A stretch of 64,000 nt of DNA. Origin: Schleiferiaceae bacterium (GTDB lineage: Bacteria > Bacteroidota > Bacteroidia > Flavobacteriales > Schleiferiaceae). The stretch lies in the NCBI GenBank assembly GCA_018402665.1, contig JAGYIN010000008.1, forward strand, positions 1 through 64,000. Reading direction: 5' to 3'. The position numbers and the translations under genes were made by a program. The notes below the pieces were generated by a model. That model was given only the letters and a program-made list of their open reading frames with translations, ran no database searches and was not told the DNA's origin. Positions 1 through 64,000 of this stretch are shown one piece after another. How positions within the stretch are numbered: position 1 is the stretch's first letter; the number at the start of each line of letters is the position of its first letter.

Positions 1-46
1 TGTGGTAGCTGACCGTCAGGTTGTGTACTTCAATACTCTTTTCCAT
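1..46 (-). CDS. Metal ABC transporter ATP-binding protein, N-terminal fragment cut by the window edge
   Basis: Only the first 15 codons are inside the window. They read MEKSIEVHNLTVSYH, the usual opening beta strand of an ABC ATPase (hydrophobic strand followed by an aromatic A-loop-like Tyr). The ATG overlaps the stop of the upstream binding-protein gene by one base (TAATG), so the two are probably translationally coupled. Position after a regulator and a TroA-type binding protein suggests the ATPase of a Mn/Zn/Fe importer. Walker motifs are outside the window, so the identification rests on context and 15 residues. Confidence 0.6.
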   Translation of the reverse strand, partial: MEKSIEVHNLTVSYH

Positions 47-933
47 TAATTGAATGATTTTAAAATCTGTGTTGTGTTGTGTCTAAATGCTCCTAGTAAA
101 GATGCCTCTGCCGTTCCTTTCTCACCCAGCGCATCGCTGTATAAGGGTGCTCCAATTTCAACCTTCACGCCTTTTTGTGCCACAGCTTCCTGAAGCGCTT
201 CAATACTTTTAGAGTTCACTGATGTCTCTACAAAGACCGTAGAAAGTCCGCGGTCTAAGATGAATTGGGCCGTGGTACTCATGTCTTTTATACCAAATTC
301 GGCCGCAGTACTTATACCTTGTAGACCGTGTACTTCTATGCCGTAGGCTCGCCCGAAATAAGAGAATGCATCGTGTGCGGTAACCATGGCACGGAGCGAG
401 TCGGGTACCTCGTTGATTGTGCGAATCATTTCATCGTGGGCTAGTACTAGCTCTGAAGAATAGTCCATCGCATTTTGCTCAATGGCTTGGCGGTGCTCGG
501 GAAATTGGTCCATTAAAAAGGTGGCGAGTTCTCCTACGCAGCGGTCCCAAAGTTGCAGATCGAACCAAATGTGCGGGTCATACGTGTTGGGGCCTACTTC
601 GATAAGGAAGTGAGACTGAAGCGCACTACTCATCGCATGGACGGGCTTTTGTTGCGCCAATTTTTCTAATATATCTGTCAGTTTGCCTTCCAAATGAAGA
701 CCGTTGTGGAGAATCATTCTTGCGTTACTGAGCTTCGCTACATCACTTTCCACCGGTTTATAGCTGTGGGGGTCTATGTTCGATTGCATCAGCGCTTGGA
801 CCGAAATTTCTTCCGGAAGCAAAATACGCGCGGCATCCGCAACAACTGAGGTGGTGCACAAAACATCTATGGAGGGCTCGGGAGTACACCCAAAGGTCAT
901 TGCCGCTAACGCGATGAATAAAAATTTCCTCAT
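46..933 (-). CDS. TroA/ZnuA-type metal ABC transporter substrate-binding lipoprotein
   Basis: A 295-residue protein with a lipoprotein signal (MRKFLFIALAAMTFGC, lipobox Cys at residue 16), so probably membrane-anchored on the periplasmic side. It has the cluster A-I metal-binding fold motifs: DPHSYKP and DPHIWFD supply two His ligands, TAHDAFSYF a third, and YSDALG the acidic one, as in treponemal TroA. Family members deliver Mn, Zn or Fe to an ABC permease; the metal cannot be decided from sequence. The start at 933 is chosen because ATG overlaps the regulator's stop (ATGA) and directly precedes the signal peptide; an in-frame start at 960 would lie inside the regulator gene. A paralogue lies at 46181-47101. 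Confidence 0.9.
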   Translation of the reverse strand: MRKFLFIALAAMTFGCTPEPSIDVLCTTSVVADAARILLPEEISVQALMQSNIDPHSYKPVESDVAKLSNARMILHNGLHLEGKLTDILEKLAQQKPVHAMSSALQSHFLIEVGPNTYDPHIWFDLQLWDRCVGELATFLMDQFPEHRQAIEQNAMDYSSELVLAHDEMIRTINEVPDSLRAMVTAHDAFSYFGRAYGIEVHGLQGISTAAEFGIKDMSTTAQFILDRGLSTVFVETSVNSKSIEALQEAVAQKGVKVEIGAPLYSDALGEKGTAEASLLGAFRHNTTQILKSFN

Positions 934-1586
934 GATTGTACGGCGTAAATGTTTGCGCACATGCTCTGACTAAGCCAAAAAGAGCCTGTGGGTGAGCCTA
1001 GTTCGACACTAGCGTCAAACGCTGAGATTGTGCGGATTTCGTAGGTGTTGCCTAAATTGATGTTCATGGTGTCCAATTGGTCAAAGAACTCTGATCCCGC
1101 ATCTTCTACCCGAACAATACGAATCTCGGCTCCCGCCGTAAACGCACCGATGGGCTGTCCTAAAACCGGGGGCATTTGACCGTCGCGTTCCGGAATAGGA
1201 TCACCGTGTGGATCGTGTTTCGGACTGCCCAAAAATTGAAACAGTCGATCGACCAGTTCCTCACTCTGGATGTGTTCCAACTGCTCCGCGAGTGGATGTA
1301 CTTCGTCCCAACCGAATCCCAATTTATCTACTAGAAAGGTCTCCCATAATCGGTGTTTGCGTAAAATGGATTTCGCCAAACGTATGCCTTTCGGGGTAAG
1401 TTGCACCCCCTTGTACGGAACAACGTTCACTAGATCCTTTTGCCCCAGTCGCTTCACCGCTTGGGTAACAGAAGAACCTTTTGCACCTACGCGCTGTGCA
1501 AGGTCTCCATTGCTGACGGGCTGCTCTCCGCCAAGATGGTAGAGGGCTTTAATGTAATTTTCTTCGCTTTCCGTGTGGGTTTTCAC
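930..1586 (-). CDS. DtxR/MntR-family metal-dependent transcriptional regulator
   Basis: A 218-residue protein with an N-terminal winged helix (about residues 1-65), a metal-binding dimerisation domain (about 66-125) and a C-terminal FeoA/SH3-like region. The ligand pattern RKH...WE...VHPLAEQLEH matches the DtxR series His79, Glu83, His98, x102, Glu105, His106. Position 102 is Glu, as in manganese-responsive MntR, rather than Cys as in iron-responsive DtxR. The N-terminal positions equivalent to MntR Asp8 and Glu11 are Asn and Lys. The start is GTG. It heads the regulator - binding protein - ATPase operon and very likely controls metal import; an inverted repeat 15 bp upstream of the start is a candidate autoregulatory site. 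Confidence 0.88.
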   Translation of the reverse strand: MKTHTESEENYIKALYHLGGEQPVSNGDLAQRVGAKGSSVTQAVKRLGQKDLVNVVPYKGVQLTPKGIRLAKSILRKHRLWETFLVDKLGFGWDEVHPLAEQLEHIQSEELVDRLFQFLGSPKHDPHGDPIPERDGQMPPVLGQPIGAFTAGAEIRIVRVEDAGSEFFDQLDTMNINLGNTYEIRTISAFDASVELGSPTGSFWLSQSMCANIYAVQS

Positions 1587-1601
1587 CTAGGCTATCTTTT
1601 A

Positions 1602-1619
1602 TTTTAGGCAAAGCTAAAA
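1602..1619 (-). promoter_or_regulatory. Candidate MntR/DtxR operator overlapping a -7 promoter element
   Basis: The sequence TTTTAGGCAAAGCTAAAA is a perfect 6-bp inverted repeat around a 6-bp spacer and resembles the TTAGG...CTAA core of DtxR-family boxes. On the minus strand, bases 1616-1609 read TAGCTTTG, an exact match to the Bacteroidota -7 consensus TAnnTTTG. A bound repressor would therefore cover the promoter of the regulator operon. A TTG lies 16 bp upstream of the -7 element; the usual spacing is nearer 19. Binding is inferred, not shown. Confidence 0.5.
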
Positions 1620-1680
1620 ATTATCTAAACACCAACGAGCACAAACGCGAGAATACTATAAATAACTTACCTTAGCGACC

Positions 1681-2463
1681 GTGAGAACCCACACCTATTT
1701 CATATCAGATGTTCATTTAGGAGCGCCCTCAGTTCGCGAAAGTCAAGAGCGTGAGCGTACGCTAGTGTCCTTTTTAAAACGCATTGAAAAGGACTGCAAA
1801 CAACTTTTTATCGTTGGCGATCTTTTTGACTACTGGTTCGAATACAAACACGTTGTTCCACGAGGTCATACCCGTGTTTTGGGGCAGTTGGCGCTCATGG
1901 TTGATGCCGGGCTTAAGCTCGATATCTTCGTCGGGAATCACGACCTCTGGATGGGAAACTACCTGGAAGAAGAGCTGGGCGCAACCGTTCATCACGAACC
2001 GCTAAAGTGGTCGCCAAACGAAGGTAAGACCGCTTTTTACCTCGCACATGGGGACGGTTTAGGCCCCGGAGACCGTAAGTACAAAGCGTTAAAAAAACTC
2101 TTCACGAACCCTATGGCGATTTGGACCTACCAGCGCCTGCATCCTAATTTTGGGGTAGGGTTTGCTGCCCGCATGTCACGGACATCGCGCAACAGCCAAA
2201 GCGATAACGATCATGCATTCAAAGGAGAAAAAGAAAGGCAATTGGTCCACAGTAAAACCGTTCTTAAGGAAGCGTGGTTCGACTACTTTATTTATGGACA
2301 TCGGCATCATGAGAAAGCATTGGTCCTTCAAACGCACGAGTCGGAGGATGGCACCAAAATTGACAGCACATACATTGTCCTCGGCGATTGGATTCGTTTA
2401 AATACGTTCGCTAAATGGGACGGCACACATTTAACCCTAGACAGTTACCCCTCAAGAAAATGA
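1681..2463 (+). CDS. lpxH: UDP-2,3-diacylglucosamine diphosphatase LpxH
   Basis: A 260-residue calcineurin-like phosphoesterase. Metal-binding motifs occur in order: DVHLG near residue 10, GDLFDYW, GNHD, HGDG and GHRHH near residue 200. This is the LpxH arrangement, which hydrolyses UDP-2,3-diacylglucosamine to lipid X in lipid A synthesis at the cytoplasmic face of the inner membrane. Start is GTG at 1681; the next residues run directly into the first motif, leaving no room for a much later start. It overlaps the following envelope gene by ATGA. General metallophosphoesterases share the fold, but the motif set and length (about 240-260) fit LpxH. Confidence 0.88.
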   Translation: MRTHTYFISDVHLGAPSVRESQERERTLVSFLKRIEKDCKQLFIVGDLFDYWFEYKHVVPRGHTRVLGQLALMVDAGLKLDIFVGNHDLWMGNYLEEELGATVHHEPLKWSPNEGKTAFYLAHGDGLGPGDRKYKALKKLFTNPMAIWTYQRLHPNFGVGFAARMSRTSRNSQSDNDHAFKGEKERQLVHSKTVLKEAWFDYFIYGHRHHEKALVLQTHESEDGTKIDSTYIVLGDWIRLNTFAKWDGTHLTLDSYPSRK

Positions 2464-2957
2464 AAAAAAACCTTCTACTTGTCGTTTTTGCAATGGCCTT
2501 TACTGCGGCCGCGCAAGATTATAAAGGCCATTATGGTATTGGACTCGCCTTGGGTGAACCGAGCGGCTTCAGCATTAAGAAGTTCAACAACAACAATGAA
2601 GCCTTTCAGTATACCTTAGGGTACAGTGCCGTGAAGGGGCAAGAAGGCATTAACATAGGAGCAGATTACTTGCTCCACAACTATGATATCATCACCGCAG
2701 AAAAGGGGCGTATTCCGTTTTACTATGGTGGCGGTATACATCTGAAGAGCTACAACGATGCGGGCAATCAACTCTATGCGCGGGTACCTCTCGGAGTGGC
2801 CTATGAAGCCGTTGAATTTCCTATTGACGTGTTCTTCGAATTTGCGCCCGGTATTGCCGTGCTCCCTTCCCCGACTTTGGTGACCAATTTTGCCATCGGG
2901 GCACGCTTCTACTTTGACGTAAGGAAAGCCGTAGAAAAAATAGACGAAGCCATTTAA
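2460..2957 (+). CDS. Small secreted or outer-membrane beta-rich protein, unknown function
   Basis: A 165-residue protein beginning with a signal peptide (MKKNLLLVVFAMAFTAAAQ, likely cleaved after AAA). The remainder is rich in alternating hydrophobic and aromatic residues with many Gly and Tyr (for example HYGIGLALGEPSGFSIKKF), the look of a small outer-membrane barrel. The start at 2460 is preferred over one 45 bp upstream because it gives a clean signal peptide and overlaps the lpxH stop by ATGA. Coupling to lpxH fits an envelope role, but no specific function is recognised. Confidence 0.75.
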   Translation: MKKNLLLVVFAMAFTAAAQDYKGHYGIGLALGEPSGFSIKKFNNNNEAFQYTLGYSAVKGQEGINIGADYLLHNYDIITAEKGRIPFYYGGGIHLKSYNDAGNQLYARVPLGVAYEAVEFPIDVFFEFAPGIAVLPSPTLVTNFAIGARFYFDVRKAVEKIDEAI

Positions 2958-2965
2958 ATCTCGGC

Positions 2966-2997
2966 ATAAAAAAACCCCGAGCGGTTGCCCGAGGTTC
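2966..2997 (-). terminator. Intrinsic terminator of the superoxide dismutase gene
   Basis: On the minus strand a 9-bp stem (AACCTCGGGC against GCTCGGGGTT, with G-U pairs) is followed by a run of seven T. The plus-strand version of the stem has two C-A mismatches, so it works mainly for the minus-strand gene. Confidence 0.75.
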
Positions 2998-3020
2998 TTA
3001 CGTTTTGCGGATGAATCCTT

Positions 3021-3623
3021 TTATTTCGCTGCTGCGTATTTCGCTGCAACTGCTTCCCAATTCACCACATTCCAAAATGCATTAATGTAATCTGGACGAC
3101 GGTTTTGGTAGTTGAGGTAGTAGGCATGTTCCCATACATCTAGGCCCATGATCGGGTGACCACCACAACCAACGCCTGGCATTAAGGTGTTGTCCTGATT
3201 TGCAGAAGAACACACTTCCAATACACCGTTGTTGACACACAACCAGGCCCATCCTGAACCAAAGCGCGTTGCCGCTGCCGCATTGAATTTTTCTTTTAAT
3301 CCATCAAGCGAGCCAAAAGCTGCATCAATAGCCGCAGCCAATTCCCCTGTTGGGGCACCGCCACCAGTTGGGCTCATTACTTCCCAAAATAAACAGTGGT
3401 TGTAATATCCACCACCGTTGTTGCGTATTGCGGCATGGTCTGAATGGTTAGCAAGCAATTCTTCAATGGTCTTGCCTTCCATTTCCGTACCAGCGATGGC
3501 ATCATTTAATTTTGCAGTATAGCCTGCATGGTGCTTAGTGTGGTGAATCTCCATCGTGCGCGCATCCATGTGCGGCTCGAGAGCATCGTATGCATAGCCC
3601 AATTCGGGTAATTCAAAAGCCAT
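3021..3623 (-). CDS. Superoxide dismutase, Fe/Mn family
   Basis: A 200-residue cytosolic enzyme that dismutates superoxide to oxygen and hydrogen peroxide. Metal ligands are visible: His27 in the [10 protein letters not shown] segment, the His of YYNHCLFWE, and the Asp and His of [13 protein letters not shown]. The active-site GSGWAWL strand is also present. Length is normal and there is no signal peptide. Sequence motifs alone do not settle Fe against Mn use. It is monocistronic, divergent from the helicase gene and has its own terminator. Confidence 0.95.
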
Positions 3624-3717
3624 ATAAAGTAGGTTTTATGTTAATTCGTGGTATAAAGGTAAGGCAAATTCCGACTGAAGGTTTTAACTTACGTTTATAT
3701 CCTGTTCAATAAACTCT

Positions 3718-6700
3718 ATGACCCCAAATCAAGGCCATACGCCGCTATCTGCCCCGGCAGACTTCATCGTTTTAAACGCATCTGCGGGGTCGGGTAAAAC
3801 GTATTCGCTCGTGCAACACATCTTGATGAATGCGCTGCGAAAAAAGGATATGAACCATGCGTATCAAAAGGTTCTAGCGATCACTTTCACTAACAATGCC
3901 GCCGCAGAAATGAAGGCGCGTCTTTTGGACCAATTATTAACCTTCAAACGCCTCGAACACCCTTCCCAAAGTGAATTCTTCAAGCCCATTTGGGAGGAAA
4001 TTGGTATTTCACCAGAGGAGTTACAGCAACGCGCCGCTGGAGCAGCAAGCCACATGTTGCACAACTACAGCACATTAAATGTTGGTACCATTGACCAGTT
4101 CACGCACCGATTGGTGCGCACCTTCACAAGAGATCTTGACCTCGATGATAATTTTGAGGTACGCCTCGACCTCGATGGGATGATTGAGGAGGCGCTGGAC
4201 CTACTCTACAGTAGCCTCGGGGAGGCGCCAGCATTACGTGAGTCTCTCGCGGCATGGATGCAGGAACGCATGAACCGTGAAAAGGGCCACAACCCTGATC
4301 GGGATTTAAAGCGCGAAGGGAAAGAGAGTTTTAACGAGGATACGTGGAAGGAATTGGCCCATTTACCGGAACCGGAGCGCATGATTGAACTGGAAGAAGA
4401 GCTGAATCGTGAACTTTCCGTAATTGTTGCTGAAGGTAAAAAACTGGCACACCAAGCCTTTACCCATTTAAAATCCCAGGAATACACGAAAGACAACTTT
4501 ACCTATTACCCTCAGGCGAAAAAACATTTTGTCGATCTCTGGTCCAACCTGCGTAGTAACGATCTCGAAGCAGGTGTACAAGCGTTTAAAACGAAACCAA
4601 AGAGTGGTACAGATGCGGATTGGGAGGCCTTTTTAGAATTGGCCCAAGCGTTTCAAGAAAGCAACCAGCGCAAATTATTATTGCTCAAGCAGGCCACCGA
4701 AAAACTGCAGCAACTCTCAGCGACACGCGCACTCATGGATAAGTTTAATGCCCTTCAACAGGAGCAGAACACCATGCCACTTAGTGCCTTCAATAAACTA
4801 ATTTCCGAAGAGCTTCAAAAAGAGCCTACCGCGTTTATTTATGCGCGATTGGGCGAAAAGTTTTGGCATTTCTACATCGATGAGTTTCAGGATACCTCTG
4901 AAATGCAATTTGATAACTTACATCCACTCATTGAGCACACGCTGACTAAAGATGAAAATCCAAACAGCGCACTTATTGTTGGAGATGCAAAGCAAAGCAT
5001 TTACCGCTGGCGGGGCGGACGCGCTGAACAATTCATGGCGTTGGTAGATAACGTCCATCCGTCCAATCGCTTTCAACGACATCCGGATGGGCACGAATTG
5101 TACTCGCGTGAAACCGTCCAACTGCCCAAAAACTTCCGCACCTACGGAAACATTGTACACTTTAACAATGACTTTTTTGAGCACCTCGGCAAGCGGCTTA
5201 CCGTTCCTGCGCACCAGAGTGCTTATGCCGGCACGCAGCTGCAACAAATCCCTCATAAAGATCCCTTAAAAGGTGAAGTCACCGTGGCGTTCATCTCGGT
5301 GCCAGAGGGAGCGACGAAAACTGCTCAAAGTTATGCGGAGGCGGTTTGTGCAGAAGTAAAATCAAGCATTAAAAGCTTAATAAAACGTGGGCATTCGTAC
5401 AATGCTATTGCGCTTTTAGTGCGTGGAAATGCGCAGGGCAAATTATTGGCCAATTTTTTGACCGGAGAAGGCATTCCCGTCCTATCTGCAGATAGTCTCG
5501 TCGTAGGAAGCTCTTTTGAAAGTTCCGTTCTCCTATCTTGCGCCAGACTTTTCCTCAAGGCTGATGATCGTGAAAGCAGGTTCGCTTTGGCCTACGCGCT
5601 GACGAAGCTTGGAAAAATTCCCGCCCAATTAGAGCCCTTTGTTTTCCAACAGGAAGCCACATCTAAGGGCATACCCTACCTCAGCGGTTTATTTCCAGGC
5701 CTCCAAGAATTGTTTAGCCAACAAGAATCGTTATATACTTTCGGCGCTCGCGTTTTTGAGGCCTTTGGCCTTTTATTAGAGCCCAATGCCATGGTGGACA
5801 GCTGTCTTGATCTGCTCTACGGGTTTCAAACTAAAGAAGGTTCTTTCGCTACTTTGCCCTCGTGGTGGGAAGCGGAAGCTAAGAAACGTAATGTTCCTGC
5901 TCCTCAGGATAAACCTGCGGTGCAGGTGATGACCATACACAAGAGCAAAGGATTAGAGTTTGAACACGTTATTCTTCCATTTGGTATTAACTATAAATCG
6001 GGCGGCGATGCGCACTGGATAGATGTGGATGTCCATCCGGAATTGGCCCGATTGCCCATCACGAAATCGGACAGAAACGCCCCGCTGTTTGAATCAGAAT
6101 TATGGGCTGAGCTAGAAAACCAAAGTTACTTTGACTGGATGAACATGGTCTATGTGGCCATGACTCGACCCGTTGCCGGATTGCATGTCTTTGTGGATAA
6201 AGAAAAGCCTGATGAATTAGGGAAGGGCTTGATCGCCTTTTTGGGATGTGACCCGGAGGAAGGCACGTACCGCTCTGGAGAAATGGTACTCCCGGAATCC
6301 GCAAACACCGAAGAATCTGTTCGTCCAGAAGCACCAAAGCCCGGTGTATTCTCTCCTGCTAACCTTCGAATGGCGCAAACTGCGCCTATAGGTTGGTTTG
6401 ACGGCCACTCTGATGGAAGCAAATGGGGAACGGCACTCCATCAAATTCTCCAAAGAAATCCCGCTTCAAGAGCGGCGGCTTTGCGAAGGCTGTACCGCAC
6501 GGGTGCATTTTCAGATCACTTGCACGAAGGTGCGGCGGCGTCCATTGACCAATTGGCCCAACATCCGGTACTGAAAGACATCAATGAGCGCAGTGTTCTT
6601 ATTTATACGGAACGCTCCATCATCACCAAAGAAGCTACTACACGTCCTGATCTCATCATTAAATCGGGTAAAAAAATCACAGTGGTAGATTACAAAACCG

Positions 6701-6798
6701 GCGTTCAAAAGCCAGAACATCAGGAACAATTGCAGCAGTATATTGAACTTCTTAGTACAGTTTTTGAAGAAGTAGATGGAACATTATTATATCTTTAA
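3718..6798 (+). CDS. UvrD/REP-family helicase with C-terminal RecB-type nuclease (AddA-like)
   Basis: A 1026-residue protein. Superfamily 1 helicase motifs occur in order: Walker A ASAGSGKT at 21-28, DEFQDT at 388-393, GDAKQSIYRW near 422-431, HKSKGLEFE near 741, and VYVAMTRP near 812. The C-terminus carries a RecB-type nuclease signature, with RPDLIIK followed by VVDYKTG near 990-996. This is the architecture of AddA, which with AddB processes double-strand breaks for recombination. No AddB-like partner is beside it; the next genes are unrelated envelope lipoproteins 3 bp downstream. Either AddB is encoded elsewhere or the protein works alone. Confidence 0.85.
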   Translation: MTPNQGHTPLSAPADFIVLNASAGSGKTYSLVQHILMNALRKKDMNHAYQKVLAITFTNNAAAEMKARLLDQLLTFKRLEHPSQSEFFKPIWEEIGISPEELQQRAAGAASHMLHNYSTLNVGTIDQFTHRLVRTFTRDLDLDDNFEVRLDLDGMIEEALDLLYSSLGEAPALRESLAAWMQERMNREKGHNPDRDLKREGKESFNEDTWKELAHLPEPERMIELEEELNRELSVIVAEGKKLAHQAFTHLKSQEYTKDNFTYYPQAKKHFVDLWSNLRSNDLEAGVQAFKTKPKSGTDADWEAFLELAQAFQESNQRKLLLLKQATEKLQQLSATRALMDKFNALQQEQNTMPLSAFNKLISEELQKEPTAFIYARLGEKFWHFYIDEFQDTSEMQFDNLHPLIEHTLTKDENPNSALIVGDAKQSIYRWRGGRAEQFMALVDNVHPSNRFQRHPDGHELYSRETVQLPKNFRTYGNIVHFNNDFFEHLGKRLTVPAHQSAYAGTQLQQIPHKDPLKGEVTVAFISVPEGATKTAQSYAEAVCAEVKSSIKSLIKRGHSYNAIALLVRGNAQGKLLANFLTGEGIPVLSADSLVVGSSFESSVLLSCARLFLKADDRESRFALAYALTKLGKIPAQLEPFVFQQEATSKGIPYLSGLFPGLQELFSQQESLYTFGARVFEAFGLLLEPNAMVDSCLDLLYGFQTKEGSFATLPSWWEAEAKKRNVPAPQDKPAVQVMTIHKSKGLEFEHVILPFGINYKSGGDAHWIDVDVHPELARLPITKSDRNAPLFESELWAELENQSYFDWMNMVYVAMTRPVAGLHVFVDKEKPDELGKGLIAFLGCDPEEGTYRSGEMVLPESANTEESVRPEAPKPGVFSPANLRMAQTAPIGWFDGHSDGSKWGTALHQILQRNPASRAAALRRLYRTGAFSDHLHEGAAASIDQLAQHPVLKDINERSVLIYTERSIITKEATTRPDLIIKSGKKITVVDYKTGVQKPEHQEQLQQYIELLSTVFEEVDGTLLYL

Positions 6799-6801
6799 CA
6801 G

Positions 6802-7470
6802 ATGAAATTCCCTTACCTCACCTTTCTGTCCGCATTAACATTCCTCGTGAGTTGCACGCATGATCCGCTTTTTCCAAGCGATACTGAACCGCCTGTATCT
6901 GCCACATGCCACCCAGATACAGTATACTTTCAAAATGAAATTTTACCGCTCTTCACCGCGAACTGTGCTTCGGCCGGTTGCCACGGTGCAACAAATCCTG
7001 CAGATGGCCTTTCGTTATTAACCTATGACGGCATTATGGAAGAGGTGAAGCCTGGCGAACCCAACAAAAGCGAAGTCTATGAAGTCTTATTTGAGACGGG
7101 CAATGATCTTATGCCACCACCGCCAGCCTCACCATTGGATTCTTTATCCGCCTGGAAAATATTTACCTGGATTTCACAAGGCGCCCTCAACAATGCTTGT
7201 TCGTCTTGTGATACTATTTCTGGTAGTTACAGCCTAACCATTGCACCTATTATAGCCGCACAATGTAAAAGTTGCCATTCGGGCAATGCGCCTTCCGGCG
7301 GCATTCTACTCGATGTACACGCAAATGTGGTTGCTGCAGTTAATTCTTTTGGATTAATGCCTGCCATTAAACGCACAAATGCAGTGCCTATGCCTCCGGG
7401 AGGAAGTCTAAGTGCCTGCGAATTGTCTCAATTTGAAAAATGGATAGCAGATGGAATGCCGAATAACTAA
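6802..7470 (+). CDS. Lipoprotein with two cytochrome c-like domains
   Basis: A 222-residue protein with a lipoprotein signal (lipobox LVSC, Cys18). The first domain has an unusual CX4CH haem motif (C55ASAGC60H61) and the second a standard CXXCH (C155KSC158H159). Each domain is followed by an MPP segment whose Met could be the distal haem ligand and ends in a short conserved helix with a Trp. It sits 3 bp after the helicase gene and just before a one-domain relative, a YceI protein and a DUF5777 barrel, probably one envelope operon. Haem attachment is inferred from motifs; an electron-transfer or sensing role is not established. Confidence 0.75.
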   Translation: MKFPYLTFLSALTFLVSCTHDPLFPSDTEPPVSATCHPDTVYFQNEILPLFTANCASAGCHGATNPADGLSLLTYDGIMEEVKPGEPNKSEVYEVLFETGNDLMPPPPASPLDSLSAWKIFTWISQGALNNACSSCDTISGSYSLTIAPIIAAQCKSCHSGNAPSGGILLDVHANVVAAVNSFGLMPAIKRTNAVPMPPGGSLSACELSQFEKWIADGMPNN

Positions 7471-7474
7471 ACAG

Positions 7475-7840
7475 ATGGTGGCAAGTGCAGGTTGGCTTTT
7501 GATTCTCCTTTTTGCAACCAGCAGCTGCTATTACGACGATTATGAAACACTCTATGGCAATGCGGGTGCTTGCGATACTGCAGCAGTAACCTTTAGCCAA
7601 GATATTCAGGCATTGATTGGCCAAAACTGTGAAGGTTGCCACAACGGAATGTCAGCCAACGGCGGCTTAATCTTAAGTGGCCATCAAAATACGTCCGCTG
7701 CGGCACTGAACGGCGCTTTAATCGACCGCATGACACGAAGCGCTGGTGACCCACTCTTAATGCCCCCCGGTGGAGCGTTAAGTGATTGTGATATAAGTAA
7801 ATTACGTGCCTGGATCGTACAAGGCGCACCTAATAATTAA
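7475..7840 (+). CDS. Lipoprotein with a single cytochrome c-like domain
   Basis: A 121-residue protein from the ATG at 7475, which gives a clean lipoprotein signal (MVASAGWLLILLFATSSC, Cys18). An in-frame ATG at 7451 would overlap the previous gene by 20 bp. It has one CXXCH motif (C52EGCH56), then an MPPGG segment and a C-terminal stretch ending in GAPNN that closely matches the C-terminus of the preceding protein (ending GMPNN). This suggests origin by domain duplication. It is five bases upstream of the YceI-like gene. Confidence 0.75.
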   Translation: MVASAGWLLILLFATSSCYYDDYETLYGNAGACDTAAVTFSQDIQALIGQNCEGCHNGMSANGGLILSGHQNTSAAALNGALIDRMTRSAGDPLLMPPGGALSDCDISKLRAWIVQGAPNN

Positions 7841-7845
7841 TAGCC

Positions 7846-8355
7846 ATGAAAAAACTACTTTTAACTGCGCTGCTGGCATCCGGCACCATCGTATCTGCTC
7901 AACAATACCTGACGCGTGAGGCTCGTCTTTCCTTCGATGCGGGTTCGCCTTTGGAAGATATTGAGGCCTTCACTGAAAGCGGCTCAGCGGTTTTCGACGC
8001 CAGTTCTGGAAAAATAGGTGTACAGGTTTTAATGACTTCTTTCCAATTTAAAAGGGCTTTAATGCAGGAGCACTTTAATGAAAATTATGTTGAAAGCGAG
8101 AAGTTTCCAAAGGCTTCCTTTAAGGGGACCTACAACGAAGGTGAGGTCACAGGTGAACTTACCGTTCACGGCGTGACAAAAGAAATTTCTGTACCCGCAA
8201 CCTTGAAAGAAGAGAACGAGAACTTCGTCTTGACCACAGCGTTTGACATCATTCTTGCCGAGTATAATGTGGAAATCCCTAGTGCTGTCGCGGATAAAAT
8301 TTCAAAGACTGCCTCTATCCAGGTTCAAGCCACCCTCAAGAGTGTTGGGAAATAA
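7846..8355 (+). CDS. YceI-family periplasmic protein
   Basis: A 169-residue protein with a cleavable signal peptide ending in VSAQ. The mature part matches the YceI/lipocalin-like barrel pattern, including the segment FPKASFKG and the hallmark LTVHGVTKEISVP. Family members bind long isoprenoid or amphipathic ligands in the periplasm; the ligand here is unknown. Its stop overlaps the next start by one base (TAATG), so it is translationally coupled to the DUF5777 gene. Confidence 0.85.
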   Translation: MKKLLLTALLASGTIVSAQQYLTREARLSFDAGSPLEDIEAFTESGSAVFDASSGKIGVQVLMTSFQFKRALMQEHFNENYVESEKFPKASFKGTYNEGEVTGELTVHGVTKEISVPATLKEENENFVLTTAFDIILAEYNVEIPSAVADKISKTASIQVQATLKSVGK

Positions 8356-9242
8356 TGCGCAGATTATGCCTCATAGTATTCCTTTCTTTGAGCGTCTTCG
8401 TTGCTAAGGCTCAAGAGGATTTATTTGATTTGTTAGACGAAGGCCCTGAGCCGACGCAAATCACCTATGCAACGTTCAAAGGAACGAAGTTATTAAATGC
8501 GCAGACGAATGAGACTCCGGGGAAAGGTGTATTACAGTACATCATCTCCCACCGTTTCGGAAGCTTTACCGATGAATACCTTTATAATTTCTTTGGTTTG
8601 GACATCGCACAGATACGCATGCAATTGGATTATGGGATTTCCGACCGTCTGAATGTTGGAATAGGCAGATCCTCTGTACTCAAAACATCCGATGCGTTTG
8701 TTAAATATCGGGCACTTCGTCAAAAAACAGGCGGTAATGCATTTCCTATTAGCTTAACCCTATACTCCTCGATGAATTATCGCGGCGCCCGTTTCAATGA
8801 TGGATTAGACCACTACATTAGTGACCGATTATCGTACCATCATCAAGCCATTTTTTCTCGCAAGATGAATGAGAATCTCAGTCTTATTGTCGCTCCGAGT
8901 GTAGTTCATTGGAATCTAGTTCCCAGTCCGGGTGACCCGAACGATACCTACCACCTGCTGTTGGGCGGACGGCACAAGGTGACCAAACGAATTGCATTAA
9001 CAGGCGAATACGCCTTTTCCTCCAACCGTCGTTATGGTTCAGGAGCTACGGAAGAGCGATTTCACAATCCGTTGAGTGTAGGTGTGGATATAGAAACTGG
9101 AGGGCATGTTTTCCAATTTCATTTGAGCAACACACGCGCAATGAGTGATCCTTTATGGATGGCACAAAATCCCTACAGCGCAGCAAACGGCAGCCTTTTT
9201 CTAGGTTTTAATATATCAAGAGTGTTCACTGTAAGGCAGTAA
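8355..9242 (+). CDS. DUF5777-family outer-membrane beta-barrel protein
   Basis: A 295-residue protein with a signal peptide (ends VAKAQ) and barrel-like alternation throughout. It matches the DUF5777 pattern, with FKGTKLLNAQT near the start, ISHRFGSF, and an IGRSS segment. The family is found in Bacteroidota, often near YceI and c-type cytochrome genes as here. The function is unknown; a role in the outer-membrane part of the same haem-lipoprotein system is an inference from the operon. Confidence 0.8.
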   Translation: MRRLCLIVFLSLSVFVAKAQEDLFDLLDEGPEPTQITYATFKGTKLLNAQTNETPGKGVLQYIISHRFGSFTDEYLYNFFGLDIAQIRMQLDYGISDRLNVGIGRSSVLKTSDAFVKYRALRQKTGGNAFPISLTLYSSMNYRGARFNDGLDHYISDRLSYHHQAIFSRKMNENLSLIVAPSVVHWNLVPSPGDPNDTYHLLLGGRHKVTKRIALTGEYAFSSNRRYGSGATEERFHNPLSVGVDIETGGHVFQFHLSNTRAMSDPLWMAQNPYSAANGSLFLGFNISRVFTVRQ

Positions 9243-9261
9243 GTGTCATTTGGACATAAAA

Positions 9262-9285
9262 AAACCCCGTCCGAAGACGGGGTTT
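9262..9285. terminator. Bidirectional intrinsic terminator
   Basis: A perfect 10-bp stem (AAACCCCGTC and GACGGGGTTT) with a CGAA/TTCG tetraloop lies between the convergent DUF5777 and M28 genes. The T-run is longer on the minus-strand side. Confidence 0.85.
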
Positions 9286-9414
9286 AACCAAACCAATAAA
9301 CCTAAGCTACTCTTAAGTTACTGCCAAGTTATGGAATATTCTTAAAACTTAGGTAATACAATACACTGAAATTTTTACTAAAGTTTTGCTTTGTCTCAAA
9401 TAAGACGTGTTCTT

Positions 9415-10779
9415 TTATTCCGTGTCGAGTAAATAAAATAGCGATGCGATACTTGCGGATCCCATCTCTAAACTGCGCGGGTGAATCGCATCTATTCGAT
9501 CGCGCGCACTGTGGTGAAAATCAAAATAACGCTGACTGTCTGGGCGGAAACCTATAAACACGTTGTCGTATCCTCGTAGGGGAGATAAATCTGCACCCCC
9601 GCCACCTTTTGCAAATTCGTGCAAACCATAGGGCACAAAGTACGGCTTCAACGCTTGCACTTTTTCAACCCATTCATCACTAGCGCCCACGCCAAAACCG
9701 CGCGGTGCACCGGCACCGCCATCACTCTCAAGCGCAACCCAATGGTGCACGTTGTTCGTTCGGGCCCAATTCGCATATTCCTTAGCGCCATCCAAACCAA
9801 ACTCTTCATTCGCCCACAATACCACGCGAATGGTTCTGTGATGGGCGTAACCGACTTCCTTCAAGAGATTTGGAACCTGCATAGCATGCGCACATCCCGC
9901 ACCATCATCTTGCGCCCCTTGGCCCAAATCCCAGGAATCAATATGACCACCAACCAACATAATCTCGTCGGCCTTGTCTGTGCCCTTAAAATCTGCGATG
10001 ACATTGTAATTTATCGCTGTGCCTTGAACGCCGCAGTCTAAGAACAACTCTAATTCTACCTTTTGACCGTTCCCCAAAAGGTGGTCCAATTTATCCGCTG
10101 CCTGCCAAGAAATGGCTGCTGAAGGAATCTTTACATCGCTGTCGCCATAACTCATCGCTCCTGTATGCGGCAAATCATCGCGCAACAGCGTAACTGAGCG
10201 AAGAACTGTCGCCACCGCGCCAAATTTTCCTGCCTCCATAGCCCCTGCCCAACGGTATTTTACTGCACCGCCGTACGCATTAAATGTGCTAATGAGGCTG
10301 TGGTCCATATAGGTGTTGTAAAAGACAATCTTGCCTTCCACTCCCGCTCGTCCCAAAGCTTCTAATTCCTCAAAGGAACCCACCTCAACCACCTCAGCAC
10401 GAACGCCTTCTTTTGGGGTAGGCACGGATCCCCCCAGCGCCGTGGTTGGCAGTGAAACAGGCTCTGCACCCGCATAGGCCTTAGACCATTCTTCACCTCT
10501 GTACCATTTGGGCACTTCAACTTCTTGAAGCCAAACCGTATCTGCTCCGGCTTCCATCATTGCGTGTTTTGCCCAACGTGCTGCTTCATTCGCCGCCTCC
10601 GAACCGCTGGGACGCGGTCCAATTTCTTCACACATGTAACGCAGCCATTCGTAACCCTGCTGCTCACCCAATGCTTCGGTATAAATGGATTTTAGTACCG
10701 CCGCCTTATCGGCATCAACTTGTGACGCTGCGCTATACCCTACCAATGCCAAAACGGCTAATAATCTAAATTTCATCAT
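9415..10779 (-). CDS. Secreted M28-family metallopeptidase (aminopeptidase/carboxypeptidase Q-like)
   Basis: A 454-residue protein with a signal peptide (MMKFRLLAVLALVGYSAAS). The co-catalytic zinc ligands of family M28 are recognisable: His and Asp in GGHIDSWDLG...DDGAG, the Glu pair in WANEEFGLDG, the Asp of ESDGGAG, and the His of DFHHSARD. A protease-associated insert probably lies around residues 120-250. Expected role: removal of amino acids or dipeptides from peptides outside the inner membrane. The start overlaps the upstream gene's stop (ATGATGA). Confidence 0.88.
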   Translation of the reverse strand: MMKFRLLAVLALVGYSAASQVDADKAAVLKSIYTEALGEQQGYEWLRYMCEEIGPRPSGSEAANEAARWAKHAMMEAGADTVWLQEVEVPKWYRGEEWSKAYAGAEPVSLPTTALGGSVPTPKEGVRAEVVEVGSFEELEALGRAGVEGKIVFYNTYMDHSLISTFNAYGGAVKYRWAGAMEAGKFGAVATVLRSVTLLRDDLPHTGAMSYGDSDVKIPSAAISWQAADKLDHLLGNGQKVELELFLDCGVQGTAINYNVIADFKGTDKADEIMLVGGHIDSWDLGQGAQDDGAGCAHAMQVPNLLKEVGYAHHRTIRVVLWANEEFGLDGAKEYANWARTNNVHHWVALESDGGAGAPRGFGVGASDEWVEKVQALKPYFVPYGLHEFAKGGGGADLSPLRGYDNVFIGFRPDSQRYFDFHHSARDRIDAIHPRSLEMGSASIASLFYLLDTE

Positions 10780-11282
10780 CGCTTTCGTCTTGCTTTCGTC
10801 TTCGCCGAAATAACCGGAGAAAACCTTACCAATTTAAGTTTAAACTCTTCTTCTAGCACCTTCACATAAGGGTCCAATTCAATACTTCTTACCACCCGCG
10901 CTAACAACACCTTTTCCCGGTGACTCTTGTTCACCAAATACAGCGCAAAACCCGTATGCTTCTGATAACGCATTACTCCTGCGTAACTGGTTTGTCGAAC
11001 GGACTGCTGCTCACCTAAAACGACCACTCCTGCATTTGGAATAATAGGTTCCCAGCTCCCTAAGGGAATGCCGTACACCGAATAAAAGCGAAACATTTTT
11101 TGATCCGCACTACGAAGAATGGTTCCGCGTCGTGCGGTCACCCCCCAAAGTCCAATCAACCAAAAAACAAAAATTGCTGGATGGAATCCGCTTAAAAATG
11201 GGACGATAATGGATACCGTAAGGATTAGCCAAAACCGAAAGGGCATGGAGAAAACTTTCTCTTTTGGCAATTCAACACGCAT
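10776..11282 (-). CDS. Membrane protein with cytosolic C-terminal domain, unknown function
   Basis: A 168-residue protein not assigned to a family. Two adjacent hydrophobic segments near residues 15-48 (LILTVSIIVPFLSGF, IFVFWLIGLWGV) form a membrane hairpin. They are followed by a soluble domain of mixed strands and a very basic tail (AKTKARRKR). Its stop overlaps the M28 start and it follows the DUF819 gene after 11 bp, so all three are probably co-transcribed. Confidence 0.65.
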   Translation of the reverse strand: MRVELPKEKVFSMPFRFWLILTVSIIVPFLSGFHPAIFVFWLIGLWGVTARRGTILRSADQKMFRFYSVYGIPLGSWEPIIPNAGVVVLGEQQSVRQTSYAGVMRYQKHTGFALYLVNKSHREKVLLARVVRSIELDPYVKVLEEEFKLKLVRFSPVISAKTKARRKR

Positions 11283-11293
11283 CTATCCGCCCT

Positions 11294-12547
11294 TTAATAA
11301 ACTCCCGCTGAAGCTTGCATTAACAGCCCACAGATGTACGCACCGTAAGTTCCCAAAGCATAGCCCAGTACCGCTAACAATACACCTACCGGCGCTAAAG
11401 CCGGGTGGAATGCCGCAGCAACAACCGGTGCACTTGCCGCTCCGCCGATATTTGCTTTTGAACCAACGGCTAGAAAGAAATAGGGGGCGCGGATAATTTT
11501 CGCAACAATGAACATGAGGCCGACGTGAATCATCATCCAAACCAAACCCACGGCAAACAACCCCGGATTATGGAAAATCTCCATGACATTCATGCTCATA
11601 CCGATAGTGGCAACTAGAATGTAAATGAAAACACTACCCACTTTTGAGGCACCCGCTCCCTCTAATGTGCGCGCTTTTGTGAAGCTTAGTCCAATACCTA
11701 TAGTGGTGGCAATAACAACCAGCCAAAAGAAGCCCGAAGTCAAGCTGAATTTTGCAAGAATGGGATAGTGTTCGCCTATGTAAGGTGCTATTCCATCACT
11801 CATCCAATGCGCCAAACCGGTCGCTCCAAAAGCCAATGCCAAAATGTACATGAGATCGTTAAATGAGGTCACTTTACTAATACTTGCAGTGTAGGCTTCC
11901 ATCTTATTCTGCAGGGAATCTACCGCTGAAGCGTCGGCCTTAAAGGCTTTATCTATGTTTTTGTGCTTTGCAACACCAATAAGCAAGAATGCCATCCACA
12001 ACTCTGCAACCAAAACATCCACGGTAACCATGGCACTAAAAATGTCTTCACTAACTTCAAAAACCTCTTTCATCGCCGCCTGATTAGCGCCGCCGCCTAT
12101 CCAGGATCCCGCAACAGTAGTCATTCCACGCCAAATTTCCTCTGGATTAGCGCCTACGATGTCTGGGGCAATGACACTAAAGATTAAAATGCTTAATGGA
12201 CCGCCAATCACCACTCCAACGGTTCCGGTAAAGAACATAATAAGCGCCTTAGGGCCTAATTTCATTACCTCACCAAAATCAATGCTCAGTGTTAATAAAA
12301 TCAATGCCGCCGGTAAGAGGTAGCGGCTCGCCATAAAATACAATCGGCTCTGCTTCGGATCAATGATTTCGAACGTGGTAAGTAGGGACGGTAAAAAGTA
12401 GCACAACAACAATGCTGGTATAACGCCATAAAACTTTTTGAACGCCGGATGCTCGCTTTTTGAGGTATAAAATATAGCGCCCAACATGGCGGCTAAAATT
12501 CCAAAGAGCGTGGCATCATTCGTTATGAAAGGGTGTACTTCGTGCAT
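11294..12547 (-). CDS. DUF819-family integral membrane protein
   Basis: A 417-residue protein with about ten hydrophobic segments and the DUF819 (YjcL-like) pattern, including a glycine-rich stretch GSWIGGGANQAAMKEVF and a C-terminal KANIGGAASAPVVAAAF segment. These repeat-like glycine motifs resemble those of inverted-repeat transporters, so a solute transport role is plausible but unproven. It is 13 bp downstream of the hydrolase gene. Confidence 0.85.
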   Translation of the reverse strand: MHEVHPFITNDATLFGILAAMLGAIFYTSKSEHPAFKKFYGVIPALLLCYFLPSLLTTFEIIDPKQSRLYFMASRYLLPAALILLTLSIDFGEVMKLGPKALIMFFTGTVGVVIGGPLSILIFSVIAPDIVGANPEEIWRGMTTVAGSWIGGGANQAAMKEVFEVSEDIFSAMVTVDVLVAELWMAFLLIGVAKHKNIDKAFKADASAVDSLQNKMEAYTASISKVTSFNDLMYILALAFGATGLAHWMSDGIAPYIGEHYPILAKFSLTSGFFWLVVIATTIGIGLSFTKARTLEGAGASKVGSVFIYILVATIGMSMNVMEIFHNPGLFAVGLVWMMIHVGLMFIVAKIIRAPYFFLAVGSKANIGGAASAPVVAAAFHPALAPVGVLLAVLGYALGTYGAYICGLLMQASAGVY

Positions 12548-12560
12548 GATTAGGTATACA

Positions 12561-13214
12561 TTATTTTTCTAAGGCGGTAATTTCGCGGGCCAATTTTTCA
12601 GCATTAAAAGAGTGGCCTCCTTCATAAATGCCCACCGTTGGTTCGAAGTTATACTTTTCTTCGTAGTGCTTAATCATTTCTTGTTTCTTCTCGGAAGTGA
12701 TGAATTCGTCTTGCGTTCCAAACCATGCTTTAAACGCAAGCCCTTCTAATGCGGCTCGGTTCGCTTCGTCAAGATCGGGTGGCCAGCTTCCTGCCCAAGC
12801 CAACAATGAAGCCGGTTGTACCTCTTCATGGCCTATGCAGCGCATAATGGTAGCGACGCCTTGAGAAAATCCGACACAATGTATGGTAGCCTTTGGCGCC
12901 TGCTGTTTAATCCACCGAAACACAAATCCCAAGTAGATGCGCTGGTTGGCGATATCCGCTAATCGATGGTCTTTGGTCATCCAAGAAGCTCCAACGCGAC
13001 CGTGAACGCCGTTGAGATAGAATTTATGAGGGCCTTGGGGAAATACAAAAGCGCGCTCTTCGGTGACCAGTAAACGAAAATGGCGGGCAAAAAATTGGAC
13101 CAATTGGCCGTATCCATGCAGACCCACCCATACGTGTTTCGTCGCTTCAGAAAAGCTCCCAAGCGAATCCACTCTTTGCTCTTGCGCAATAGTCAACCAG
13201 TGCGTTTGACTCAT
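12561..13214 (-). CDS. Alpha/beta hydrolase (phospholipase/carboxylesterase-like)
   Basis: A 217-residue cytosolic protein. The nucleophile elbow GFSQG lies near residue 107, preceded by a WVGLHGYGQ oxyanion-type strand. The acidic residue is likely in WFGTQDEF and the catalytic His in YEGGHSFN near the C-terminus, giving a full Ser-Asp-His triad. The fold matches the small esterase group (Abhydrolase_2-like). The substrate is unknown. Its start codon abuts the crotonase stop with no gap. Confidence 0.78.
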   Translation of the reverse strand: MSQTHWLTIAQEQRVDSLGSFSEATKHVWVGLHGYGQLVQFFARHFRLLVTEERAFVFPQGPHKFYLNGVHGRVGASWMTKDHRLADIANQRIYLGFVFRWIKQQAPKATIHCVGFSQGVATIMRCIGHEEVQPASLLAWAGSWPPDLDEANRAALEGLAFKAWFGTQDEFITSEKKQEMIKHYEEKYNFEPTVGIYEGGHSFNAEKLAREITALEK

Positions 13215-13991
13215 TTAAGCTCCTGGAAATTGGGGCTTGCGCTTTTCTAAAAACGCTGTGGTTCCCTCCTTAAAATCCGCCGTTTCAAAACAATCGCCAA
13301 AAGCCTGTACTTCCACATCGTAACCTATTGCGCCTTCAAGCATCCCTGCATTTACCGCCTCAATGGCATACCCCATGGCTACAATGCTGTTTTTCATAAA
13401 GTCCTGGGCCATTTTTTCAGCCGTAGCTTGTAATACCTCTTGCGGAACCACCGCATTCACTAATCCATAGTTCAAAGCTGTCGATGCGTCAATCATTTTT
13501 GCGCTAAATATCATTTCTAAGGCGCGTCCTTTCCCTATGAGCTGTGGTAAGCGCTGTGTGCCTCCGTACCCGGGGATAACGCCTAAGGAAGTCTCTGGAA
13601 GCCCCATACGCGCATTATCAGAAGCAATCCGCACATGAGCAGCCATGGCTAATTCTAAACCACCTCCTAATGCAAAACCATTAATCGCCGCAATGACCGG
13701 CTTTGAAAACTCTTCAATCACATTAAAAACGGTCAGGTGTCCAGTCTTTGCAAGCTCGGAACCTTCGACACCAGAAAAATCAGCGAATTCTTTAATGTCC
13801 GCACCCGCCACAAACGCCTTTTCGCCTGATCCTGTCATAACAACCACCTTAACGGCATCATTTTTTCGCATGGATTCAAAAGCCTCGTTAATTTCTGATA
13901 GCGTCTGTTTGTTTAGCGCGTTAAGTTGTTTGGGTCGATTAATGACCAGCGTGGCAATACCGTCAGCGACGGTGAGTTGTACATTTTCCAT
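13215..13991 (-). CDS. Enoyl-CoA hydratase/isomerase (crotonase family)
   Basis: A 258-residue protein with the crotonase oxyanion-hole segments GADIKEF near residue 65 and FALGGGLELA near 108. Catalytic-region residues fall in the GLPETSLGVIPGYGGTQRL stretch, with a Glu in the position of the second catalytic acid of enoyl-CoA hydratases. It probably hydrates trans-2-enoyl-CoA in fatty acid or aromatic acid breakdown. Related isomerases cannot be excluded. It ends next to the hydrolase gene and starts one base after the kinase stop. Confidence 0.88.
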   Translation of the reverse strand: MENVQLTVADGIATLVINRPKQLNALNKQTLSEINEAFESMRKNDAVKVVVMTGSGEKAFVAGADIKEFADFSGVEGSELAKTGHLTVFNVIEEFSKPVIAAINGFALGGGLELAMAAHVRIASDNARMGLPETSLGVIPGYGGTQRLPQLIGKGRALEMIFSAKMIDASTALNYGLVNAVVPQEVLQATAEKMAQDFMKNSIVAMGYAIEAVNAGMLEGAIGYDVEVQAFGDCFETADFKEGTTAFLEKRKPQFPGA

Positions 13992-13992
13992 T

Positions 13993-15414
13993 TTAAGATA
14001 GGTTGTTTTGCTGTGTAGGTATGGTGATGGTGAACGCGGCGCCCCGACGCTTATTTTCGAAGTCGATGGTTCCGCCGAAGTTTTGAATGAGGTTTCGAAC
14101 CATGGCCAGTCCTAATCCCATGCCTGAACTTTTCGTTGTAAAATTAGGCTCAAAGACCCGCTCCTTCATTTCATCTGGAACGCCTGTCCCATTGTCAATT
14201 ACAGAGATCATTCCCTTTCCAGGCGCCCTTTGAACGCGTACCATAATTTCTGGTCGGCGATCCGCTGGGACACTCTGTAGGGCGTTTTTAACAAGGTTGT
14301 GTATGATTCTTGACCATTGCTCTTTATCTACACTTGCATAGACGGGGCCGTCAGAAAGGAATTGGACGCCTCGATCATTGTACAGCGCTGCCGCACGATT
14401 GCTTAAATAAGAAATATCATGGGTTTCTAAACGCAACGAAGGCATTTGGGCAAATCTTGAAAATGCTTCCGCAATGGACGTTAAGCCCTCAATCTCCTCA
14501 AGCAAATGCTTTGACATCTCTTGAAGTTCATCCACATCCTTCTCGCGCTGCATCATTTGCAGCGTCAATTTCATTGGCGTAAGTGGATTCTTAATCTCGT
14601 GGGCCACCTGCTGCGCCATTTCTTTCCAAGCGCTTTCACGCTCACTTTTTGCGAGATCCACGGCCGTTTTCTCCAGCTTATCAACCATCAGGTTGTATTC
14701 CTGTATCAATTGACCAATCTCGTCATTGTGTCGCCAAGTCAATTTTTCGTTGCTTTGGTTCAATCGGACCTTTTTCAACTTCGCCCCAACGAGACTCATG
14801 TTTCGACTGATATAATTGGATAAAATTAACGCGAGTACGACGCCCACGAACAGCAGCAACACGTAAATAAAACCCAATTGGCGCAGGAACTGGTAATCCT
14901 CGACAGGTATAACATTGTCATCAACAGCATAGGGGACGCGGATGATTAGTTCCACTGTGTTATCGGGGCCGATGATCTTATCTGTTCCTATTAGAAACCC
15001 GTCAATCGCATCAACTTTATAGCGTGTATTGGCACCACTGGTTAAAGCGTTGAGGTCAATCCATGATGGAAATAATTCATCACTTGCTGCAAAGACGTGA
15101 CTCCTGGCCAACAACGCTCCGTTAGGATGGTACAAGCCTAAATCCAATTTATGAATAGAGCCAATCTCTTCCATTCGTCCGCCCAGGATTGTTTTCCATT
15201 GGGTGGGGGAGAGCTCTTGACCTTGATATGCGTTGGAGATGTAGTCTATATGCGAGGAAATTGTCTTTTCCTTACGCTCAAGTCGCTCGTAATGATAATT
15301 CTTGTTTTCCGCCTTAAAATGGTACAACGAAAACGTTCCCGTCAGCACGAAAGCCACGAGAAGAATCATCATCATGAATAAGAAGGTACGTACCCGAATG
15401 GTTAAGACTGCCAT
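13993..15414 (-). CDS. Membrane sensor histidine kinase (NtrY-like)
   Basis: A 473-residue kinase. A first membrane segment lies at about 9-28, a periplasmic sensor region of about 150 residues follows, and the second membrane segment is near 180-200. Then come a HAMP linker, a HisKA box AHEIKNPLTPMKL with the phospho-accepting His, and the ATPase boxes NLVKNALQSV, DNGTGVP and GMGLGLAM. The NPLTPMKL form of the H-box is typical of the NtrY group. No response regulator is adjacent, so the partner is elsewhere. The signal is unknown. Confidence 0.88.
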   Translation of the reverse strand: MAVLTIRVRTFLFMMMILLVAFVLTGTFSLYHFKAENKNYHYERLERKEKTISSHIDYISNAYQGQELSPTQWKTILGGRMEEIGSIHKLDLGLYHPNGALLARSHVFAASDELFPSWIDLNALTSGANTRYKVDAIDGFLIGTDKIIGPDNTVELIIRVPYAVDDNVIPVEDYQFLRQLGFIYVLLLFVGVVLALILSNYISRNMSLVGAKLKKVRLNQSNEKLTWRHNDEIGQLIQEYNLMVDKLEKTAVDLAKSERESAWKEMAQQVAHEIKNPLTPMKLTLQMMQREKDVDELQEMSKHLLEEIEGLTSIAEAFSRFAQMPSLRLETHDISYLSNRAAALYNDRGVQFLSDGPVYASVDKEQWSRIIHNLVKNALQSVPADRRPEIMVRVQRAPGKGMISVIDNGTGVPDEMKERVFEPNFTTKSSGMGLGLAMVRNLIQNFGGTIDFENKRRGAAFTITIPTQQNNLS

Positions 15415-15467
15415 GATTCTAAATTAAGGCAATACTCGCAGGTCGGAAAGGCTAATTTCGGATATTT

Positions 15468-15647
15468 CTACAACCCAAATTTGTCGCGGAGTGGACGCGT
15501 CGGAATGATGATTTTCCCTCCTAATTTATTGTGAGAAACTTCGCCAGATTTGAGCAGGCGTTGCGCTGTAGCGCGGGAAATATCGAAAAGCTGCATCAGT
15601 TCAGCTACACTGATGAATTCCTTCTGGAGTAGTTCAGACTGGGACAT
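15468..15647 (-). CDS. Small helix-turn-helix DNA-binding protein (59 aa)
   Basis: Reading the minus strand from the ATG at 15647 gives 59 codons to a TAG at 15468. The protein begins MSQSELLQKEFISVAELMQL and contains an apparent helix-turn-helix, FDISRATAQRLLKSGEV, followed by a short hairpin-like KLGGKIIIP. This resembles excisionase/MerR-type HTH_17 proteins. It lies 53 bp upstream of the kinase gene on the same strand. The HTH character is seen in sequence; its target is unknown. Confidence 0.65.
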   Translation of the reverse strand: MSQSELLQKEFISVAELMQLFDISRATAQRLLKSGEVSHNKLGGKIIIPTRPLRDKFGL

Positions 15648-15753
15648 GTTACTTAAATAAAGGTTTGGACTCCTAAAGTACTTAGATTTTTAATTCTAGC
15701 GCTCATTTCCAATCTTTTAGCAAAATAATGTCTCGATTGAGCCTCTTTTAAAC

Positions 15754-15781
15754 AAAAAACCCGCGGATTGCGCCGCGGGTT
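15754..15781 (-). terminator. Intrinsic terminator of the ATP synthase operon
   Basis: On the minus strand a perfect 9-bp stem (AACCCGCGG/CCGCGGGTT) with a 6-base loop is followed by a T-run, 23 bp after the atpG stop. Confidence 0.85.
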
Positions 15782-15803
15782 CCTATAATTTTTCTGGAAC
15801 TTC

Positions 15804-16667
15804 TTAACCCGCTAATGCGTCTGCGCCACCAACAATCTCAAGAATCTCGTTCGTTATAGCGGCTTGACGCGCCTTGTTGTATTCGAGTTTCAAATCGCCC
15901 TGTAGTGCCTTTGCGTTGTCTGTAGCCTTATGCATCGCTGTCATACGCGCACCGTGCTCTGACGCATTCGCATCTAAAAGCGCTGCAAAGAATTGCGTCT
16001 TTAATGAAGTCGGAATCAAATCGGCTAGGATTTCCTGCATCGAAGGCTCGTAGATATACTCTGTAGTATCTGTCACTTCCGTACTGCTTAATTTCTCTTC
16101 CATAGCGATCGGCAAGAATTGCTCTGCCTGTGGCTCTTGAACGGCAGCGTTTTTAAACGCATTATAAACGATCACAACCTTGTCAAACTCGCCGGCAACG
16201 AAGCCTTCCATCAAGGCTTGCGCCTCTTGCTTTGCACCGTCAAACGTGATTTCATCCCAAAGTGCCGTGTTGCTGCTTACTTTGCGGGAATCGTTTTTAA
16301 AGGCATCGTGCGCTTTCTTTCCAACTGTTGCAATGGTGTACTCAGCAGGGTTCGCGGCCATGTAACTCTTTGCCTTTTTAACAACACTTGAGTTAAATCC
16401 ACCACAAAGACCTCTGTTCGAAGAAATCACCACCAAACGCACTTTGTTACCGTCACGAACTTCACCATAGGCGTTTTCGCTACTGTCCAATGTACTGGAT
16501 GCTTTCTGAAGAATTTCAGTCAACTTAGAAGCATAAGGGCGCATCTGTACGATCGCATCTTGTGCTTTCTTCAATTTAGCAGCACTCACCATCTTCATCG
16601 CTGAAGTGATCTTCATGGTGCTACCAATAGAAGTGATTCTGTTTCTAAGCTCTTTTAAGTTCGCCAT
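15804..16667 (-). CDS. atpG: ATP synthase gamma subunit
   Basis: A 287-residue F1 central-stalk subunit. The N-terminal coiled-coil segment includes KITSAMKMVSAAKLKKAQ, the mid-domain has SNRGLCGGFNSS, and the C-terminal helix has EYNKARQAAITNEILEIVGGADAL, all family hallmarks. It rotates inside the alpha3-beta3 hexamer to couple proton flow to ATP synthesis. It is the last gene of the operon and is followed by a terminator; the usual next genes atpD and atpC are absent here. Confidence 0.96.
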   Translation of the reverse strand: MANLKELRNRITSIGSTMKITSAMKMVSAAKLKKAQDAIVQMRPYASKLTEILQKASSTLDSSENAYGEVRDGNKVRLVVISSNRGLCGGFNSSVVKKAKSYMAANPAEYTIATVGKKAHDAFKNDSRKVSSNTALWDEITFDGAKQEAQALMEGFVAGEFDKVVIVYNAFKNAAVQEPQAEQFLPIAMEEKLSSTEVTDTTEYIYEPSMQEILADLIPTSLKTQFFAALLDANASEHGARMTAMHKATDNAKALQGDLKLEYNKARQAAITNEILEIVGGADALAG

Positions 16668-16702
16668 AGGACGTTAGTTTTTCCCTCCCTTAAGGAAGTA
16701 AA

Positions 16703-18283
16703 TTACGCTTCGTAGTTAGGTAGTACTTCTGCAATAGACGCTTCAATAGCATCAATCTCCGCATCCGTCCACTTGCCACCAGCAATGCTGTTTAGCGCGT
16801 CTTTCTTGTTCGCTTCCATGTATTCGATAAGCGCACTTTCAAATGCTTTTACCTGATTTACTGGAACCTTGTTTAATTTTCCTTTCGTCCCTACGTAAAT
16901 GATCGCTACCTGGTGTGCCACTGACATCGGCGCATTCACACCTTGCTTCAGAATCTCCACGTTACGCTCACCCTTGTTGATCACAGACATTGTCGCCGCA
17001 TCAAGATCAGATCCAAACTTAGCAAACGCTTCTAGCTCACGGTACTGTGCTTGATCAAGCTTTAACGTACCAGATACTTTCTTCATCGGCTTGATCTGAG
17101 CAGAACCACCTACACGGGATACAGAGATACCCACGTTAATCGCAGGACGTACACCTGCGTTAAAGAGGTCAGCTTCTAAGAAGATCTGTCCGTCAGTAAT
17201 AGAAATTACGTTGGTAGGAATGTATGCAGATACATCACCCGCTTGTGTTTCAATGATCGGGAGTGCCGTCAATGAACCGCCTCCTTTTACTTTGTCTTTC
17301 AGCGACTCAGGAAGGTCATTCATTTGAGAAGCAATAGTATCATCAGCGATCACTTTTGCCGCACGCTCCAGTAATCTTGAGTGCAAGTAGAATACATCAC
17401 CTGGGTATGCCTCGCGACCTGGAGGACGACGTAGCAACAATGAAACCTCACGGTAAGCAACGGCTTGCTTACTTAGGTCATCATAGATGATCAACCCTGG
17501 ACGACCTGTATCGCGGAAGTACTCTCCGATTGCTGCACCGGCAAATGGCGCGTAAAACTGCATCGGTGCAGGATCAGAAGCGTTCGCCGCAACAATGGTA
17601 GTGTACTGCATTGCGCCAGCGTCTTCTAACGTCTTAGCAATTCCTGCAACCGTAGAGCCTTTCTGGCCTATAGCAACGTAGATACAGTATACTGGCTCAC
17701 CCTTGTCGAAGAACTCCTTCTGGTTAATAATGGTATCGATCGCAACAGTAGTCTTACCTGTCTGACGGTCGCCGATGATAAGCTCACGTTGACCACGACC
17801 AATTGGAATCATCGCATCAATTGACTTGATACCTGTTTGCATTGGTTCGTTCACTGGCTGACGGAAAATCACCCCTGGTGCTTTACGCTCCAATGGCAGC
17901 TCAAATGTTTCGCCTTGAATCGGTCCTTTACCGTCGATGGGTTTACCCAATGTATCCACTACACGACCCACAACTCCCTCACCTACATTGATAGATGCGA
18001 TAGTGTTTGTACGTTTAACGGTTGTTCCCTCCTTGATGTCCGTAGACGGAGCGAGCAATACAATACCGACATTATCCTCTTCTAAGTTCAATACGATACC
18101 TTTTTGGCCGTTTTCGAACTGTACCAACTCACCCGATTGTGCATTTGCCAAACCGTACGCACGTGCAATACCATCACCTACTTCAAGTACGGTACCCACT
18201 TCGTTTAGCTCAGCGCCATCGCTAAAACCAGATAATTGTTGCTTAAGGATTGCTGAAATTTCAGCTGGATTTACTTCTGCCAT
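16703..18283 (-). CDS. atpA: ATP synthase alpha subunit
   Basis: A 526-residue F1 subunit with Walker [14 protein letters not shown] near residue 170, the alpha-type [22 protein letters not shown] segment and the C-terminal helical domain. It carries the regulatory, non-catalytic nucleotide sites. Length is slightly above the usual 500-515. It follows atpH after 46 bp and precedes atpG by 35 bp. Confidence 0.97.
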
Positions 18284-18329
18284 GATCCTCTATTTAAGGT
18301 CTTTGTTTTTCTTTTCTAATGCTTGGAAA

Positions 18330-18866
18330 CTAGTCAATCATTGCATTGCGCAATGCTCTTAGTTTGCCGGATATTGTTTGGTCTAATTGGTATCCTTCTA
18401 CTTCCAATTTCAATCCACCGATAACTGTAGCGTCGACTTCTTCAGTAAGTAATACCTCTTTACTCAACTGGCTCGATAATTTCGAAACCAATTTCTCTTT
18501 ATCGTAAGGAGACAAAGCAACTGCGCTCACCACGTGAGCCTCAATGATTCCTTTGTGCGCCAAAACGTCTTTTTCAAACTTCTCACAAACTTTCGCCAAA
18601 TGAACCTCGCGGCCATTCTTTGTAAGTAGCATGATGAAACCCTCGAAAAGTTCACTCACCTTTCCGCCGAAAATCTCTTTCAAGATTGCCTGCTTCTTAT
18701 CTGCCTTAACTACCGGGTTTTTAAGCAACATCGCTAATTCTCCAGATGCTAAAACCGACTGCTTTGTTAAAGCAGCATCAGCGCGAACAACGTCTAATTC
18801 GTTTCGTTCTATCGCCAAGTCTAGTAAGGCTTTGCTGTAACGGGTTGCAACTCTTGGGTAATTCAT
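18330..18866 (-). CDS. atpH: ATP synthase delta subunit
   Basis: A 178-residue peripheral-stalk subunit that links F1 to the b subunits. Family features are the opening RVATRYSKALLDLAIE, the internal NPVVKADKKQAIL segment and the C-terminal VDATVIGGLKLEVEGYQLDQTI. It lies 8 bp after atpF and shows normal length. Confidence 0.94.
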   Translation of the reverse strand: MNYPRVATRYSKALLDLAIERNELDVVRADAALTKQSVLASGELAMLLKNPVVKADKKQAILKEIFGGKVSELFEGFIMLLTKNGREVHLAKVCEKFEKDVLAHKGIIEAHVVSAVALSPYDKEKLVSKLSSQLSKEVLLTEEVDATVIGGLKLEVEGYQLDQTISGKLRALRNAMID

Positions 18867-18874
18867 ACCTGTTT

Positions 18875-19375
18875 TTAGTTGAATTTCATATCTTCAATGA
18901 TCTTACCAATCATTGCAGTTTGCTTGTTTTCAGCACTCAACTCCTGGCCTAAAATCTTTTCAGCAACATCGATACTCAATGCAGCCGCGTGATTTTTAAG
19001 CGCTGCAATCGCTGCTGTTTTCTCCGCTTCAATGGCCGCTTTCGCAGATGCAATGGTCTTATCTGCTTCTGCAGCAGCTGCATCTTTCGCTTCTGCGATC
19101 ATTTTGTTTTTCATGTCACGCGCCTCTTTCAAAATGCGCTCACGCTCTTCACGCGCCTCCTTAAGAACAGCCTCGTTGTTTGCTTGGAGGGACTTCATTT
19201 CTTCACGTGCCTGCTCAGCTGCTTTCAAAGCACCCTCGATAGACTCTTCTCTTTCATTTACGGCATCTAAAATGGGCTTCCAGGCAAACTTTCTCAACAA
19301 AACGATCAAGAGAATGAAAACCAACGATTGCCAAAAAAACAACCCTACCGAAAAATCATTAATTAACTTATCCAT
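18875..19375 (-). CDS. atpF: ATP synthase b subunit
   Basis: A 166-residue protein with one N-terminal membrane helix (FFWQSLVFILLIVLLRKFAW, about residues 13-32). A long Ala/Glu/Lys-rich coiled coil follows and forms the peripheral stalk; the conserved FAWKPI junction comes right after the helix. It lies between atpE and atpH in the usual order. Confidence 0.95.
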   Translation of the reverse strand: MDKLINDFSVGLFFWQSLVFILLIVLLRKFAWKPILDAVNEREESIEGALKAAEQAREEMKSLQANNEAVLKEAREERERILKEARDMKNKMIAEAKDAAAAEADKTIASAKAAIEAEKTAAIAALKNHAAALSIDVAEKILGQELSAENKQTAMIGKIIEDMKFN

Positions 19376-19457
19376 GTGATATGATTACAATCAAATTTTA
19401 CTCTTTGGAAAATGTAAAGGCAGTGCAACCAACCGTTGCATCTGCCTTTTCAATTCT

Positions 19458-19649
19458 TTACTTAGCGAAAAGAGCGGCGAAACCGATACCTTCGATAAGC
19501 GCAGCTGCAATAATCATCGCAGTCTGAATCTTTGCTGCAGCCTCAGGCTGACGAGCGATAGCGTCCATAGCTGAACCACCGATTCTACCGATACCAAGAC
19601 CAGCACCGATTACGATCAAACCTGCACCTACAATTTCTGGAATTTCCAT
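19458..19649 (-). CDS. atpE: ATP synthase c subunit
   Basis: A 63-residue proteolipid that forms the rotor ring. Two membrane helices are joined by the polar loop RQPEAAAK. Helix 1 is glycine-rich (GAGLIVIGAGLGIGRIGG). The ion-binding acid is Glu in ALIEGIGF of helix 2. No extra polar residues typical of sodium-binding c subunits stand out, so proton coupling is likely but not certain. Confidence 0.95.
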   Translation of the reverse strand: MEIPEIVGAGLIVIGAGLGIGRIGGSAMDAIARQPEAAAKIQTAMIIAAALIEGIGFAALFAK

Positions 19650-19678
19650 AGTATATAAAATTTAATTAATACTCTAGT

Positions 19679-20788
19679 TTAGTGGTGTTCATGCTCCTCA
19701 ACAGCCGCACCGAAATACAGCGAGGTCAACATCGTGAATATATACGCCTGCAAGGCCGCAACGAGCAACTCTAACACAGACAAGAATAAAGTTAAGAAGG
19801 AGAAAGGAACGGCTGCAATCCAACTGCTAAAGATGAAAATCAAACCGAGAATACTCATGATCACTACGTGGCCCGCCAACATGTTCGCGTACAAACGAAT
19901 CATCAACGAGAACGGTTTTACAAAAAGACCTATCAATTCTATTACCGCCAAAACCGGACGAATCAAAACGGGAACTCCCGGCATCCAAAAGATATGCATC
20001 CAATAGTCCTTCTTACCGGAAACCTGCGTAATAATAAACGTCATTAGGGCCAATGAGAATGTGATAGCGATATTACCTGTCACATTTACCCCTAACGGAG
20101 TCATTCCTACAAGGTTCAAAAACCAAATAAAGAAGAACACCGTAAGTAAGTAACTCATGTATTTCTTGTAGTGCTTTTCGCCAATGTTTGGAATGGCAAT
20201 TTCATCGCGTACGTATATAATAATGGGCTCGAGGAAACGACCCGCTTTCTTTGGAGCCAAACTCGTTTGATAGGTTTTTGCAACTCCTCTAAATAAGAAG
20301 AACATGAAGATAGCCATGACTAAAATCATGAACACATTTTTTGTAATAGAAAGGTCTAAAGGCTTCTCGTTTGTAGGGTGATGGTGGTCGTCGTACGCGA
20401 TGGTTCCAGCGGCATCCGTCTTGTAGATTTTACCGTGATTTACTTTATAATGTGCACCATTTACTGTTGCAACGCCGCCGTGATGAAATGCTGAAGACAG
20501 GAATACTTTTAAACCACCATCTACCAGAATTACCGGTAAAGGAAAGCCCACACCTTCGGTAATGTGAAACTCATACGAATCCGCAAGGTGGTGCTCGATG
20601 GTTTCCTTGATTACGCCTTTAATGTCCTTTTCGCCAGAAGCTTCGCTGTGACCAGCGTCTTCGTGATGCGCTTGTTCGTGCTGAATTTCCTCGTGATTTT
20701 CGCCTTGAGCATATGTCGAGGGAGTGAAAAACAAGAAGCCTGCGAGGGCAATAAGGACAGTAAAATTAGATCTCATACTATTCGGCAT
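19679..20788 (-). CDS. atpB: ATP synthase a subunit with His-rich N-terminal extension
   Basis: A 369-residue membrane subunit forming the proton half-channels. The essential Arg is in PFSLMIRLYANMLAGH. The N-terminus carries a signal peptide (RSNFTVLIALAGFLFF...TYAQ) followed by about 110 periplasmic residues containing clusters such as NHEEIQHEQAHHEDAGH and YDDHHHPT. Extended a subunits with a leader are common in Bacteroidota. A second in-frame ATG at 20776 also precedes the leader and could be the true start. Confidence 0.94.
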   Translation of the reverse strand: MPNSMRSNFTVLIALAGFLFFTPSTYAQGENHEEIQHEQAHHEDAGHSEASGEKDIKGVIKETIEHHLADSYEFHITEGVGFPLPVILVDGGLKVFLSSAFHHGGVATVNGAHYKVNHGKIYKTDAAGTIAYDDHHHPTNEKPLDLSITKNVFMILVMAIFMFFLFRGVAKTYQTSLAPKKAGRFLEPIIIYVRDEIAIPNIGEKHYKKYMSYLLTVFFFIWFLNLVGMTPLGVNVTGNIAITFSLALMTFIITQVSGKKDYWMHIFWMPGVPVLIRPVLAVIELIGLFVKPFSLMIRLYANMLAGHVVIMSILGLIFIFSSWIAAVPFSFLTLFLSVLELLVAALQAYIFTMLTSLYFGAAVEEHEHH

Positions 20789-20824
20789 TTCCTTCTTCGG
20801 AATTAAAGCGGCTTAAAATCGATG

Positions 20825-20854
20825 CAAAATTAACACTTAATCCTTACGACTTAA
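20825..20854 (-). promoter_or_regulatory. Candidate promoter for atpB-E-F-H-A-G
   Basis: On the minus strand TAATTTTG at 20832-20825 matches the TAnnTTTG -7 consensus exactly, with TTA in place of TTG 19 bp upstream. It lies about 37 bp before the atpB start, in the 172-bp gap that separates atpB from the atpZ-DUF6168 pair. Confidence 0.5.
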
Positions 20855-20960
20855 AAGAAAAAAGGCTATTTCTTTAGACCCTCTCATGAACCGGCCCTGT
20901 GTTGAAGAAATTTATTAGAAACCGTTAGTTTTCAGAAACTTAAAGATCACATTGAAACGC

Positions 20961-21341
20961 CTAAGAACGGTTCAGTTGCTGCACTAAAACCACGGTCTCT
21001 ACCGCTGTCGTCAAACTGTAGGGGATGAAAAAGGTCGCAAACTCCATGCTTGATAAGTCCCCGTCGGCGTTAAATACCGGGTAAATGAATAGAAAAAAGA
21101 ACAAGAATTTAAGACTGCTCCCGATCAAAAATAGGAATCCTAACTTTTCCGAATGTCGGTCACGAAGACGTAGAATGACAAAATGAATGAGTGCTGCCAA
21201 TAGCGTGTTCAAGACATAACATCGAATCACTATTTCGCGCGCCTCCTCAGGCACAAATGACTGATGAATAAATCCGGCTAAGGCAGCTAGTAAAAAGAGA
21301 AGGGGGTAGAACCCGTTCTTTAATTGGTCCCCGTTAATCAT
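20961..21341 (-). CDS. DUF6168-type four-helix membrane protein
   Basis: A 126-residue protein with about four hydrophobic segments (YPLLFLLAALAGFIH, YVLNTLLAALIHFVIL, LGFLFLIGSSLKFLFFFLF, and a C-terminal IPYSLTTAVETVVLV). This matches the small membrane protein found at the head of Bacteroidota ATP synthase operons, in the place where atpI occurs in other bacteria. An assembly role like AtpI is inferred from position. It overlaps atpZ by 8 bp. Confidence 0.75.
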   Translation of the reverse strand: MINGDQLKNGFYPLLFLLAALAGFIHQSFVPEEAREIVIRCYVLNTLLAALIHFVILRLRDRHSEKLGFLFLIGSSLKFLFFFLFIYPVFNADGDLSSMEFATFFIPYSLTTAVETVVLVQQLNRS

Positions 21342-21531
21342 CTTTTGGTATTTCTTTTACAAGTTGGTACAAGGAAATCCCCACGGCTGCCATCACACAT
21401 ACCGCAGTGTACAATCCTTTTTCCGAGGCGTATTTTTCGTCTAAATATTTACCTAATTCCGAACCCAGATAGATGAGTACGGCCATCTGCACTCCAAGTG
21501 TACTGAAGCGCATGAATTTTTTATCAGACAT
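21334..21531 (-). CDS. atpZ: AtpZ/AtpI-family protein
   Basis: A 65-residue protein with two membrane helices. The first is preceded by the typical GVQMAVLIYLGSELGKYLDEKY, where the Gly-rich helix and the following charged turn are hallmarks of AtpZ/AtpI proteins that help assemble the c-ring or supply Mg2+. It lies between bactofilin (2 bp gap) and DUF6168 (8 bp overlap), upstream of atpB. Confidence 0.82.
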   Translation of the reverse strand: MSDKKFMRFSTLGVQMAVLIYLGSELGKYLDEKYASEKGLYTAVCVMAAVGISLYQLVKEIPKDD

Positions 21532-21533
21532 TC

Positions 21534-21932
21534 TTAAGCGCTTTGAGCGCTGTCTTTATCTGCCTCGTTGACTTTGCGCATCACGGTACCCATGGTTACA
21601 GATCCATTGATTTCAGCACCCGGTTCTACGGCTAGTTTTTCAACCTGCACCTTGCCTTGGACCTTCGCAGAAGCTGTAAGCGATAGTGTTTGCGCAACTT
21701 TAAGCGTTCCTTCTAATTGGCCTGCGATAGCGGCGTTTTTGCACTCCACTTCGCCTTCCACTCGTCCGTGCTCTCCGATAACCAGCTTACCGCTGACCTT
21801 CATGTTGCCAATGACCTTGCCGTCAACTCGTATGTCTCCATCCGAAACTACATCACCGTTAATGCTCGTGCCCACGAGAATACGGTTGGACGCTTGAGCT
21901 TGTTCTGGGTGTTTTTTTGCAGATGAAATCAT
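21534..21932 (-). CDS. Bactofilin (polymer-forming cytoskeletal protein)
   Basis: A 132-residue protein with a central right-handed beta-helix repeat (about residues 18-115), seen as regularly spaced hydrophobic/Gly turns such as GDVVSDGDIRVDGKVIGNMK and GQLEGTLKVAQTLSL. Both tails are short and polar. Bactofilins form nucleotide-free filaments under the inner membrane and often recruit cell-wall hydrolases. An M23 peptidase gene lies just across sprE. The start overlaps the sprE stop by ATGA, showing coupling. Confidence 0.9.
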   Translation of the reverse strand: MISSAKKHPEQAQASNRILVGTSINGDVVSDGDIRVDGKVIGNMKVSGKLVIGEHGRVEGEVECKNAAIAGQLEGTLKVAQTLSLTASAKVQGKVQVEKLAVEPGAEINGSVTMGTVMRKVNEADKDSAQSA

Positions 21933-24538
21933 AATGTGTCAAAATATTGGAGGTACTCTTTGAGGACCTTGTCTCTATAAACTTTGCCAAAGTTCGGATT
22001 ATTTATATAAAAACCAGCACTTTGAGCCTTCGGATAGTATTGTTCGATAGATGTCCCTTGTTGATTGAAGGTGTTTACATACACGATAGCCTTCTCTTTC
22101 GTACGTAAACCACTGACAATAATGAGCTGCGTGTTTTGATCGTAGAATATGTTTTGAATGCGCAGGTTATCAAATTTGAAAAACTCCTTATTGAAATCTG
22201 CAAGTGCATTTCGCAACTCATTGATTTTTGAATTTTCTGCAGGTATGGCAAGGACGAATTTATGCGGCGCGTTGTCCTGCTGCTGAAAATCTACTTTATT
22301 CACTTTTAAATCCCCCGTACCGCGGTTCGGAGCCTCTTCACTTCCAGATGCCTCGTCTTGTAACATGCTCAAAAGTTGCGCAGCGCGAGTGGCCTCTTCC
22401 GTTCCTGAATGGATTTTTACTACGTTCTGTAGTTCACTAATCGTCGCCTCAGCATCGCCGGTGGCACCGGTAATGTAGGCGGTCAAAAGACCGGTTTTCG
22501 GCAAGAGGGCACTGCTTGGATATCTTGCGGTAAAGGCGTTGAGTAAGGCGGTCGCAGATTTGAATTGGCCCAATTCATACGCGACAAATGCGGCATCGTA
22601 AGCTTCTTGCTCTTCCAAAGGAATTGCTGGACCCTTTTGCTCACCGCGCAATAATGCAGCATATGGGCTGTTTGCGTAGGTAGTAAGAAGCACCGATTTC
22701 GCCTCGTCACTCTTTTCTTCTGCCCCCGTTTCCGTGTAAAGCAAGTACTGACCGTACAAAACTTTCGGTGTCGTCTGAGCGAATGATTCAAACTCATTCA
22801 TGTATCCCGCCCAAGCTAATTCCGCTTCGTTTTTATCCCGAAGCCCGTCCTTATAAATGAACCCTAATTCGCTTTTTGCGCTAGCCTCACGCTGAAAGCT
22901 CGCCTTCAAATCGTCATCCGATTTTAAAACCCGCGCGAGATAATAGTCCACACTGTTGTCATCGCTCGGCAACAATGCTTTTGTGGAGTCGCTTTCAGTA
23001 ACCTCTTGGTTTTCGGTCGGTTGTACCGCAAAACCTTGCACCGGCTTGTCCTTCGTGCGCCAATGGTCTTCTAATGTTCTGTTTCCCCAGGTACGCTTAA
23101 ACGCCGCAACACCTTTCGCCCTCACCGATGGGTTGTAAAAATACCATTGTCCTGAACCGCCGCCCGCTTGAGGACCAGCATCTGCCAATAATGTATTTTC
23201 TGCTGCACGCATTGCTGCAATTTCCGCACGCCTTGCCTCCGCTGCTTCGCGCGCTTGCTTCGCTTCGATGTGTTCCTCAAATTTTTGACGAAGCGCTTGC
23301 GCACTCATTCCATACATGGACTGGAGGCTGTCTTCAAGCGATACAATGTTTATTTGGTCCACCAGATCGTTCAAAACAGTGGTGCGCTCCTCTAACGTGT
23401 CCAAGCCTGGATAATCCAAAGGCAACACCGAAATAGCGCTGTCATAGTAAGCCTGTGCATTCACAAATGATCTAAAATCAAACTCAATACCCGCTAGTTT
23501 TAAATAGCTTTTCCCTTTTTGACGTGGATTGTCGACCGAAGAGGCTATGCTCTGACGCAACTTTACCTCAGCCTCTGGATACTGCTCAAGGTCCAATTCT
23601 TTCAATGCCCACACGTAATAGATCTGATCGCGGTACGTGATGTTCTTATCGTCCTTAAGCATCTTATTTAGTGCCTTCTCTATGATGCTTATGTCTTCCA
23701 TGAAGACGTCAAAATTCTCTGCACGCTTGATCTGAGCAGAAAAGGTAATGTCGTAATCGTCCGGGTGTAATTTAAGTACGTCATCATAGGCTAGGGCACT
23801 TTCGTACCCTTTGCCGAGCTTCGCCAAAAGTTGTGCATTGAGATACGACAGCCGAACTTTCTCTGACTTCACACTGGCCGTTTGTGCTGCTGCTGCAACC
23901 CAGGCTTGCGCCTCCGCCCACTTTTCTTGAGAAAAATGGAAATACGCCATGGTTTTTTGGGCTTCAAACAACTGGTCTTTTGGAAGCTTTTTTGTGTAGA
24001 GTTCGTCCAATTGCTGTTCGGCTTGAAAAAAGTTTTCCATCCGAACGTGCGTTTGTGCAGCAAGGAGCTTCGCCCAAAAAACCTCGTCTTCAGCCAGCTC
24101 AAGTCGCCCGAAGTTGTCTTCAATGTAAGAGGTGGCTTCAAGGGTTTGAATCAACTCGTGCTTGTAAAATCGGCTTCGTGCTATAAGAAGATAGGCTTTA
24201 AAAACATAGTCGTTCTTCTGTTTACCGCTAAAGACCATACTGTGCTTCTTAACCACTTTAGCGCTTTTCTCAATAGCGCGGTCCATCTTCGCAAATAACC
24301 CAGACGCTTGATCTGCATCTGGCCAAAAGTAAATGGGCAAGAACTGTTCAAAGTCCCATTCCTCGCCGTTTTGAAACTGCACAACAGCCTCGTTAAAAGC
24401 CTCTTCGCCATTGAAATAGGCGTTGTAATGCGCGGTAACCTCGTGGTACTTTCTATTCACCCAACGATCCTTCGTCGTAGAACAAGAGGCCAGCAAAAGC
24501 ACGGCCGCGAAGATGATAAGTCGTTTTGTGTGGAACAT
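21929..24538 (-). CDS. sprE: SprE/PorW-like TPR lipoprotein of gliding and type IX secretion
   Basis: An 869-residue lipoprotein (lipobox LLLASC, Cys19). The N-terminal motif RKYHEVTAHYNAYFNGEEAF is typical of SprE/PorW. A long TPR-like helical region follows, then a region rich in Ala/Glu and a C-terminal domain ending DKVLKEYLQYF. Length agrees with known SprE (about 870). In Flavobacterium and Porphyromonas the protein is needed for type IX secretion and, in gliders, motility; it sits at the periplasmic side of an outer or inner membrane. No other T9SS genes are in this window. Confidence 0.88.
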   Translation of the reverse strand: MFHTKRLIIFAAVLLLASCSTTKDRWVNRKYHEVTAHYNAYFNGEEAFNEAVVQFQNGEEWDFEQFLPIYFWPDADQASGLFAKMDRAIEKSAKVVKKHSMVFSGKQKNDYVFKAYLLIARSRFYKHELIQTLEATSYIEDNFGRLELAEDEVFWAKLLAAQTHVRMENFFQAEQQLDELYTKKLPKDQLFEAQKTMAYFHFSQEKWAEAQAWVAAAAQTASVKSEKVRLSYLNAQLLAKLGKGYESALAYDDVLKLHPDDYDITFSAQIKRAENFDVFMEDISIIEKALNKMLKDDKNITYRDQIYYVWALKELDLEQYPEAEVKLRQSIASSVDNPRQKGKSYLKLAGIEFDFRSFVNAQAYYDSAISVLPLDYPGLDTLEERTTVLNDLVDQINIVSLEDSLQSMYGMSAQALRQKFEEHIEAKQAREAAEARRAEIAAMRAAENTLLADAGPQAGGGSGQWYFYNPSVRAKGVAAFKRTWGNRTLEDHWRTKDKPVQGFAVQPTENQEVTESDSTKALLPSDDNSVDYYLARVLKSDDDLKASFQREASAKSELGFIYKDGLRDKNEAELAWAGYMNEFESFAQTTPKVLYGQYLLYTETGAEEKSDEAKSVLLTTYANSPYAALLRGEQKGPAIPLEEQEAYDAAFVAYELGQFKSATALLNAFTARYPSSALLPKTGLLTAYITGATGDAEATISELQNVVKIHSGTEEATRAAQLLSMLQDEASGSEEAPNRGTGDLKVNKVDFQQQDNAPHKFVLAIPAENSKINELRNALADFNKEFFKFDNLRIQNIFYDQNTQLIIVSGLRTKEKAIVYVNTFNQQGTSIEQYYPKAQSAGFYINNPNFGKVYRDKVLKEYLQYFDTL

Positions 24539-24613
24539 ATTTCTAATAACGCCCTAAAATTATTTTATTTCACGCCGCGAGAGAAATTCAGAGCACGATA
24601 TTTGTCTTTAATC

Positions 24614-25474
24614 ATGGCAGTAGAAAAACAGAAACAAAAACGCGTAGAGCGGTGGCGTAATAAATTTCGCCTCGTCATTTTGAATGACGATACCTTCGAA
24701 GAGCTCCTAACCCTGCGCCTTAGCCCGTTGAACGTTTTTACGTTCAGTGTTTTTGCTATTGTTTTTACCATCGCGATCACTTCAATGGTTATTGCTTTTA
24801 CTCCTTTAAAAGAATTGGTTCCCGGTTACGCTTCTTCTAAAATTCGTCGACAAGCGGTAGAATTAAGCTTAAAAACAGACAGTTTAGAGGGTGTTTTACG
24901 CCAAAACGAGCGTTATGTAAACGGTATTCAACGCATTTTGCAAGGAGAAGTGATCGATTCTGTTGTTCAGGATGTGGCTACTGAAGATACCGCTGCAATC
25001 GGATCCGTTGTGCTCTCGGATCCTAGCCCTACGGACAGCGCGTTTAGAGATTGGGTCGAAGATGAAACGGCCTTTAGTTTAGAGCAACGCGCGGCAGAAT
25101 TGGACATTCCCCAGCTTTTAGCGCCCGTAGAAGGCGTCGTGACTTCTTCTTTCGATCGCACCACAGGCCATTTTGCGGTCGATGTTGCTTCAACAAGAAA
25201 CGCCCCTATAAAGTCCTGTTACGAAGGCACGGTTGTTTTTGCCGACTGGACCAGTGAAAATGGACATATCATCATCATACAGCATGAGAATGATTTAGTG
25301 AGCGCATACAAACACAACAGCGCGCTACTCAAAGAAGTCGGTGATTTTGTACGAAGCGGAGAAGCCATCGCAATTATTGGAAATAGTGGTGAAAATTCAA
25401 CCGGACCGCACCTTCATTTTGAGCTCTGGTACGACGGAAACGCCATAAATCCAGAAGAATACATCAAGCTTTAA
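24614..25474 (+). CDS. M23-family peptidoglycan endopeptidase, membrane-anchored
   Basis: A 286-residue protein with an N-terminal cytosolic basic segment, one membrane helix near residues 44-63, a coiled-coil-like linker and a C-terminal LytM domain. Zinc ligands are visible in GHFAVD (His, Asp) and GPHLHFELW (His). It cleaves peptide cross-links in peptidoglycan or regulates such cleavage. The start at 24614 is chosen because longer readings run back into sprE on the other strand. It is divergent from the sprE-bactofilin operon and its stop overlaps that of rnhA tail to tail. Confidence 0.9.
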   Translation: MAVEKQKQKRVERWRNKFRLVILNDDTFEELLTLRLSPLNVFTFSVFAIVFTIAITSMVIAFTPLKELVPGYASSKIRRQAVELSLKTDSLEGVLRQNERYVNGIQRILQGEVIDSVVQDVATEDTAAIGSVVLSDPSPTDSAFRDWVEDETAFSLEQRAAELDIPQLLAPVEGVVTSSFDRTTGHFAVDVASTRNAPIKSCYEGTVVFADWTSENGHIIIIQHENDLVSAYKHNSALLKEVGDFVRSGEAIAIIGNSGENSTGPHLHFELWYDGNAINPEEYIKL

Positions 25475-25956
25475 CGCGACTGCTCGTAGCCCTCATCTGC
25501 GGGCAATCCCTTCTTCTTACTTTCAATGACCGCTAAGGCGTCGCAACGCTCATTTTGCGGATGGTTGTTGTGGCCTTTTACCCATTGAAATGTAGGGTTA
25601 TATTTTTTAAGAAGTGGCAGCATTAGGCGCCACAAATCCGGATTTTTTTTGTCTTTGAAGCCTTTTTTGACCCACGAAAAAAGCCAACCCTTGTTAATGG
25701 CGTCCACGACATACTTGCTGTCGCTCACGACGACGACTTCGACGTTGTCGCTCTTAAGTTCACGAAGACCTTGAATGACTGCGAGTAATTCCATACGGTT
25801 ATTCGTAGTAAGTCGGAAGCCTCCACTGAGTTCTTTTTGATGACCTGCACTGCTTTCCAGAACCACTCCATAACCGCCTGGTCCTGGGTTGCCGCTTGCT
25901 GCTCCGTCCGTGTAAATGGTTACTCTCAATTGCTCAATGCCATTTGTTCGATCCAA
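25471..25956 (-). CDS. rnhA: Ribonuclease HI
   Basis: Encodes RNase HI, which removes RNA from RNA-DNA hybrids. Catalytic acids are in YTDGAASGNPGPGG (Asp), NRMELLAVIQGL (Glu), VSDSKYVVDAI (Asp) and the NERCDALA Asp. The WVKGHNNHPQNERCD loop supplies the mobile His. The reading from ATG at 25956 gives 161 residues and overlaps purN by 31 bp. A TTG at 25929, giving a TTGA overlap with the purN stop and a protein starting three residues before IYTDG, is at least as likely (152 residues). Confidence 0.92.
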   Translation of the reverse strand: MDRTNGIEQLRVTIYTDGAASGNPGPGGYGVVLESSAGHQKELSGGFRLTTNNRMELLAVIQGLRELKSDNVEVVVVSDSKYVVDAINKGWLFSWVKKGFKDKKNPDLWRLMLPLLKKYNPTFQWVKGHNNHPQNERCDALAVIESKKKGLPADEGYEQSR

Positions 25957-26498
25957 CCTTCAACGGTCGGGCCATAATATTCCAACTCCAAATCGCGGAC
26001 GCTGGACTCTATACTTTCGGGCGAAGATCCAGGCTCAATTTCAACCGCATACTGCGCAATAACCACACCCTCGTCATACGCTTCGTTCACCAAATGTATG
26101 GTAATACCCGTCTCATTCTCTCCAGATTCACTCACTGCTTGGTGCACGTGCTTGCCGTACATTCCTTTGCCGCCGAACTTAGGCAACAACGCTGGGTGAA
26201 TGTTTAACATTCGCCCATTGAACGCAATGGTCCATTCTTTCGGAATCATTTGTAAATATCCCGCCAATAAAATGACGTCTGCCTTTTCCTTTAAAATAGT
26301 CAAAAGCGCAGCACTTTCTGTTTTTGGTGAAAAGACCTCAATACCAACATTTAATCGTTTAGCACGCTCAATTACGCCTGCTTTAGCGTTGTTCGTAACT
26401 ATTAAATTTACCCTTGCGAGGTCAGAATGCTCGAAATACCGCACCAACGATTCCGCGTTACTTCCTGAACCTGAGGCAAGTATGGCTATTTTTAACAT
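25926..26498 (-). CDS. purN: Phosphoribosylglycinamide formyltransferase PurN
   Basis: A 190-residue enzyme of purine synthesis that transfers formyl from 10-formyl-tetrahydrofolate to GAR. Family segments are visible: ILASGSGSNAESL for the phosphate site, LNIHPALLPKF with catalytic Asn and His, and HLVNEAYDEG with catalytic Asp. ATG at 26498 begins MLKIAILASGSG, the usual start; a TTG 24 bp upstream gives an unneeded extension. It overlaps rnhA downstream. Confidence 0.95.
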   Translation of the reverse strand: MLKIAILASGSGSNAESLVRYFEHSDLARVNLIVTNNAKAGVIERAKRLNVGIEVFSPKTESAALLTILKEKADVILLAGYLQMIPKEWTIAFNGRMLNIHPALLPKFGGKGMYGKHVHQAVSESGENETGITIHLVNEAYDEGVVIAQYAVEIEPGSSPESIESSVRDLELEYYGPTVEGWIEQMALSN

Positions 26499-26599
26499 GA
26501 TTTTTGTACCTTGAAGGGACAAATTTAAGCCGAGATATCCGCTGTGGGGGATAACTAAAGTTTTATTTTCTTTGTGGCGATTATTAAACTATTCTAATC

Positions 26600-26836
26600 A
26601 TGTCTGAAATTGCAGGAAAAGTAACAGCTATCATCGTTGACAAATTAGGTGTTGACGAAAACGAAGTTAATGCAGATGCTAGCTTCACTAACGACCTAGG
26701 TGCGGATTCGCTAGACACCGTTGAGTTGATCATGGAATTCGAAAAAGAATTTGACATCCAGATCCCTGACGATCAAGCTGAAAACATTGGTACAGTAGGT
26801 CAAGCTATCTCTTACATCGAGGAAGCTTTAGCATAA
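26600..26836 (+). CDS. acpP: Acyl carrier protein
   Basis: A 78-residue acidic four-helix protein. The phosphopantetheine attachment Ser is in [12 protein letters not shown]. It carries growing acyl chains in fatty acid synthesis, handing them to FabF encoded 15 bp downstream. Divergent from purN with about 100 bp between; that spacer shows only a weak promoter resemblance (TTTCTTTG). Confidence 0.97.
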
Positions 26837-26851
26837 GCAAAAGTCTTTTTT

Positions 26852-28102
26852 ATGAACCTGAAACGCGTAGTAGTAACCGGGCTAGGTGCGCTCACACCTG
26901 TGGGGAACACAGCCGAAGAAACTTGGACGAATCTCCTTGCTGGGAAATCCGGTGCCGGACCCATCACGAGATTTGACGCCTCATTGTTTAAGACACACTT
27001 CGCGTGTGAGGTCAAAGATTTTGCTCCAAACGACTTGCTCGACCGCAAGGAAGCCCGTCGTATGGATCGATTTACACAATTCGGGATGGTAGTAGCCGAC
27101 GAGGCTATTGCCGATTCCGGGTTGGATTTTGAAAAAGAAAACCCAGATCGCATCGGCGTGATTTGGGGTTCTGGAATTGGCGGTATTGACACCTTCTTTG
27201 AGCAAGTCAAAGGATTCGTTGATAACGACCTCAATCCGCGCTTTAATCCCTTCCTCATTCCGATGATGATTTCAGACATTACGCCTGGTCGCATCTCCAT
27301 GAAGCACGGTTTACGCGGGCCAAACTATACTACAGTAAGTGCATGTGCCTCTTCTACAAATGCACTTATTGATGCGTTCAATCTGATCCGACTGGGTAAA
27401 GCAGATGTCATCGTTAGCGGTGGTTCAGAAGCCGCTATCAATCCTGTAGGAATGGGTGGATTCAACGCAATGAATGCGCTCTCCACGAGAAACGAAGACC
27501 CTATGACCGCCTCGAGACCGTTCGACGCTGAGCGCGATGGATTTGTCATGGGTGAAGGCGGCGCAGGAATCATTTTAGAAGAGTACGAACACGCTAAAGC
27601 GCGTGGTGCTAAAATTTATGCTGAAATGGTCGGCGGCGGCTTAAGCGCCGATGCACACCATCTTACCGCACCACATCCAGAGGGTTTGGGCGCGCGCAAC
27701 GTAATGGCAAACGCCATTGAAGATGCCGGTCTAAAGCCAGAAGATATAGACTACGTAAACGTTCACGGTACATCCACACCACTAGGTGATATTGCTGAAA
27801 CAAAGGCTATTCAGCAAGTCTTTGGAGAACACGCTTATAACCTGAATATTTCATCTACGAAGAGTATGACAGGTCACCTCCTTGGTGCGGCTGGTGCTGT
27901 TGAAGCAATGGCCTCTATTATGGCCATTTATACGGGAATGGTCCCACCGACCATTAACCACTTCACCGACGATGAAAACCTTGATCCTAAACTTAACTTT
28001 ACTTTCCATTCGGCTCAGGAGAGAGAGGTTAGAGCAGCGTTAAGCAACACCTTCGGTTTCGGAGGTCACAACGCCTCTGTCCTCTTCAAGAAGGCTGAAT
28101 AA
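26852..28102 (+). CDS. fabF: Beta-ketoacyl-ACP synthase II
   Basis: A 416-residue thiolase-fold condensing enzyme. The catalytic Cys is in VSACASSTNALI, and the two active-site His are in NVHGTSTPLGD and TGHLLGAAGAVE. Length is normal. It elongates acyl-ACP in type II fatty acid synthesis. It sits directly after acpP and its stop abuts the rnc start. Confidence 0.97.
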   Translation: MNLKRVVVTGLGALTPVGNTAEETWTNLLAGKSGAGPITRFDASLFKTHFACEVKDFAPNDLLDRKEARRMDRFTQFGMVVADEAIADSGLDFEKENPDRIGVIWGSGIGGIDTFFEQVKGFVDNDLNPRFNPFLIPMMISDITPGRISMKHGLRGPNYTTVSACASSTNALIDAFNLIRLGKADVIVSGGSEAAINPVGMGGFNAMNALSTRNEDPMTASRPFDAERDGFVMGEGGAGIILEEYEHAKARGAKIYAEMVGGGLSADAHHLTAPHPEGLGARNVMANAIEDAGLKPEDIDYVNVHGTSTPLGDIAETKAIQQVFGEHAYNLNISSTKSMTGHLLGAAGAVEAMASIMAIYTGMVPPTINHFTDDENLDPKLNFTFHSAQEREVRAALSNTFGFGGHNASVLFKKAE

Positions 28103-28828
28103 ATGAGTAGACTTTCCCAGGTATTTCTTTCTTTACAGCCGTCCCGGTTCAAAAATGAAATCAAGGGAATCATTGGGTATTGGCCCAAGGATCTTTCGTT
28201 GTATAAACTTGCACTTCGTCATTCTAGCGCATATCCTTTTCGAAAAAAGAAAGGGGAGCGCAACAACGAACGTCTCGAATATTTAGGAGATGCCGTCATT
28301 GATTTAGTCGTTGCTGAAGCGCTATTTTACCGATTTCCAAAGGAAGACGAAGGGTATTTAACTAAACTTCGGAGCAAGTTGGTTTCACGAAATAACCTCA
28401 ATAGGGTCGCGGACGAATTGGGCTTGCCGAACATGTTGGTGGCCAATTTAAAAGGAAACCACGGTGACAGTATCTACGGTGATGCTTTAGAAGCCCTGGT
28501 AGGTGCTGTTTACATCGATCTAGGTCTTAAAAAAACCCAGTTTTTTGTGATGAAAGCCATCGTCCTTCCCTTCATCGAGGACTCTGATTTGCTCTTAACT
28601 ACGCACAATTACAAAAGCGAAGTCATTGAGTACTTCCAGTCGAAAAAACTCAGCTTTCGCTTTGAAGAATTGGCTCGTCTAGGGGAACAACACAACAGTA
28701 CATTCACCATGGGCTTATTCCTTGGAGATGAGCTGGTCGCTCAGGGGGAAGGAAGCTCAAAGAAAAAGGGGGAAGAAGCTGCTGCGAAGATCTTTTACAA
28801 TCAAACAGCGGAACTAACAAGTGGCTAG
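28103..28828 (+). CDS. rnc: Ribonuclease III
   Basis: A 241-residue endonuclease that cuts double-stranded RNA, including rRNA precursors. The signature NERLEYLGDAVIDLVV carries catalytic Glu/Asp residues, and a second acidic site lies in YGDALEALVGAVYID. A C-terminal double-stranded RNA-binding domain runs from about residue 165 (YKSEVIEYFQ...GEGSSKKKGEEAAAK). The order acpP-fabF-rnc is common in many bacteria. Confidence 0.96.
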   Translation: MSRLSQVFLSLQPSRFKNEIKGIIGYWPKDLSLYKLALRHSSAYPFRKKKGERNNERLEYLGDAVIDLVVAEALFYRFPKEDEGYLTKLRSKLVSRNNLNRVADELGLPNMLVANLKGNHGDSIYGDALEALVGAVYIDLGLKKTQFFVMKAIVLPFIEDSDLLLTTHNYKSEVIEYFQSKKLSFRFEELARLGEQHNSTFTMGLFLGDELVAQGEGSSKKKGEEAAAKIFYNQTAELTSG

Positions 28829-29306
28829 AGTGAAACACATAAATGCGCTTTCCCAGCTGAAGATGAACTTCAGTGCCGTAGGCGTGCGTTCCCCGCTAAA
28901 AGATTATGAATTGGCGTATTGGCTAAACGTTCAATACGGCATGCGACTGGTCTGCAGGCCAGAGCCAGAAGACGAGTGGGAAAATGATGTTATTTGGGAA
29001 TACAATGTTTTTGACGGCTTGGACCCCTTTGGCGAATCCCTTTGTATGGTAGCCAATTTAAGTTCCGGTGCCCAAACCCAAGCTGAAGAGCGCTGGAGTC
29101 TGTTTGATAGCATTCCAGAAAAGCATCTTTTACCTTCTGTTAAACACTGGGACTATGTTTTAATGGTAGAAAATGCGGACTTTGCGTTCGATTTGGAAAC
29201 CGTCCTAAAACGAAACGAAAGAATCACAACCGCCCAATATTTTGAGGCACACACACAACTAACACAACGAGAAACACATTTATTGTATGAAATTAGAAAC
29301 CTCTAA
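28821..29306 (+). CDS. IPExxxVDY-family protein
   Basis: A 161-residue cytosolic protein of unknown function found in Bacteroidota between rnc and pyk, as here. The family's namesake segment appears as IPEKHLLPSVKHWDYVL, so the usual IPE and DY ends are present but the spacing is longer and Val is replaced by Trp. The start is GTG at 28821, overlapping rnc by 8 bp; the stop overlaps pyk by 20 bp, so tight translational coupling is likely. Confidence 0.78.
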   Translation: MARVKHINALSQLKMNFSAVGVRSPLKDYELAYWLNVQYGMRLVCRPEPEDEWENDVIWEYNVFDGLDPFGESLCMVANLSSGAQTQAEERWSLFDSIPEKHLLPSVKHWDYVLMVENADFAFDLETVLKRNERITTAQYFEAHTQLTQRETHLLYEIRNL

Positions 29307-30720
29307 TAACACCAAAATAGTTGCAACCATGGGGCCCGCTTCATGGCATAAAGATGTCATGAAGGACATGATCAAGGCCGGTGTAAACGTTTTCCGAGTG
29401 AACTTTTCACACGGAGACCATGAAACGCATCGCCGGACCATTCGCCTCGTCAAAGAGTTGAACGAAGAATTCAACTGCAAGACAGCTGTTCTTGCCGACC
29501 TTCAGGGACCAAAGCTTCGCATCGGTGATGTAGAGGAGGGCGCAGTTATCAACGAAGGGGATACCTTGACCTTTACAACAAACAAAGTCAGTGGTACTGC
29601 AGAATTGGTTTACATGAACTACAAGCAGTTTCCTCAGGACGTTAATACCGGTGAGCATATTTTGCTTGACGACGGTAAGCTGATGTGTGAAGTTATTGAG
29701 ACCAACAAGAAGGATACTGTCGTTACAAAGGTTATCCAAGGCGGACCGCTCAAGAGTAAAAAAGGGGTGAACCTTCCCAACACTAAAGTAAGCTTACCGT
29801 GTCTGACCAAAAAAGACTTGGAAGACGTGATCGTTGCAATGGAAGAAGGTGTTGAATGGATTGGCTTGAGCTTTGTTCGCGATGCCGATGATGTCAACGA
29901 ACTCCGTAAAATCATTAATGACTTTGGTTCGTTTGCGAAAATTGTTTCAAAAATTGAAAAGCCCGAAGCCGTTGTAGATATCGATAAAATCATTGATGCT
30001 ACAGATGCAATCATGGTGGCTCGTGGCGATCTTGGCGTTGAAATTCCATATTCTTCCGTGCCTATGGTACAGAAGATGATCGTTGAAAAATGTCATTTAA
30101 AAGCAAAGCCGTGTATCATCGCCACGCAGATGATGGAGAGCATGATTGACAGCCAAAGCCCTACTCGAGCTGAGGTTAACGACGTTGCAAACTCTGTGTG
30201 TGATGGTGCAGATGCAGTAATGCTCTCGGGTGAAACTTCCGTTGGTAAATTCCCCGCGAAAGTGGTTGAAACCATGGCAAACATTGTTGCTCATGTGGAA
30301 TCGACTTTCGATGTGAAGCCAAATATTGAGAATGAACCTTCTGTAAAGAACGAGCGGTACATCACTAAAACCATTTGTTACAATGCAGCTAAAATTGCAG
30401 ATCAGATAGATGCAGCAGCCATTTTAACAATGACCTTTAGCGGCTACACGGCATTAAAGATTGCTGGACACCGTCCTAAAACAAAAATCATTGTATTCAC
30501 GGCAAACCGTCAAATCATGAACCAAATGTCATTGGTTTGGGGTGTAGAAGCGTTCTTTTACGACAAAATGGAAAGCACTGATCAAAGCTTTAAAGACATC
30601 AAAGCCATTCTTAAAGAGAGCGGCACTGTAAAAGAGGGCGATCTTATTGTGAATATTGCATCTATGCCTATCGAAGAGCGTGGATTCACAAATATGTTGA
30701 AAATATCAGCTATTGACTAA
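29287..30720 (+). CDS. pyk: Pyruvate kinase
   Basis: A 477-residue glycolytic enzyme making pyruvate and ATP from phosphoenolpyruvate and ADP. The N-terminal ATMGPASW and NFSHG, the active-site ISKIEKPEA-type segment (here VSKIEKPEA), MVARGDLGVEI and CIIATQMMESMI are all present. The C-terminal allosteric domain is complete. It overlaps the upstream gene and is followed by a strong terminator. Confidence 0.97.
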   Translation: MKLETSNNTKIVATMGPASWHKDVMKDMIKAGVNVFRVNFSHGDHETHRRTIRLVKELNEEFNCKTAVLADLQGPKLRIGDVEEGAVINEGDTLTFTTNKVSGTAELVYMNYKQFPQDVNTGEHILLDDGKLMCEVIETNKKDTVVTKVIQGGPLKSKKGVNLPNTKVSLPCLTKKDLEDVIVAMEEGVEWIGLSFVRDADDVNELRKIINDFGSFAKIVSKIEKPEAVVDIDKIIDATDAIMVARGDLGVEIPYSSVPMVQKMIVEKCHLKAKPCIIATQMMESMIDSQSPTRAEVNDVANSVCDGADAVMLSGETSVGKFPAKVVETMANIVAHVESTFDVKPNIENEPSVKNERYITKTICYNAAKIADQIDAAAILTMTFSGYTALKIAGHRPKTKIIVFTANRQIMNQMSLVWGVEAFFYDKMESTDQSFKDIKAILKESGTVKEGDLIVNIASMPIEERGFTNMLKISAID

Positions 30721-30745
30721 GCGTCAGCGCGCCGATTTCTTATCA

Positions 30746-30775
30746 AAAAGCCCGGCTTCGGCCGGGCTTTTCTTA
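30746..30775 (+). terminator. Intrinsic terminator after pyk
   Basis: A perfect 11-bp stem (AAAAGCCCGGC/GCCGGGCTTTT) with a TTCG loop and a following T-rich tract, 25 bp after the pyk stop. Confidence 0.88.
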
Positions 30776-30785
30776 TTTTAACCTT

Positions 30786-31049
30786 ATGGAAAAAACGCAG
30801 CATTCATGGAGCCAACACACTAAGACCTTAGAGCAATCTTTTGTGTTTCCAACGTTCTTAAAAGCCATTGATTTTGTTAATGCCGTCGCAGCGTTATCAG
30901 AGCAACACCACCACCATCCAAACATAACTATTGCTTATACGCGTGTCGTTTTATCCGTCAACACACACGACGCGGGAAGTATTGTTACCCATAAAGACCA
31001 TGCATTAGCGGCTGCGATAGATCTTCTTTACGAAGCGTATAGCCTATAA
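30786..31049 (+). CDS. Pterin-4a-carbinolamine dehydratase family protein
   Basis: An 87-residue protein with the PCD fold. The segment EQHHHHPNITIAYTRVVLSVNTHDAGSIV-like region holds the catalytic His cluster, where the family consensus is HHPxxxxxYxxV. Family members recycle oxidised pterin cofactors, and some double as transcription co-factors. No pterin-dependent hydroxylase gene lies nearby. Its 3' end overlaps pheS tail to tail by 6 bp. Confidence 0.82.
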   Translation: MEKTQHSWSQHTKTLEQSFVFPTFLKAIDFVNAVAALSEQHHHHPNITIAYTRVVLSVNTHDAGSIVTHKDHALAAAIDLLYEAYSL

Positions 31050-32060
31050 TCCCGTTTTGAACTGCTCTAAAAAACGTTTGTCGTTTTCTGTGAACAGTCG
31101 AATATCAGGAATCTGATAACGGTTCATTGCTATTCTTTCAATCCCCATTCCAAAAGCATATCCAGTATACACTTCAGGGTCAATTCCGCTGGCGCGTAAA
31201 ACATTTGGATCAACCATGCCACAGCCCATTACCTCGAGCCATCCTGTGCCTTTCGTAATTTTGTAATCGATCTCGTTTTCTAACCCCCAGTAGACATCAA
31301 CCTCAGCGCTGGGCTCTGTAAAGGGAAAATAGGAGGGTCGCATGCGTATTTTAGCTTTACCAAAGAATTCCTGGGCGAAATACAACAGCACTTGCTTTAG
31401 ATCGGCGAAACTGACGTCTTTGTCTATGTACAACCCTTCTATTTGGTGGAAAATACAATGACTTCGTGCGCTAATTGCCTCGTTTCTAAACACTCGTCCC
31501 GGGCTAATAGTACGAATAGGTGGCTGATTGTTTTCCATCGCGCGCACCTGGACACTAGAAGTGTGCGTCCTTAGCGCCCAATCCGGATTGCGTTGAACAA
31601 AAAACGTATCCTGCATGTCTCGAGCAGGGTGCTCTTCTGGGAAATTTAATGCGGTAAAATTGTGCCAATCGTCCTCAACCTCGGGGCCTTCGCTAACATT
31701 AAAACCAATGCGCTTAAAAATGTCTACAATCTCATCTTTTATCGCATTAATTGGATGAATGGCCCCTAATTCTAGCGGTTGACCTGGGCGCGTTACATCG
31801 CCGTTTTGACCCACAACAGCTGAGGACTCTAATTCTTCTAAAGCCTCTTTGTGCTTGGCTTCGGCAAGATTTTTTAGGGTGTTTAGCGCGGCGCCAAACG
31901 CCTTTTTCTGATCCCCTGGAACTTCTCTGAATGCTTTAAAAAGCCCCTGAATGGCACCCTTTTTACTGAGGTACTGTAATCGGAAAATTTCAGCTTCTTC
32001 CTTGTTAGTGAGGGAGGTAGCTTCAACCTGGCTTTTTAAATTTTCAACTCTTTCCAGCAT
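31044..32060 (-). CDS. pheS: Phenylalanine-tRNA ligase alpha subunit
   Basis: A 338-residue class II synthetase subunit. An N-terminal coiled coil (about 1-90) is followed by the catalytic core, with motif 2-like SPGRVFRNEAISARS, PSYFPFTEPSAEVD and motif 3-like YAFGMGIERIAM. With PheT it charges tRNA-Phe; pheT is not in the window. Confidence 0.96.
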   Translation of the reverse strand: MLERVENLKSQVEATSLTNKEEAEIFRLQYLSKKGAIQGLFKAFREVPGDQKKAFGAALNTLKNLAEAKHKEALEELESSAVVGQNGDVTRPGQPLELGAIHPINAIKDEIVDIFKRIGFNVSEGPEVEDDWHNFTALNFPEEHPARDMQDTFFVQRNPDWALRTHTSSVQVRAMENNQPPIRTISPGRVFRNEAISARSHCIFHQIEGLYIDKDVSFADLKQVLLYFAQEFFGKAKIRMRPSYFPFTEPSAEVDVYWGLENEIDYKITKGTGWLEVMGCGMVDPNVLRASGIDPEVYTGYAFGMGIERIAMNRYQIPDIRLFTENDKRFLEQFKTGL

Positions 32061-32069
32061 AATTGGCCG

Positions 32070-32099
32070 TTCTAATACGTTAGCTTTGTTGTAGATTTG
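32070..32099 (+). promoter_or_regulatory. Candidate promoter for the tandem lipoprotein genes
   Basis: TAGATTTG at 32092-32099 matches the -7 consensus TAnnTTTG, with TTC 19 bp upstream. A second -7-like TAGCTTTG lies at 32081-32088. Start codon is 22 bp further on. Confidence 0.35.
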
Positions 32100-32121
32100 G
32101 CGAAATTACTGAATTCCCCGC

Positions 32122-32472
32122 ATGAAACGATTTATTCTTTTAGTACTCATAGGATTTGCTCATACCTCTTGTCAGGAAGAGGTTGTAGACGAATACTTCG
32201 TGAAAGTAAAAGTAGTGAACGAGAATGGTGTCCCTATTCAAAACGCTGCTGTTAAAATGTTTGCCCCTGTTGCCGGCGCAACGGAATGGTACAACTTTAC
32301 CGACCCAAGCGGGGAACTCATCTTTCGCTCAGGCTTTGAGGCTTACTATGACCTTAAAGCATGGAAAATGATTTACGAAGGCTGTAATTACGTTCGACTT
32401 GTAAAAGGCGAGACAGTTGAAGTAAATGTTGTAATTTACCCCATCGGCGAACCAAACGGCTGTGTAGAATAA
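32122..32472 (+). CDS. Small lipoprotein with carboxypeptidase-regulatory-like fold, first of a tandem pair
   Basis: A 116-residue protein with a lipoprotein-type signal (GFAHTSC, Cys17). The mature part looks like a single Ig/prealbumin-like domain: VKVVNENGVPIQNAAVKMF, a DPSGELIF turn and a C-terminal strand VEVNVVIYP. It shares this plan with the next gene (GVPIQN against GVAIQN, both ending in a Cys), so the pair probably arose by duplication. The function is unknown. Confidence 0.7.
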   Translation: MKRFILLVLIGFAHTSCQEEVVDEYFVKVKVVNENGVPIQNAAVKMFAPVAGATEWYNFTDPSGELIFRSGFEAYYDLKAWKMIYEGCNYVRLVKGETVEVNVVIYPIGEPNGCVE

Positions 32473-32840
32473 TGAAACGTATTATTGCTCTTTTTGCCTT
32501 TTCGGCACTGCTCCTTACAGGATGTCAGATAGAAAACCCCACTTATCCCTTTAGAATTAAAGTAACTAATCCTAGTGGTGTTGCTATTCAAAACGTAACC
32601 GTTGAAGCTTCTGTTGACGTCCCTGGCTACCGTGAGGAAGCTTATTTTATCGGCGTTACAGGGTTAGACGGCATCGTAGAATTTGAATACGACTATGAGG
32701 CTGTATTCAAAGTATTAGGAACACGCGGCGAAAATCCTTTTACGCACATTGGTTGTGGCTTTATTAAACTAGAACCCAATAAGACTGTAGAAACAGAAAT
32801 CGTGTTGCTCCCTTATGATCCTAGTGATCCTGGGTGCTAA
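32472..32840 (+). CDS. Small lipoprotein with carboxypeptidase-regulatory-like fold, second of a tandem pair
   Basis: A 122-residue lipoprotein (lipobox LLTGC, Cys18). Its start overlaps the previous stop by one base (TAATG). Domain plan matches the upstream protein: IKVTNPSGVAIQNVTVEAS, TGLDGIVEF and a terminal TEIVLLP strand followed by DPGC. Sequence identity outside these anchors is low, so the duplication is not recent. The function is unknown; both are likely anchored at the cell envelope. Confidence 0.7.
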   Translation: MKRIIALFAFSALLLTGCQIENPTYPFRIKVTNPSGVAIQNVTVEASVDVPGYREEAYFIGVTGLDGIVEFEYDYEAVFKVLGTRGENPFTHIGCGFIKLEPNKTVETEIVLLPYDPSDPGC

Positions 32841-32860
32841 AAACTTTTTCATACGAATAC

Positions 32861-32888
32861 AAAAGCGGGCTAGAAGCCCGCTTTTTTT
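32861..32888 (+). terminator. Intrinsic terminator after the lipoprotein pair
   Basis: A perfect 11-bp stem (AAAAGCGGGCT/AGCCCGCTTTT) with a 3-base loop and a T7 run. It reaches the stop codon of the convergent downstream gene. Confidence 0.85.
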
Positions 32889-33237
32889 ATAAATACCCGT
32901 TTGCCTTAAAGTACTGCACGACCGCTTCTTTCATTAATATGGTTTGCTCACCCGCTTTTAGGTTTGGTAGCGGCTTAAGCGCAGTAAAATGGGGCCAGCC
33001 TTCTTCATCACGTTTTTCAAATTCATAATAACCGAACGGCTCTAGAATGGTACATATAGCAATGTGAAGCACGTTAATTTTCACGTCCTTTTTCATTTTG
33101 ATATAACCCATCTGAAGTTCCTGGGTTCCAATAAGAAGTAACACCCCGTCTAAATCTAAATCTCCATCGCCAGGAAATTGTTTCGTAAGTTTCGTTACTA
33201 ATCGCTCCCAATCTTGCTTTAATTCTTCGCTTCTCAT
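32887..33237 (-). CDS. Conserved Bacteroidota protein of unknown function
   Basis: A 116-residue soluble protein. The mid-section LLLIGTQELQMGY and the segment INVLHIAICTILEPFGYYEF followed by DEEGWPHF look like a conserved compact helical domain that I associate with Bacteroidota genomes but cannot name. There is no signal peptide or membrane segment. It is monocistronic and 15 bp from the divergent cvpA-like gene, so promoters must overlap neighbouring coding sequence. Confidence 0.65.
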   Translation of the reverse strand: MRSEELKQDWERLVTKLTKQFPGDGDLDLDGVLLLIGTQELQMGYIKMKKDVKINVLHIAICTILEPFGYYEFEKRDEEGWPHFTALKPLPNLKAGEQTILMKEAVVQYFKANGYL

Positions 33238-33252
33238 TAATTTGCCGCTATT

Positions 33253-33726
33253 ATGGTTGGACTAGACCTTGTTATCGTTGTTTTCTGCGCCTTTCTTCTT
33301 GCTAAAGGTATATGGAAAGGCTTTGTAAAAGAAATCGCGGGAATCGTGGCCGTAATAGGCGGTGTCGCGGTGTCTTTTCTGTTTCATGCGCAGGTGCAGC
33401 CGTATATCACCTCATTTGTCGGGGAGAAGTATATCCAATTGACCTCTTACGTTCTCGTGTTCCTTGGTTTTTATCTGATCGTTATGCTCTTAGGCAAACT
33501 ACTGGATAAAATTCTCCGCTCCATCTTCCTTGGCGGTATTAACCGCGTGCTTGGCGCCATATTCGGGCTTGTTAAAGCCTGTTTTTGGCTGACGCTTTTA
33601 ACGTTTGCCTACACGAAAATCCAGCTTGGCATTGGGTTCAGCCACCCCTCATGGGTGACCAATTCCGTTTGTTACCCCTTTTTACTCGACCTCGTTAGTA
33701 TTGGAGAAAGCCTTATTCCAGCTTAA
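33253..33726 (+). CDS. CvpA-family membrane protein
   Basis: A 157-residue protein with four membrane helices. The first has the typical DLVIVVFCAFLLAKGIWKGFVKEIAGI, with the GxxxGFVKE pattern of the CvpA family, named for colicin V production; its real role is probably envelope homeostasis. Its 3' end overlaps pgk tail to tail by 4 bp. Confidence 0.88.
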   Translation: MVGLDLVIVVFCAFLLAKGIWKGFVKEIAGIVAVIGGVAVSFLFHAQVQPYITSFVGEKYIQLTSYVLVFLGFYLIVMLLGKLLDKILRSIFLGGINRVLGAIFGLVKACFWLTLLTFAYTKIQLGIGFSHPSWVTNSVCYPFLLDLVSIGESLIPA

Positions 33727-34904
33727 CTAAGCGCCGCTACGCCAGGAAGTGTTTTTCCCTCAAGAAACTCAAGCATTGCGCCGCCACCCGTACTGATGTA
33801 GCTTACCTTTTCGGAATAACCGAACTTATTCACTGCAGCCACACTGTCTCCACCACCAATAAGTGAGAAAGCACCGTTTGCTGTTGCATCTGCCACAGCT
33901 TGTGCTACCGCTTTGGTTCCACCCGCGTAATTCTCAAATTCAAACACGCCCATAGGCCCGTTCCAAATAATAGTTTTGCTCGATGCCAAAGCTTCTAGGG
34001 CATTTGCAACACTTTGCGGACCGTTATCTAACCCCATATAACCCTCAGGTATCTCGTCTATAGGACATACACGCTCCGCTGGCGTATCCGCGAAGTCCTT
34101 TGTAATTAAAGTATCTACAGGAATCAAAAGATTACACCCTTTGGCCTTGGCGTCCACCATAAGTTGCTTCGCTAATTCCAACTTATCGTCTTCGACCAAA
34201 GACGTTCCTATGGCGCCGCCCATAGCCTTCACAAAAGTGAAACCCATACCTCCGCCAATAATTACGGTGCCAACGTTGTCAATCATATTGGTAATCACTC
34301 CAATTTTTGAGCTGACCTTGGCCCCGCCAATTATCGCAACCGTAGATTGACGGTCACTACCCAACGCTTTTGAAATACTCTCAACCTCAGCATTCATCAA
34401 GTCACCGAACCCTTTGTTCTCTGGTGAGAAAAACTGTGCTATAATAGCCGTTGAGGCATGCGCCCTGTGGGCCGTTCCAAACGCGTCGTTCAAATAGATA
34501 TCGCCTAATGCTGCTAAAGCTTTAGCAAATCCCTCGTCGCCGCTCGTCTCTTCTTTGTAATAACGTAGATTCTCTAACAACACCGCTTCACCTGGCTTTG
34601 CTTTCGCAACAACCGCCTCCGCCGCCTGACCAATACAGTCCTCCGCAAAATGAACAGTCGCGCCAACCGCCTTTTCTACTTCACCGACCAGCGCACTCAA
34701 AGACATTTTTGGAACGCGCGCTCCGTCTGGACGGCCTAAATGGCTCATCAAAATTGGAATTCCACCTGCAGCCAACACCTTTTTGATGGTTGGCGCCGCT
34801 GCTATAATTCGTGTATTGTCAGTAACAGCAAGGTTTTCATCCTGCGGTACGTTAAAGTCAACACGGATTAGAACTTTCTTATCTTTAAAGTCGAAGCTTT
34901 TCAT
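33723..34904 (-). CDS. pgk: Phosphoglycerate kinase
   Basis: A 393-residue two-domain glycolytic enzyme. The N-terminal VLIRVDFNVPQ, the SHLGRPDG loop, AIIGGAKVSSKIGV and the C-terminal nucleotide-binding WNGPMGVFEFENYAGGT and GGGDSVAAV segments are all present. It converts 1,3-bisphosphoglycerate and ADP to 3-phosphoglycerate and ATP. The presence of gapN further right indicates that the cell may also bypass this ATP-yielding step. Confidence 0.97.
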   Translation of the reverse strand: MKSFDFKDKKVLIRVDFNVPQDENLAVTDNTRIIAAAPTIKKVLAAGGIPILMSHLGRPDGARVPKMSLSALVGEVEKAVGATVHFAEDCIGQAAEAVVAKAKPGEAVLLENLRYYKEETSGDEGFAKALAALGDIYLNDAFGTAHRAHASTAIIAQFFSPENKGFGDLMNAEVESISKALGSDRQSTVAIIGGAKVSSKIGVITNMIDNVGTVIIGGGMGFTFVKAMGGAIGTSLVEDDKLELAKQLMVDAKAKGCNLLIPVDTLITKDFADTPAERVCPIDEIPEGYMGLDNGPQSVANALEALASSKTIIWNGPMGVFEFENYAGGTKAVAQAVADATANGAFSLIGGGDSVAAVNKFGYSEKVSYISTGGGAMLEFLEGKTLPGVAALS

Positions 34905-34913
34905 ATATTTTTG
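34884..34913 (+). promoter_or_regulatory. Candidate promoter for holB inside the pgk 5' end
   Basis: TATTTTTG at 34906-34913 matches TAnnTTTG exactly, with TTT 19 bp upstream at 34884-34886. The pgk and holB starts are only 58 bp apart, so this promoter reaches into pgk coding sequence. Confidence 0.35.
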
Positions 34914-34962
34914 AGTGTTATTTCAGCGCCCAATTTACTACCCAATTTTCACTCTACATTAG

Positions 34963-36051
34963 ATGTTCAGCATATATAACAATCATGATTTGATGGATCA
35001 ATTATTTGCTGCTCACGCCGGTAAAAAACTTCATCACGCAAATCTTATTTATGGCGGCGCTGGAGAAGATCCTTTACCCGTTGGCCTTAAACTAGCGGCA
35101 ACACTCCTCTGCGAGACAAAAACCGCCTGTGGAACATGTAGAAACTGTAAGCGCGTAGAAAAACTCGAGCATCCTGATTTAAACTTTACCTTTCCTTTTG
35201 TAAGCGGCGGAAACACGGGCACGGCCGACGATTTTCTAAAAGACTTCAGAAAAGCACTCTTAAAAAATCCCTTCCTTGATCCCGACAGCTGGCAAAGGCA
35301 AATCACAAGCAAAAACCAGCAATTGCAAATTCCTGTAAAGGAAATTCAAAACCTTCAGCAAAAGCTTAGTTTAACCGCTGCGGAAGGCGGAAATCGAGTG
35401 CTCCTGATATGGATGCCTGAACAGATTAAAACAACCGCTTCAAACAAGCTGCTTAAGCTCATAGAAGAGCCTCTGCCCAACACGTTCATTATTCTTGTTT
35501 CACATCGAAAAAACAAGCTTCTCCCTACCATCGTGTCACGATGTGCGCCTTGGTCTTGCAAACCACTAGACGAATCATCTTTCAACCAACACTTTGAAAA
35601 CAGCCCCGGACAAACAAAACGGCTTTTAAGCATGGTATTCGCTCCGAACCTGGGTGCCGCAATAACCGCTTATGATGATCCTGAAATCACTCAAATTGAT
35701 CGTTTTGCTGAATGGATGAGGACTTGCTACAAAGGGGTGCCCGTGGAAATTGCATCTGTAGTGAATACGCTTGCTTCTCTGCCAAAAGAGTCTCTTAAAA
35801 CCCTTATTTACAGGTCATTACATTTTTTAGAGCGTGGTTTTTACCACAATGTTCAAAACACCCCTAACGGTGCTACAGACCTCGGTGTAATCAACGTTCA
35901 GAAGCTAAGCGGCGCTGTGGTTCCAAAGGGCGCCTCCAGTATTACAAGATCGCTTGGTGACTGCCTCAACGACCTGGAAAGAAACGTTCATGTAAAAACA
36001 ACATTGACGCACACTTCTTTTGCGTTATATAGCGCCTTCCGTGGTAACTAA
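34963..36051 (+). CDS. holB: DNA polymerase III delta' subunit
   Basis: A 362-residue clamp-loader subunit. The zinc-binding Cys set CETKTACGTCRNCKR is present near residues 49-63, as is the EIQNLQQKLSLTAAEGGNRVLLI region and a sensor segment LIEEPLPNTFIILVSHRKNKLLPTIVSRC of the DnaX/HolB family. The P-loop position reads GGAGEDPLPVG with no GK(T/S), as expected for delta', which does not hydrolyse ATP. It overlaps the convergent methyltransferase gene by 4 bp. Confidence 0.88.
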   Translation: MFSIYNNHDLMDQLFAAHAGKKLHHANLIYGGAGEDPLPVGLKLAATLLCETKTACGTCRNCKRVEKLEHPDLNFTFPFVSGGNTGTADDFLKDFRKALLKNPFLDPDSWQRQITSKNQQLQIPVKEIQNLQQKLSLTAAEGGNRVLLIWMPEQIKTTASNKLLKLIEEPLPNTFIILVSHRKNKLLPTIVSRCAPWSCKPLDESSFNQHFENSPGQTKRLLSMVFAPNLGAAITAYDDPEITQIDRFAEWMRTCYKGVPVEIASVVNTLASLPKESLKTLIYRSLHFLERGFYHNVQNTPNGATDLGVINVQKLSGAVVPKGASSITRSLGDCLNDLERNVHVKTTLTHTSFALYSAFRGN

Positions 36052-36929
36052 GCGTTCTTAAAGACATAAATCAAAGAACTCTTATTATCCTTGCCTCCTT
36101 TGATATTGCTGATGGTTCCTCGTACAAGACCTTTCAGCCAATGAAATAAACGTTTTGTTGGAGCGCCTTCCTTATACTGCTCGCTAATCAGACTGATATA
36201 ATAACTGTCCAAAGACATGGGTAAAACGTCTTGTAACTCAAAGCCGTTCCGCTCTAACGCGGTTTTCATGCTTTTTTTGGTAAAATGGTGAACGTGAATT
36301 GGGATGTCCCAAGCCGCCCAGTGTACTCCATAATGTTGTGCGTCGTGGCTTTCTGGATTGGGAACGGCAATTAGTAGTGTTCCGTTGTTTTTGAGCTTTA
36401 ACTTAAAGGCTTGAAGCAATTCATCCAAATTATAGACATGCTCTAAAACGTGCCACATCGTAATTGCGTCTACCCCTCCCTTTACCTCGCTTACATCGCT
36501 ATAAACGCGCCCAAATTTAGAGGCTTTTGCCCGTGCGCCTTCGTTAATCTCTACACCTTGGACCTCGTGGCCTTTAGCGGCCATCTTTTGCATGAATTGG
36601 CCCGTTCCACAACCGTAGTCTAAAAGCGATTTTCCATCAGCATATTTTTGAACGTGGCCGTGTTTCCAATTCATATTAATCTCACGCAAAAATTGATACA
36701 CTTTTGCAAACATAGAAGTATCATCATCCGTATGGCTGATGTAGTCAGGATTGTCGTAATAAGGACCCACCAAATCTTCCTTTACGCGAGGATTGGTAAA
36801 CAAATGGGAACAATGTCCACAAGACCAAATATCAAAGACCTCTTTACTCGTGCTGAAATCTTTTACAGACTGGTAAAAGGATATGTCTTTTTTTAAACAA
36901 GCCGGACAATGCGTTAACTCTTCTCTCAT
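36048..36929 (-). CDS. SAM-dependent methyltransferase with N-terminal zinc-ribbon-like motif
   Basis: A 293-residue protein. Two CxxC pairs (CPAC near residue 8 and CGHC near 37) form a likely zinc-binding knuckle. The methyltransferase core follows with SLLDYGCGTGQFMQKMA (SAM-binding motif I) near 105, GVEINEGA and DAITMWHVLEHVYN. This is the Methyltransf_23 type used on small molecules or glycans; the substrate is unknown. It is the last gene of the DUF4175-ybeY-mnmG strand block. A parS-like site lies just upstream. Confidence 0.82.
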   Translation of the reverse strand: MREELTHCPACLKKDISFYQSVKDFSTSKEVFDIWSCGHCSHLFTNPRVKEDLVGPYYDNPDYISHTDDDTSMFAKVYQFLREINMNWKHGHVQKYADGKSLLDYGCGTGQFMQKMAAKGHEVQGVEINEGARAKASKFGRVYSDVSEVKGGVDAITMWHVLEHVYNLDELLQAFKLKLKNNGTLLIAVPNPESHDAQHYGVHWAAWDIPIHVHHFTKKSMKTALERNGFELQDVLPMSLDSYYISLISEQYKEGAPTKRLFHWLKGLVRGTISNIKGGKDNKSSLIYVFKNA

Positions 36930-36931
36930 AG

Positions 36932-36947
36932 TGTTTCACGTGAAACT
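36932..36947. promoter_or_regulatory. parS site (ParB-binding palindrome), copy 1
   Basis: TGTTTCACGTGAAACT matches 15 of 16 bases of the broadly conserved bacterial parS consensus TGTTTCACGTGAAACA; the 14-bp core at 36933-36946 is a perfect palindrome. It occupies the 24-bp gap between mnmG and the methyltransferase gene. parS sites mark the origin-proximal domain in most bacteria. Binding by ParB is inferred. Confidence 0.85.
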
Positions 36948-36953
36948 ATTTTC

Positions 36954-38807
36954 TTATCTACCCATATATACAAGCAACACGTGTATGTCGCTTTGACTAA
37001 TGCCACTAATTCTTGAGGCTTGTGCTATTGTTGTCGGCTGTATCGCTTTAAGCTTATCGCGCCCTTCATAACTTAAACCCTTGACCTTATCATAATCAAA
37101 CTTTTCCGGAATGTTCTTTGTGTTTAGGCGTTTCATCTTTTCGACGTTCTCGCGTTCACGACTTATATATCCGCCGTACTTAATGTCTATTTCTAGTTGC
37201 TCTATAACATCGGAGCGCCACCATTCTTTGTCTTCGAACTTGTCGCTAAAATCGTCAAGCTTCAAATTTGGCCGGGCAACCAGCTTACTCGTCTTTGTTT
37301 TTTCCGTTGCATTTTTTTCACCCCGTCGCTCGAGAACCTCGTTTACATACGCCAAGGGCAGGTTTTTATCCAACGCTGCGTTACCGTCTAAAATTAAACG
37401 CTCTTTCTCGTTTAATAAGGCAACCCTTTTCTCTGATGCTAAACCTACCGCATGGCCTAATTTAGTGAGCCTTATATCCGCGTTATCCTGACGCAACAAT
37501 AATCTATATTCCGCTCTTGAAGTAAACATTCTATACGGTTCCTCTGTGCCTTTAGTAATAAGATCGTCTATTAGAACCCCTATGTATGCATCGTTTCTTC
37601 CTAGAATAAAGGGATCCTCACCGCGCGTCTTTAACACGGCATTTACACCAGCCATAAGACCTTGACAAGCGGCCTCTTCATATCCTGTGGTACCGTTGAT
37701 TTGACCAGCGAAATACAAGCCGCTTACGAGCTTTGTTTCTAACGTATGTTTAAGCTGTGTTGGTGGGAAATAATCGTACTCGATAGCGTATCCCGGCCTA
37801 AAGAACTTTGCACTTTCAAAACCTCTTACTTTATGTAAGGCCTCATATTGTATCTCTACGGGAAGGCTGGAGCTAAAGCCGTTAACATAAACCTCTACAG
37901 TATTCCACCCTTCTGGCTCTACGAATATCTGATGCGACGTTTTTTCAGAGAATCGATCAATCTTATCTTCTATCGAGGGGCAATAACGCGGGCCTGTGCC
38001 TCTAATCGTTCCGTTAAATAGGGGGGAACGGTCAAATCCTTTCTTAAGTACATCGTGAACCTCTTGAGAGGTGTGTGTTATCCAGCAGCTTCTTTGGTTT
38101 TTGAGCGAATAATCACCTTCAAAGCTGAACTGACCGGGTTGCTCGTCCCCGGGCTGTTCTTCCATTAGAGAAAAATCCAATGATCTTCCATCTATTCGTG
38201 GAGGTGTGCCCGTTTTCATTCTACCGGCCTCAAAACCCATAGCAACCAACTCCTCTGTGATACCCGTACTTGCGCGCTCGCCAGCTCTACCACCTCCAAA
38301 ATTCTTATCTCCTACATGGATAAGCCCGTTCATAAATGTGCCTGAAGTTAGAATAACCGTATCTGCCTCGAACGTTAAACCTAGCGAAGTCCTAACGCCA
38401 TGCACAGTGTGATCACTCACGTTTAGTCCAATAACCATGTCCTGGAACATATTGAGTCCCGGTGTTTCTTCCAAGAGCTCCCTCCAATATTGGGCAAACA
38501 ACATGCGGTCACTTTGCACCCGGGGGCTCCACATTGCAGGTCCTTTGCTTCTATTTAGCATACGGAACTGAATCATACTCTTATCTGTTATGAGTGCACT
38601 TCCTCCTCCCAATGCGTCTATTTCACGTACAATCTGGCCCTTCGCAACCCCGCCCATTGCGGGATTACAGCTCATTTGTCCAATGCTTTGCATGTTCATT
38701 GTAATAAGCAGAACATTGGCGCCCATCTTCGCTGCACAATACGCTGCTTCGCAGCCCGCATGACCGCCTCCAACTACAATTACATCATATTTTTCGTCAA
38801 GAACCAT
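36954..38807 (-). CDS. mnmG: tRNA uridine 5-carboxymethylaminomethyl modification enzyme MnmG (GidA)
   Basis: A 617-residue FAD enzyme that with MnmE modifies wobble U34 of several tRNAs. The FAD-binding [17 protein letters not shown] is at the N-terminus, with the hallmark [31 protein letters not shown] and the C-terminal helical domain. Normal length. It overlaps ybeY by 11 bp. In several phyla this gene lies beside oriC; here parS sites lie on both sides. Confidence 0.97.
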
Positions 38808-39192
38808 AGTTTTCTAAATAAGCTAACACTTCATCTTCTTTATGACGCATTACTTTGATTTCCTCTTCAGTCTTATCTTTTAGCCCTGTCAAGTGGAGCA
38901 TACCATGCGCCACAACTCTTCTTAATTCAGAGGTATAGGTCACTCCAAGAGCCTGGGCATTATCCTTTACCCGATCTAGGCTTATAAAAAGCTCGCCGCT
39001 TATTCTGTCGCCACGGGAATAATCAAACGTGATGATATCCGTGTAATAATCATGATTGAGATGCTCTTTATTTATAACTAACAACTCTTCATCTGAACAA
39101 CCGTGAACATCTATCTTCTTTAATCGTAACGATGGATTGAGCTCCTGAATTGCCCGCTTCACCATAACAACCAACTGTGCATCTACATCCAT
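38797..39192 (-). CDS. ybeY: Endoribonuclease YbeY
   Basis: A 131-residue metal-dependent RNase for rRNA maturation. The motif appears as [17 protein letters not shown], giving the first two zinc His of HGxLHLxGxDH, but the third His position is Lys. This form with KD instead of DH is, as far as I know, seen in other Bacteroidota; a later His in MRHKEDE might substitute. It follows the DUF4175 gene after 2 bp and overlaps mnmG. Confidence 0.9.
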
Positions 39193-39194
39193 TT

Positions 39195-41726
39195 CTACAG
39201 CTTCTTAAGCACCGGTAAAGGTAAGTCGGTCTCTTTGGATTTTAACACCTTAAAATCAATGCTTTCACCGCCTTTTGATTTTGATTCGTTTCCTGACTCG
39301 CTGTCTCTACTTTCGCCTAATTCTTTTTTATTAAATACGCTTTCCTCAACACGCCATAACCGCTCTTCCAGCTCGTTCAGATCTCGCTCTGTTAGTTCCG
39401 TATTAAATAATACTTCTTCTTTCAATCGTTCTATGTTTTCCAAAAGCTCTTCTGAACGATCACTTGATTTGACAAGCTCTTCCTTTGCCGCCTCAATTCT
39501 CTTTAACAATTCCTTTTCACCTGGCTTACCCGATGAACCAGGCTTACTTCCCTCTTGTCCCTCCTTTGGTTCACCAGTTCTTCCCTTCTTTCTTCCCCCT
39601 GGTTTTTTAGAGGGCTTCGGAGTACCTTTTTTTCCTTCTTTACCTTCTCCTGCTGATGAGGGTTTTCCTGAGGTACCTGGTTTACCTTTTTTGCAGTCCT
39701 TCTTTGCTTGATTTAAGCTTGATTTTTCACTCTCTAGTATAAAATACAACGCTTGATTGATATCGTTTAATGCTGTGATTGCATAGCCAATATCAGCATC
39801 CAGATTTTTACCAGCTGTCATTTTTGATTCAATCGTCCGCATCGCAGCACTAAGACTCATTCGTTTTTCAGAAAGTAACTGACTTAATAGCGGTTCATGA
39901 ATTAATAATAAATCCAAGGTGTCTTTTATCGCTTTTTCATTTGCGAGTACAAGCTGCTGCGAACGTGCCTTGTTTACCGCCGTTGCAAGTTTTTGTAAAT
40001 TTTCTTGCGCCACACTCACTACCCATCCATTTTTTAGCAACCGCTTTATACGCGCTACATTATCTTCTTGAACCTCTACAGTGCTCGTGGCTAGTAACTC
40101 CTTTAATTTATCACTAGATGCCTTCGCTTGCTTCTCCCTATTCTCTCCCTCTTTATCCATACCCTTCATACCTTCTATAGCGGGTTGAAGTTTTTCTATA
40201 CTAAGATCTTCTAGCGATTCCGCTGCTTTGAATACTGCACTATCTAAACCCTCGTCTCTTAAAGAGTCTACCATTGATAAGAGTTCGATGGCTTCTTCCA
40301 TTCTCCACAACTCATCTAACCGTTGAAGTAGTTCATCTAAAGGTTCTATCTCTTCTTTAACCTCTATTTGAAGTGGATTTTTTTCAACCTCATCCTTGAC
40401 CTTCTCGTTCTGCTCTTCGATTAGCTGCTTGTTTCTAAATTCTTTCAGTGTCTCCTCCTGATTATCAGTAATGGTACTTTTTAAAGCTTGATCAGATGCC
40501 TCTTTTAATAAATCAGTCGCGTTAAGTACTGGCCTTCTTAACTCTCTCTTAATACCATTCTGGTTATTATCGAAAGCTTTAATTACCACAGCTTTTCGAC
40601 TACCCCAAGGAAGGCTAACAACCGTGGTTAATCCATTGACCTGTACTTCTCGAGTATCTATACTTAATTTCATTAAGCCATAGTCATCCTTGACCTGTAT
40701 GATTAGCGAATCGTTGGTATTAGTCAGTACTGAAATAGAAGGAGAAGCGTCTGTAAGTTCAACGGTTGGTAATACCGTTGTCCAATACGCTGATTTTAAT
40801 TCAATAGGTGCTCCATCCCATTTAAACGATGTGCTATTTGTTTCACGTGAAACGTTAACTGCTATTTTATCTTTTAAAACTCCTTGGTACTCCAGTGTAA
40901 TTAAAGATCCTTTAAATGCTTTAATGGTATCCTGCGTTATATAGGTAGATAGCTTAAGATAATTAGGTGGTTTTATTGTAGCGCTCCAGGACGTTAATTT
41001 TGGCACGCTATCACATACTACTGTTTGTCTTCTATAGAACCTTCCATTAAGTTCCCAATCGATCGTTTCATTTTTCCTTATCAATACACTTTCAGTAACA
41101 CTCCCTTTATAGAAAGGTGTAAGGTGCGGATGACTCAACTCTAAAACTTCGTTGAATAACGTATGTACAGTATCATTTATATCTAGTAAGATAGCCTCAC
41201 GTGTGTAGGTACCGCTAACAATCTCGTCCTTACCTTCAGTTAAAATTGATTTTGGACTTATTAAAATTGTTAACACTAAAAGTGCTAATGCCCCAATTAT
41301 AGTTGAAAACGGTATGTTTTTTTTCAGTGTTGTTTTAAATACCGGTAATTCTAAATAGACCTTTTTTAATACAACGACTTGTGCCCATTTATCCAACTCG
41401 TTTTTAGATAAACCTGTTAGTTCATCGAGCCTTCCGTTATCATAACTCTTTAAACTCTTAGCAACACGATTTAAGGAATAGTAATTAGTCCATATTGCTT
41501 GTATCAAATAACGAATTGGCCAAAATAAGAAGGCAGTTAAAGTCAGTACCAGTAGGATTACTACTATCTTTCTAAAAGCAACAAGCTCTGGAATGAAATA
41601 ATGGTTATACAGCGCTAATGCAATAGCTTCAACAACACTAAATAATAATAGTAAAATACTATAATACAATGACTTACGTAGATAAACTACGCGTAAAAAA
41701 CGCTGTAATTCTTGTAACTCTGTCAT
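39195..41726 (-). CDS. DUF4175-family large membrane protein
   Basis: An 843-residue protein. Hydrophobic segments near residues 21-44, 51-75 and 140-160 anchor it in the inner membrane. The rest is extracytoplasmic or cytosolic, ending in long charged coiled-coil stretches and a Lys/Gly/Pro/Ser-rich low-complexity region at about 670-735. This matches the DUF4175 proteins of Bacteroidota; the function is unknown. It heads the strand block DUF4175-ybeY-mnmG-methyltransferase. Sampled lines are only about 30-37% GC, lower than neighbours. A parS site lies inside it. Confidence 0.8.
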   Translation of the reverse strand: MTELQELQRFLRVVYLRKSLYYSILLLLFSVVEAIALALYNHYFIPELVAFRKIVVILLVLTLTAFLFWPIRYLIQAIWTNYYSLNRVAKSLKSYDNGRLDELTGLSKNELDKWAQVVVLKKVYLELPVFKTTLKKNIPFSTIIGALALLVLTILISPKSILTEGKDEIVSGTYTREAILLDINDTVHTLFNEVLELSHPHLTPFYKGSVTESVLIRKNETIDWELNGRFYRRQTVVCDSVPKLTSWSATIKPPNYLKLSTYITQDTIKAFKGSLITLEYQGVLKDKIAVNVSRETNSTSFKWDGAPIELKSAYWTTVLPTVELTDASPSISVLTNTNDSLIIQVKDDYGLMKLSIDTREVQVNGLTTVVSLPWGSRKAVVIKAFDNNQNGIKRELRRPVLNATDLLKEASDQALKSTITDNQEETLKEFRNKQLIEEQNEKVKDEVEKNPLQIEVKEEIEPLDELLQRLDELWRMEEAIELLSMVDSLRDEGLDSAVFKAAESLEDLSIEKLQPAIEGMKGMDKEGENREKQAKASSDKLKELLATSTVEVQEDNVARIKRLLKNGWVVSVAQENLQKLATAVNKARSQQLVLANEKAIKDTLDLLLIHEPLLSQLLSEKRMSLSAAMRTIESKMTAGKNLDADIGYAITALNDINQALYFILESEKSSLNQAKKDCKKGKPGTSGKPSSAGEGKEGKKGTPKPSKKPGGRKKGRTGEPKEGQEGSKPGSSGKPGEKELLKRIEAAKEELVKSSDRSEELLENIERLKEEVLFNTELTERDLNELEERLWRVEESVFNKKELGESRDSESGNESKSKGGESIDFKVLKSKETDLPLPVLKKL
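40839..40854. promoter_or_regulatory. parS site (ParB-binding palindrome), copy 2
   Basis: TGTTTCACGTGAAACG matches 15 of 16 bases of the parS consensus, with the same 14-bp palindromic core as the copy at 36932. It is inside the DUF4175 coding sequence, 3.9 kb from copy 1 and about 2 kb from the AT-rich candidate origin. Confidence 0.85.
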
Positions 41727-42340
41727 TATTTATTACTAACTGTTCACCTATAAAGGAGATAGAAACAAACGTCCCTAATTATAAATTGGTCCAAATGGGG
41801 CGGATTAAAAATCCCGCAGTATTATTTTTTCAAGATAGTTATTGCATGAAGAACGATTCTATCACGAATTGGTTCTTAAAAAATAATTATCAAGTCATTG
41901 TTGCTGAGCGCTCAAATACAGACCCTTTGTTTGTTTTGAATACTGATCACCCTTTTATCCGTGAGTTGGATGGACTTGCCCTTATCACTGATTTAAAATC
42001 ATATCCAATAGAATACGTCGCTGCCTCAGGTTTAGAAGTGCACGCAACCGTGAATTGGTTTGTAAATACGGATGTTAAAGGCGGCTTTTTATTTCCTTTT
42101 TATAAAGGAAGCTTCAAAGAATATTTAGTAGAATGTATGTATAAAAGTAATAAGGTCCTTCCTAGTTATCCTAGTCAAATAACACCAATAGAATTAATAA
42201 ACCTCTTAGAAACATTACCCCCTCCAAGTGGAACTTATGGTAATTATTCTCTGCGATTCTTACAGGGGATCTGGGAGCAACACCCTAAGGTACAACTCAC
42301 TTCATACGAAGGTGAATTAGTTTACCAAGTCGTTAAATAG
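41669..42340 (+). CDS. Lipoprotein of unknown function, divergent from and overlapping the DUF4175 gene
   Basis: A 223-residue protein with a lipoprotein signal (AVILVTLSLFITNC, Cys25). The mature part is an alpha/beta-looking domain with VLFFQDSYCMKNDSI and WFVNTDVKGGFLFPFYKGS; I do not recognise the family. No later ATG or GTG precedes the signal, so the start at 41669 stands. The first 58 bp therefore overlap the 5' end of the divergent DUF4175 gene. It is convergent with rpiB, with a single base between stops. Confidence 0.7.
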   Translation: MTYVDKLRVKNAVILVTLSLFITNCSPIKEIETNVPNYKLVQMGRIKNPAVLFFQDSYCMKNDSITNWFLKNNYQVIVAERSNTDPLFVLNTDHPFIRELDGLALITDLKSYPIEYVAASGLEVHATVNWFVNTDVKGGFLFPFYKGSFKEYLVECMYKSNKVLPSYPSQITPIELINLLETLPPPSGTYGNYSLRFLQGIWEQHPKVQLTSYEGELVYQVVK

Positions 42341-42341
42341 A

Positions 42342-42773
42342 TTAACTACAAGCTATTTTACCCACCCTTCTTTGGTGACGTCCACCTTCAAATTCCTGAG
42401 TTAAAAACTCTGAAACAATCAGTTTTGCCTCGTCGGTTGAAATAAACCGTGCAGGTATTGCTACAATATTTGCGTCGTTGTGTTGACGAGCAAGCGCCGC
42501 TATTTCTGGTGTCCAACACAGCGCACCACGAATACCTTGATGTTTATTAACCGTCATATTTATACCGTTACCTGAACCACAAATAACTACACCTAAATCC
42601 GCATCACCCTCATCAACAGCTATAGCAACGGCATGACCGTAATCTGGATAATCTACACTATCACTTGAGAACGGCCCTTTATCAAGCGCGTCGTGTTTTA
42701 ATTCTGTTATTAATTGAATCAAAACTTCTTTTAATTCAACCCCTGCATGGTCACATCCAATTGCTATTTTCAT
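42342..42773 (-). CDS. rpiB: Ribose-5-phosphate isomerase B
   Basis: A 143-residue pentose phosphate enzyme interconverting ribose 5-phosphate and ribulose 5-phosphate. Characteristic segments are IGCDHAGVELKE at the N-terminus, VICGSGNGINMTVNK with the catalytic Cys, and ARQHNDANIVAIPARF. Normal length. It borders the AT-rich candidate origin region. Confidence 0.94.
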   Translation of the reverse strand: MKIAIGCDHAGVELKEVLIQLITELKHDALDKGPFSSDSVDYPDYGHAVAIAVDEGDADLGVVICGSGNGINMTVNKHQGIRGALCWTPEIAALARQHNDANIVAIPARFISTDEAKLIVSEFLTQEFEGGRHQRRVGKIACS

Positions 42774-42818
42774 TCGGTAGTAAATTTCTACAAAGGTCGT
42801 AAATGTTGTGAATTACAC

Positions 42819-42837
42819 TGTGTATAAAAGTGGATAA
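42819..42837 (-). promoter_or_regulatory. Pair of DnaA-box-like 9-mers
   Basis: On the minus strand the two sites read TTATACACA (perfect match to TTATNCACA) and TTATCCACT (one mismatch to TTATCCACA). They are in the same orientation with a 10-bp period. Confidence 0.6.
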
Positions 42838-43030
42838 GTAGATCATATCCTATGAAAACTTTCTCTTGCTTATCTCAAAGTTTTACCTAATTCAAAAATT
42901 TCACGACATAAGCCTTCTGAGTTAGAAAATGTTCTCTTCCATTTATAAACCCTTAAGGCGTAGATATTCCCTGTCCATTCATTTTTATTTCTCAACTTAA
43001 CACAGTGAACTTCATTATTAACACTCTATA

Positions 43031-43050
43031 AGTAATTTACATAAATTACT
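43031..43050. repeat. Perfect AT-rich inverted repeat
   Basis: AGTAATTT-ACAT-AAATTACT: an 8-bp perfect inverted repeat with a 4-base centre, inside the 22% GC part of the candidate origin. Related ATTAC/GTAAT words recur over the next 70 bp. It may be part of the unwinding element or a protein site. Confidence 0.6.
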
Positions 43051-43176
43051 GTAAATCAATATTTTAATTATTACCAAAAGTGTTAATAAAGTATAATTAC
43101 CATTACTAATTACTGGAAGGTTGATGAGTTATCACGGTTATCAACACACTATATATATTACTATATATCTTTTAAA

Positions 43177-43749
43177 ATGAATACATATATAAATAGAGGA
43201 GACTGGATAGTTAAGAACTCTAATGAGGTTTATGATAATGCTTGGATCACAGTACGGCATTATGAGGTTACTACGCCAGGAGGTACAGCGGGTATTTACG
43301 GTGAAGTGGATTTTAAAAATTTAGCCATTGGTATTATTCCAATTGATACCGAAGGTTACACCTGGCGTGTGGGGCAATTCAGATTCCCGTTAAACGCATA
43401 CAGCTGGGAAATTCCTGAGGGCGGTGGACCCATAGGAATAAACCCTTTAGAAAGCGCAAAACGTGAGTTACAAGAGGAAGTGGGTTATGCAGCTGACGAG
43501 TGGACTGAATTTCTTCAAATGGATGTAAGCAACAGCGTGACGAATGAACGTGCTGTGGTCTTCTTAGCGGAATCTTTAACCTTTTTAGGTACATCTCACG
43601 AAGACACGGAAAATCTTCGCTTAGAACGCCTGCATTTTAGTACACTTTATAATCAAGTGCTCAATGGATCAATAAGAGACAGTATTAGCGTTGCTGCAGT
43701 TTTAAAACTAGCTCTAATCCGTCCAGATTTTTTAGATATTAAGAAATGA
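43177..43749 (+). CDS. NUDIX hydrolase
   Basis: A 190-residue protein of the ADP-ribose pyrophosphatase-like group. The NUDIX box is present as GGGPIGINPLESAKRELQEE followed by VGY. The catalytic REL-EE core is intact, but the earlier Glu of the GX5E part is Ile, a variant that may affect the metal site. The upstream strand IPEGGG fits the family. Substrate unknown, likely a nucleotide sugar or ADP-ribose. Its 3' end overlaps the convergent GSCFA gene by 18 bp; upstream lies the candidate origin. Confidence 0.88.
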   Translation: MNTYINRGDWIVKNSNEVYDNAWITVRHYEVTTPGGTAGIYGEVDFKNLAIGIIPIDTEGYTWRVGQFRFPLNAYSWEIPEGGGPIGINPLESAKRELQEEVGYAADEWTEFLQMDVSNSVTNERAVVFLAESLTFLGTSHEDTENLRLERLHFSTLYNQVLNGSIRDSISVAAVLKLALIRPDFLDIKK

Positions 43750-44502
43750 TCTGAACCGCTCAAACACGATTTCAACCGCGGCCTCATTTGGGTGAGTTCC
43801 ATTATCTTTAAAATAACTGTAATCCCTTAATTCATCTGTAATTATTTCATAACTAGGGAAATACAAGCAGTTAGAATGTTGCTCCACGAGTGATTTTATA
43901 CTTAGTCGTAAAATAGATTTACTGATAAAGTTTTCTTGTAGACCGACCTTCGTATATTTTACTGGGCTCACAGTAAAAATAATTTGCCAGTGCTTAGGTA
44001 CATGAGTTAAGATTGAAGTCCAAGCTTCAGTGATTTCATCTAACTCGAGCAACCTACGCTTGAAGAGATCTTGAGGTAGCTTATGACAATTATTAACAAT
44101 AGTCCCGTTCATTTCCCAACAATGCGCTGTACCAAACGAAATAATAAGCACTGGATGTTCACTTCGGTTTAAATGATCGCGGGCGTTGGTTTGAGCATCA
44201 TTGATAAACGCGTCTAAACGGTTTTTATCTGTATGCTGAAATTTATTTGCTGCAAGAAGTTGGTGATATACTCCCTGGTGCAAATAAATATGATTTAAAG
44301 TTCCTTCAGGTTGTATGAGCCATTCCAATTGTTGTGCTATACTCACTGGATTAAAAGAGGTTCCTAAAGGATTGAATTGGTAGGGTATATTTATTTTATC
44401 CAATGGAGCAGCTAGGTTTTGAACGAAACAGCTGCCTAATCCAAAAAATAAAAAAGGAGGACGCAAATAAACGGGTCCTCCTAGTTGAACTGGTGTAATC
44501 AC
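43732..44502 (-). CDS. GSCFA-domain protein
   Basis: A 256-residue protein carrying the namesake motif GLGSCFVQNLAAPLDK near residue 22, with later conserved segments ISFGTAHCWEMNG and VSPVKYTKVG, and YFKDNGTHPNEAA near the end. GSCFA domains resemble SGNH/GDSL hydrolases, where the GSCF Ser and the terminal DxxH would form the catalytic set, but no substrate is known. It starts 3 bp after the ALDH stop on the same strand. Confidence 0.85.
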   Translation of the reverse strand: MITPVQLGGPVYLRPPFLFFGLGSCFVQNLAAPLDKINIPYQFNPLGTSFNPVSIAQQLEWLIQPEGTLNHIYLHQGVYHQLLAANKFQHTDKNRLDAFINDAQTNARDHLNRSEHPVLIISFGTAHCWEMNGTIVNNCHKLPQDLFKRRLLELDEITEAWTSILTHVPKHWQIIFTVSPVKYTKVGLQENFISKSILRLSIKSLVEQHSNCLYFPSYEIITDELRDYSYFKDNGTHPNEAAVEIVFERFRSFLNI

Positions 44503-44505
44503 GGT

Positions 44506-46047
44506 CTAAAGATTAAATTCAATACCCTGAGCTAAAGGTAAATCACTACCGTAATTAATTGTATTTGTTTGTCTTCTCATATATGCCTTCCAAGCGTCTG
44601 ATCCGCTTTCACGACCTCCACCCGTTTCTTTTTCACCACCGAAAGCTCCGCCGATTTCAGCTCCAGAAGTTCCAATGTTTACATTAGCAATACCACAATC
44701 CGATCCACTTTCGCTTAAGAAAATATGAGCTTCACGCATGTCGCTAGTCATAATAGCTGAAGATAATCCTTGCTGAACACCATTTTGAAGTGCTAATGCT
44801 TCATGTATACCTCCAGAATATTTAATAAGGTAAAGAATAGGTGCAAAAGTTTCTGTTTGTACTGCGTTGTAATGATTTTCAGCTTCAATAATACAAGGCT
44901 TCACATACAATCCATTGTCATAAATACCGCCGCTTAAAACGGTACCACCACAAAGGACTTTTCCTCCCTCGTTTTGAGCGTTTTGAATGGTTGTTAAGAA
45001 TGCAGCAACAGCGTCTGCATCAGTAAGCGGACCAACATGATTAGATTCATCGAGTGGGCTGCCAATTTTTAATTGGTCATAAGCACCAACTAACGCATCA
45101 CGGACTTTATCATAAACGGATTCGTGAATGATCAAACGGCGAGTAGAGGTACAACGTTGTCCACAAGTACCAACAGCTCCAAAAACAGCTCCGGTTACGG
45201 TCATTTTTAAATCTGAACTTGGCGTAATAATAATAGCGTTGTTACCCCCTAATTCAAGGATACTTTTTCCAAATCGCTGAGCAACTGCAGCACCAACAAT
45301 TCTTCCCATGCGGGTAGATCCTGTAGCGGAAACTAAAGGAATACGCGTATCGTTGGTGATCCATTCACCAACTTTATAATTACCACTTACAATGCACGAA
45401 ATACCGTCTGGTAAATGATTTTCAGAAGCTATATTATTCCAAATATGCTGGCAAGCGACCGAGCAAAGTGGTGACTTTTCTGAGGCTTTCCAGACTACCG
45501 TATTACCACAGACTAAGGCTAGAGCAAAGTTCCAAGACCATACTGCAACTGGGAAATTAAAGGCAGAGATAATACCTACTACTCCTAGTGGATGCCATTG
45601 CTCCATCATGTGATGATCCAAACGTTCACTCTTGATGGTTAGTCCATATAATTGACGTGATAGACCTACTGCAAAATCACAAATGTCAATCATCTCTTGA
45701 ACTTCACCCAGCCCTTCCTGGTAACTTTTACCCATCTCTAGTGAGACTAGGGCACCCAGCATTTCTTTCATTTTTCTAAGTTCATTTCCGAACTGTCTTA
45801 TGTATTCACCGCGTTGAGGTGCCGGGACATTTCTCCAATCTTTAAAAGCGGCCTGTGCAGTAGAAACTGCTGCGTTGTATTGTTCTTCTGTAGTAACACT
45901 TACATCGCCTAAACGCGCAGAGTCAATAGGGGAATAGGAAGCAATCCATTCGCTGGAATTATGCCATTGTTTACCTATTGCTGTACCGGCGTTTTTTGCT
46001 TCTACGCCTAGGTTTTTTAAGATTGTGGTCGCTGTGAAATTTCCCAT
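44506..46047 (-). CDS. Aldehyde dehydrogenase, ALDH7 type (alpha-aminoadipic semialdehyde dehydrogenase-like)
   Basis: A 513-residue NAD(P)-dependent enzyme. Catalytic Glu is in [12 protein letters not shown] and catalytic Cys in [13 protein letters not shown]. The cofactor region has [22 protein letters not shown]. The C-terminal [33 protein letters not shown] pattern is typical of ALDH7A1/AmaB, which oxidises aminoadipate semialdehyde in lysine breakdown. No other lysine catabolic genes are adjacent, so the exact substrate is an inference. Confidence 0.88.
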
Positions 46048-46126
46048 GTTCTTCTTTTAGGTGAGTGTATAAAATTAAACATAACGAACGACTTTTGTTG
46101 TATTCTAAAAATTACGTTACCGATTT

Positions 46127-46156
46127 TTTAAGTGGGCGGGATGTGCCGTACATTTG
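46127..46156 (+). promoter_or_regulatory. Candidate promoter for the second metal-transport operon
   Basis: TACATTTG at 46149-46156 is an exact TAnnTTTG match, with TTT 19 bp upstream at 46127-46129. It lies 24 bp before the ATG at 46181, which supports that start over an in-frame TTG at 46154 that falls within the -7 element. No copy of the MntR-like box at 1602 is evident here. Confidence 0.45.
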
Positions 46157-46180
46157 TTATTTAGAATTAATTTAAATAAG

Positions 46181-47101
46181 ATGCGTTTTACCCCTGTTTT
46201 TCTAGTAGTAGTATTTGTTTTTAGCGCTTGTTCAACGCCACAGAATGAAACAGATACAGGCACCAGTTCGAAGCCTAAGGTGTTGTGCACCACAAGTATC
46301 ATGGCAGACTGGTTGACGAATATCTCTGGTGATGCTTTTGAAGTAACTGCGTTGTTAGATAAAGGAATTGACCCGCATACTTACAAGCCGAGCAAACGTG
46401 ATTTAGACGCTATTCGTGCTGCCGATGTCATCATTTATCACGGTGTGCATCTCGAGGGTAAAATCATTGATGTTTTAGAGAAAATAGAAGGCAAGCTCAT
46501 TATTGATGCGGCGGCGAACGTTCCAGATTCCATTATTATCAGTGATCCTAATTTCCCTGCGAGTAAAGATCCGCACTATTGGTTTGATACAGAATTGGTC
46601 CAATTCATTGTTGGGGATATAGCACAACAACTTTCCGCAGCTTATCCAGCAAGCGCTTCACAGGTTCAAAGCGCCACGGTAAACTACCAACAGGAAATTT
46701 TAATGACTTCAGATTCCGTACAAAAAATTATAGCGCGCATCGATCCTGAACAACGATTGGTTATTACTACGCACGATGCACTCAGTTATTTCGCACGAAC
46801 ATTTAATATGCGGGTGCAGACCTTACAGGGCGCTTCAACAGTAAGTGAGTTTGGTCTACGTGAAATAACAGAATTGGTTGATTTTATATGCGCGAATAAA
46901 GTTCCAGCCATTTTTTTAGAGAATATTGTTAGTCCTCAAGCCATGGAAAGCGTTCAGCGCGGTTGTCAAGATAAAGGCTTTGATGTAGTGCTAGGACCAG
47001 AACTTTTAAGTGATTCTTTAGGGCCTGATGCAGATCAAGACACGTACCTCGAGATGTTGTTGTTTAATGCAATACTTTTAAAAACGTATTTAGTACGCTA
47101 G
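46181..47101 (+). CDS. TroA/ZnuA-type metal ABC transporter substrate-binding lipoprotein, second copy
   Basis: A 306-residue lipoprotein (MRFTPVFLVVVFVFSAC, Cys17). Metal-ligand motifs match those of the first copy: DPHTYKPSKRDLDAIRAAD, DPHYWFD, TTHDALSYFARTF and LLSDSLG. The two window copies share most motif spacing but differ in sequence and in the C-terminus, so they are old paralogues. It is followed directly by two permease genes without an ATPase. Confidence 0.92.
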   Translation: MRFTPVFLVVVFVFSACSTPQNETDTGTSSKPKVLCTTSIMADWLTNISGDAFEVTALLDKGIDPHTYKPSKRDLDAIRAADVIIYHGVHLEGKIIDVLEKIEGKLIIDAAANVPDSIIISDPNFPASKDPHYWFDTELVQFIVGDIAQQLSAAYPASASQVQSATVNYQQEILMTSDSVQKIIARIDPEQRLVITTHDALSYFARTFNMRVQTLQGASTVSEFGLREITELVDFICANKVPAIFLENIVSPQAMESVQRGCQDKGFDVVLGPELLSDSLGPDADQDTYLEMLLFNAILLKTYLVR

Positions 47102-47102
47102 T

Positions 47103-48413
47103 TTGGACCTTTTTTTCAAATACATAACACTTCAAGACCCCAATGTGCGCTATGTAGCATTGGCGACGCTTTTATTAGGTGGTGTTTCTGGAGCGGTAGG
47201 TAGTTTCAATTTTTTGAGAAAGAAAACACTGGTTGGAGAAACCGTTGCACACAGTATGCTTCCTGGGGTGCTTATTGCATTTCTTTTAAGCGGTGTAAAG
47301 AATCCTTATGTGTTGATCATTGGAGCAGCAATAAGCGGGTGGTTAAGCATTTTACTCGTGGACTACATTACCCAACAAAGTAAAATTAAAGGAGACAGTG
47401 CGCTAGCCATTGTGCTCTCAAGTTTCTTTGGTTTTGGTATTGTATTATTGACCGTCATACAATCAAATTACGGCGGCGAACAGAGCGGTTTAGACCATTA
47501 CATTTTTGGGAACGCTGCTGCCATGACCCCCGTGGATAGCACTGCTTTTTCTTGGGTTTCAGGCCTGGTTTTAATTTTAGTCCTGAGTTTTTATCACAGC
47601 ATTAAATCGGTTGTATTCAACCTCGAATACGCCGATGCTATAGGTATTAACGTAAGGTTTATTGATGGTTTGATCAGCTTCATTACTATTTTAAGTATTT
47701 CTGTAGGCATTAAGGCGGTAGGGATTGTGATGATGAGCGCGCTGTTGATTATTCCCCCCACCGCGGCCCGATTTTGGACGAATAGCCTTGTTCGGTTACT
47801 GCTACTTAGTGGATTTTTTGGGGCATTAGCGGGCTGGCTCGGTGCTTTTGTAAGCTATAGTCAGGTATCGATGCCAACCGGTCCATGGACTATTGTAATA
47901 ATTTCATTGATTGCATTTATATCGATGCTGTTCGCCCCAAAGCGCGGGGTCATTTATCAACGGTGGTCAAAATTGTTGTTGAAAAGGAGAATAAATGAAG
48001 AAAACCTTCTAAAAACAGCGGTACAAAACGAAGTCCGTGGCGGAGGAAAACTCTTTAATAGGAGAAGTATAAGTCAGCGCCAATTTTTTGAGCAACGCCT
48101 CTGGAACAGAACGGTACGTAGATTGCGCAGAAAGGGGCTCATAAAAAAAGTACATACAGGTTTTACACTTTCTACAGAAGGGCGTTCTTATGGCGCAGAA
48201 ATTGACCGCCGCCACAAGATTTGGGAAATCTACCTGCAGCGCCGTATGCAAATGAGTATCAACCTTGTGCATGATGAGGCTGAAACCATGGAGCACTTCT
48301 TAACACCAGAAATAGAAGCTGAAATTCTCGGTGAATTGGGGCTTTGTTCAAGATTTAACCCCTTGTTGGAGATTCATGAATTGGTTCCAGACAGGCCTCT
48401 AAACCCGCTATAA
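47103..48413 (+). CDS. Metal ABC transporter permease fused to a DtxR/MntR-like domain
   Basis: A 436-residue two-part protein. Residues about 1-280 are a TroC/ZnuB-type permease with about eight helices, including GETVAHSMLPGVL and the AVGIVMMSALLIIPPTAARF signature. Residues about 290-436 resemble the winged helix plus metal-binding domain of DtxR: TVRRLRRKGLIKK, FTLSTEGRSYG, then RRHKIWEIYL and NLVHDEAETMEHFL. These preserve the His79, Glu83, His98, Glu105 and His106 equivalents, with Glu at 102 as in MntR. The start is TTG at 47103, one base after the previous stop. The domain may sense cytosolic metal to gate transport or bind DNA. Confidence 0.88.
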   Translation: MDLFFKYITLQDPNVRYVALATLLLGGVSGAVGSFNFLRKKTLVGETVAHSMLPGVLIAFLLSGVKNPYVLIIGAAISGWLSILLVDYITQQSKIKGDSALAIVLSSFFGFGIVLLTVIQSNYGGEQSGLDHYIFGNAAAMTPVDSTAFSWVSGLVLILVLSFYHSIKSVVFNLEYADAIGINVRFIDGLISFITILSISVGIKAVGIVMMSALLIIPPTAARFWTNSLVRLLLLSGFFGALAGWLGAFVSYSQVSMPTGPWTIVIISLIAFISMLFAPKRGVIYQRWSKLLLKRRINEENLLKTAVQNEVRGGGKLFNRRSISQRQFFEQRLWNRTVRRLRRKGLIKKVHTGFTLSTEGRSYGAEIDRRHKIWEIYLQRRMQMSINLVHDEAETMEHFLTPEIEAEILGELGLCSRFNPLLEIHELVPDRPLNPL

Positions 48414-48414
48414 T

Positions 48415-49263
48415 ATGGATGCTTTTTGGATTATAGTAACGGGATTTTTAGTGGCATCTTCCACAGGAATGCTTGGTAATTTACTCTTACTTAGAAGGAT
48501 GAGCATGATGGGCGACGCGCTAAGCCACGCAGTACTTCCAGGGATCGTTATTGCGTATTTAATTAGCGGTTCTAGAGCTTCGGTGCCGTTATTTCTAGGT
48601 GCAATAATTATGGGTGTATTGACGACACTGCTCATTCAGTTCTTTTCATCAAAAGGAAAAATGCAAGCAGACGCCGCCATGGGAACCGTCTTTACCTTCC
48701 TGTTTGCGGTAGGTGTTATTCTGGTTACAAAATTTGCAGGCGAAGCAGATATAGATGCGGACTGTGTATTGCACGGTGAAATTGCCTTTGTTCCCTTACA
48801 GACCAGTTCCTTTTTAGGCTTGGGAGTACCGACGCCCGTCTGGACCCTGTTGATTTTATTAGGTTTGATCCAATTGGTTTTTTGGGTGGGCTACAAGGGC
48901 TGGCTGCTTACCTCCTTCAACAGTGAATACGCGAAGAGTATAGGAATTAAAACAGCGATTTGGCACTATACCTTGATGGCATCCACCAGTGTAGCAACCG
49001 TGGTAAGCTTTGAAAGTGTAGGCGCTATTTTAGTCATTGCTTTTCTCGTGGTTCCGGCGGCAACCGCGTATTTAATCACCGATAATTTAAAGCGCATGAC
49101 TCTGTATATTCTAGCACAGGGTCTTCTGAGTGCCGTCTTTGGCTATTTTCTTTCGGAATGGGTTGGCGGCTCCATTAGCGGTTCCATGGCCGTGGCAAGT
49201 TTTATACTGTTTGCCGGTTCCTTTGTATGGAGCAAAAAAAGAGGGCTAAAGTCCCCACTCTAG
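48415..49263 (+). CDS. Metal ABC transporter permease
   Basis: A 282-residue TroD/ZnuB-type permease of about eight helices. The helix pattern parallels the upstream permease: GDALSHAVLPGIVIAYLI and a second half with VGAILVIAFLVVPAATAYLI. With the previous gene it would form a heterodimeric channel. There is no fused domain. No ATPase gene follows; the coding sequence ends within a minus-strand terminator. Confidence 0.92.
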   Translation: MDAFWIIVTGFLVASSTGMLGNLLLLRRMSMMGDALSHAVLPGIVIAYLISGSRASVPLFLGAIIMGVLTTLLIQFFSSKGKMQADAAMGTVFTFLFAVGVILVTKFAGEADIDADCVLHGEIAFVPLQTSSFLGLGVPTPVWTLLILLGLIQLVFWVGYKGWLLTSFNSEYAKSIGIKTAIWHYTLMASTSVATVVSFESVGAILVIAFLVVPAATAYLITDNLKRMTLYILAQGLLSAVFGYFLSEWVGGSISGSMAVASFILFAGSFVWSKKRGLKSPL

Positions 49264-49268
49264 CCCTC
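49234..49268 (-). terminator. Terminator of the paaABC operon, embedded in the permease 3' end
   Basis: On the minus strand an 8-bp perfect stem (GAGGGCTA/TAGCCCTC) with a 12-base loop is followed by seven T. It uses the last 30 coding bases and stop codon of the plus-strand permease gene. Confidence 0.65.
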
Positions 49269-49282
49269 ACTCGCTTAACACA

Positions 49283-49307
49283 AAAACACGTATAATCGTC
49301 GTGTTTT
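49283..49307 (+). terminator. Weak hairpin, possible terminator of the metal-transport operon
   Basis: AAAACACG and CGTGTTTT form an 8-bp stem around a 9-base loop, 20 bp after the permease stop. The only T-run is the TTTT within the stem. Confidence 0.4.
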
Positions 49308-49403
49308 ATCACTTATGCAAACCTCGTGCCGCAATTGAAAGGCAGTAGGTAATTAATGTTAAGGAATTGTGATTCTTTAAACGAGCGGGGTGTAAATCAG
49401 CGC

Positions 49404-50195
49404 TTACCAGCTTGCATTTGGGTACGTTCGCGGTAAACTTTGCATTTCAGCAAGGATAAAGCCTAAATGAGCGGTGTGCACACCTAAACGTCCACCGGTC
49501 TGCATCCACGATTCTTGATCTGGCATTTGCAACGTTGCGGTTTCTAGCACAAGCGCTACTTTATCTAACCATTTTTCTTTCAGCGAAGAGAAGTCTATAA
49601 AACCAGACCCTAGCGTTTCAAAGACAGGGTGTTTTTCAAACAATTCTCCGGTCCACATCCACAAGTCATCAATGCTTTTCTGAACTTTTTCATGTGATTC
49701 TTCGGTACCGTCTCCTAATCGAATAACCCACTCTGCACTCCATTGTGCCTGGTAGGCAATCTCTTTCACGGACTTCTCTGCTATTCCTGCTAATACGAGG
49801 TGCTCACATTGACGTAGCCCGTCGTAGAGGAAAAAATTGAAGGTATCTATAAAAAAACTGCGTACCACGCTATCTCCCCAGTGGCCGTTAGGCTGTTCTA
49901 ACAACAGTGCGTTGCGAAACTCCTGATGATCACGGAAATAAGCTAAAGTATCTTCAGTGGCGCCGTTGCCCTTAAGCTTAGCAAGTTCTTGATAAAGCAG
50001 TCGCGCACGACCGATGTGATCTAACGATGTGTTGATAATGGCGATATCCTGTTCTAAAACGGGACCCTTAGAACACCAGCAACTCAGCTGTTGCCCTAAA
50101 ATAAGCGCATCGTCTGCAAGGAAGGTAAAGTACTCCTTGAGTGCCTCTTCCTTTGTGAATTGGGATTTTTTCCCAGCTAACCAACCTCCAGTCAT
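49404..50195 (-). CDS. paaC: 1,2-phenylacetyl-CoA epoxidase subunit PaaC
   Basis: A 263-residue ferritin-like helical subunit, structural partner of the catalytic PaaA. Family features include LADDALILGQQLSCWCSKGP near residue 28, LDHIGRARLLYQEL and QWSAEWVIRLGDGTEESHEK. The complex epoxidises phenylacetyl-CoA with oxygen and NADPH. It is the last gene of paaA-paaB-paaC, 3 bp after paaB. No paaD follows. Confidence 0.93.
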   Translation of the reverse strand: MTGGWLAGKKSQFTKEEALKEYFTFLADDALILGQQLSCWCSKGPVLEQDIAIINTSLDHIGRARLLYQELAKLKGNGATEDTLAYFRDHQEFRNALLLEQPNGHWGDSVVRSFFIDTFNFFLYDGLRQCEHLVLAGIAEKSVKEIAYQAQWSAEWVIRLGDGTEESHEKVQKSIDDLWMWTGELFEKHPVFETLGSGFIDFSSLKEKWLDKVALVLETATLQMPDQESWMQTGGRLGVHTAHLGFILAEMQSLPRTYPNASW

Positions 50196-50198
50196 TGC

Positions 50199-50486
50199 TT
50201 ACATGTGTTCGACATCATCCGGGATGTCGTAGAATGTTGGGTGGCGGTACACCTTGTCGTCGCTAGGAGCGAACAAAGGCTCTTTCTCATCAGGGGCACT
50301 AGCGGTAATAGATTCTGAAGGAACAACCCAAATGCTGATGCCCTCACTCCTGCGTGTATATACGTCACGAGCATTTTGGATGGCCATTTCTGTATCGGCA
50401 GCATGCAGGCTTCCTACGTGTTTGTGGGAAAGTCCGTTTTTTGAACGGAGGAACACTTCCCAAAGCTTCCAGTGGTCTTTATTCAT
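50199..50486 (-). CDS. paaB: 1,2-phenylacetyl-CoA epoxidase subunit PaaB
   Basis: A 95-residue small subunit thought to help multimerisation of the PaaA-PaaC core. Conserved segments are WEVFLRSKNGLSHKHVGSLHA and ARDVYTRRSEGISIWVVPS, with a C-terminal HPTFYDIPDDVEHM. Normal length. It lies 12 bp after paaA. Confidence 0.94.
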   Translation of the reverse strand: MNKDHWKLWEVFLRSKNGLSHKHVGSLHAADTEMAIQNARDVYTRRSEGISIWVVPSESITASAPDEKEPLFAPSDDKVYRHPTFYDIPDDVEHM

Positions 50487-50498
50487 GCGGGATAGGGT

Positions 50499-51458
50499 TT
50501 AGGCGGCGGCGCCTGTATTTTTCTTGCGTTGTGCTTGTTTTTGTGCAAAAGCATTGGCGGCTTCACGTACCCAAGCGCCTTCTTCGTGTGCATCAACGTG
50601 GTGGGCAATACGCTCTTTGTTACAAGGACCGTTACCCTGAATCACGTCGTAAAATTCGTCCCAATTAATAGCACCGAAATCATAGTGTCCACGGGCGTCG
50701 TTCCATTTTAAATCTGGATCAGGTATGGTTAATCCAAGATATTCTGCTTGGGGGACGGTTTTGTCTACAAATTCTTGACGTAGGGTGTCGTTGCTTTTAC
50801 GCTTGATTTTCCACTTCATGCTTTGTGCGCTGTTTGGACTGTCGTCATCGGATGGACCAAACATCATTAAAGATGGCCACCACCAGCGGTTCAAGCTTTC
50901 TTGTGCCATGGCTTTTTGCTCTGGTGTTCCTTGAGCCAATTTCATGACCACCTCATAGCCCTGACGTTGATGGAAGCTTTCTTCCTTACAGATTTTAACC
51001 ATTGCGCGTGCGTATGGACCATAAGATGTACGGGTGAGCATCACTTGGTTTTGGATTGCGGCGCCGTCTACCAACCAGCCAATGGTACCCATATCTGCCC
51101 ACGATGGAGTGGGGTAATTAAAAATGGAGCTGTATTTCGCTTTTCCGCTTTGAAGGTCGGAAATCATCTTTTCTCGAGACTCGCCGAGCGTCTCTGCAGC
51201 ACTGTATAAATAGAGCCCGTGGCCGGCTTCATCTTGTACTTTTGCGAGCAGGATAAGCTTCGCTCTGAGTGAGGGTGCACGGGTGATCCAATTGGCCTCC
51301 GGTTGCATTCCAATTATCTCACTATGAGCATGTTGTGATATTTGGCGGATTAGGGTTCGTCTGTACTTTTCAGGCATCCAATCTTTGGGTTCTACCTTGT
51401 TTTCCCCATCGACGTACGTCTGAAAATTTTCTTCTAATGATACATTTGTTCCCATCAT
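50499..51458 (-). CDS. paaA: 1,2-phenylacetyl-CoA epoxidase subunit PaaA (catalytic)
   Basis: A di-iron ferritin-like oxygenase subunit of 319 residues from the ATG at 51458. Carboxylate/His ligands are in [13 protein letters not shown] (ExxH type) and [32 protein letters not shown] is a family hallmark. An upstream ATG at 51494 is rejected because an exact -7 element lies between the two. It is divergent from paaE with about 100 bp between. Confidence 0.94.
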
Positions 51459-51478
51459 TCTGTGTATTAGGTCGCTTA

Positions 51479-51486
51479 CAAAGTTA
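51479..51486 (-). promoter_or_regulatory. Candidate -7 element for paaABC
   Basis: On the minus strand TAACTTTG is an exact TAnnTTTG match, 20 bp before the paaA start at 51458. No clear -33 TTG at the right distance. The divergent paaE side has a weaker TACCTTTA at 51530-51537. Confidence 0.4.
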
Positions 51487-51555
51487 AAACACAACAGCGT
51501 AAGGTGTGTTATGGTTTAAGATTCCACTCTACCTTTACACCACAAAACAGAAAGC

Positions 51556-52686
51556 ATGCTTAAATTTTTCAAAAAGAATAAGGAAGAAAAACCATCGTTG
51601 CAGTCGGACGGCACGACCACATCCACGGGCGCCTTTTATCCGCTCGTTGTAAAAGAGGTGCGTCGCGAGACAGAGGATGCGGTGAGCGTGGCGTTTGAGT
51701 TAAGCGCTGAGCAACAAACGGTTTTTAAATATACGCCGGGTCAATATTTAACGTTCCGTGCGCAAATTAACGGTGAGGAAATACGTCGTTCGTATTCCAT
51801 TTGTGCGGCGCCCTACGAAGGAGAGCTGCGCGTAGCGATTAAGGAAATTGAAGGCGGTAAGTTTTCGACCTACGCTAACAGAACCCTAAAAGCGGGTGAT
51901 ACGCTTGAGAGCATGGCACCTATGGGTAACTTTGCATGGAAGCACGAAGGCAGCGCCGCACATGTTGTAGGCTGGGCAGCGGGTTCGGGTATTACGCCTA
52001 TTTCGGCTATAGCGAAATCGGTCTTAAATAGCGATAGCGAGAGTACGTTCACCCTATTTTATGGGAACAAGAACAGCAACAGTATCATTTTTAAAGATGA
52101 GCTGGAAGATTTAAAAAACGCCTATGTTGATCGTTTCGAGGTGCATCACGTACTCAGCCGTGAAGACCAGGGAAGTGACTTCACCACCGGTAGATTAGAT
52201 GCGGATAAGGTGAAGGCATACAACGGTAAGTTCTTCGATGTAGCGACTACTACGGGACATTTTTTATGTGGACCGTTGGGCATGATCGAGGGCGTGAGTG
52301 GAGTTTTAGAATCTTTGGGAACGGCAAAATCTACTATTCATTTCGAACTGTTTAATACGGCCGGAGCAACCGCTGAGGCGAAAGCAAAATCATCCGCTAA
52401 GGCCAGTGCAAACGCTAAGGTTACTGTAGTGTTAGATGGTGAGGAAACGCATTTTGAAATGGGACCTAAGGACTATGTTCTCGATGCGGCATTGGACGCC
52501 GGGGCTGATGTGCCGTACGCATGCAAAGGAGCCGTTTGCTGTACTTGTAGAGCGAAGGTGCTCAAAGGAACTGCAGAGATGGTTATGAACTACGCATTGG
52601 TGGATGATGAGGTGAAAGAGGGTTATGTATTGACCTGCCAAACGCACGCTACTAGTGATGAATTAGTCATCAGTTTCGATGAGTAA
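51556..52686 (+). CDS. paaE: 1,2-phenylacetyl-CoA epoxidase reductase subunit PaaE
   Basis: A 376-residue NADPH-dependent reductase feeding electrons to PaaA. An FNR-type FAD domain has RRSYSICAAP near residue 78. The NADP domain has GWAAGSGITPISAIAKSV near 140. A C-terminal plant-type ferredoxin domain (about 287-376) has the 2Fe-2S Cys set CKGAVCCTCRAK and a distal LTCQ. An Ala/Lys-rich linker precedes it. It is transcribed divergently from paaABC, which suggests shared control. Confidence 0.93.
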   Translation: MLKFFKKNKEEKPSLQSDGTTTSTGAFYPLVVKEVRRETEDAVSVAFELSAEQQTVFKYTPGQYLTFRAQINGEEIRRSYSICAAPYEGELRVAIKEIEGGKFSTYANRTLKAGDTLESMAPMGNFAWKHEGSAAHVVGWAAGSGITPISAIAKSVLNSDSESTFTLFYGNKNSNSIIFKDELEDLKNAYVDRFEVHHVLSREDQGSDFTTGRLDADKVKAYNGKFFDVATTTGHFLCGPLGMIEGVSGVLESLGTAKSTIHFELFNTAGATAEAKAKSSAKASANAKVTVVLDGEETHFEMGPKDYVLDAALDAGADVPYACKGAVCCTCRAKVLKGTAEMVMNYALVDDEVKEGYVLTCQTHATSDELVISFDE

Positions 52687-52954
52687 GGTCAGCCCACGAA
52701 GCGGGAAAACCGCCGCAGAATTGGAGGAACCGGGTCCATCAAAGCACCCGAAAAAACCCAAAAACGCAAAAGGGTATAACCTGGGTAAAGGCGCGAAAAA
52801 GCGCATGACAAAGGCGGCTAAACACAAGAGTGGCCCGAAGAAAGATAACAGTGCCACCCGCAATTGCGGGCCCTTTATTAGTCGATGTTCCAGACGTTGT
52901 TTGTCCTGTCGATGTCAAGCAAACGCTTTGACGGATCTATTTCAATGGAAATAA
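52679..52954 (+). CDS. Possible small Lys-rich basic protein
   Basis: An open frame of 91 codons whose ATG overlaps the paaE stop (ATGAGTAA). The first 62 residues are strongly basic (KHPKKPKNAKGYNLGKGAKK) and lie in the otherwise gene-free stretch after paaE. The last part runs antisense into the M1 peptidase gene and across a small palindrome at 52857-52870, and looks unlike a natural protein. It may be a real nucleic-acid-binding-type small protein or a chance frame. Confidence 0.28.
   Translation: MSKVSPRSGKTAAELEEPGPSKHPKKPKNAKGYNLGKGAKKRMTKAAKHKSGPKKDNSATRNCGPFISRCSRRCLSCRCQANALTDLFQWK
52857..52870. terminator. Short palindrome between convergent genes, possible weak terminator
   Basis: CCCGCAATTGCGGG forms a 5-bp GC stem with an AATT loop, just before the stop of the minus-strand M1 gene. 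There is no strong T-run on either side. Confidence 0.3.
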
Positions 52955-54689
52955 TGGGCTCTGTTGCGGTGTGTTTTAGAAGGTATTCCGGGTGTGTCCA
53001 TCCCCACGGTGCTTGAACGTCGTATCCCTCAACACGCTTTGCTCCATACATGCTCACGAGTGGAATATGCAGCATTTCTACTCTTCCACTGGCATAGGTG
53101 ATGCGCAAATCTATTGGCATCGGGAAGAGGCCTTTTCGTTCAAGGAGGATCTCAGCACCCTTAGCATCGCTGCGCGTCAATGATACGGCGTAATCTATAC
53201 TTTTTACCTGGTCGACATAATAGCTGAGGTACCAATCCAACTCGAGATCCGATTCACGCTCCATGATGCGAATAAAATCTTCTGGTTTCGGGTGCTTGAA
53301 CTGCCATTGGTTCCAGTACCGCTTCATGCCACGAGCGAAAGGTTCTTCGCCGATGATGTATTCTAATTGGTTTAAAAACAGCGCTCCGGCACTGTAACTA
53401 TTGATACCATAGGTGCGGTTGTATTTAAAATGATCTGCAGGTGTGCTGAGCGGTTCGCGAAGGCCGGAGGTGTCTAAATAAACATAGGCTCTGTAGGCCC
53501 CAAGGTGTGGATTGCTTTCGCCACGGCTGAAAAGAACATTCATACACTCCTCCTCTGCATAGGAGGTGAAGCCCTCGTCCATCCATGGATAGGCCGCTTC
53601 ATTGGTTCCGATCACGCCGTAATACCAATTGTGCGTTCCTTCGTGTACAAAAAGTCCGGTAAAGCCCTCGAAATCATCACCACCACCAAGCATCATGGTA
53701 CACATGGGATATTCCATACCGCCATCTCCGCCTTGAATCAGTGAGAATTGTTTGTAGGGATATTTGCCAAAATGTTGCGCCATAAAATCAAAGTACCCCT
53801 GAAGGTAGCCGTCCTGGATTTTGTCCCAATTCGCTTCGTTTGCCGTTTTGGGATCGTACAATAGGTGCACTAAAGGACCGTTTTCGATCTGAAGCTGCAC
53901 GTGTTTGTAATCCGGATCGGCAGCGAAGGCAAAGTCGTGCACGCTATCTGCTTTGAAGTGCCAGGTGCGGAGTTCATTGCGCCCTAATCGAACCTTTTTT
54001 ACTCCGCCGTAGCCGAAACCAACGTCTTCCGGGTTTTGCAGGTAGCCGGTGCCGCCAAGCACGTAATTTTTATCGATGTGAACAGTCACATCAAAGGTTC
54101 CCCAGACGCCGTAAAACTCACGTCCAACGTATTGGTCCGGGTGCCAGCCGTCTTTATCGTATTCTGCAAGCTTAGGATACCATTGGGTCATGGTAAATTC
54201 AACACCCTCTTTGTTGTTCCAACCAGAACGGCGAATCTGTTTTGGAACCTGCGCGTTCCAACGCATCTCAAACGTGGTACTTTCGCCAGGAAGCAGCGGC
54301 TCGGCAAGGGCACATTTCAACACGGTTCCGTTCACTTCCCAACCCAGCGGCATTCCGTTTTGAGTGAGCTCACGAACCTCTTGAAAGCCAATTTCATCCT
54401 GGCCAAGCCCGTAAATACGGTCCGTTACCCGACGGTCTGGATCTTTGATGGTTCTCGAGCGCACATCCATCATACTGCCCGGTTGAAACGCATTGAAGTA
54501 CAGGTGGAAATACGCCTTTTGAAGGGTGTCGGGACTGTTGTTGGTGTACAGGACCTTCTGGTAGCCGTCGTATTGATGGTTTTCCACATTCATGGTAATG
54601 TCCATGGTGTAGTCGACCGATTGTTGCCAGTACTGTCCGTGCGCAATTCCCGAAAACGTCAGAAACAACGCGAGTATAGTTTTCTTCAT
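52878..54689 (-). CDS. Secreted M1-family metallopeptidase
   Basis: A 603-residue protein with a signal peptide (MKKTILALFLTFSGIAHGQ). The gluzincin zinc motif is HEGTHNWYYG (HExxH) with the third ligand Glu in WMDEGFTSYAEE 18 residues on. The exopeptidase loop reads GGDGGMEYPM in place of GxMEN, as in the membrane-alanyl-aminopeptidase relatives of Bacteroidota. The C-terminus is beta-rich and ends without a type IX sorting tail. Likely a periplasmic or surface aminopeptidase. Confidence 0.92.
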   Translation of the reverse strand: MKKTILALFLTFSGIAHGQYWQQSVDYTMDITMNVENHQYDGYQKVLYTNNSPDTLQKAYFHLYFNAFQPGSMMDVRSRTIKDPDRRVTDRIYGLGQDEIGFQEVRELTQNGMPLGWEVNGTVLKCALAEPLLPGESTTFEMRWNAQVPKQIRRSGWNNKEGVEFTMTQWYPKLAEYDKDGWHPDQYVGREFYGVWGTFDVTVHIDKNYVLGGTGYLQNPEDVGFGYGGVKKVRLGRNELRTWHFKADSVHDFAFAADPDYKHVQLQIENGPLVHLLYDPKTANEANWDKIQDGYLQGYFDFMAQHFGKYPYKQFSLIQGGDGGMEYPMCTMMLGGGDDFEGFTGLFVHEGTHNWYYGVIGTNEAAYPWMDEGFTSYAEEECMNVLFSRGESNPHLGAYRAYVYLDTSGLREPLSTPADHFKYNRTYGINSYSAGALFLNQLEYIIGEEPFARGMKRYWNQWQFKHPKPEDFIRIMERESDLELDWYLSYYVDQVKSIDYAVSLTRSDAKGAEILLERKGLFPMPIDLRITYASGRVEMLHIPLVSMYGAKRVEGYDVQAPWGWTHPEYLLKHTATEPIISIEIDPSKRLLDIDRTNNVWNID

Positions 54690-54699
54690 GGTATAAGGG

Positions 54700-55560
54700 T
54701 TATATGAAGTAATGGTCTAGGCGACCGTTATCCGCAAGACGCGGTCCTTTTTCTGTCATTTCTAGGGTACAAACCTCGTTGTAGGCATCGTGCTCTAGAA
54801 ATAAATGATAGCCGTTTTCCGCCGCCTCGGTAAAGATTCTTGTCCGTTCGTCGAGCGTGAGTAGTGGGCGGGTATCGTATCCCATGACATAGGGCAACGG
54901 GATGTGTCCAGTGGAAGGTAAGAGGTCCGCCATAAAGACCAATGTTTTGCCCTTGTAGTCGAGAATAGGACACATTTGTGCGTCGGTATGGCCGTTGACG
55001 ACAAACGCGTCGAAACCTAAGCCGGTATTGATGCGGTGCTGGTTTTCCGGAGCCGCTATGAATTTTAATTGACCACGTTCTTGAAGCGGCAAGATGTTTT
55101 CAGAAAGGAAACTGGCCCGTTCGCGAGCATTGGGTTTTATGGCCCAATTCCAATGACGATCGTTTGTCCAATACGTTGCATTTTTAAATGCAGGTTCGTA
55201 TCCCGTGCGGTCTTTGTTCCACTGAACGGCGCCGCCGACGTGATCAAAGTGCAGGTGCGTAAGGAAGACATCAGTGATCTGATCGCGATTAAACCCTCGT
55301 AGTGCGAGGGAGGCGTCAAGGCTGTGATTGCCGTGGAGGTAATAATGTGAAAAGAATTTCTCGCTCTGTTTGTTGCCGATTCCTGTATCGATCAAAATTA
55401 ATCGGTCCCCGTCTTCAATGAGCAAAGAGCGCATGGCCCAGGTACAAAGATTCTTTTCATCTGCGGGATTCGTGCGCTCCCAAAGGCCCTTTGGCACAAC
55501 ACCAAACATGGCGCCGCCGTCAAGCTTAAAGTTTCCCGTGTGTATAGGGTGAAGGGTCAT
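54700..55560 (-). CDS. Metallo-beta-lactamase-fold hydrolase
   Basis: A 286-residue protein starting MTLHPIHTGNFKLDGG. The zinc motif THLHFDHVGG lies near residue 105, with LIDTGIG before it and VVNGHTDAQMC, VFMADLLPS and LEHDAYNE supplying the other ligands. The arrangement resembles quorum-quenching lactonases and related esterases, but the substrate is undetermined. The ATG at 55560 is preferred over a TTG 21 bp upstream. It lies 10 bp before the M1 gene on the same strand. Confidence 0.87.
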   Translation of the reverse strand: MTLHPIHTGNFKLDGGAMFGVVPKGLWERTNPADEKNLCTWAMRSLLIEDGDRLILIDTGIGNKQSEKFFSHYYLHGNHSLDASLALRGFNRDQITDVFLTHLHFDHVGGAVQWNKDRTGYEPAFKNATYWTNDRHWNWAIKPNARERASFLSENILPLQERGQLKFIAAPENQHRINTGLGFDAFVVNGHTDAQMCPILDYKGKTLVFMADLLPSTGHIPLPYVMGYDTRPLLTLDERTRIFTEAAENGYHLFLEHDAYNEVCTLEMTEKGPRLADNGRLDHYFI

Positions 55561-55711
55561 AATGGATAGGATTTTCGGCAAGTTACAAAGCAGTCACGTA
55601 ATAGATATCACGTCGTGCGCCCATGAATGTTGTTTAATTTACTTTTAGATAAGGATGAACTAAACCGACCCTTTTATCCTTGTATAAGTCATTAACTAAT
55701 TGAACAAGAAC

Positions 55712-57307
55712 ATGAAAGCAAGCTCTAAGCAACTACCTATCGCAGAGTTTGAACCGCCAAAACCGTTCAAATGGAACCAGTACTTAATTAACGGAACCAT
55801 CGAACACTGGGAGGGAGACTTCGAAGAAGTATACAGCCCCATGGGTAAGGTTTCAAAAGACGGTATTACGGAAAGAGTGTACCTAGGCGCATCACCAACG
55901 CTGGACGAGGCAGCTGGACTTAAAGCACTTCAGGCGGCAAAATCAGCATACAACAATGGACGCGGCTATTGGCCTACCGCAGGTGCTTCTGCGCGAATCG
56001 TGGCGATGGAGAAATTTGTGGCGCTTATGAAGGAAAAGCGTGAAGAGGTGAGCGAGCTGTTGATGTGGGAAATCGCAAAAAACAAAAGTGCAGCGTACAA
56101 GGAATTTGACCGTACCGTGGATTACATCTACGACACTATTGAAGAATATAAAGAGCTGCAGCGCAGGGGTTCACGCGTCGCAAGTAAGGACGGCGTAATC
56201 TCACAAATTCGTCGAGGACCGTTAGGAGTGGTCCTTTGTTTGGGGCCGTACAACTATCCGTTGAACGAGACCTTTTGTTTGCTCATTCCATCGTTGATTA
56301 TGGGCAATACGATTGTGTTTAAACCTGCTAAATATGGCGTTTTACTATTGACTCCGCTTATCGATGCGTTTAAAGAAGCGTTTCCACCAGGAGCGGTGAA
56401 TATTGTGTTTGGTAGAGGAAGAACATTGGCCGGACCCATTATGAAAACAGGTGATGTGGACGTCCTCGCGCTGATTGGAAATTCTAAAAGCTCGAACGCT
56501 TTGGTCGCGCAACACCCGAAACCGAACCGCTTACGTCAAGTACTGGGCCTTGAGGCAAAAAACCCGGCCATAGTCTTTGATGATGCCAATGTAGATAAGG
56601 CTGTTAAGGAATGTGTAAACGGCGCGTTGAGCTACAACGGTCAGCGCTGTACTGCGCTCAAGCTTATTTTCGTTCACAAATCCGTTTCAGAAGAGTTCCG
56701 CACGAAGTTTACGAAAGCGGTAGATGCATTGGCATTGGATCATCCTGCAACAAATAGCACGTTGACTCCCCTGCCCGAGCGAAATAAGGTGGCACAAATG
56801 GAGGCTTATGTGGATGATGCTGTCGCTAAAGGCGCTGCAGTTATTAACCAAAACGCCGGACGCGTTTCAGATACCGCGTTTTTTCCAGCGGTTTTGTATC
56901 CGGTTACCGATGAAATGGCCATTTTCCATGAAGAGCAGTTTGGACCGGTGGTTCCCATTGTTGAATATGAAGATTTAGAAGAGGTGATGACCTCTATTGC
57001 AGCATCTGACTGTGGGCAACAGTGCAGTCTGTTTAGCGACAATGAATTGACCATAGCCTATGCGGTAGACAACATGGTGAATCAGGTGTGTCGTGTGAAC
57101 ATCAACGCTTCATGTCAGCGCGGTCCGGATTATCTTCCGTTTACGGGAAGAAAGGACAGCGCGGTAGCTACATTGAGCGTGCACGATGCCTTGCGTTCGT
57201 TCTCAATTCGAACGCTCGTTGCGACGGGTACCGACCAAAAAGAATTGGTTGGAAACGTTATCTCAGGCGGACAAAGTACCTGGATGACGACCGATTATTT
57301 GTTGTAA
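55712..57307 (+). CDS. gapN: NADP-dependent non-phosphorylating glyceraldehyde-3-phosphate dehydrogenase GapN
   Basis: A 531-residue ALDH-superfamily enzyme. Catalytic Cys is in NGQRCTALKLIF and catalytic Glu in LGLEAKNPAIVF. LGPYNYPLNETFCLLIPSLIMGN and the GapN-like INASCQRGPDYLPFTGRKDS near the C-terminus separate it from other ALDHs. It oxidises glyceraldehyde 3-phosphate straight to 3-phosphoglycerate, making NADPH instead of ATP and bypassing Pgk. The ATG at 55712 is preferred over a TTG at 55700. It is monocistronic. Confidence 0.88.
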   Translation: MKASSKQLPIAEFEPPKPFKWNQYLINGTIEHWEGDFEEVYSPMGKVSKDGITERVYLGASPTLDEAAGLKALQAAKSAYNNGRGYWPTAGASARIVAMEKFVALMKEKREEVSELLMWEIAKNKSAAYKEFDRTVDYIYDTIEEYKELQRRGSRVASKDGVISQIRRGPLGVVLCLGPYNYPLNETFCLLIPSLIMGNTIVFKPAKYGVLLLTPLIDAFKEAFPPGAVNIVFGRGRTLAGPIMKTGDVDVLALIGNSKSSNALVAQHPKPNRLRQVLGLEAKNPAIVFDDANVDKAVKECVNGALSYNGQRCTALKLIFVHKSVSEEFRTKFTKAVDALALDHPATNSTLTPLPERNKVAQMEAYVDDAVAKGAAVINQNAGRVSDTAFFPAVLYPVTDEMAIFHEEQFGPVVPIVEYEDLEEVMTSIAASDCGQQCSLFSDNELTIAYAVDNMVNQVCRVNINASCQRGPDYLPFTGRKDSAVATLSVHDALRSFSIRTLVATGTDQKELVGNVISGGQSTWMTTDYLL

Positions 57308-57329
57308 AAGCAAAAGACATACATTCTAG

Positions 57330-57358
57330 AACCCCGGGCCATTGGTTCGGGGTTTTTT
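57330..57358 (+). terminator. Intrinsic terminator after gapN
   Basis: An 11-bp stem (AACCCCGGGCC/GGTTCGGGGTT, two G-U pairs, 3-base loop) followed by TTTTTT, 22 bp after the gapN stop. Confidence 0.82.
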
Positions 57359-57382
57359 GTTTGCTTGAAAGAGTGTTGTTCA

Positions 57383-57414
57383 GCGGATTGCCTTCGCTTC
57401 GCTCGGCGGACCGC
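57383..57414. repeat. REP-like hairpin element
   Basis: GCGG-A-TTGCC pairs with GGCGG-A-CCGC around a loop containing TTCGCTTCGCTC. The TTCGCTTCGCTCGGC core is of the kind found in dispersed bacterial palindromic repeats. Only one copy was noticed in this window. Confidence 0.4.
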
Positions 57415-57438
57415 AACCCACCTAAGGTCAGTAAGAAC

Positions 57439-57478
57439 GCCCCGGGTCCTTTGCTGTGCAAAGTCCTTGGGGTTTTTT
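57439..57478 (+). terminator. Terminator-like hairpin with T6
   Basis: Outer stem CCCCGGG against CTTGGGG (with G-U pairs) and inner stem CTTTGC/GCAAAG, then TTTTTT. No gene ends just before it, so it is either a second safety terminator for gapN or part of a short RNA. Confidence 0.5.
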
Positions 57479-57518
57479 ACTCATCCACACACTCAAGTAA
57501 ACTTGGTGTGTGTCTAAC

Positions 57519-57550
57519 TAAAAAACCCCAGTTCGCTATGCGAACCGGGG
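57519..57550 (-). terminator. Terminator of the tRNA-Cys gene
   Basis: On the minus strand an 11-bp stem (CCCCGGTTCGC/GCGAACTGGGG, one G-U pair) with a 3-base loop and six T, 15 bp after the tRNA 3' end. Confidence 0.8.
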
Positions 57551-57564
57551 CTTTTCTCATTCTG

Positions 57565-57635
57565 AGGTTCCGAGCGGACTCGAACCGCTGTAGCTGGTTT
57601 TGCAGACCAGTGCCTAGCCACTCGGCCACGGAACC
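57565..57635 (-). tRNA. tRNA-Cys (anticodon GCA)
   Basis: On the minus strand the acceptor stem GGTTCCG pairs with CGGAACC (7 of 7). The D-arm is GCC...GGC. The anticodon stem is CTGGT/ACCAG around the loop CTGCAAA, giving anticodon GCA. The T-arm contains GGTTCGAGTCC. Base 73 is T, the Cys identity discriminator. CCA is not encoded. It precedes its own terminator and lies downstream of folB-gltX on the same strand. Confidence 0.95.
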
Positions 57636-57689
57636 TTAGGGAGGCCAAAAATAGTAGAAAAATTGGTTTTGGCCCGAGTTTATTTTTTT

Positions 57690-58055
57690 CTATCGTTCTG
57701 CGGTGAACGTAAGTGCCACCCTTTCTACATCCCCGTTGATTGGGGGATTGAGTTTTGCTACGTTTACCCACGCTTTTTGAACGGATGGGTGTTCACTCAT
57801 TATGCGGTCAATCATGCGTTGACAGACGACTTCAAGAAGTTTAGCGCGAACGGCCATTTCTTCTTTGGCAATGGCATTGAGCGCCACATAATCTACGGTG
57901 TCGTTTAAATCGTCAGAGGCAACTGACGCGCTAAGGTCGGCCCAAACACTGATGTTGACTTCATAATTGGAGCCAATTACAGCCTCTTCATGCATGCAAC
58001 CGTGGTTGGTGTATATGCGGATACCGTGAACGTCGATCTGATGTAATGCTGCCAT
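57690..58055 (-). CDS. folB: Dihydroneopterin aldolase
   Basis: A 121-residue folate-synthesis enzyme. Family segments are VHGIRIYTNHGCMHEEAVIG near the start, with the substrate-binding Glu, and VDYVALNAI, followed by a C-terminal VNVAKLNPPINGDVERVALTF holding the Lys of the active site. Normal length. It follows gltX directly with a one-base overlap. Confidence 0.93.
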   Translation of the reverse strand: MAALHQIDVHGIRIYTNHGCMHEEAVIGSNYEVNISVWADLSASVASDDLNDTVDYVALNAIAKEEMAVRAKLLEVVCQRMIDRIMSEHPSVQKAWVNVAKLNPPINGDVERVALTFTAER

Positions 58056-59578
58056 TATCCCAACACTTCAATTGCTTTAGAAATACGTGCGAGCACCTCG
58101 TCTTTGCCTAAGACAGCGCAAATGGTAAACATGCTTGGCCCCATGCCTTTTCCAGTTACCGCAAGACGGAAGGAAGGACCAACCTTACCAAAGCCCAGTT
58201 CCTTTTCCGTTAAATAGCCTTTAAAGCAAGCTTCAATAGCTTCGGAAGTAAAGTCGGGCAGTGCTTTAAATCGCGCTGCGAGATCCTTCATCATTGGGGC
58301 ACTTTCCTCGTTCCATTTTTTAGCACGAGTTTTCTCGTCGTACTCCGTGGGTGTTTCAAAAAGGAAACGGCCTTCTTCGAGTAAATCCTGCGGGAAGGTC
58401 GCGCGTTCACTCATCATCGTTGCGATAGTACCGAGGTGCGCTTCGTTGTAGGACAGGCCTTCGTTATCTAATACATTTTTCAGTTCGTGTGCCAATTCTG
58501 CTTCGCTTAAATCGCGCAAATACAATTGGTTGAACCATTTACCTTTCTCAAAATCAAACTTAGCGCCAGACTTTGAAACCTTGCTCAAGTCGAAAGCATC
58601 AACCAGTCCTTGCAGGTCAAAAATTTCTTGTTCAGTACCGGGATTCCAACCCAATAACGCAAGCATGTTGATAAAGGCTCCTGGGAAGAAACCAAATTCG
58701 CGGTAGCCGCTTGCGGTTTCTCCTGTTTCATCGTTTTTCCAGTCGATCGGGAAAACCGGGAAGCCTAAACGGTCGCCGTCTCGCTTGCTCAGCTTTCCAG
58801 GTCCGTCTGGTTTTAGAAGAAGCGGGAGGTGGGCGAAGGTTGGACAATCCCAACCAAATGCTTCATACAGCATTACGTGCAGCGGTGCAGAAGGCAACCA
58901 TTCTTCTCCACGAATGACATGGGTGATTTCCATTAAATGGTCGTCTACGATGTTGGCAAGGTGGTAGGTCGGCATTCCGTCCGCCTTAAACAAAACCTTA
59001 TCGTCCATATTGTTCGTATTTACGCTGACCCATCCGCGAATGGTATCTTCAAAACGCACTTCGTGATCACGTGGAAGTTTGATGCGCACCACGTAAGGTT
59101 CGCCAGCAGCAACTTTAGCATCAACCTCTTCTTTGGGAAGGGTTAAGGAGTTCTTCATGTTGCCGCGTGTGATATAATTGTACTGCCAATTCGCCGCACC
59201 GGCATCTTTCGCCATTTGACGCATTGTGTCCAATTCTTCACCGGTATCAAAAGCGATATAGGCCTTATCTGCGGCCAACAAACGCTCTGCGTATTCGCGG
59301 TACATCGGTTTGCGCTCGCTTTGACGGTACGGCCCGTTGCCGCGGTCTTCGCCGCCAATACCCTCGTCAGGCGAAATACCACACCACGCCAAAGCTTCTA
59401 CGATATATTTCTCTGCACCCGCAACAAATCGAGTTTGGTCCGTATCTTCGATACGAAGCAAGAAGTCACCGCCGTGCTTTTTGGCGAATAAATAGTTGTA
59501 CAAAGCGGTACGTACACCGCCTATGTGCAAGGGCCCCGTGGGTGAAGGAGCGAATCGAACGCGAACTTTTGAGCTCAT
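58055..59578 (-). CDS. gltX: Glutamate-tRNA ligase
   Basis: A 507-residue class I synthetase. RVRFAPSPTGPLHIGGVRTAL holds the HIGH-type motif and KLSKRDG the KMSKS-type motif. The C-terminal anticodon-binding helical domain ends the protein. Start at 59578 gives the usual MSSKVRVRFAPSP; an in-frame ATG at 59611 would lie at or before an exact promoter -7 element, so it is rejected. It is co-transcribed with folB and possibly tRNA-Cys. Confidence 0.96.
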   Translation of the reverse strand: MSSKVRVRFAPSPTGPLHIGGVRTALYNYLFAKKHGGDFLLRIEDTDQTRFVAGAEKYIVEALAWCGISPDEGIGGEDRGNGPYRQSERKPMYREYAERLLAADKAYIAFDTGEELDTMRQMAKDAGAANWQYNYITRGNMKNSLTLPKEEVDAKVAAGEPYVVRIKLPRDHEVRFEDTIRGWVSVNTNNMDDKVLFKADGMPTYHLANIVDDHLMEITHVIRGEEWLPSAPLHVMLYEAFGWDCPTFAHLPLLLKPDGPGKLSKRDGDRLGFPVFPIDWKNDETGETASGYREFGFFPGAFINMLALLGWNPGTEQEIFDLQGLVDAFDLSKVSKSGAKFDFEKGKWFNQLYLRDLSEAELAHELKNVLDNEGLSYNEAHLGTIATMMSERATFPQDLLEEGRFLFETPTEYDEKTRAKKWNEESAPMMKDLAARFKALPDFTSEAIEACFKGYLTEKELGFGKVGPSFRLAVTGKGMGPSMFTICAVLGKDEVLARISKAIEVLG

Positions 59579-59600
59579 GTTTATGTCGTTATAATTGGCG

Positions 59601-59630
59601 CAAAGGTACAATCGCCTAAACCATTAGGAA
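59601..59630 (-). promoter_or_regulatory. Candidate promoter for gltX-folB
   Basis: On the minus strand TACCTTTG at 59608-59601 is an exact TAnnTTTG match with TTC 19 bp upstream. It lies 22 bp before the gltX ATG at 59578. Confidence 0.5.
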
Positions 59631-59634
59631 ACAC

Positions 59635-59642
59635 TAACTTTG
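59635..59642 (+). promoter_or_regulatory. Candidate -7 element for the bacilliredoxin gene
   Basis: TAACTTTG matches TAnnTTTG exactly, 24 bp before the start at 59667; no good TTG at the expected upstream distance. Confidence 0.35.
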
Positions 59643-59666
59643 TTTAGATAAAAACACAATCAAAAT

Positions 59667-60080
59667 ATGTACCCAGAAGAAATGATCGCGCCCATGCGCG
59701 CGGAGCTAGCGAATAGCGGATATACGGAAACAAAGACTGCAGACGAAGTAAAATCAGCAATTAACGCAGACGGAACGACGTTTGTTGTAGTAAATTCTGT
59801 TTGTGGATGTGCAGCAGGATCTGCGCGTCCAGCAGCGATGGCCGTGGCAAAATCGGCGGTGAAACCTACTCGAATGATCACTGTTTTTGCAGGTAATGAC
59901 GTTGAAGCGGTGAATGAAGCGCGCAGTATGATGCAACCTTTCCCTCCGTCGTCACCGTCAATGGCGTTGTTTAAAAACGGTGAATTGGTCCACATGGTAG
60001 AACGCCATCACATTGAAGGCCGCACCGCTGAAATGATCGCTGGAAACCTGCTTTCCGCTTTCGAAGAGCACTGCAAATAA
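59667..60080 (+). CDS. Bacilliredoxin (BrxA/BrxB, YphP/YqiW family)
   Basis: A 137-residue thioredoxin-fold protein. The active site is the family CxC form NSVCGCAAGSARPA near residue 50. Bacilliredoxins remove bacillithiol from proteins, and Bacteroidota with bacillithiol synthesis carry them. No bsh genes are in the window, so thiol use is inferred. It is divergent from gltX. Confidence 0.92.
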   Translation: MYPEEMIAPMRAELANSGYTETKTADEVKSAINADGTTFVVVNSVCGCAAGSARPAAMAVAKSAVKPTRMITVFAGNDVEAVNEARSMMQPFPPSSPSMALFKNGELVHMVERHHIEGRTAEMIAGNLLSAFEEHCK

Positions 60081-60110
60081 CAGACCTACAGAACACCACC
60101 ACAGCACGCA

Positions 60111-61265
60111 ATGGACGACAAGAACTTACATATTGAAACCTTAGCTATTCACGGTGGACAGCAGCACGACCCTTCTACAGGAGCCGTAATGCCGCCTATT
60201 TATCAAACCTCGACATATGTTCAGGAATACCCCGGACAGCATAAGGGTTATGAATACAGCCGAAGTGGAAACCCAACGCGCACGGCCCTAGAAAATGCTA
60301 TTGCGAGTATCGAAGGCGGTACCCACGGCGCAGCTTTTGGTTCAGGTTTAGCAGCCATCGATTGCATGTTAAAGTTCTTAAGTCCCGGTGACGAAGTCAT
60401 TGCGTGCAACGATTTATACGGCGGTACGTACCGATTATTCACAAAGATGTTCTCCAACTACGGCATCCAATTCAAATTTGTCGACATGAGCAACGACCAG
60501 TGGCACAGCGCTGTGAGCGAATCGACAAAAATGCTGTGGATGGAAACGCCGACCAATCCAATGCTCAATGTTTTAGACATTGAGGCGGCTTCAAAAGTGG
60601 CGAAAGCACACGGACTGATCCTTGTCGTGGACAACACCTTTGCCACGCCGTACTTGCAACGCCCATTAGATTTAGGTGCGGATGTGGTTATGCACAGCGG
60701 CACGAAGTATTTGGGCGGACATAGTGATGTGGTTTTAGGATTACTGGCAACGAAAGATGAGGCCATAGCTGAAAAGATGTATTTCATTCAAAACGCATCC
60801 GGCGCGGTTCTAGGTCCTATGGACAGTTTTTTAGCGTTACGTGGAATCAAAACCTTGCATGTACGCATGGACAGGCATTGCGAAAACGGCGAGGCTGTTG
60901 CACATTACCTCGAGGCACACCCTGCAGTCGGAAACGTATATTGGCCGGGGCTTAAGGACCATAATGGTCACGAAGTTGCGAAACGACAAATGAAGAAATT
61001 CGGCGGAATGGTAAGCTTTACCGTCAAAGGTGCCGGTTTTGAAAAAACCGCTGAGGTGGTAAGTGCCCTTCGTGTGTTTACACTGGCAGAAAGTTTGGGT
61101 GGCGTGGAATCTCTAGCGGGACATCCAGCATCCATGACACATGCGTCTATTCCTAAGGAAGAGCGTGAGAAAGTAGGGGTTACAGATAACCTTATTCGCC
61201 TTTCTGTGGGCATTGAAAATGTACAAGATTTGCTTGCTGATCTGGAGCAGGCACTCGCAAAATAA
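60111..61265 (+). CDS. Cystathionine gamma-synthase/lyase family PLP enzyme
   Basis: A 384-residue PLP-dependent trans-sulfuration enzyme. The PLP Lys is in MHSGTKYLGGHSDVVLG near residue 205. Other hallmarks are YEYSRSGNPTRTALE, GSGLAAID and VDNTFATPYLQRPL. The C-terminal ESLGGVESLAGHPASMTHASIP fits the gamma-synthase/gamma-lyase branch, which cannot be split safely by eye. It acts in methionine or cysteine metabolism. It is 30 bp after the bacilliredoxin gene, so thiol metabolism links the two. Confidence 0.92.
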   Translation: MDDKNLHIETLAIHGGQQHDPSTGAVMPPIYQTSTYVQEYPGQHKGYEYSRSGNPTRTALENAIASIEGGTHGAAFGSGLAAIDCMLKFLSPGDEVIACNDLYGGTYRLFTKMFSNYGIQFKFVDMSNDQWHSAVSESTKMLWMETPTNPMLNVLDIEAASKVAKAHGLILVVDNTFATPYLQRPLDLGADVVMHSGTKYLGGHSDVVLGLLATKDEAIAEKMYFIQNASGAVLGPMDSFLALRGIKTLHVRMDRHCENGEAVAHYLEAHPAVGNVYWPGLKDHNGHEVAKRQMKKFGGMVSFTVKGAGFEKTAEVVSALRVFTLAESLGGVESLAGHPASMTHASIPKEEREKVGVTDNLIRLSVGIENVQDLLADLEQALAK

Positions 61266-61271
61266 CAGCGT

Positions 61272-61940
61272 ATGAATAGCAAGTTTGCCGTTATAGGCCT
61301 TGGTGTTTTTGGATCAGCGATTGCGCGCAAGCTTGCTGAGCGTGGTGCCGATGTAATGGCCATTGATGAAAGTGAAGAGAAAGTGCAGCGCATGGCGCAA
61401 GACGTTCCCTTTGCGGTTGCGCTTGATGCAACGAACAAACAAGCGTTAGAAGCACAAAACATCCAAGACATGGATGCAGTGGTAGTGAGCATAGGCTCGA
61501 GCTTCCAGGAGATGCTTTTATGTGTTTTCCAATTGCAAGAAATGGGCGTGAAGAAAATCATTGCACGCGCGCAGGGACCCGTACAGCGGAAAATTCTTGA
61601 GAAAATGGGGCTTCAGCATATTTTGAGTCCGGAGCAGGAGGTTGCAAACAATGTTGTTGAGCAATTGACCAATCCGGGGGTGCTCATGTGTGTTCAATTA
61701 CCAGATAATTACGAAATTATTGAAGTTGAGGCACCGGTAAAAATAATTGGCCGCACGCTTGAGGATATTGGGCTGCGTAAAAAGTACAACATCAATTTAG
61801 TCACCGTTCTTCGCAAAGAAGGCGACGGTCACCACATCAATGGTGTACCCGGGCCAGATAGCGTAGTGAACAATGGAGATATCATTTTGGTGTTTGGCAA
61901 GATCAAAGACATTAATCGCTTTATTGAAATTAACGCTTGA
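61272..61940 (+). CDS. TrkA-family potassium channel regulatory protein (KtrA-like)
   Basis: A 222-residue RCK protein. The N-terminal Rossmann nucleotide-binding site is AVIGLGVFGSAIARKL, with Asp/Glu in DESEEKVQ. The C-terminal TrkA_C domain covers about residues 135-222. Such proteins gate KtrB/TrkH-type potassium channels in response to ATP/ADP or NAD. No channel gene is adjacent. It is 6 bp after the trans-sulfuration gene and overlaps the next gene by TGATG. Confidence 0.9.
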   Translation: MNSKFAVIGLGVFGSAIARKLAERGADVMAIDESEEKVQRMAQDVPFAVALDATNKQALEAQNIQDMDAVVVSIGSSFQEMLLCVFQLQEMGVKKIIARAQGPVQRKILEKMGLQHILSPEQEVANNVVEQLTNPGVLMCVQLPDNYEIIEVEAPVKIIGRTLEDIGLRKKYNINLVTVLRKEGDGHHINGVPGPDSVVNNGDIILVFGKIKDINRFIEINA

Positions 61941-62653
61941 TGTCCGCTCCAAAGCGCATGATCGTTACCGGGGTCAGCTCGGGAATAGGATGGGCTATTG
62001 CAGCCGAAGCCTTGCGCTTAGGGTGGCACGTTGAGGGAATAGGACGAAACGCACCGGCCTTACTTACAGCGCATCCACGCGGTTCTTTCACCTCGTGTGA
62101 TTTGAGTGATAGAACAGCGGTAAACGACTTAACATTGACCACCGAGCAGTCCTATGAACTGACCGTATTAGTGAACAACGCAGGCACTTTGGGTCCGGTA
62201 AAACCGGCGAAAAAGGTGAGCTGGGCGGAAATTGATCATTGCATTACGTTGAACACGAGCAGTGCCATGCTATTGAGCGCCAAATTTCTAAGGGAGGTCG
62301 CTGGTGAGAAACAATTGTACTTTACAGGCTCCGGCGCTGCAGAGTTTGCCATTGAAGGTTGGAGTGCGTATTGTGCCTCAAAAGCAGCCGTGCACATGTA
62401 TGCGTCTGTACTCGCGAAAGAGCATCCCGAGCTCAGAATTCACGCTTTTAGACCGGGAAAAGTACATACGCCGATGCAGGCGGAGATTCGCGCTACTACC
62501 GCCGAAGATTTTCCGGGCGTTGGTCATTTTGTAGAAGAATTTGAATCAGGAAACCTTGTCCTTCCCGAAACGGTAGCGGCTTCTTTGCTGCACGTTATAG
62601 AACGAAAAGATGAAATCCCTGTTATTTTTAGTACCTCAAACTATACAGTATGA
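61940..62653 (+). CDS. Short-chain dehydrogenase/reductase
   Basis: A 237-residue SDR. The cofactor motif TGVSSGIGWAIA is near residue 13, NNAGTLG near 82, and the catalytic set is Ser in TGSGAAEF plus YCASKAA (Tyr, Lys) near 152. The pattern with an early NNAGTLGPV and late FRPGKVHTPMQ resembles sepiapterin-reductase-like SDRs. Substrate unknown. The ATG at 61940 overlaps the previous stop (TGATG). It overlaps the next lipoprotein gene by 4 bp. Confidence 0.88.
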   Translation: MSAPKRMIVTGVSSGIGWAIAAEALRLGWHVEGIGRNAPALLTAHPRGSFTSCDLSDRTAVNDLTLTTEQSYELTVLVNNAGTLGPVKPAKKVSWAEIDHCITLNTSSAMLLSAKFLREVAGEKQLYFTGSGAAEFAIEGWSAYCASKAAVHMYASVLAKEHPELRIHAFRPGKVHTPMQAEIRATTAEDFPGVGHFVEEFESGNLVLPETVAASLLHVIERKDEIPVIFSTSNYTV

Positions 62654-63141
62654 AAAAGACCCTTTTAACTTTGATCACCGCAGGCGCTTTATTCGCCGTT
62701 TCTTGTACCACAGACCCCGTTGCTACAGAAACCTTTATTCGTGAAGATGTGGTTGGGGAATGGACGGTAAATCAGGTCGCCTACAGCGGTGAAATGCCTA
62801 ATCCCATAAATCCATCGGCACTTATGCAGTTCAGCGGTATAGGAACCCAGCTGTATGGAAAAATCAACATTTACGAAATGCCGGATACCGGTAACTTGCA
62901 TGTAGACTTTGTAGCCAATCTAAACACGATTCAGGTTCCGGTTAGCTTGATCAGTGGTGGGACATGGTACCTTGAAAATAACGATAGTACGTTAGTCCTC
63001 GATAATGATAGCGTGAGCTATGCTTTTAAGATGATTAGTGGATTACCAACACAGCAGATTTGGCAGACGTCGTTCATGCAAATTCCTGCCGATAGCAGTT
63101 ATTGGGCGGATATCGACTTAGAATTGACCTTGATTAAATAA
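62650..63141 (+). CDS. Lipocalin-like lipoprotein, unknown function
   Basis: A 163-residue lipoprotein (GALFAVSC, Cys19). The mature start DVVGEWTVNQVAY resembles lipocalin-like domains (GxW near the N-terminus). The rest is strand-rich (GKINIYEMPDTGNLHVDFVAN) and Asp-rich turns. No ligand is inferred. It follows the SDR with an ATGA-type overlap and precedes trpS by 7 bp. Confidence 0.72.
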   Translation: MKKTLLTLITAGALFAVSCTTDPVATETFIREDVVGEWTVNQVAYSGEMPNPINPSALMQFSGIGTQLYGKINIYEMPDTGNLHVDFVANLNTIQVPVSLISGGTWYLENNDSTLVLDNDSVSYAFKMISGLPTQQIWQTSFMQIPADSSYWADIDLELTLIK

Positions 63142-63148
63142 GAAACGA

Positions 63149-64000
63149 ATGGCAAGAGTACTTACAGGTATTCAAAGTTCAGGACGCCAGCATCTAGGAA
63201 ACATTCTAGGTGCAATACGTCCGGCGATAGAAATGAGTAAAGACCCCAAAAACGAGGCGTTTTTATTTATAGCAGATTTGCACAGCTTGACCACGGTAAA
63301 GGACCCGGAACTGCGGAAGGAAAACCTTTTAGCTACTGCGGCCGCATGGCTTGCTTGTGGTCTAGATCCTGAGAAGGTGGTATTCTACGCGCAAAGCGAC
63401 TTACCCGAGTGTACGGAATTAACGTGGTACTTAAACTGCTTTACGCCGTACCCTATGCTTGCCAACGCCCATAGTTTTAAAGATAAAAGCGATAACCTCA
63501 GCGACGTGAATGCGGGGTTGTTTGATTATCCGGTTTTAATGGCGTCGGACATTTTATTGTACGATGCGGAATTGGTCCCTGTTGGGAAGGATCAGAAGCA
63601 ACACCTCGAAATCACACGCGATTTAGCCAGCAGTTTTAACCACCGTTATGGAGATACTTTTGTGGCTCCAGAGGCCCGTATTGCGGCATCTGTAATGACT
63701 ATTCCAGGCACAGACGGTCGTAAGATGAGCAAGAGCTACGGCAACGTTATTGATGTGTTTTTGCCCAAGAAGCAACTAAAGAAGCAGGTCATGGGTATTG
63801 TCACGGATTCGACGCCGCTTGAAGAGCCGAAAGACCCTGAGACGTGCCATGTATATGCCCTATATAAACTTTTAGCCGCTCCAGAACAGACGGAAGCATT
63901 GGCCGCGAAATACCGCGGAGGGAACTTTGGATACGGTCATGCGAAAACCGCACTTTTAGAGCTGATTCTAGAAGAATTTGCGGATGCGCGTGAGCGTTTC
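63149..64000 (+). CDS. trpS: Tryptophan-tRNA ligase, cut by the right window edge
   Basis: The first 284 codons are present and open to the window end. MARVLTGIQSSGRQHLGNIL has the class I HxGN (HIGH) motif, and MSKSYGN preceded by DGRK is the KMSKS motif near residue 193. Tryptophan-site segments YPMLANAHSF and MASDILLYDAE are visible. It charges tRNA-Trp. Reading is intact; only the C-terminal helical end is missing (family length about 325). Confidence 0.95.
   Translation, partial: MARVLTGIQSSGRQHLGNILGAIRPAIEMSKDPKNEAFLFIADLHSLTTVKDPELRKENLLATAAAWLACGLDPEKVVFYAQSDLPECTELTWYLNCFTPYPMLANAHSFKDKSDNLSDVNAGLFDYPVLMASDILLYDAELVPVGKDQKQHLEITRDLASSFNHRYGDTFVAPEARIAASVMTIPGTDGRKMSKSYGNVIDVFLPKKQLKKQVMGIVTDSTPLEEPKDPETCHVYALYKLLAAPEQTEALAAKYRGGNFGYGHAKTALLELILEEFADARERF

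Follow-up and report, generated by a model that had tools for sequence, protein, structure and literature searches.

Two 16-mers lying 3.9 kb apart on a contig of an uncultured Schleiferiaceae bacterium are very probably chromosomal parS sites, the bacterial centromere at which ParB would load, near the likely oriC, and one of the two appears to have been relocated into a DUF4175-like open reading frame. We took them for parS because the assembly holds no others, because they lie close to each other and are conserved in relatives, and because the genome carries a parA-parB pair of the chromosomal type. The features considered are the following; "window" denotes the whole 64-kb stretch of DNA that was analysed.

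36048..36929, minus strand: class I methyltransferase, adjoining site D (PF13489, E 4.8e-28)
36932-36947, no strand: parS site D, TGTTTCACGTGAAACT, in the gap between mnmG and the methyltransferase gene
36954..38807, minus strand: mnmG (gidA) (TIGR00136, E 1.1e-249)
38800..39198, minus strand: ybeY, reaching a few bases into the start of mnmG
39195..41726, minus strand: DUF4175-like ORF of 843 amino acids, carrying X1 (family link through homologues only)
40839-40854, no strand: parS site X1, TGTTTCACGTGAAACG, within the DUF4175-like ORF; the minus strand reads V-S-R-E-T (GTT TCA CGT GAA ACA)
42342..42773, minus strand: rpiB-like gene, which we take to be rpiB, left border of the candidate origin (frame read; homologues in the genus by tblastn)
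42777..43176, no strand: candidate oriC, the rpiB-NUDIX gap (400-bp intergenic, GC 0.27, three DnaA-like boxes)
43138..43146, plus strand: conserved DnaA-like box TTATCAACA with a TA-rich run after it; kept in 10 of 13 genus loci

Two Probable parS Sites Near mnmG

Sites D and X1 differ from the parS consensus TGTTTCACGTGAAACA by one mismatch each (15 of 16 bases) and have the perfect 14-bp palindrome GTTTCACGTGAAAC in common; the initial annotation had pointed out both 16-mers with their shared core, and both were confirmed. It had located them in the mnmG-methyltransferase gap, which measures 24 bp, and in a DUF4175 gene. These places are borne out, the name DUF4175 being indirect, via homologues: the ORF that carries X1 in frame gave no Pfam match to PF13779 and no NCBIfam match, and PF13779 (DUF4175) was matched by three of six scanned homologues that occupy the corresponding locus in other genera (by two of the six above the cut-off), to which the window ORF was tied by profile search.

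A search of the whole assembly (1.95 Mb in 26 contigs, 89% complete, so that further copies could be missing), as the initial annotation had suggested, returned D and X1 as sole matches even at ≤2 mismatches, with 0 matches for the reversed-pattern control. In the window they were also the only matches at ≤3 mismatches.

Seven out of 100 shuffles of the 64-kb window contained at least two matches at ≤3 mismatches, and loose matches (≤2 mismatches) in relatives are often noise, the reversed control matching too. Both observations would fit two chance matches, a reading that we regard as next to impossible, since it is already contradicted by the conservation of the sites: exact sites stand at the same places in 20 genomes of the genus, the comparison with related genomes that had been proposed, and at mnmG in relatives, where the control gave 0. 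A first-order Markov model built on the window predicts 0.0016 matches at ≤1 mismatch per 64 kb and 0.047 per 1.95 Mb, in agreement with the earlier judgment that a second copy by chance is very unlikely.

The ParB of the Genome

The chromosomal-type parA-parB pair lies together with dnaA on a separate contig (C23), and the assembly holds one ParB-family match only at E ≤0.001. The protein contains GERRFRA and ENLQRE, which we take to be the CTP-box motifs. The equivalents of positions 173 and 201 were placed by the landmarks G-K-x-R, N and G-H-A-R and are occupied by R and G; F stands at 179 and, by count, K at 184. R173 and G201 equivalents mark a parS-binding ParB, position 184 varying among ParB proteins, while Noc has Q173, R201 and K at 179 and/or 184 (PMC7383237).

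It is very improbable that the sites bind another factor, i.e., a Noc-like protein or a transcription regulator, instead of ParB. The protein does score on the Noc model and shares with Noc a K at the 184-equivalent, and site D is situated at the start of a gene; but the score of 218.4 bits is below the cut-off of 315, a Noc-binding site would go with a Noc protein having Q173 and R201 where R and G are found here, and the ParB-family match is the single one in the assembly. Noc sites, moreover, are a different palindrome and are scattered, which we counted against this alternative.

With ParB as the binding protein, the product of the parAB operon would load at each parS as a CTP-dependent sliding clamp and would spread from there across the origin region, where it may recruit SMC and serve ParA in segregating origins that have just been copied.

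Codon-Level Conservation of Site X1

X1 occupies one alignment column in 16 of the 16 genus loci in which the region is present; in four further loci the contig starts within the DUF4175-like ORF, past the position of X1. At X1 the DNA letters are kept while the surrounding protein varies.

Among the 632 five-codon windows in the genus alignment of the DUF4175-like gene, X1 has the highest DNA identity. When codons were compared in 96 divergent pairs out of 120, those for the same residue were identical at X1 in 394 of 394 comparisons vs 10,624 of 26,084 (41%) in the rest of the gene. The residues found are V-S-R-E-T, V-P-R-E-T, V-S-R-G-T and V-P-R-G-T, variants that differ only at two bases (Y and R) which also vary in the parS of relatives. 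Selection at the DNA level appears to override the choice of codon and part of the choice of amino acid at X1.

That X1 is in frame and keeps to a single column would also be expected of a conserved motif V-S/P-R-E/G-T of the DUF4175-like protein, its parS spelling being incidental. This explanation, which we consider highly unlikely, was rejected on codon identity, the codons being invariant including their third positions. Further points against it are that the motif is absent at the X1 column in eight homologues from other genera and in three of a further genus (g5), and that relatives have the same 14-mer in different frames, in different genes and in gaps. Finally, one subclade of the genus has a second site in the gene, at a place where the residues of the other genus members are unrelated.

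Layout in the Phylum and Probable Relocation in the Genus

Among 80 mnmG loci of Bacteroidota, retrieved with the protein as sole criterion, 70 contain an exact parS site and 10 do not (control 0 in 1.02 Mb), and 152 of the 175 parS sites in this set are ≤400 bp from mnmG. Sites flanking mnmG are the usual layout in Bacteroidota, widespread in the phylum. At the level of the family, 5 of 57 genomes are without an exact site, two of which (G035 and G057) carry a one-base variant.

Within the genus, all 36 exact sites of the 20 site-bearing genomes fall in the mnmG/DUF4175 neighbourhood (reversed-pattern control: 2 matches in 25 genomes), and the slot of site D is occupied in 15 of 20 loci. The subclade mentioned above comprises five of the 20 site-bearing genomes (completeness 74-100%) and has all its exact parS, i.e., both sites, inside the DUF4175-like ORF; it is sister to L057/L058/L070 with a support of 90, not starred, in a quickly made MnmG tree with several long branches. 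MnmG was not found in the five site-less genomes of the genus (58-84% complete) by a search run without positive control; the region is likely absent from these assemblies. Together, genus and relatives show six distinct coding positions of parS.

Relatives retain a site between ybeY and mnmG. The genus is without it and has a site in the DUF4175-like ORF in all 16 loci that hold the region; in the window, the overlap of ybeY with the mnmG start leaves no room for a site between them. A site lost from the gap and written into the DUF4175-like frame would amount to a relocation, the order of gain and loss being our reconstruction. On a broader scale, centromere turnover in flavobacteria is probably a matter of parS sites being born and dying no more than a few kb away from mnmG and the origin: sites would arise by substitution in frame, would be held by selection at the codon level, and old intergenic sites would vanish.

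A decayed ybeY-mnmG site was sought in 13 genus loci, where the best matches had 4-6 mismatches, and a decayed mnmG-methyltransferase site in 5 subclade loci, likewise with 4-6 mismatches; this does not improve on the background of 3-6 from 300 random segments. A common origin for the DUF4175 sites of g5 and those of this genus was rejected: by MAFFT and hhalign the g5 site is about 22 columns upstream, on the V-P-E-G-S motif of the family, and the MnmG tree places g5 with other genera (support 96, starred), not with this genus. A literature search on parS with mnmG or gidA, in Bacteroidetes or Flavobacteria, and at conserved or coding positions yielded, among the matches listed, no title or abstract on these sites or on relocation, which is no proof of absence.

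The Likely Origin of Replication

The placement of the window at the replication origin, deduced in the initial annotation from the parS sites, is supported independently of parS by the skew minimum, low GC, DnaA-like boxes and the skew switch in two relatives. In the rpiB-NUDIX gap, DnaA-like boxes start at 42819, 42829 and 43138, each with one mismatch to TTATCCACA; the sole exact copy of TTATCCACA in the window is at 6192, far from the candidate oriC. The TA-rich run after box TTATCAACA resembles, by eye, DnaA-trios (CTA/TTA) in several relatives and is interrupted in the window. The 300 bp of lowest GC in the window are at about 42,894-43,240. The cumulative GC skew, taken over 84 kb of the 85.6-kb contig, has its minimum at 45,810, 5-9 kb from the parS sites; the skew of the window is noisy, with a minimum 2.7 kb off the candidate origin. 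In both relatives sampled (G051 and G027) the skew changes sign no more than about 0.2 Mb away from the parS/mnmG locus. X1 and D are 2.3 and 6.2 kb, respectively, from a DnaA-like box of the candidate origin, and DnaA-like boxes, lowest-GC stretch and skew minimum are all 2-9 kb from the parS sites. The rpiB-NUDIX gap is likely the origin of replication.

Relation to Known Systems and Significance

In a study of 12 gut bacteria, TGTTTCACGTGAAACA was applied with ≤2 mismatches, and the origin did not systematically coincide with dnaA (PMC10197239). The parS of the ParABS systems described there are like those found here in sequence, low copy number and clustering by the origin; the present pair differs in lying at mnmG and within a neighbouring ORF. 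For parS1-10 of Pseudomonas aeruginosa, the excerpted text gives 9 of 10 sites as predicted in coding sequences, the origin-proximal, high-affinity ones being those that matter (PMC4368675). X1 is likewise intragenic. Unlike in that excerpt, a likely relocation and codon constraint are involved here, with one or both sites of a two-site set in one gene, as traced through a genus. The basal unwinding system of oriC consists of a DnaA-box, a short spacer and DnaA-trios (PMC8287927); several genus members look similar by eye, with a CTA/TTA run after the conserved DnaA-like box in an AT-rich gap, whereas the triplet run of the window itself is interrupted.

The arrangement is a putative genus-specific intragenic placement of parS with codon-level constraint. 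It locates the likely origin of an uncultured chromosome that has its dnaA on a different contig, and points to parS adjoining mnmG as an origin marker usable in many Bacteroidota. If the proposed turnover is true, the DUF4175-like gene of the subclade would be bound to the origin on grounds that have nothing to do with its protein. Within the genus, where gene order is largely retained, the centromere relocations form a natural series, the comparison of which could test how far parS may be from oriC and what a centromere costs its host gene.

The two parS sites and their genes

The initial annotation had reported a pair of near-perfect parS sites, and both 16-mers are indeed present, each one mismatch off TGTTTCACGTGAAACA, with GTTTCACGTGAAAC common to both.

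Main features (window coordinates)
36932-36947: parS site D, in the gap of 24 bp that separates mnmG from the methyltransferase gene
40839-40854: parS site X1, within the ORF 39195-41726 (minus strand), upstream of ybeY
42777-43176: candidate origin gap (400 bp, GC 0.27), flanked by an rpiB-like gene and a NUDIX gene

When the whole assembly (26 contigs totalling 1,951,257 bp; completeness 89%) was searched, even at up to 2 mismatches the two sites alone matched, and a control with the reversed parS pattern gave 0 hits. With no more than 1 mismatch allowed, a first-order Markov model built on the window predicts 0.047 matches per 1.95 Mb. Two hits were reached in 7 of 100 shuffles of the window at up to 3 mismatches, and the case therefore rests on strict match, uniqueness and conservation, not on a loose count.

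Site X1 had been described as lying inside a DUF4175 gene. It does lie within the ORF, but a DUF4175 Pfam match is absent for the ORF itself, and the family link comes via its homologues: a profile built from genus sequences found these at 8 of 40 other loci, and three of six proteins scanned from homologue loci matched PF13779 (DUF4175), two of the six exceeding the cut-off. This DUF4175-like ORF, ybeY, mnmG and the methyltransferase gene are all transcribed leftward, away from the candidate origin. A plus-strand ORF (41669-42340, 223 aa) overlaps the beginning of the DUF4175-like ORF. Most genus loci contain a match to this 223-aa ORF; Pfam and NCBIfam searches with it gave zero hits.

The one ParB-family match found in the assembly adjoins a ParA-like gene on contig C23, which likewise carries dnaA; the latter is not on C25, the 85,584-bp contig whose bases 1-64,000 are the window. 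According to PMC7383237, R and G at the recognition positions are fixed in ParB and position 184 is variable. With G-K-x-R, N and G-H-A-R as landmarks, R and G also stand at the equivalent positions of this genome's ParB; its 184-equivalent residue is K, as in Noc. The polar stretch ahead of the G-H-A-R landmark in this protein (L003:1396-2313) is longer than in the five solved chains aligned.

Candidate replication origin

The cumulative GC skew, computed over 84 kb of C25, is lowest at 45,810. GC content in the window is at its lowest (0.253 over 300 bp) in a stretch starting at about 42,894, inside the rpiB-like/NUDIX gap. The window has 22 DnaA-like boxes with at most 1 mismatch to TTATCCACA, and this gap holds 3 of them; the sole exact box is at 6192. 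In 13 genus loci this gap measures 378-426 bp with a GC of 0.21-0.32, and in 10 of the 13 TTATCAACA stands at one aligned place. A TA-rich run comes next and in several loci is readable as CTA/TTA triplets, the pattern given for DnaA-trios in PMC8287927.

Skew was also sampled in two family members, each with a single long contig (20 samples of 19.9 kb at even spacing, about 10% of the contig). In G051 the skew changes sign from the 1.82-Mb to the 2.02-Mb sample, with parS at 1.86 Mb; in G027 it does so from the 2.40-Mb to the 2.60-Mb sample, with parS at 2.62 Mb, just beyond the first positive sample. Skew, low-GC gap and nearby DnaA-like boxes agree with the proposal that the window lies at the replication origin, and on both counts, parS pair and origin location, the initial annotation is right to the extent that sequence can tell.

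Conservation in the genus and codon constraint at X1

Exact sites occur in 20 of 25 genus genomes, 36 in total and every one in the window-equivalent neighbourhood; the reversed control gave 2 hits in the 25. The mnmG-methyltransferase gap holds a site in 15 of 20 genus loci, the ybeY-mnmG slot in 0 of 20, and no decayed copy in that slot was visible among 13 loci tested. The X1 region is present in 16 of the 20 loci, with the site in frame and in one alignment column in all 16. In four genus loci (L059, L067, L071, L072; one assembly 99% complete) the contig starts inside the DUF4175-like ORF, and when 9 genomes were searched for the N-terminal 401 residues of this ORF, G020 alone gave a piece, as though so rapidly varying a stretch were hard to assemble.

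The protein of distant genus lineages is down to 31-36% identical with that of the window, and the X1 codons GTT-YCA-CGT-GRA-ACA vary at Y and R alone, while the flanking residues vary. By DNA identity the five-codon window ranks 1 of 632. Comparison of codons for the same residue gave 394 identical of 394 at X1 versus 10,624 of 26,084 elsewhere (96 divergent pairs of 120, non-independent through common ancestry, with the control taken from the same pairs).

parS and mnmG in relatives

An exact site was found in 52 of 57 family genomes. All 40 family and order loci selected for holding a site contain mnmG, with exact sites flanking it, within it or up to about 3 kb away; G058 carries an additional exact site on a different contig, beyond this tally. 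Free of that selection are 80 named mnmG loci fetched by protein alone (the best 80 of at least 592 stretches; at least 4, L218 of G021, L219 of G012, L220 of G016 and L266 of G077, are apparently shared with earlier sets). An exact GTTYCACGTGRAAC site is present in 70 of these, and the reversed pattern gave 0 hits in their 1.02 Mb. Their 175 sites comprise 95 up to 400 bp upstream of mnmG, 57 up to 400 bp downstream (with mnmG assigned a single typical end in most loci), 1 in mnmG itself and 22 elsewhere.

In a phylum draw 67 of 70 genomes, our own counted, have an exact site. Among 29 loci from this draw (L186-L214, at least 4 from genomes of earlier sets), mnmG lies within the locus (up to 3 kb) in 26, ybeY alone, near a contig start, in 1, and neither in 2, each of which has a site inside a threonine synthase gene. 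The order relative G062 has six parS-like sites in about 275 bp of the ybeY-mnmG gap (L135:9799-10072), a dense array compared with the usual pair. The mnmG of G108 (L129:8731-10846) is broken across reading frames in the assembly, apparently by a frameshift or an error of assembly.

In genus g12 an asymmetric parS variant, TGTTCCACGTGTAACA or the complement of it, occurs in three genomes (G057, G035, G049). One arm is altered, perhaps in step with an altered ParB.

Asymmetric variant sites
L298:6575 and 8461, next to mnmG
L299:14120 and 14172, next to mnmG
L300:32 and 84, near ybeY, at a contig start

The TGTTACACGTGGAACA variant also occurs in mnmG of G044, 90 bp from an ordinary site (L111:9783, 9873).

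Probable turnover and coding positions

Loci L060 and L063-L066 form one clade (support 99 in the MnmG tree). Site D is absent from the gap sequences of all five genomes, and another site lies in the DUF4175-like ORF, beyond X1 by 585 or 579 bp (the second site). In L057, L058 and L070, likely the sister lineage (support 90), that place reads V-T-E-K/E-E-N at equal length. A search for further sites in the assemblies of G009, G021 and G007 at up to 2 mismatches found none; G017 and G004 have one more each.

ParB requires CTP to quit parS and slide outward, and its complexes recruit SMC, as stated in PMC8367383 and PMC12511625. In Pseudomonas a single origin-proximal site is enough (PMC4368675), and a site could therefore relocate with function kept. 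A new site would be gained while the old one still functions, and the old one would then decay; this order is what we infer.

The DUF4175 homologue of genus g5 also contains a site, in a different alignment column, and sites within mnmG fall in columns 463 (L112, L114), 471 (L127, L128, L133) and 493 (L110, L111). Adding X1 and the second site brings the coding positions to six, with threonine synthase, in another family, counted apart. Since the alignment columns differ, the six would appear to have arisen separately. The parS sites here are ordinary in kind; their wider interest is the conserved placement in coding sequence, together with the additional coding positions in relatives.
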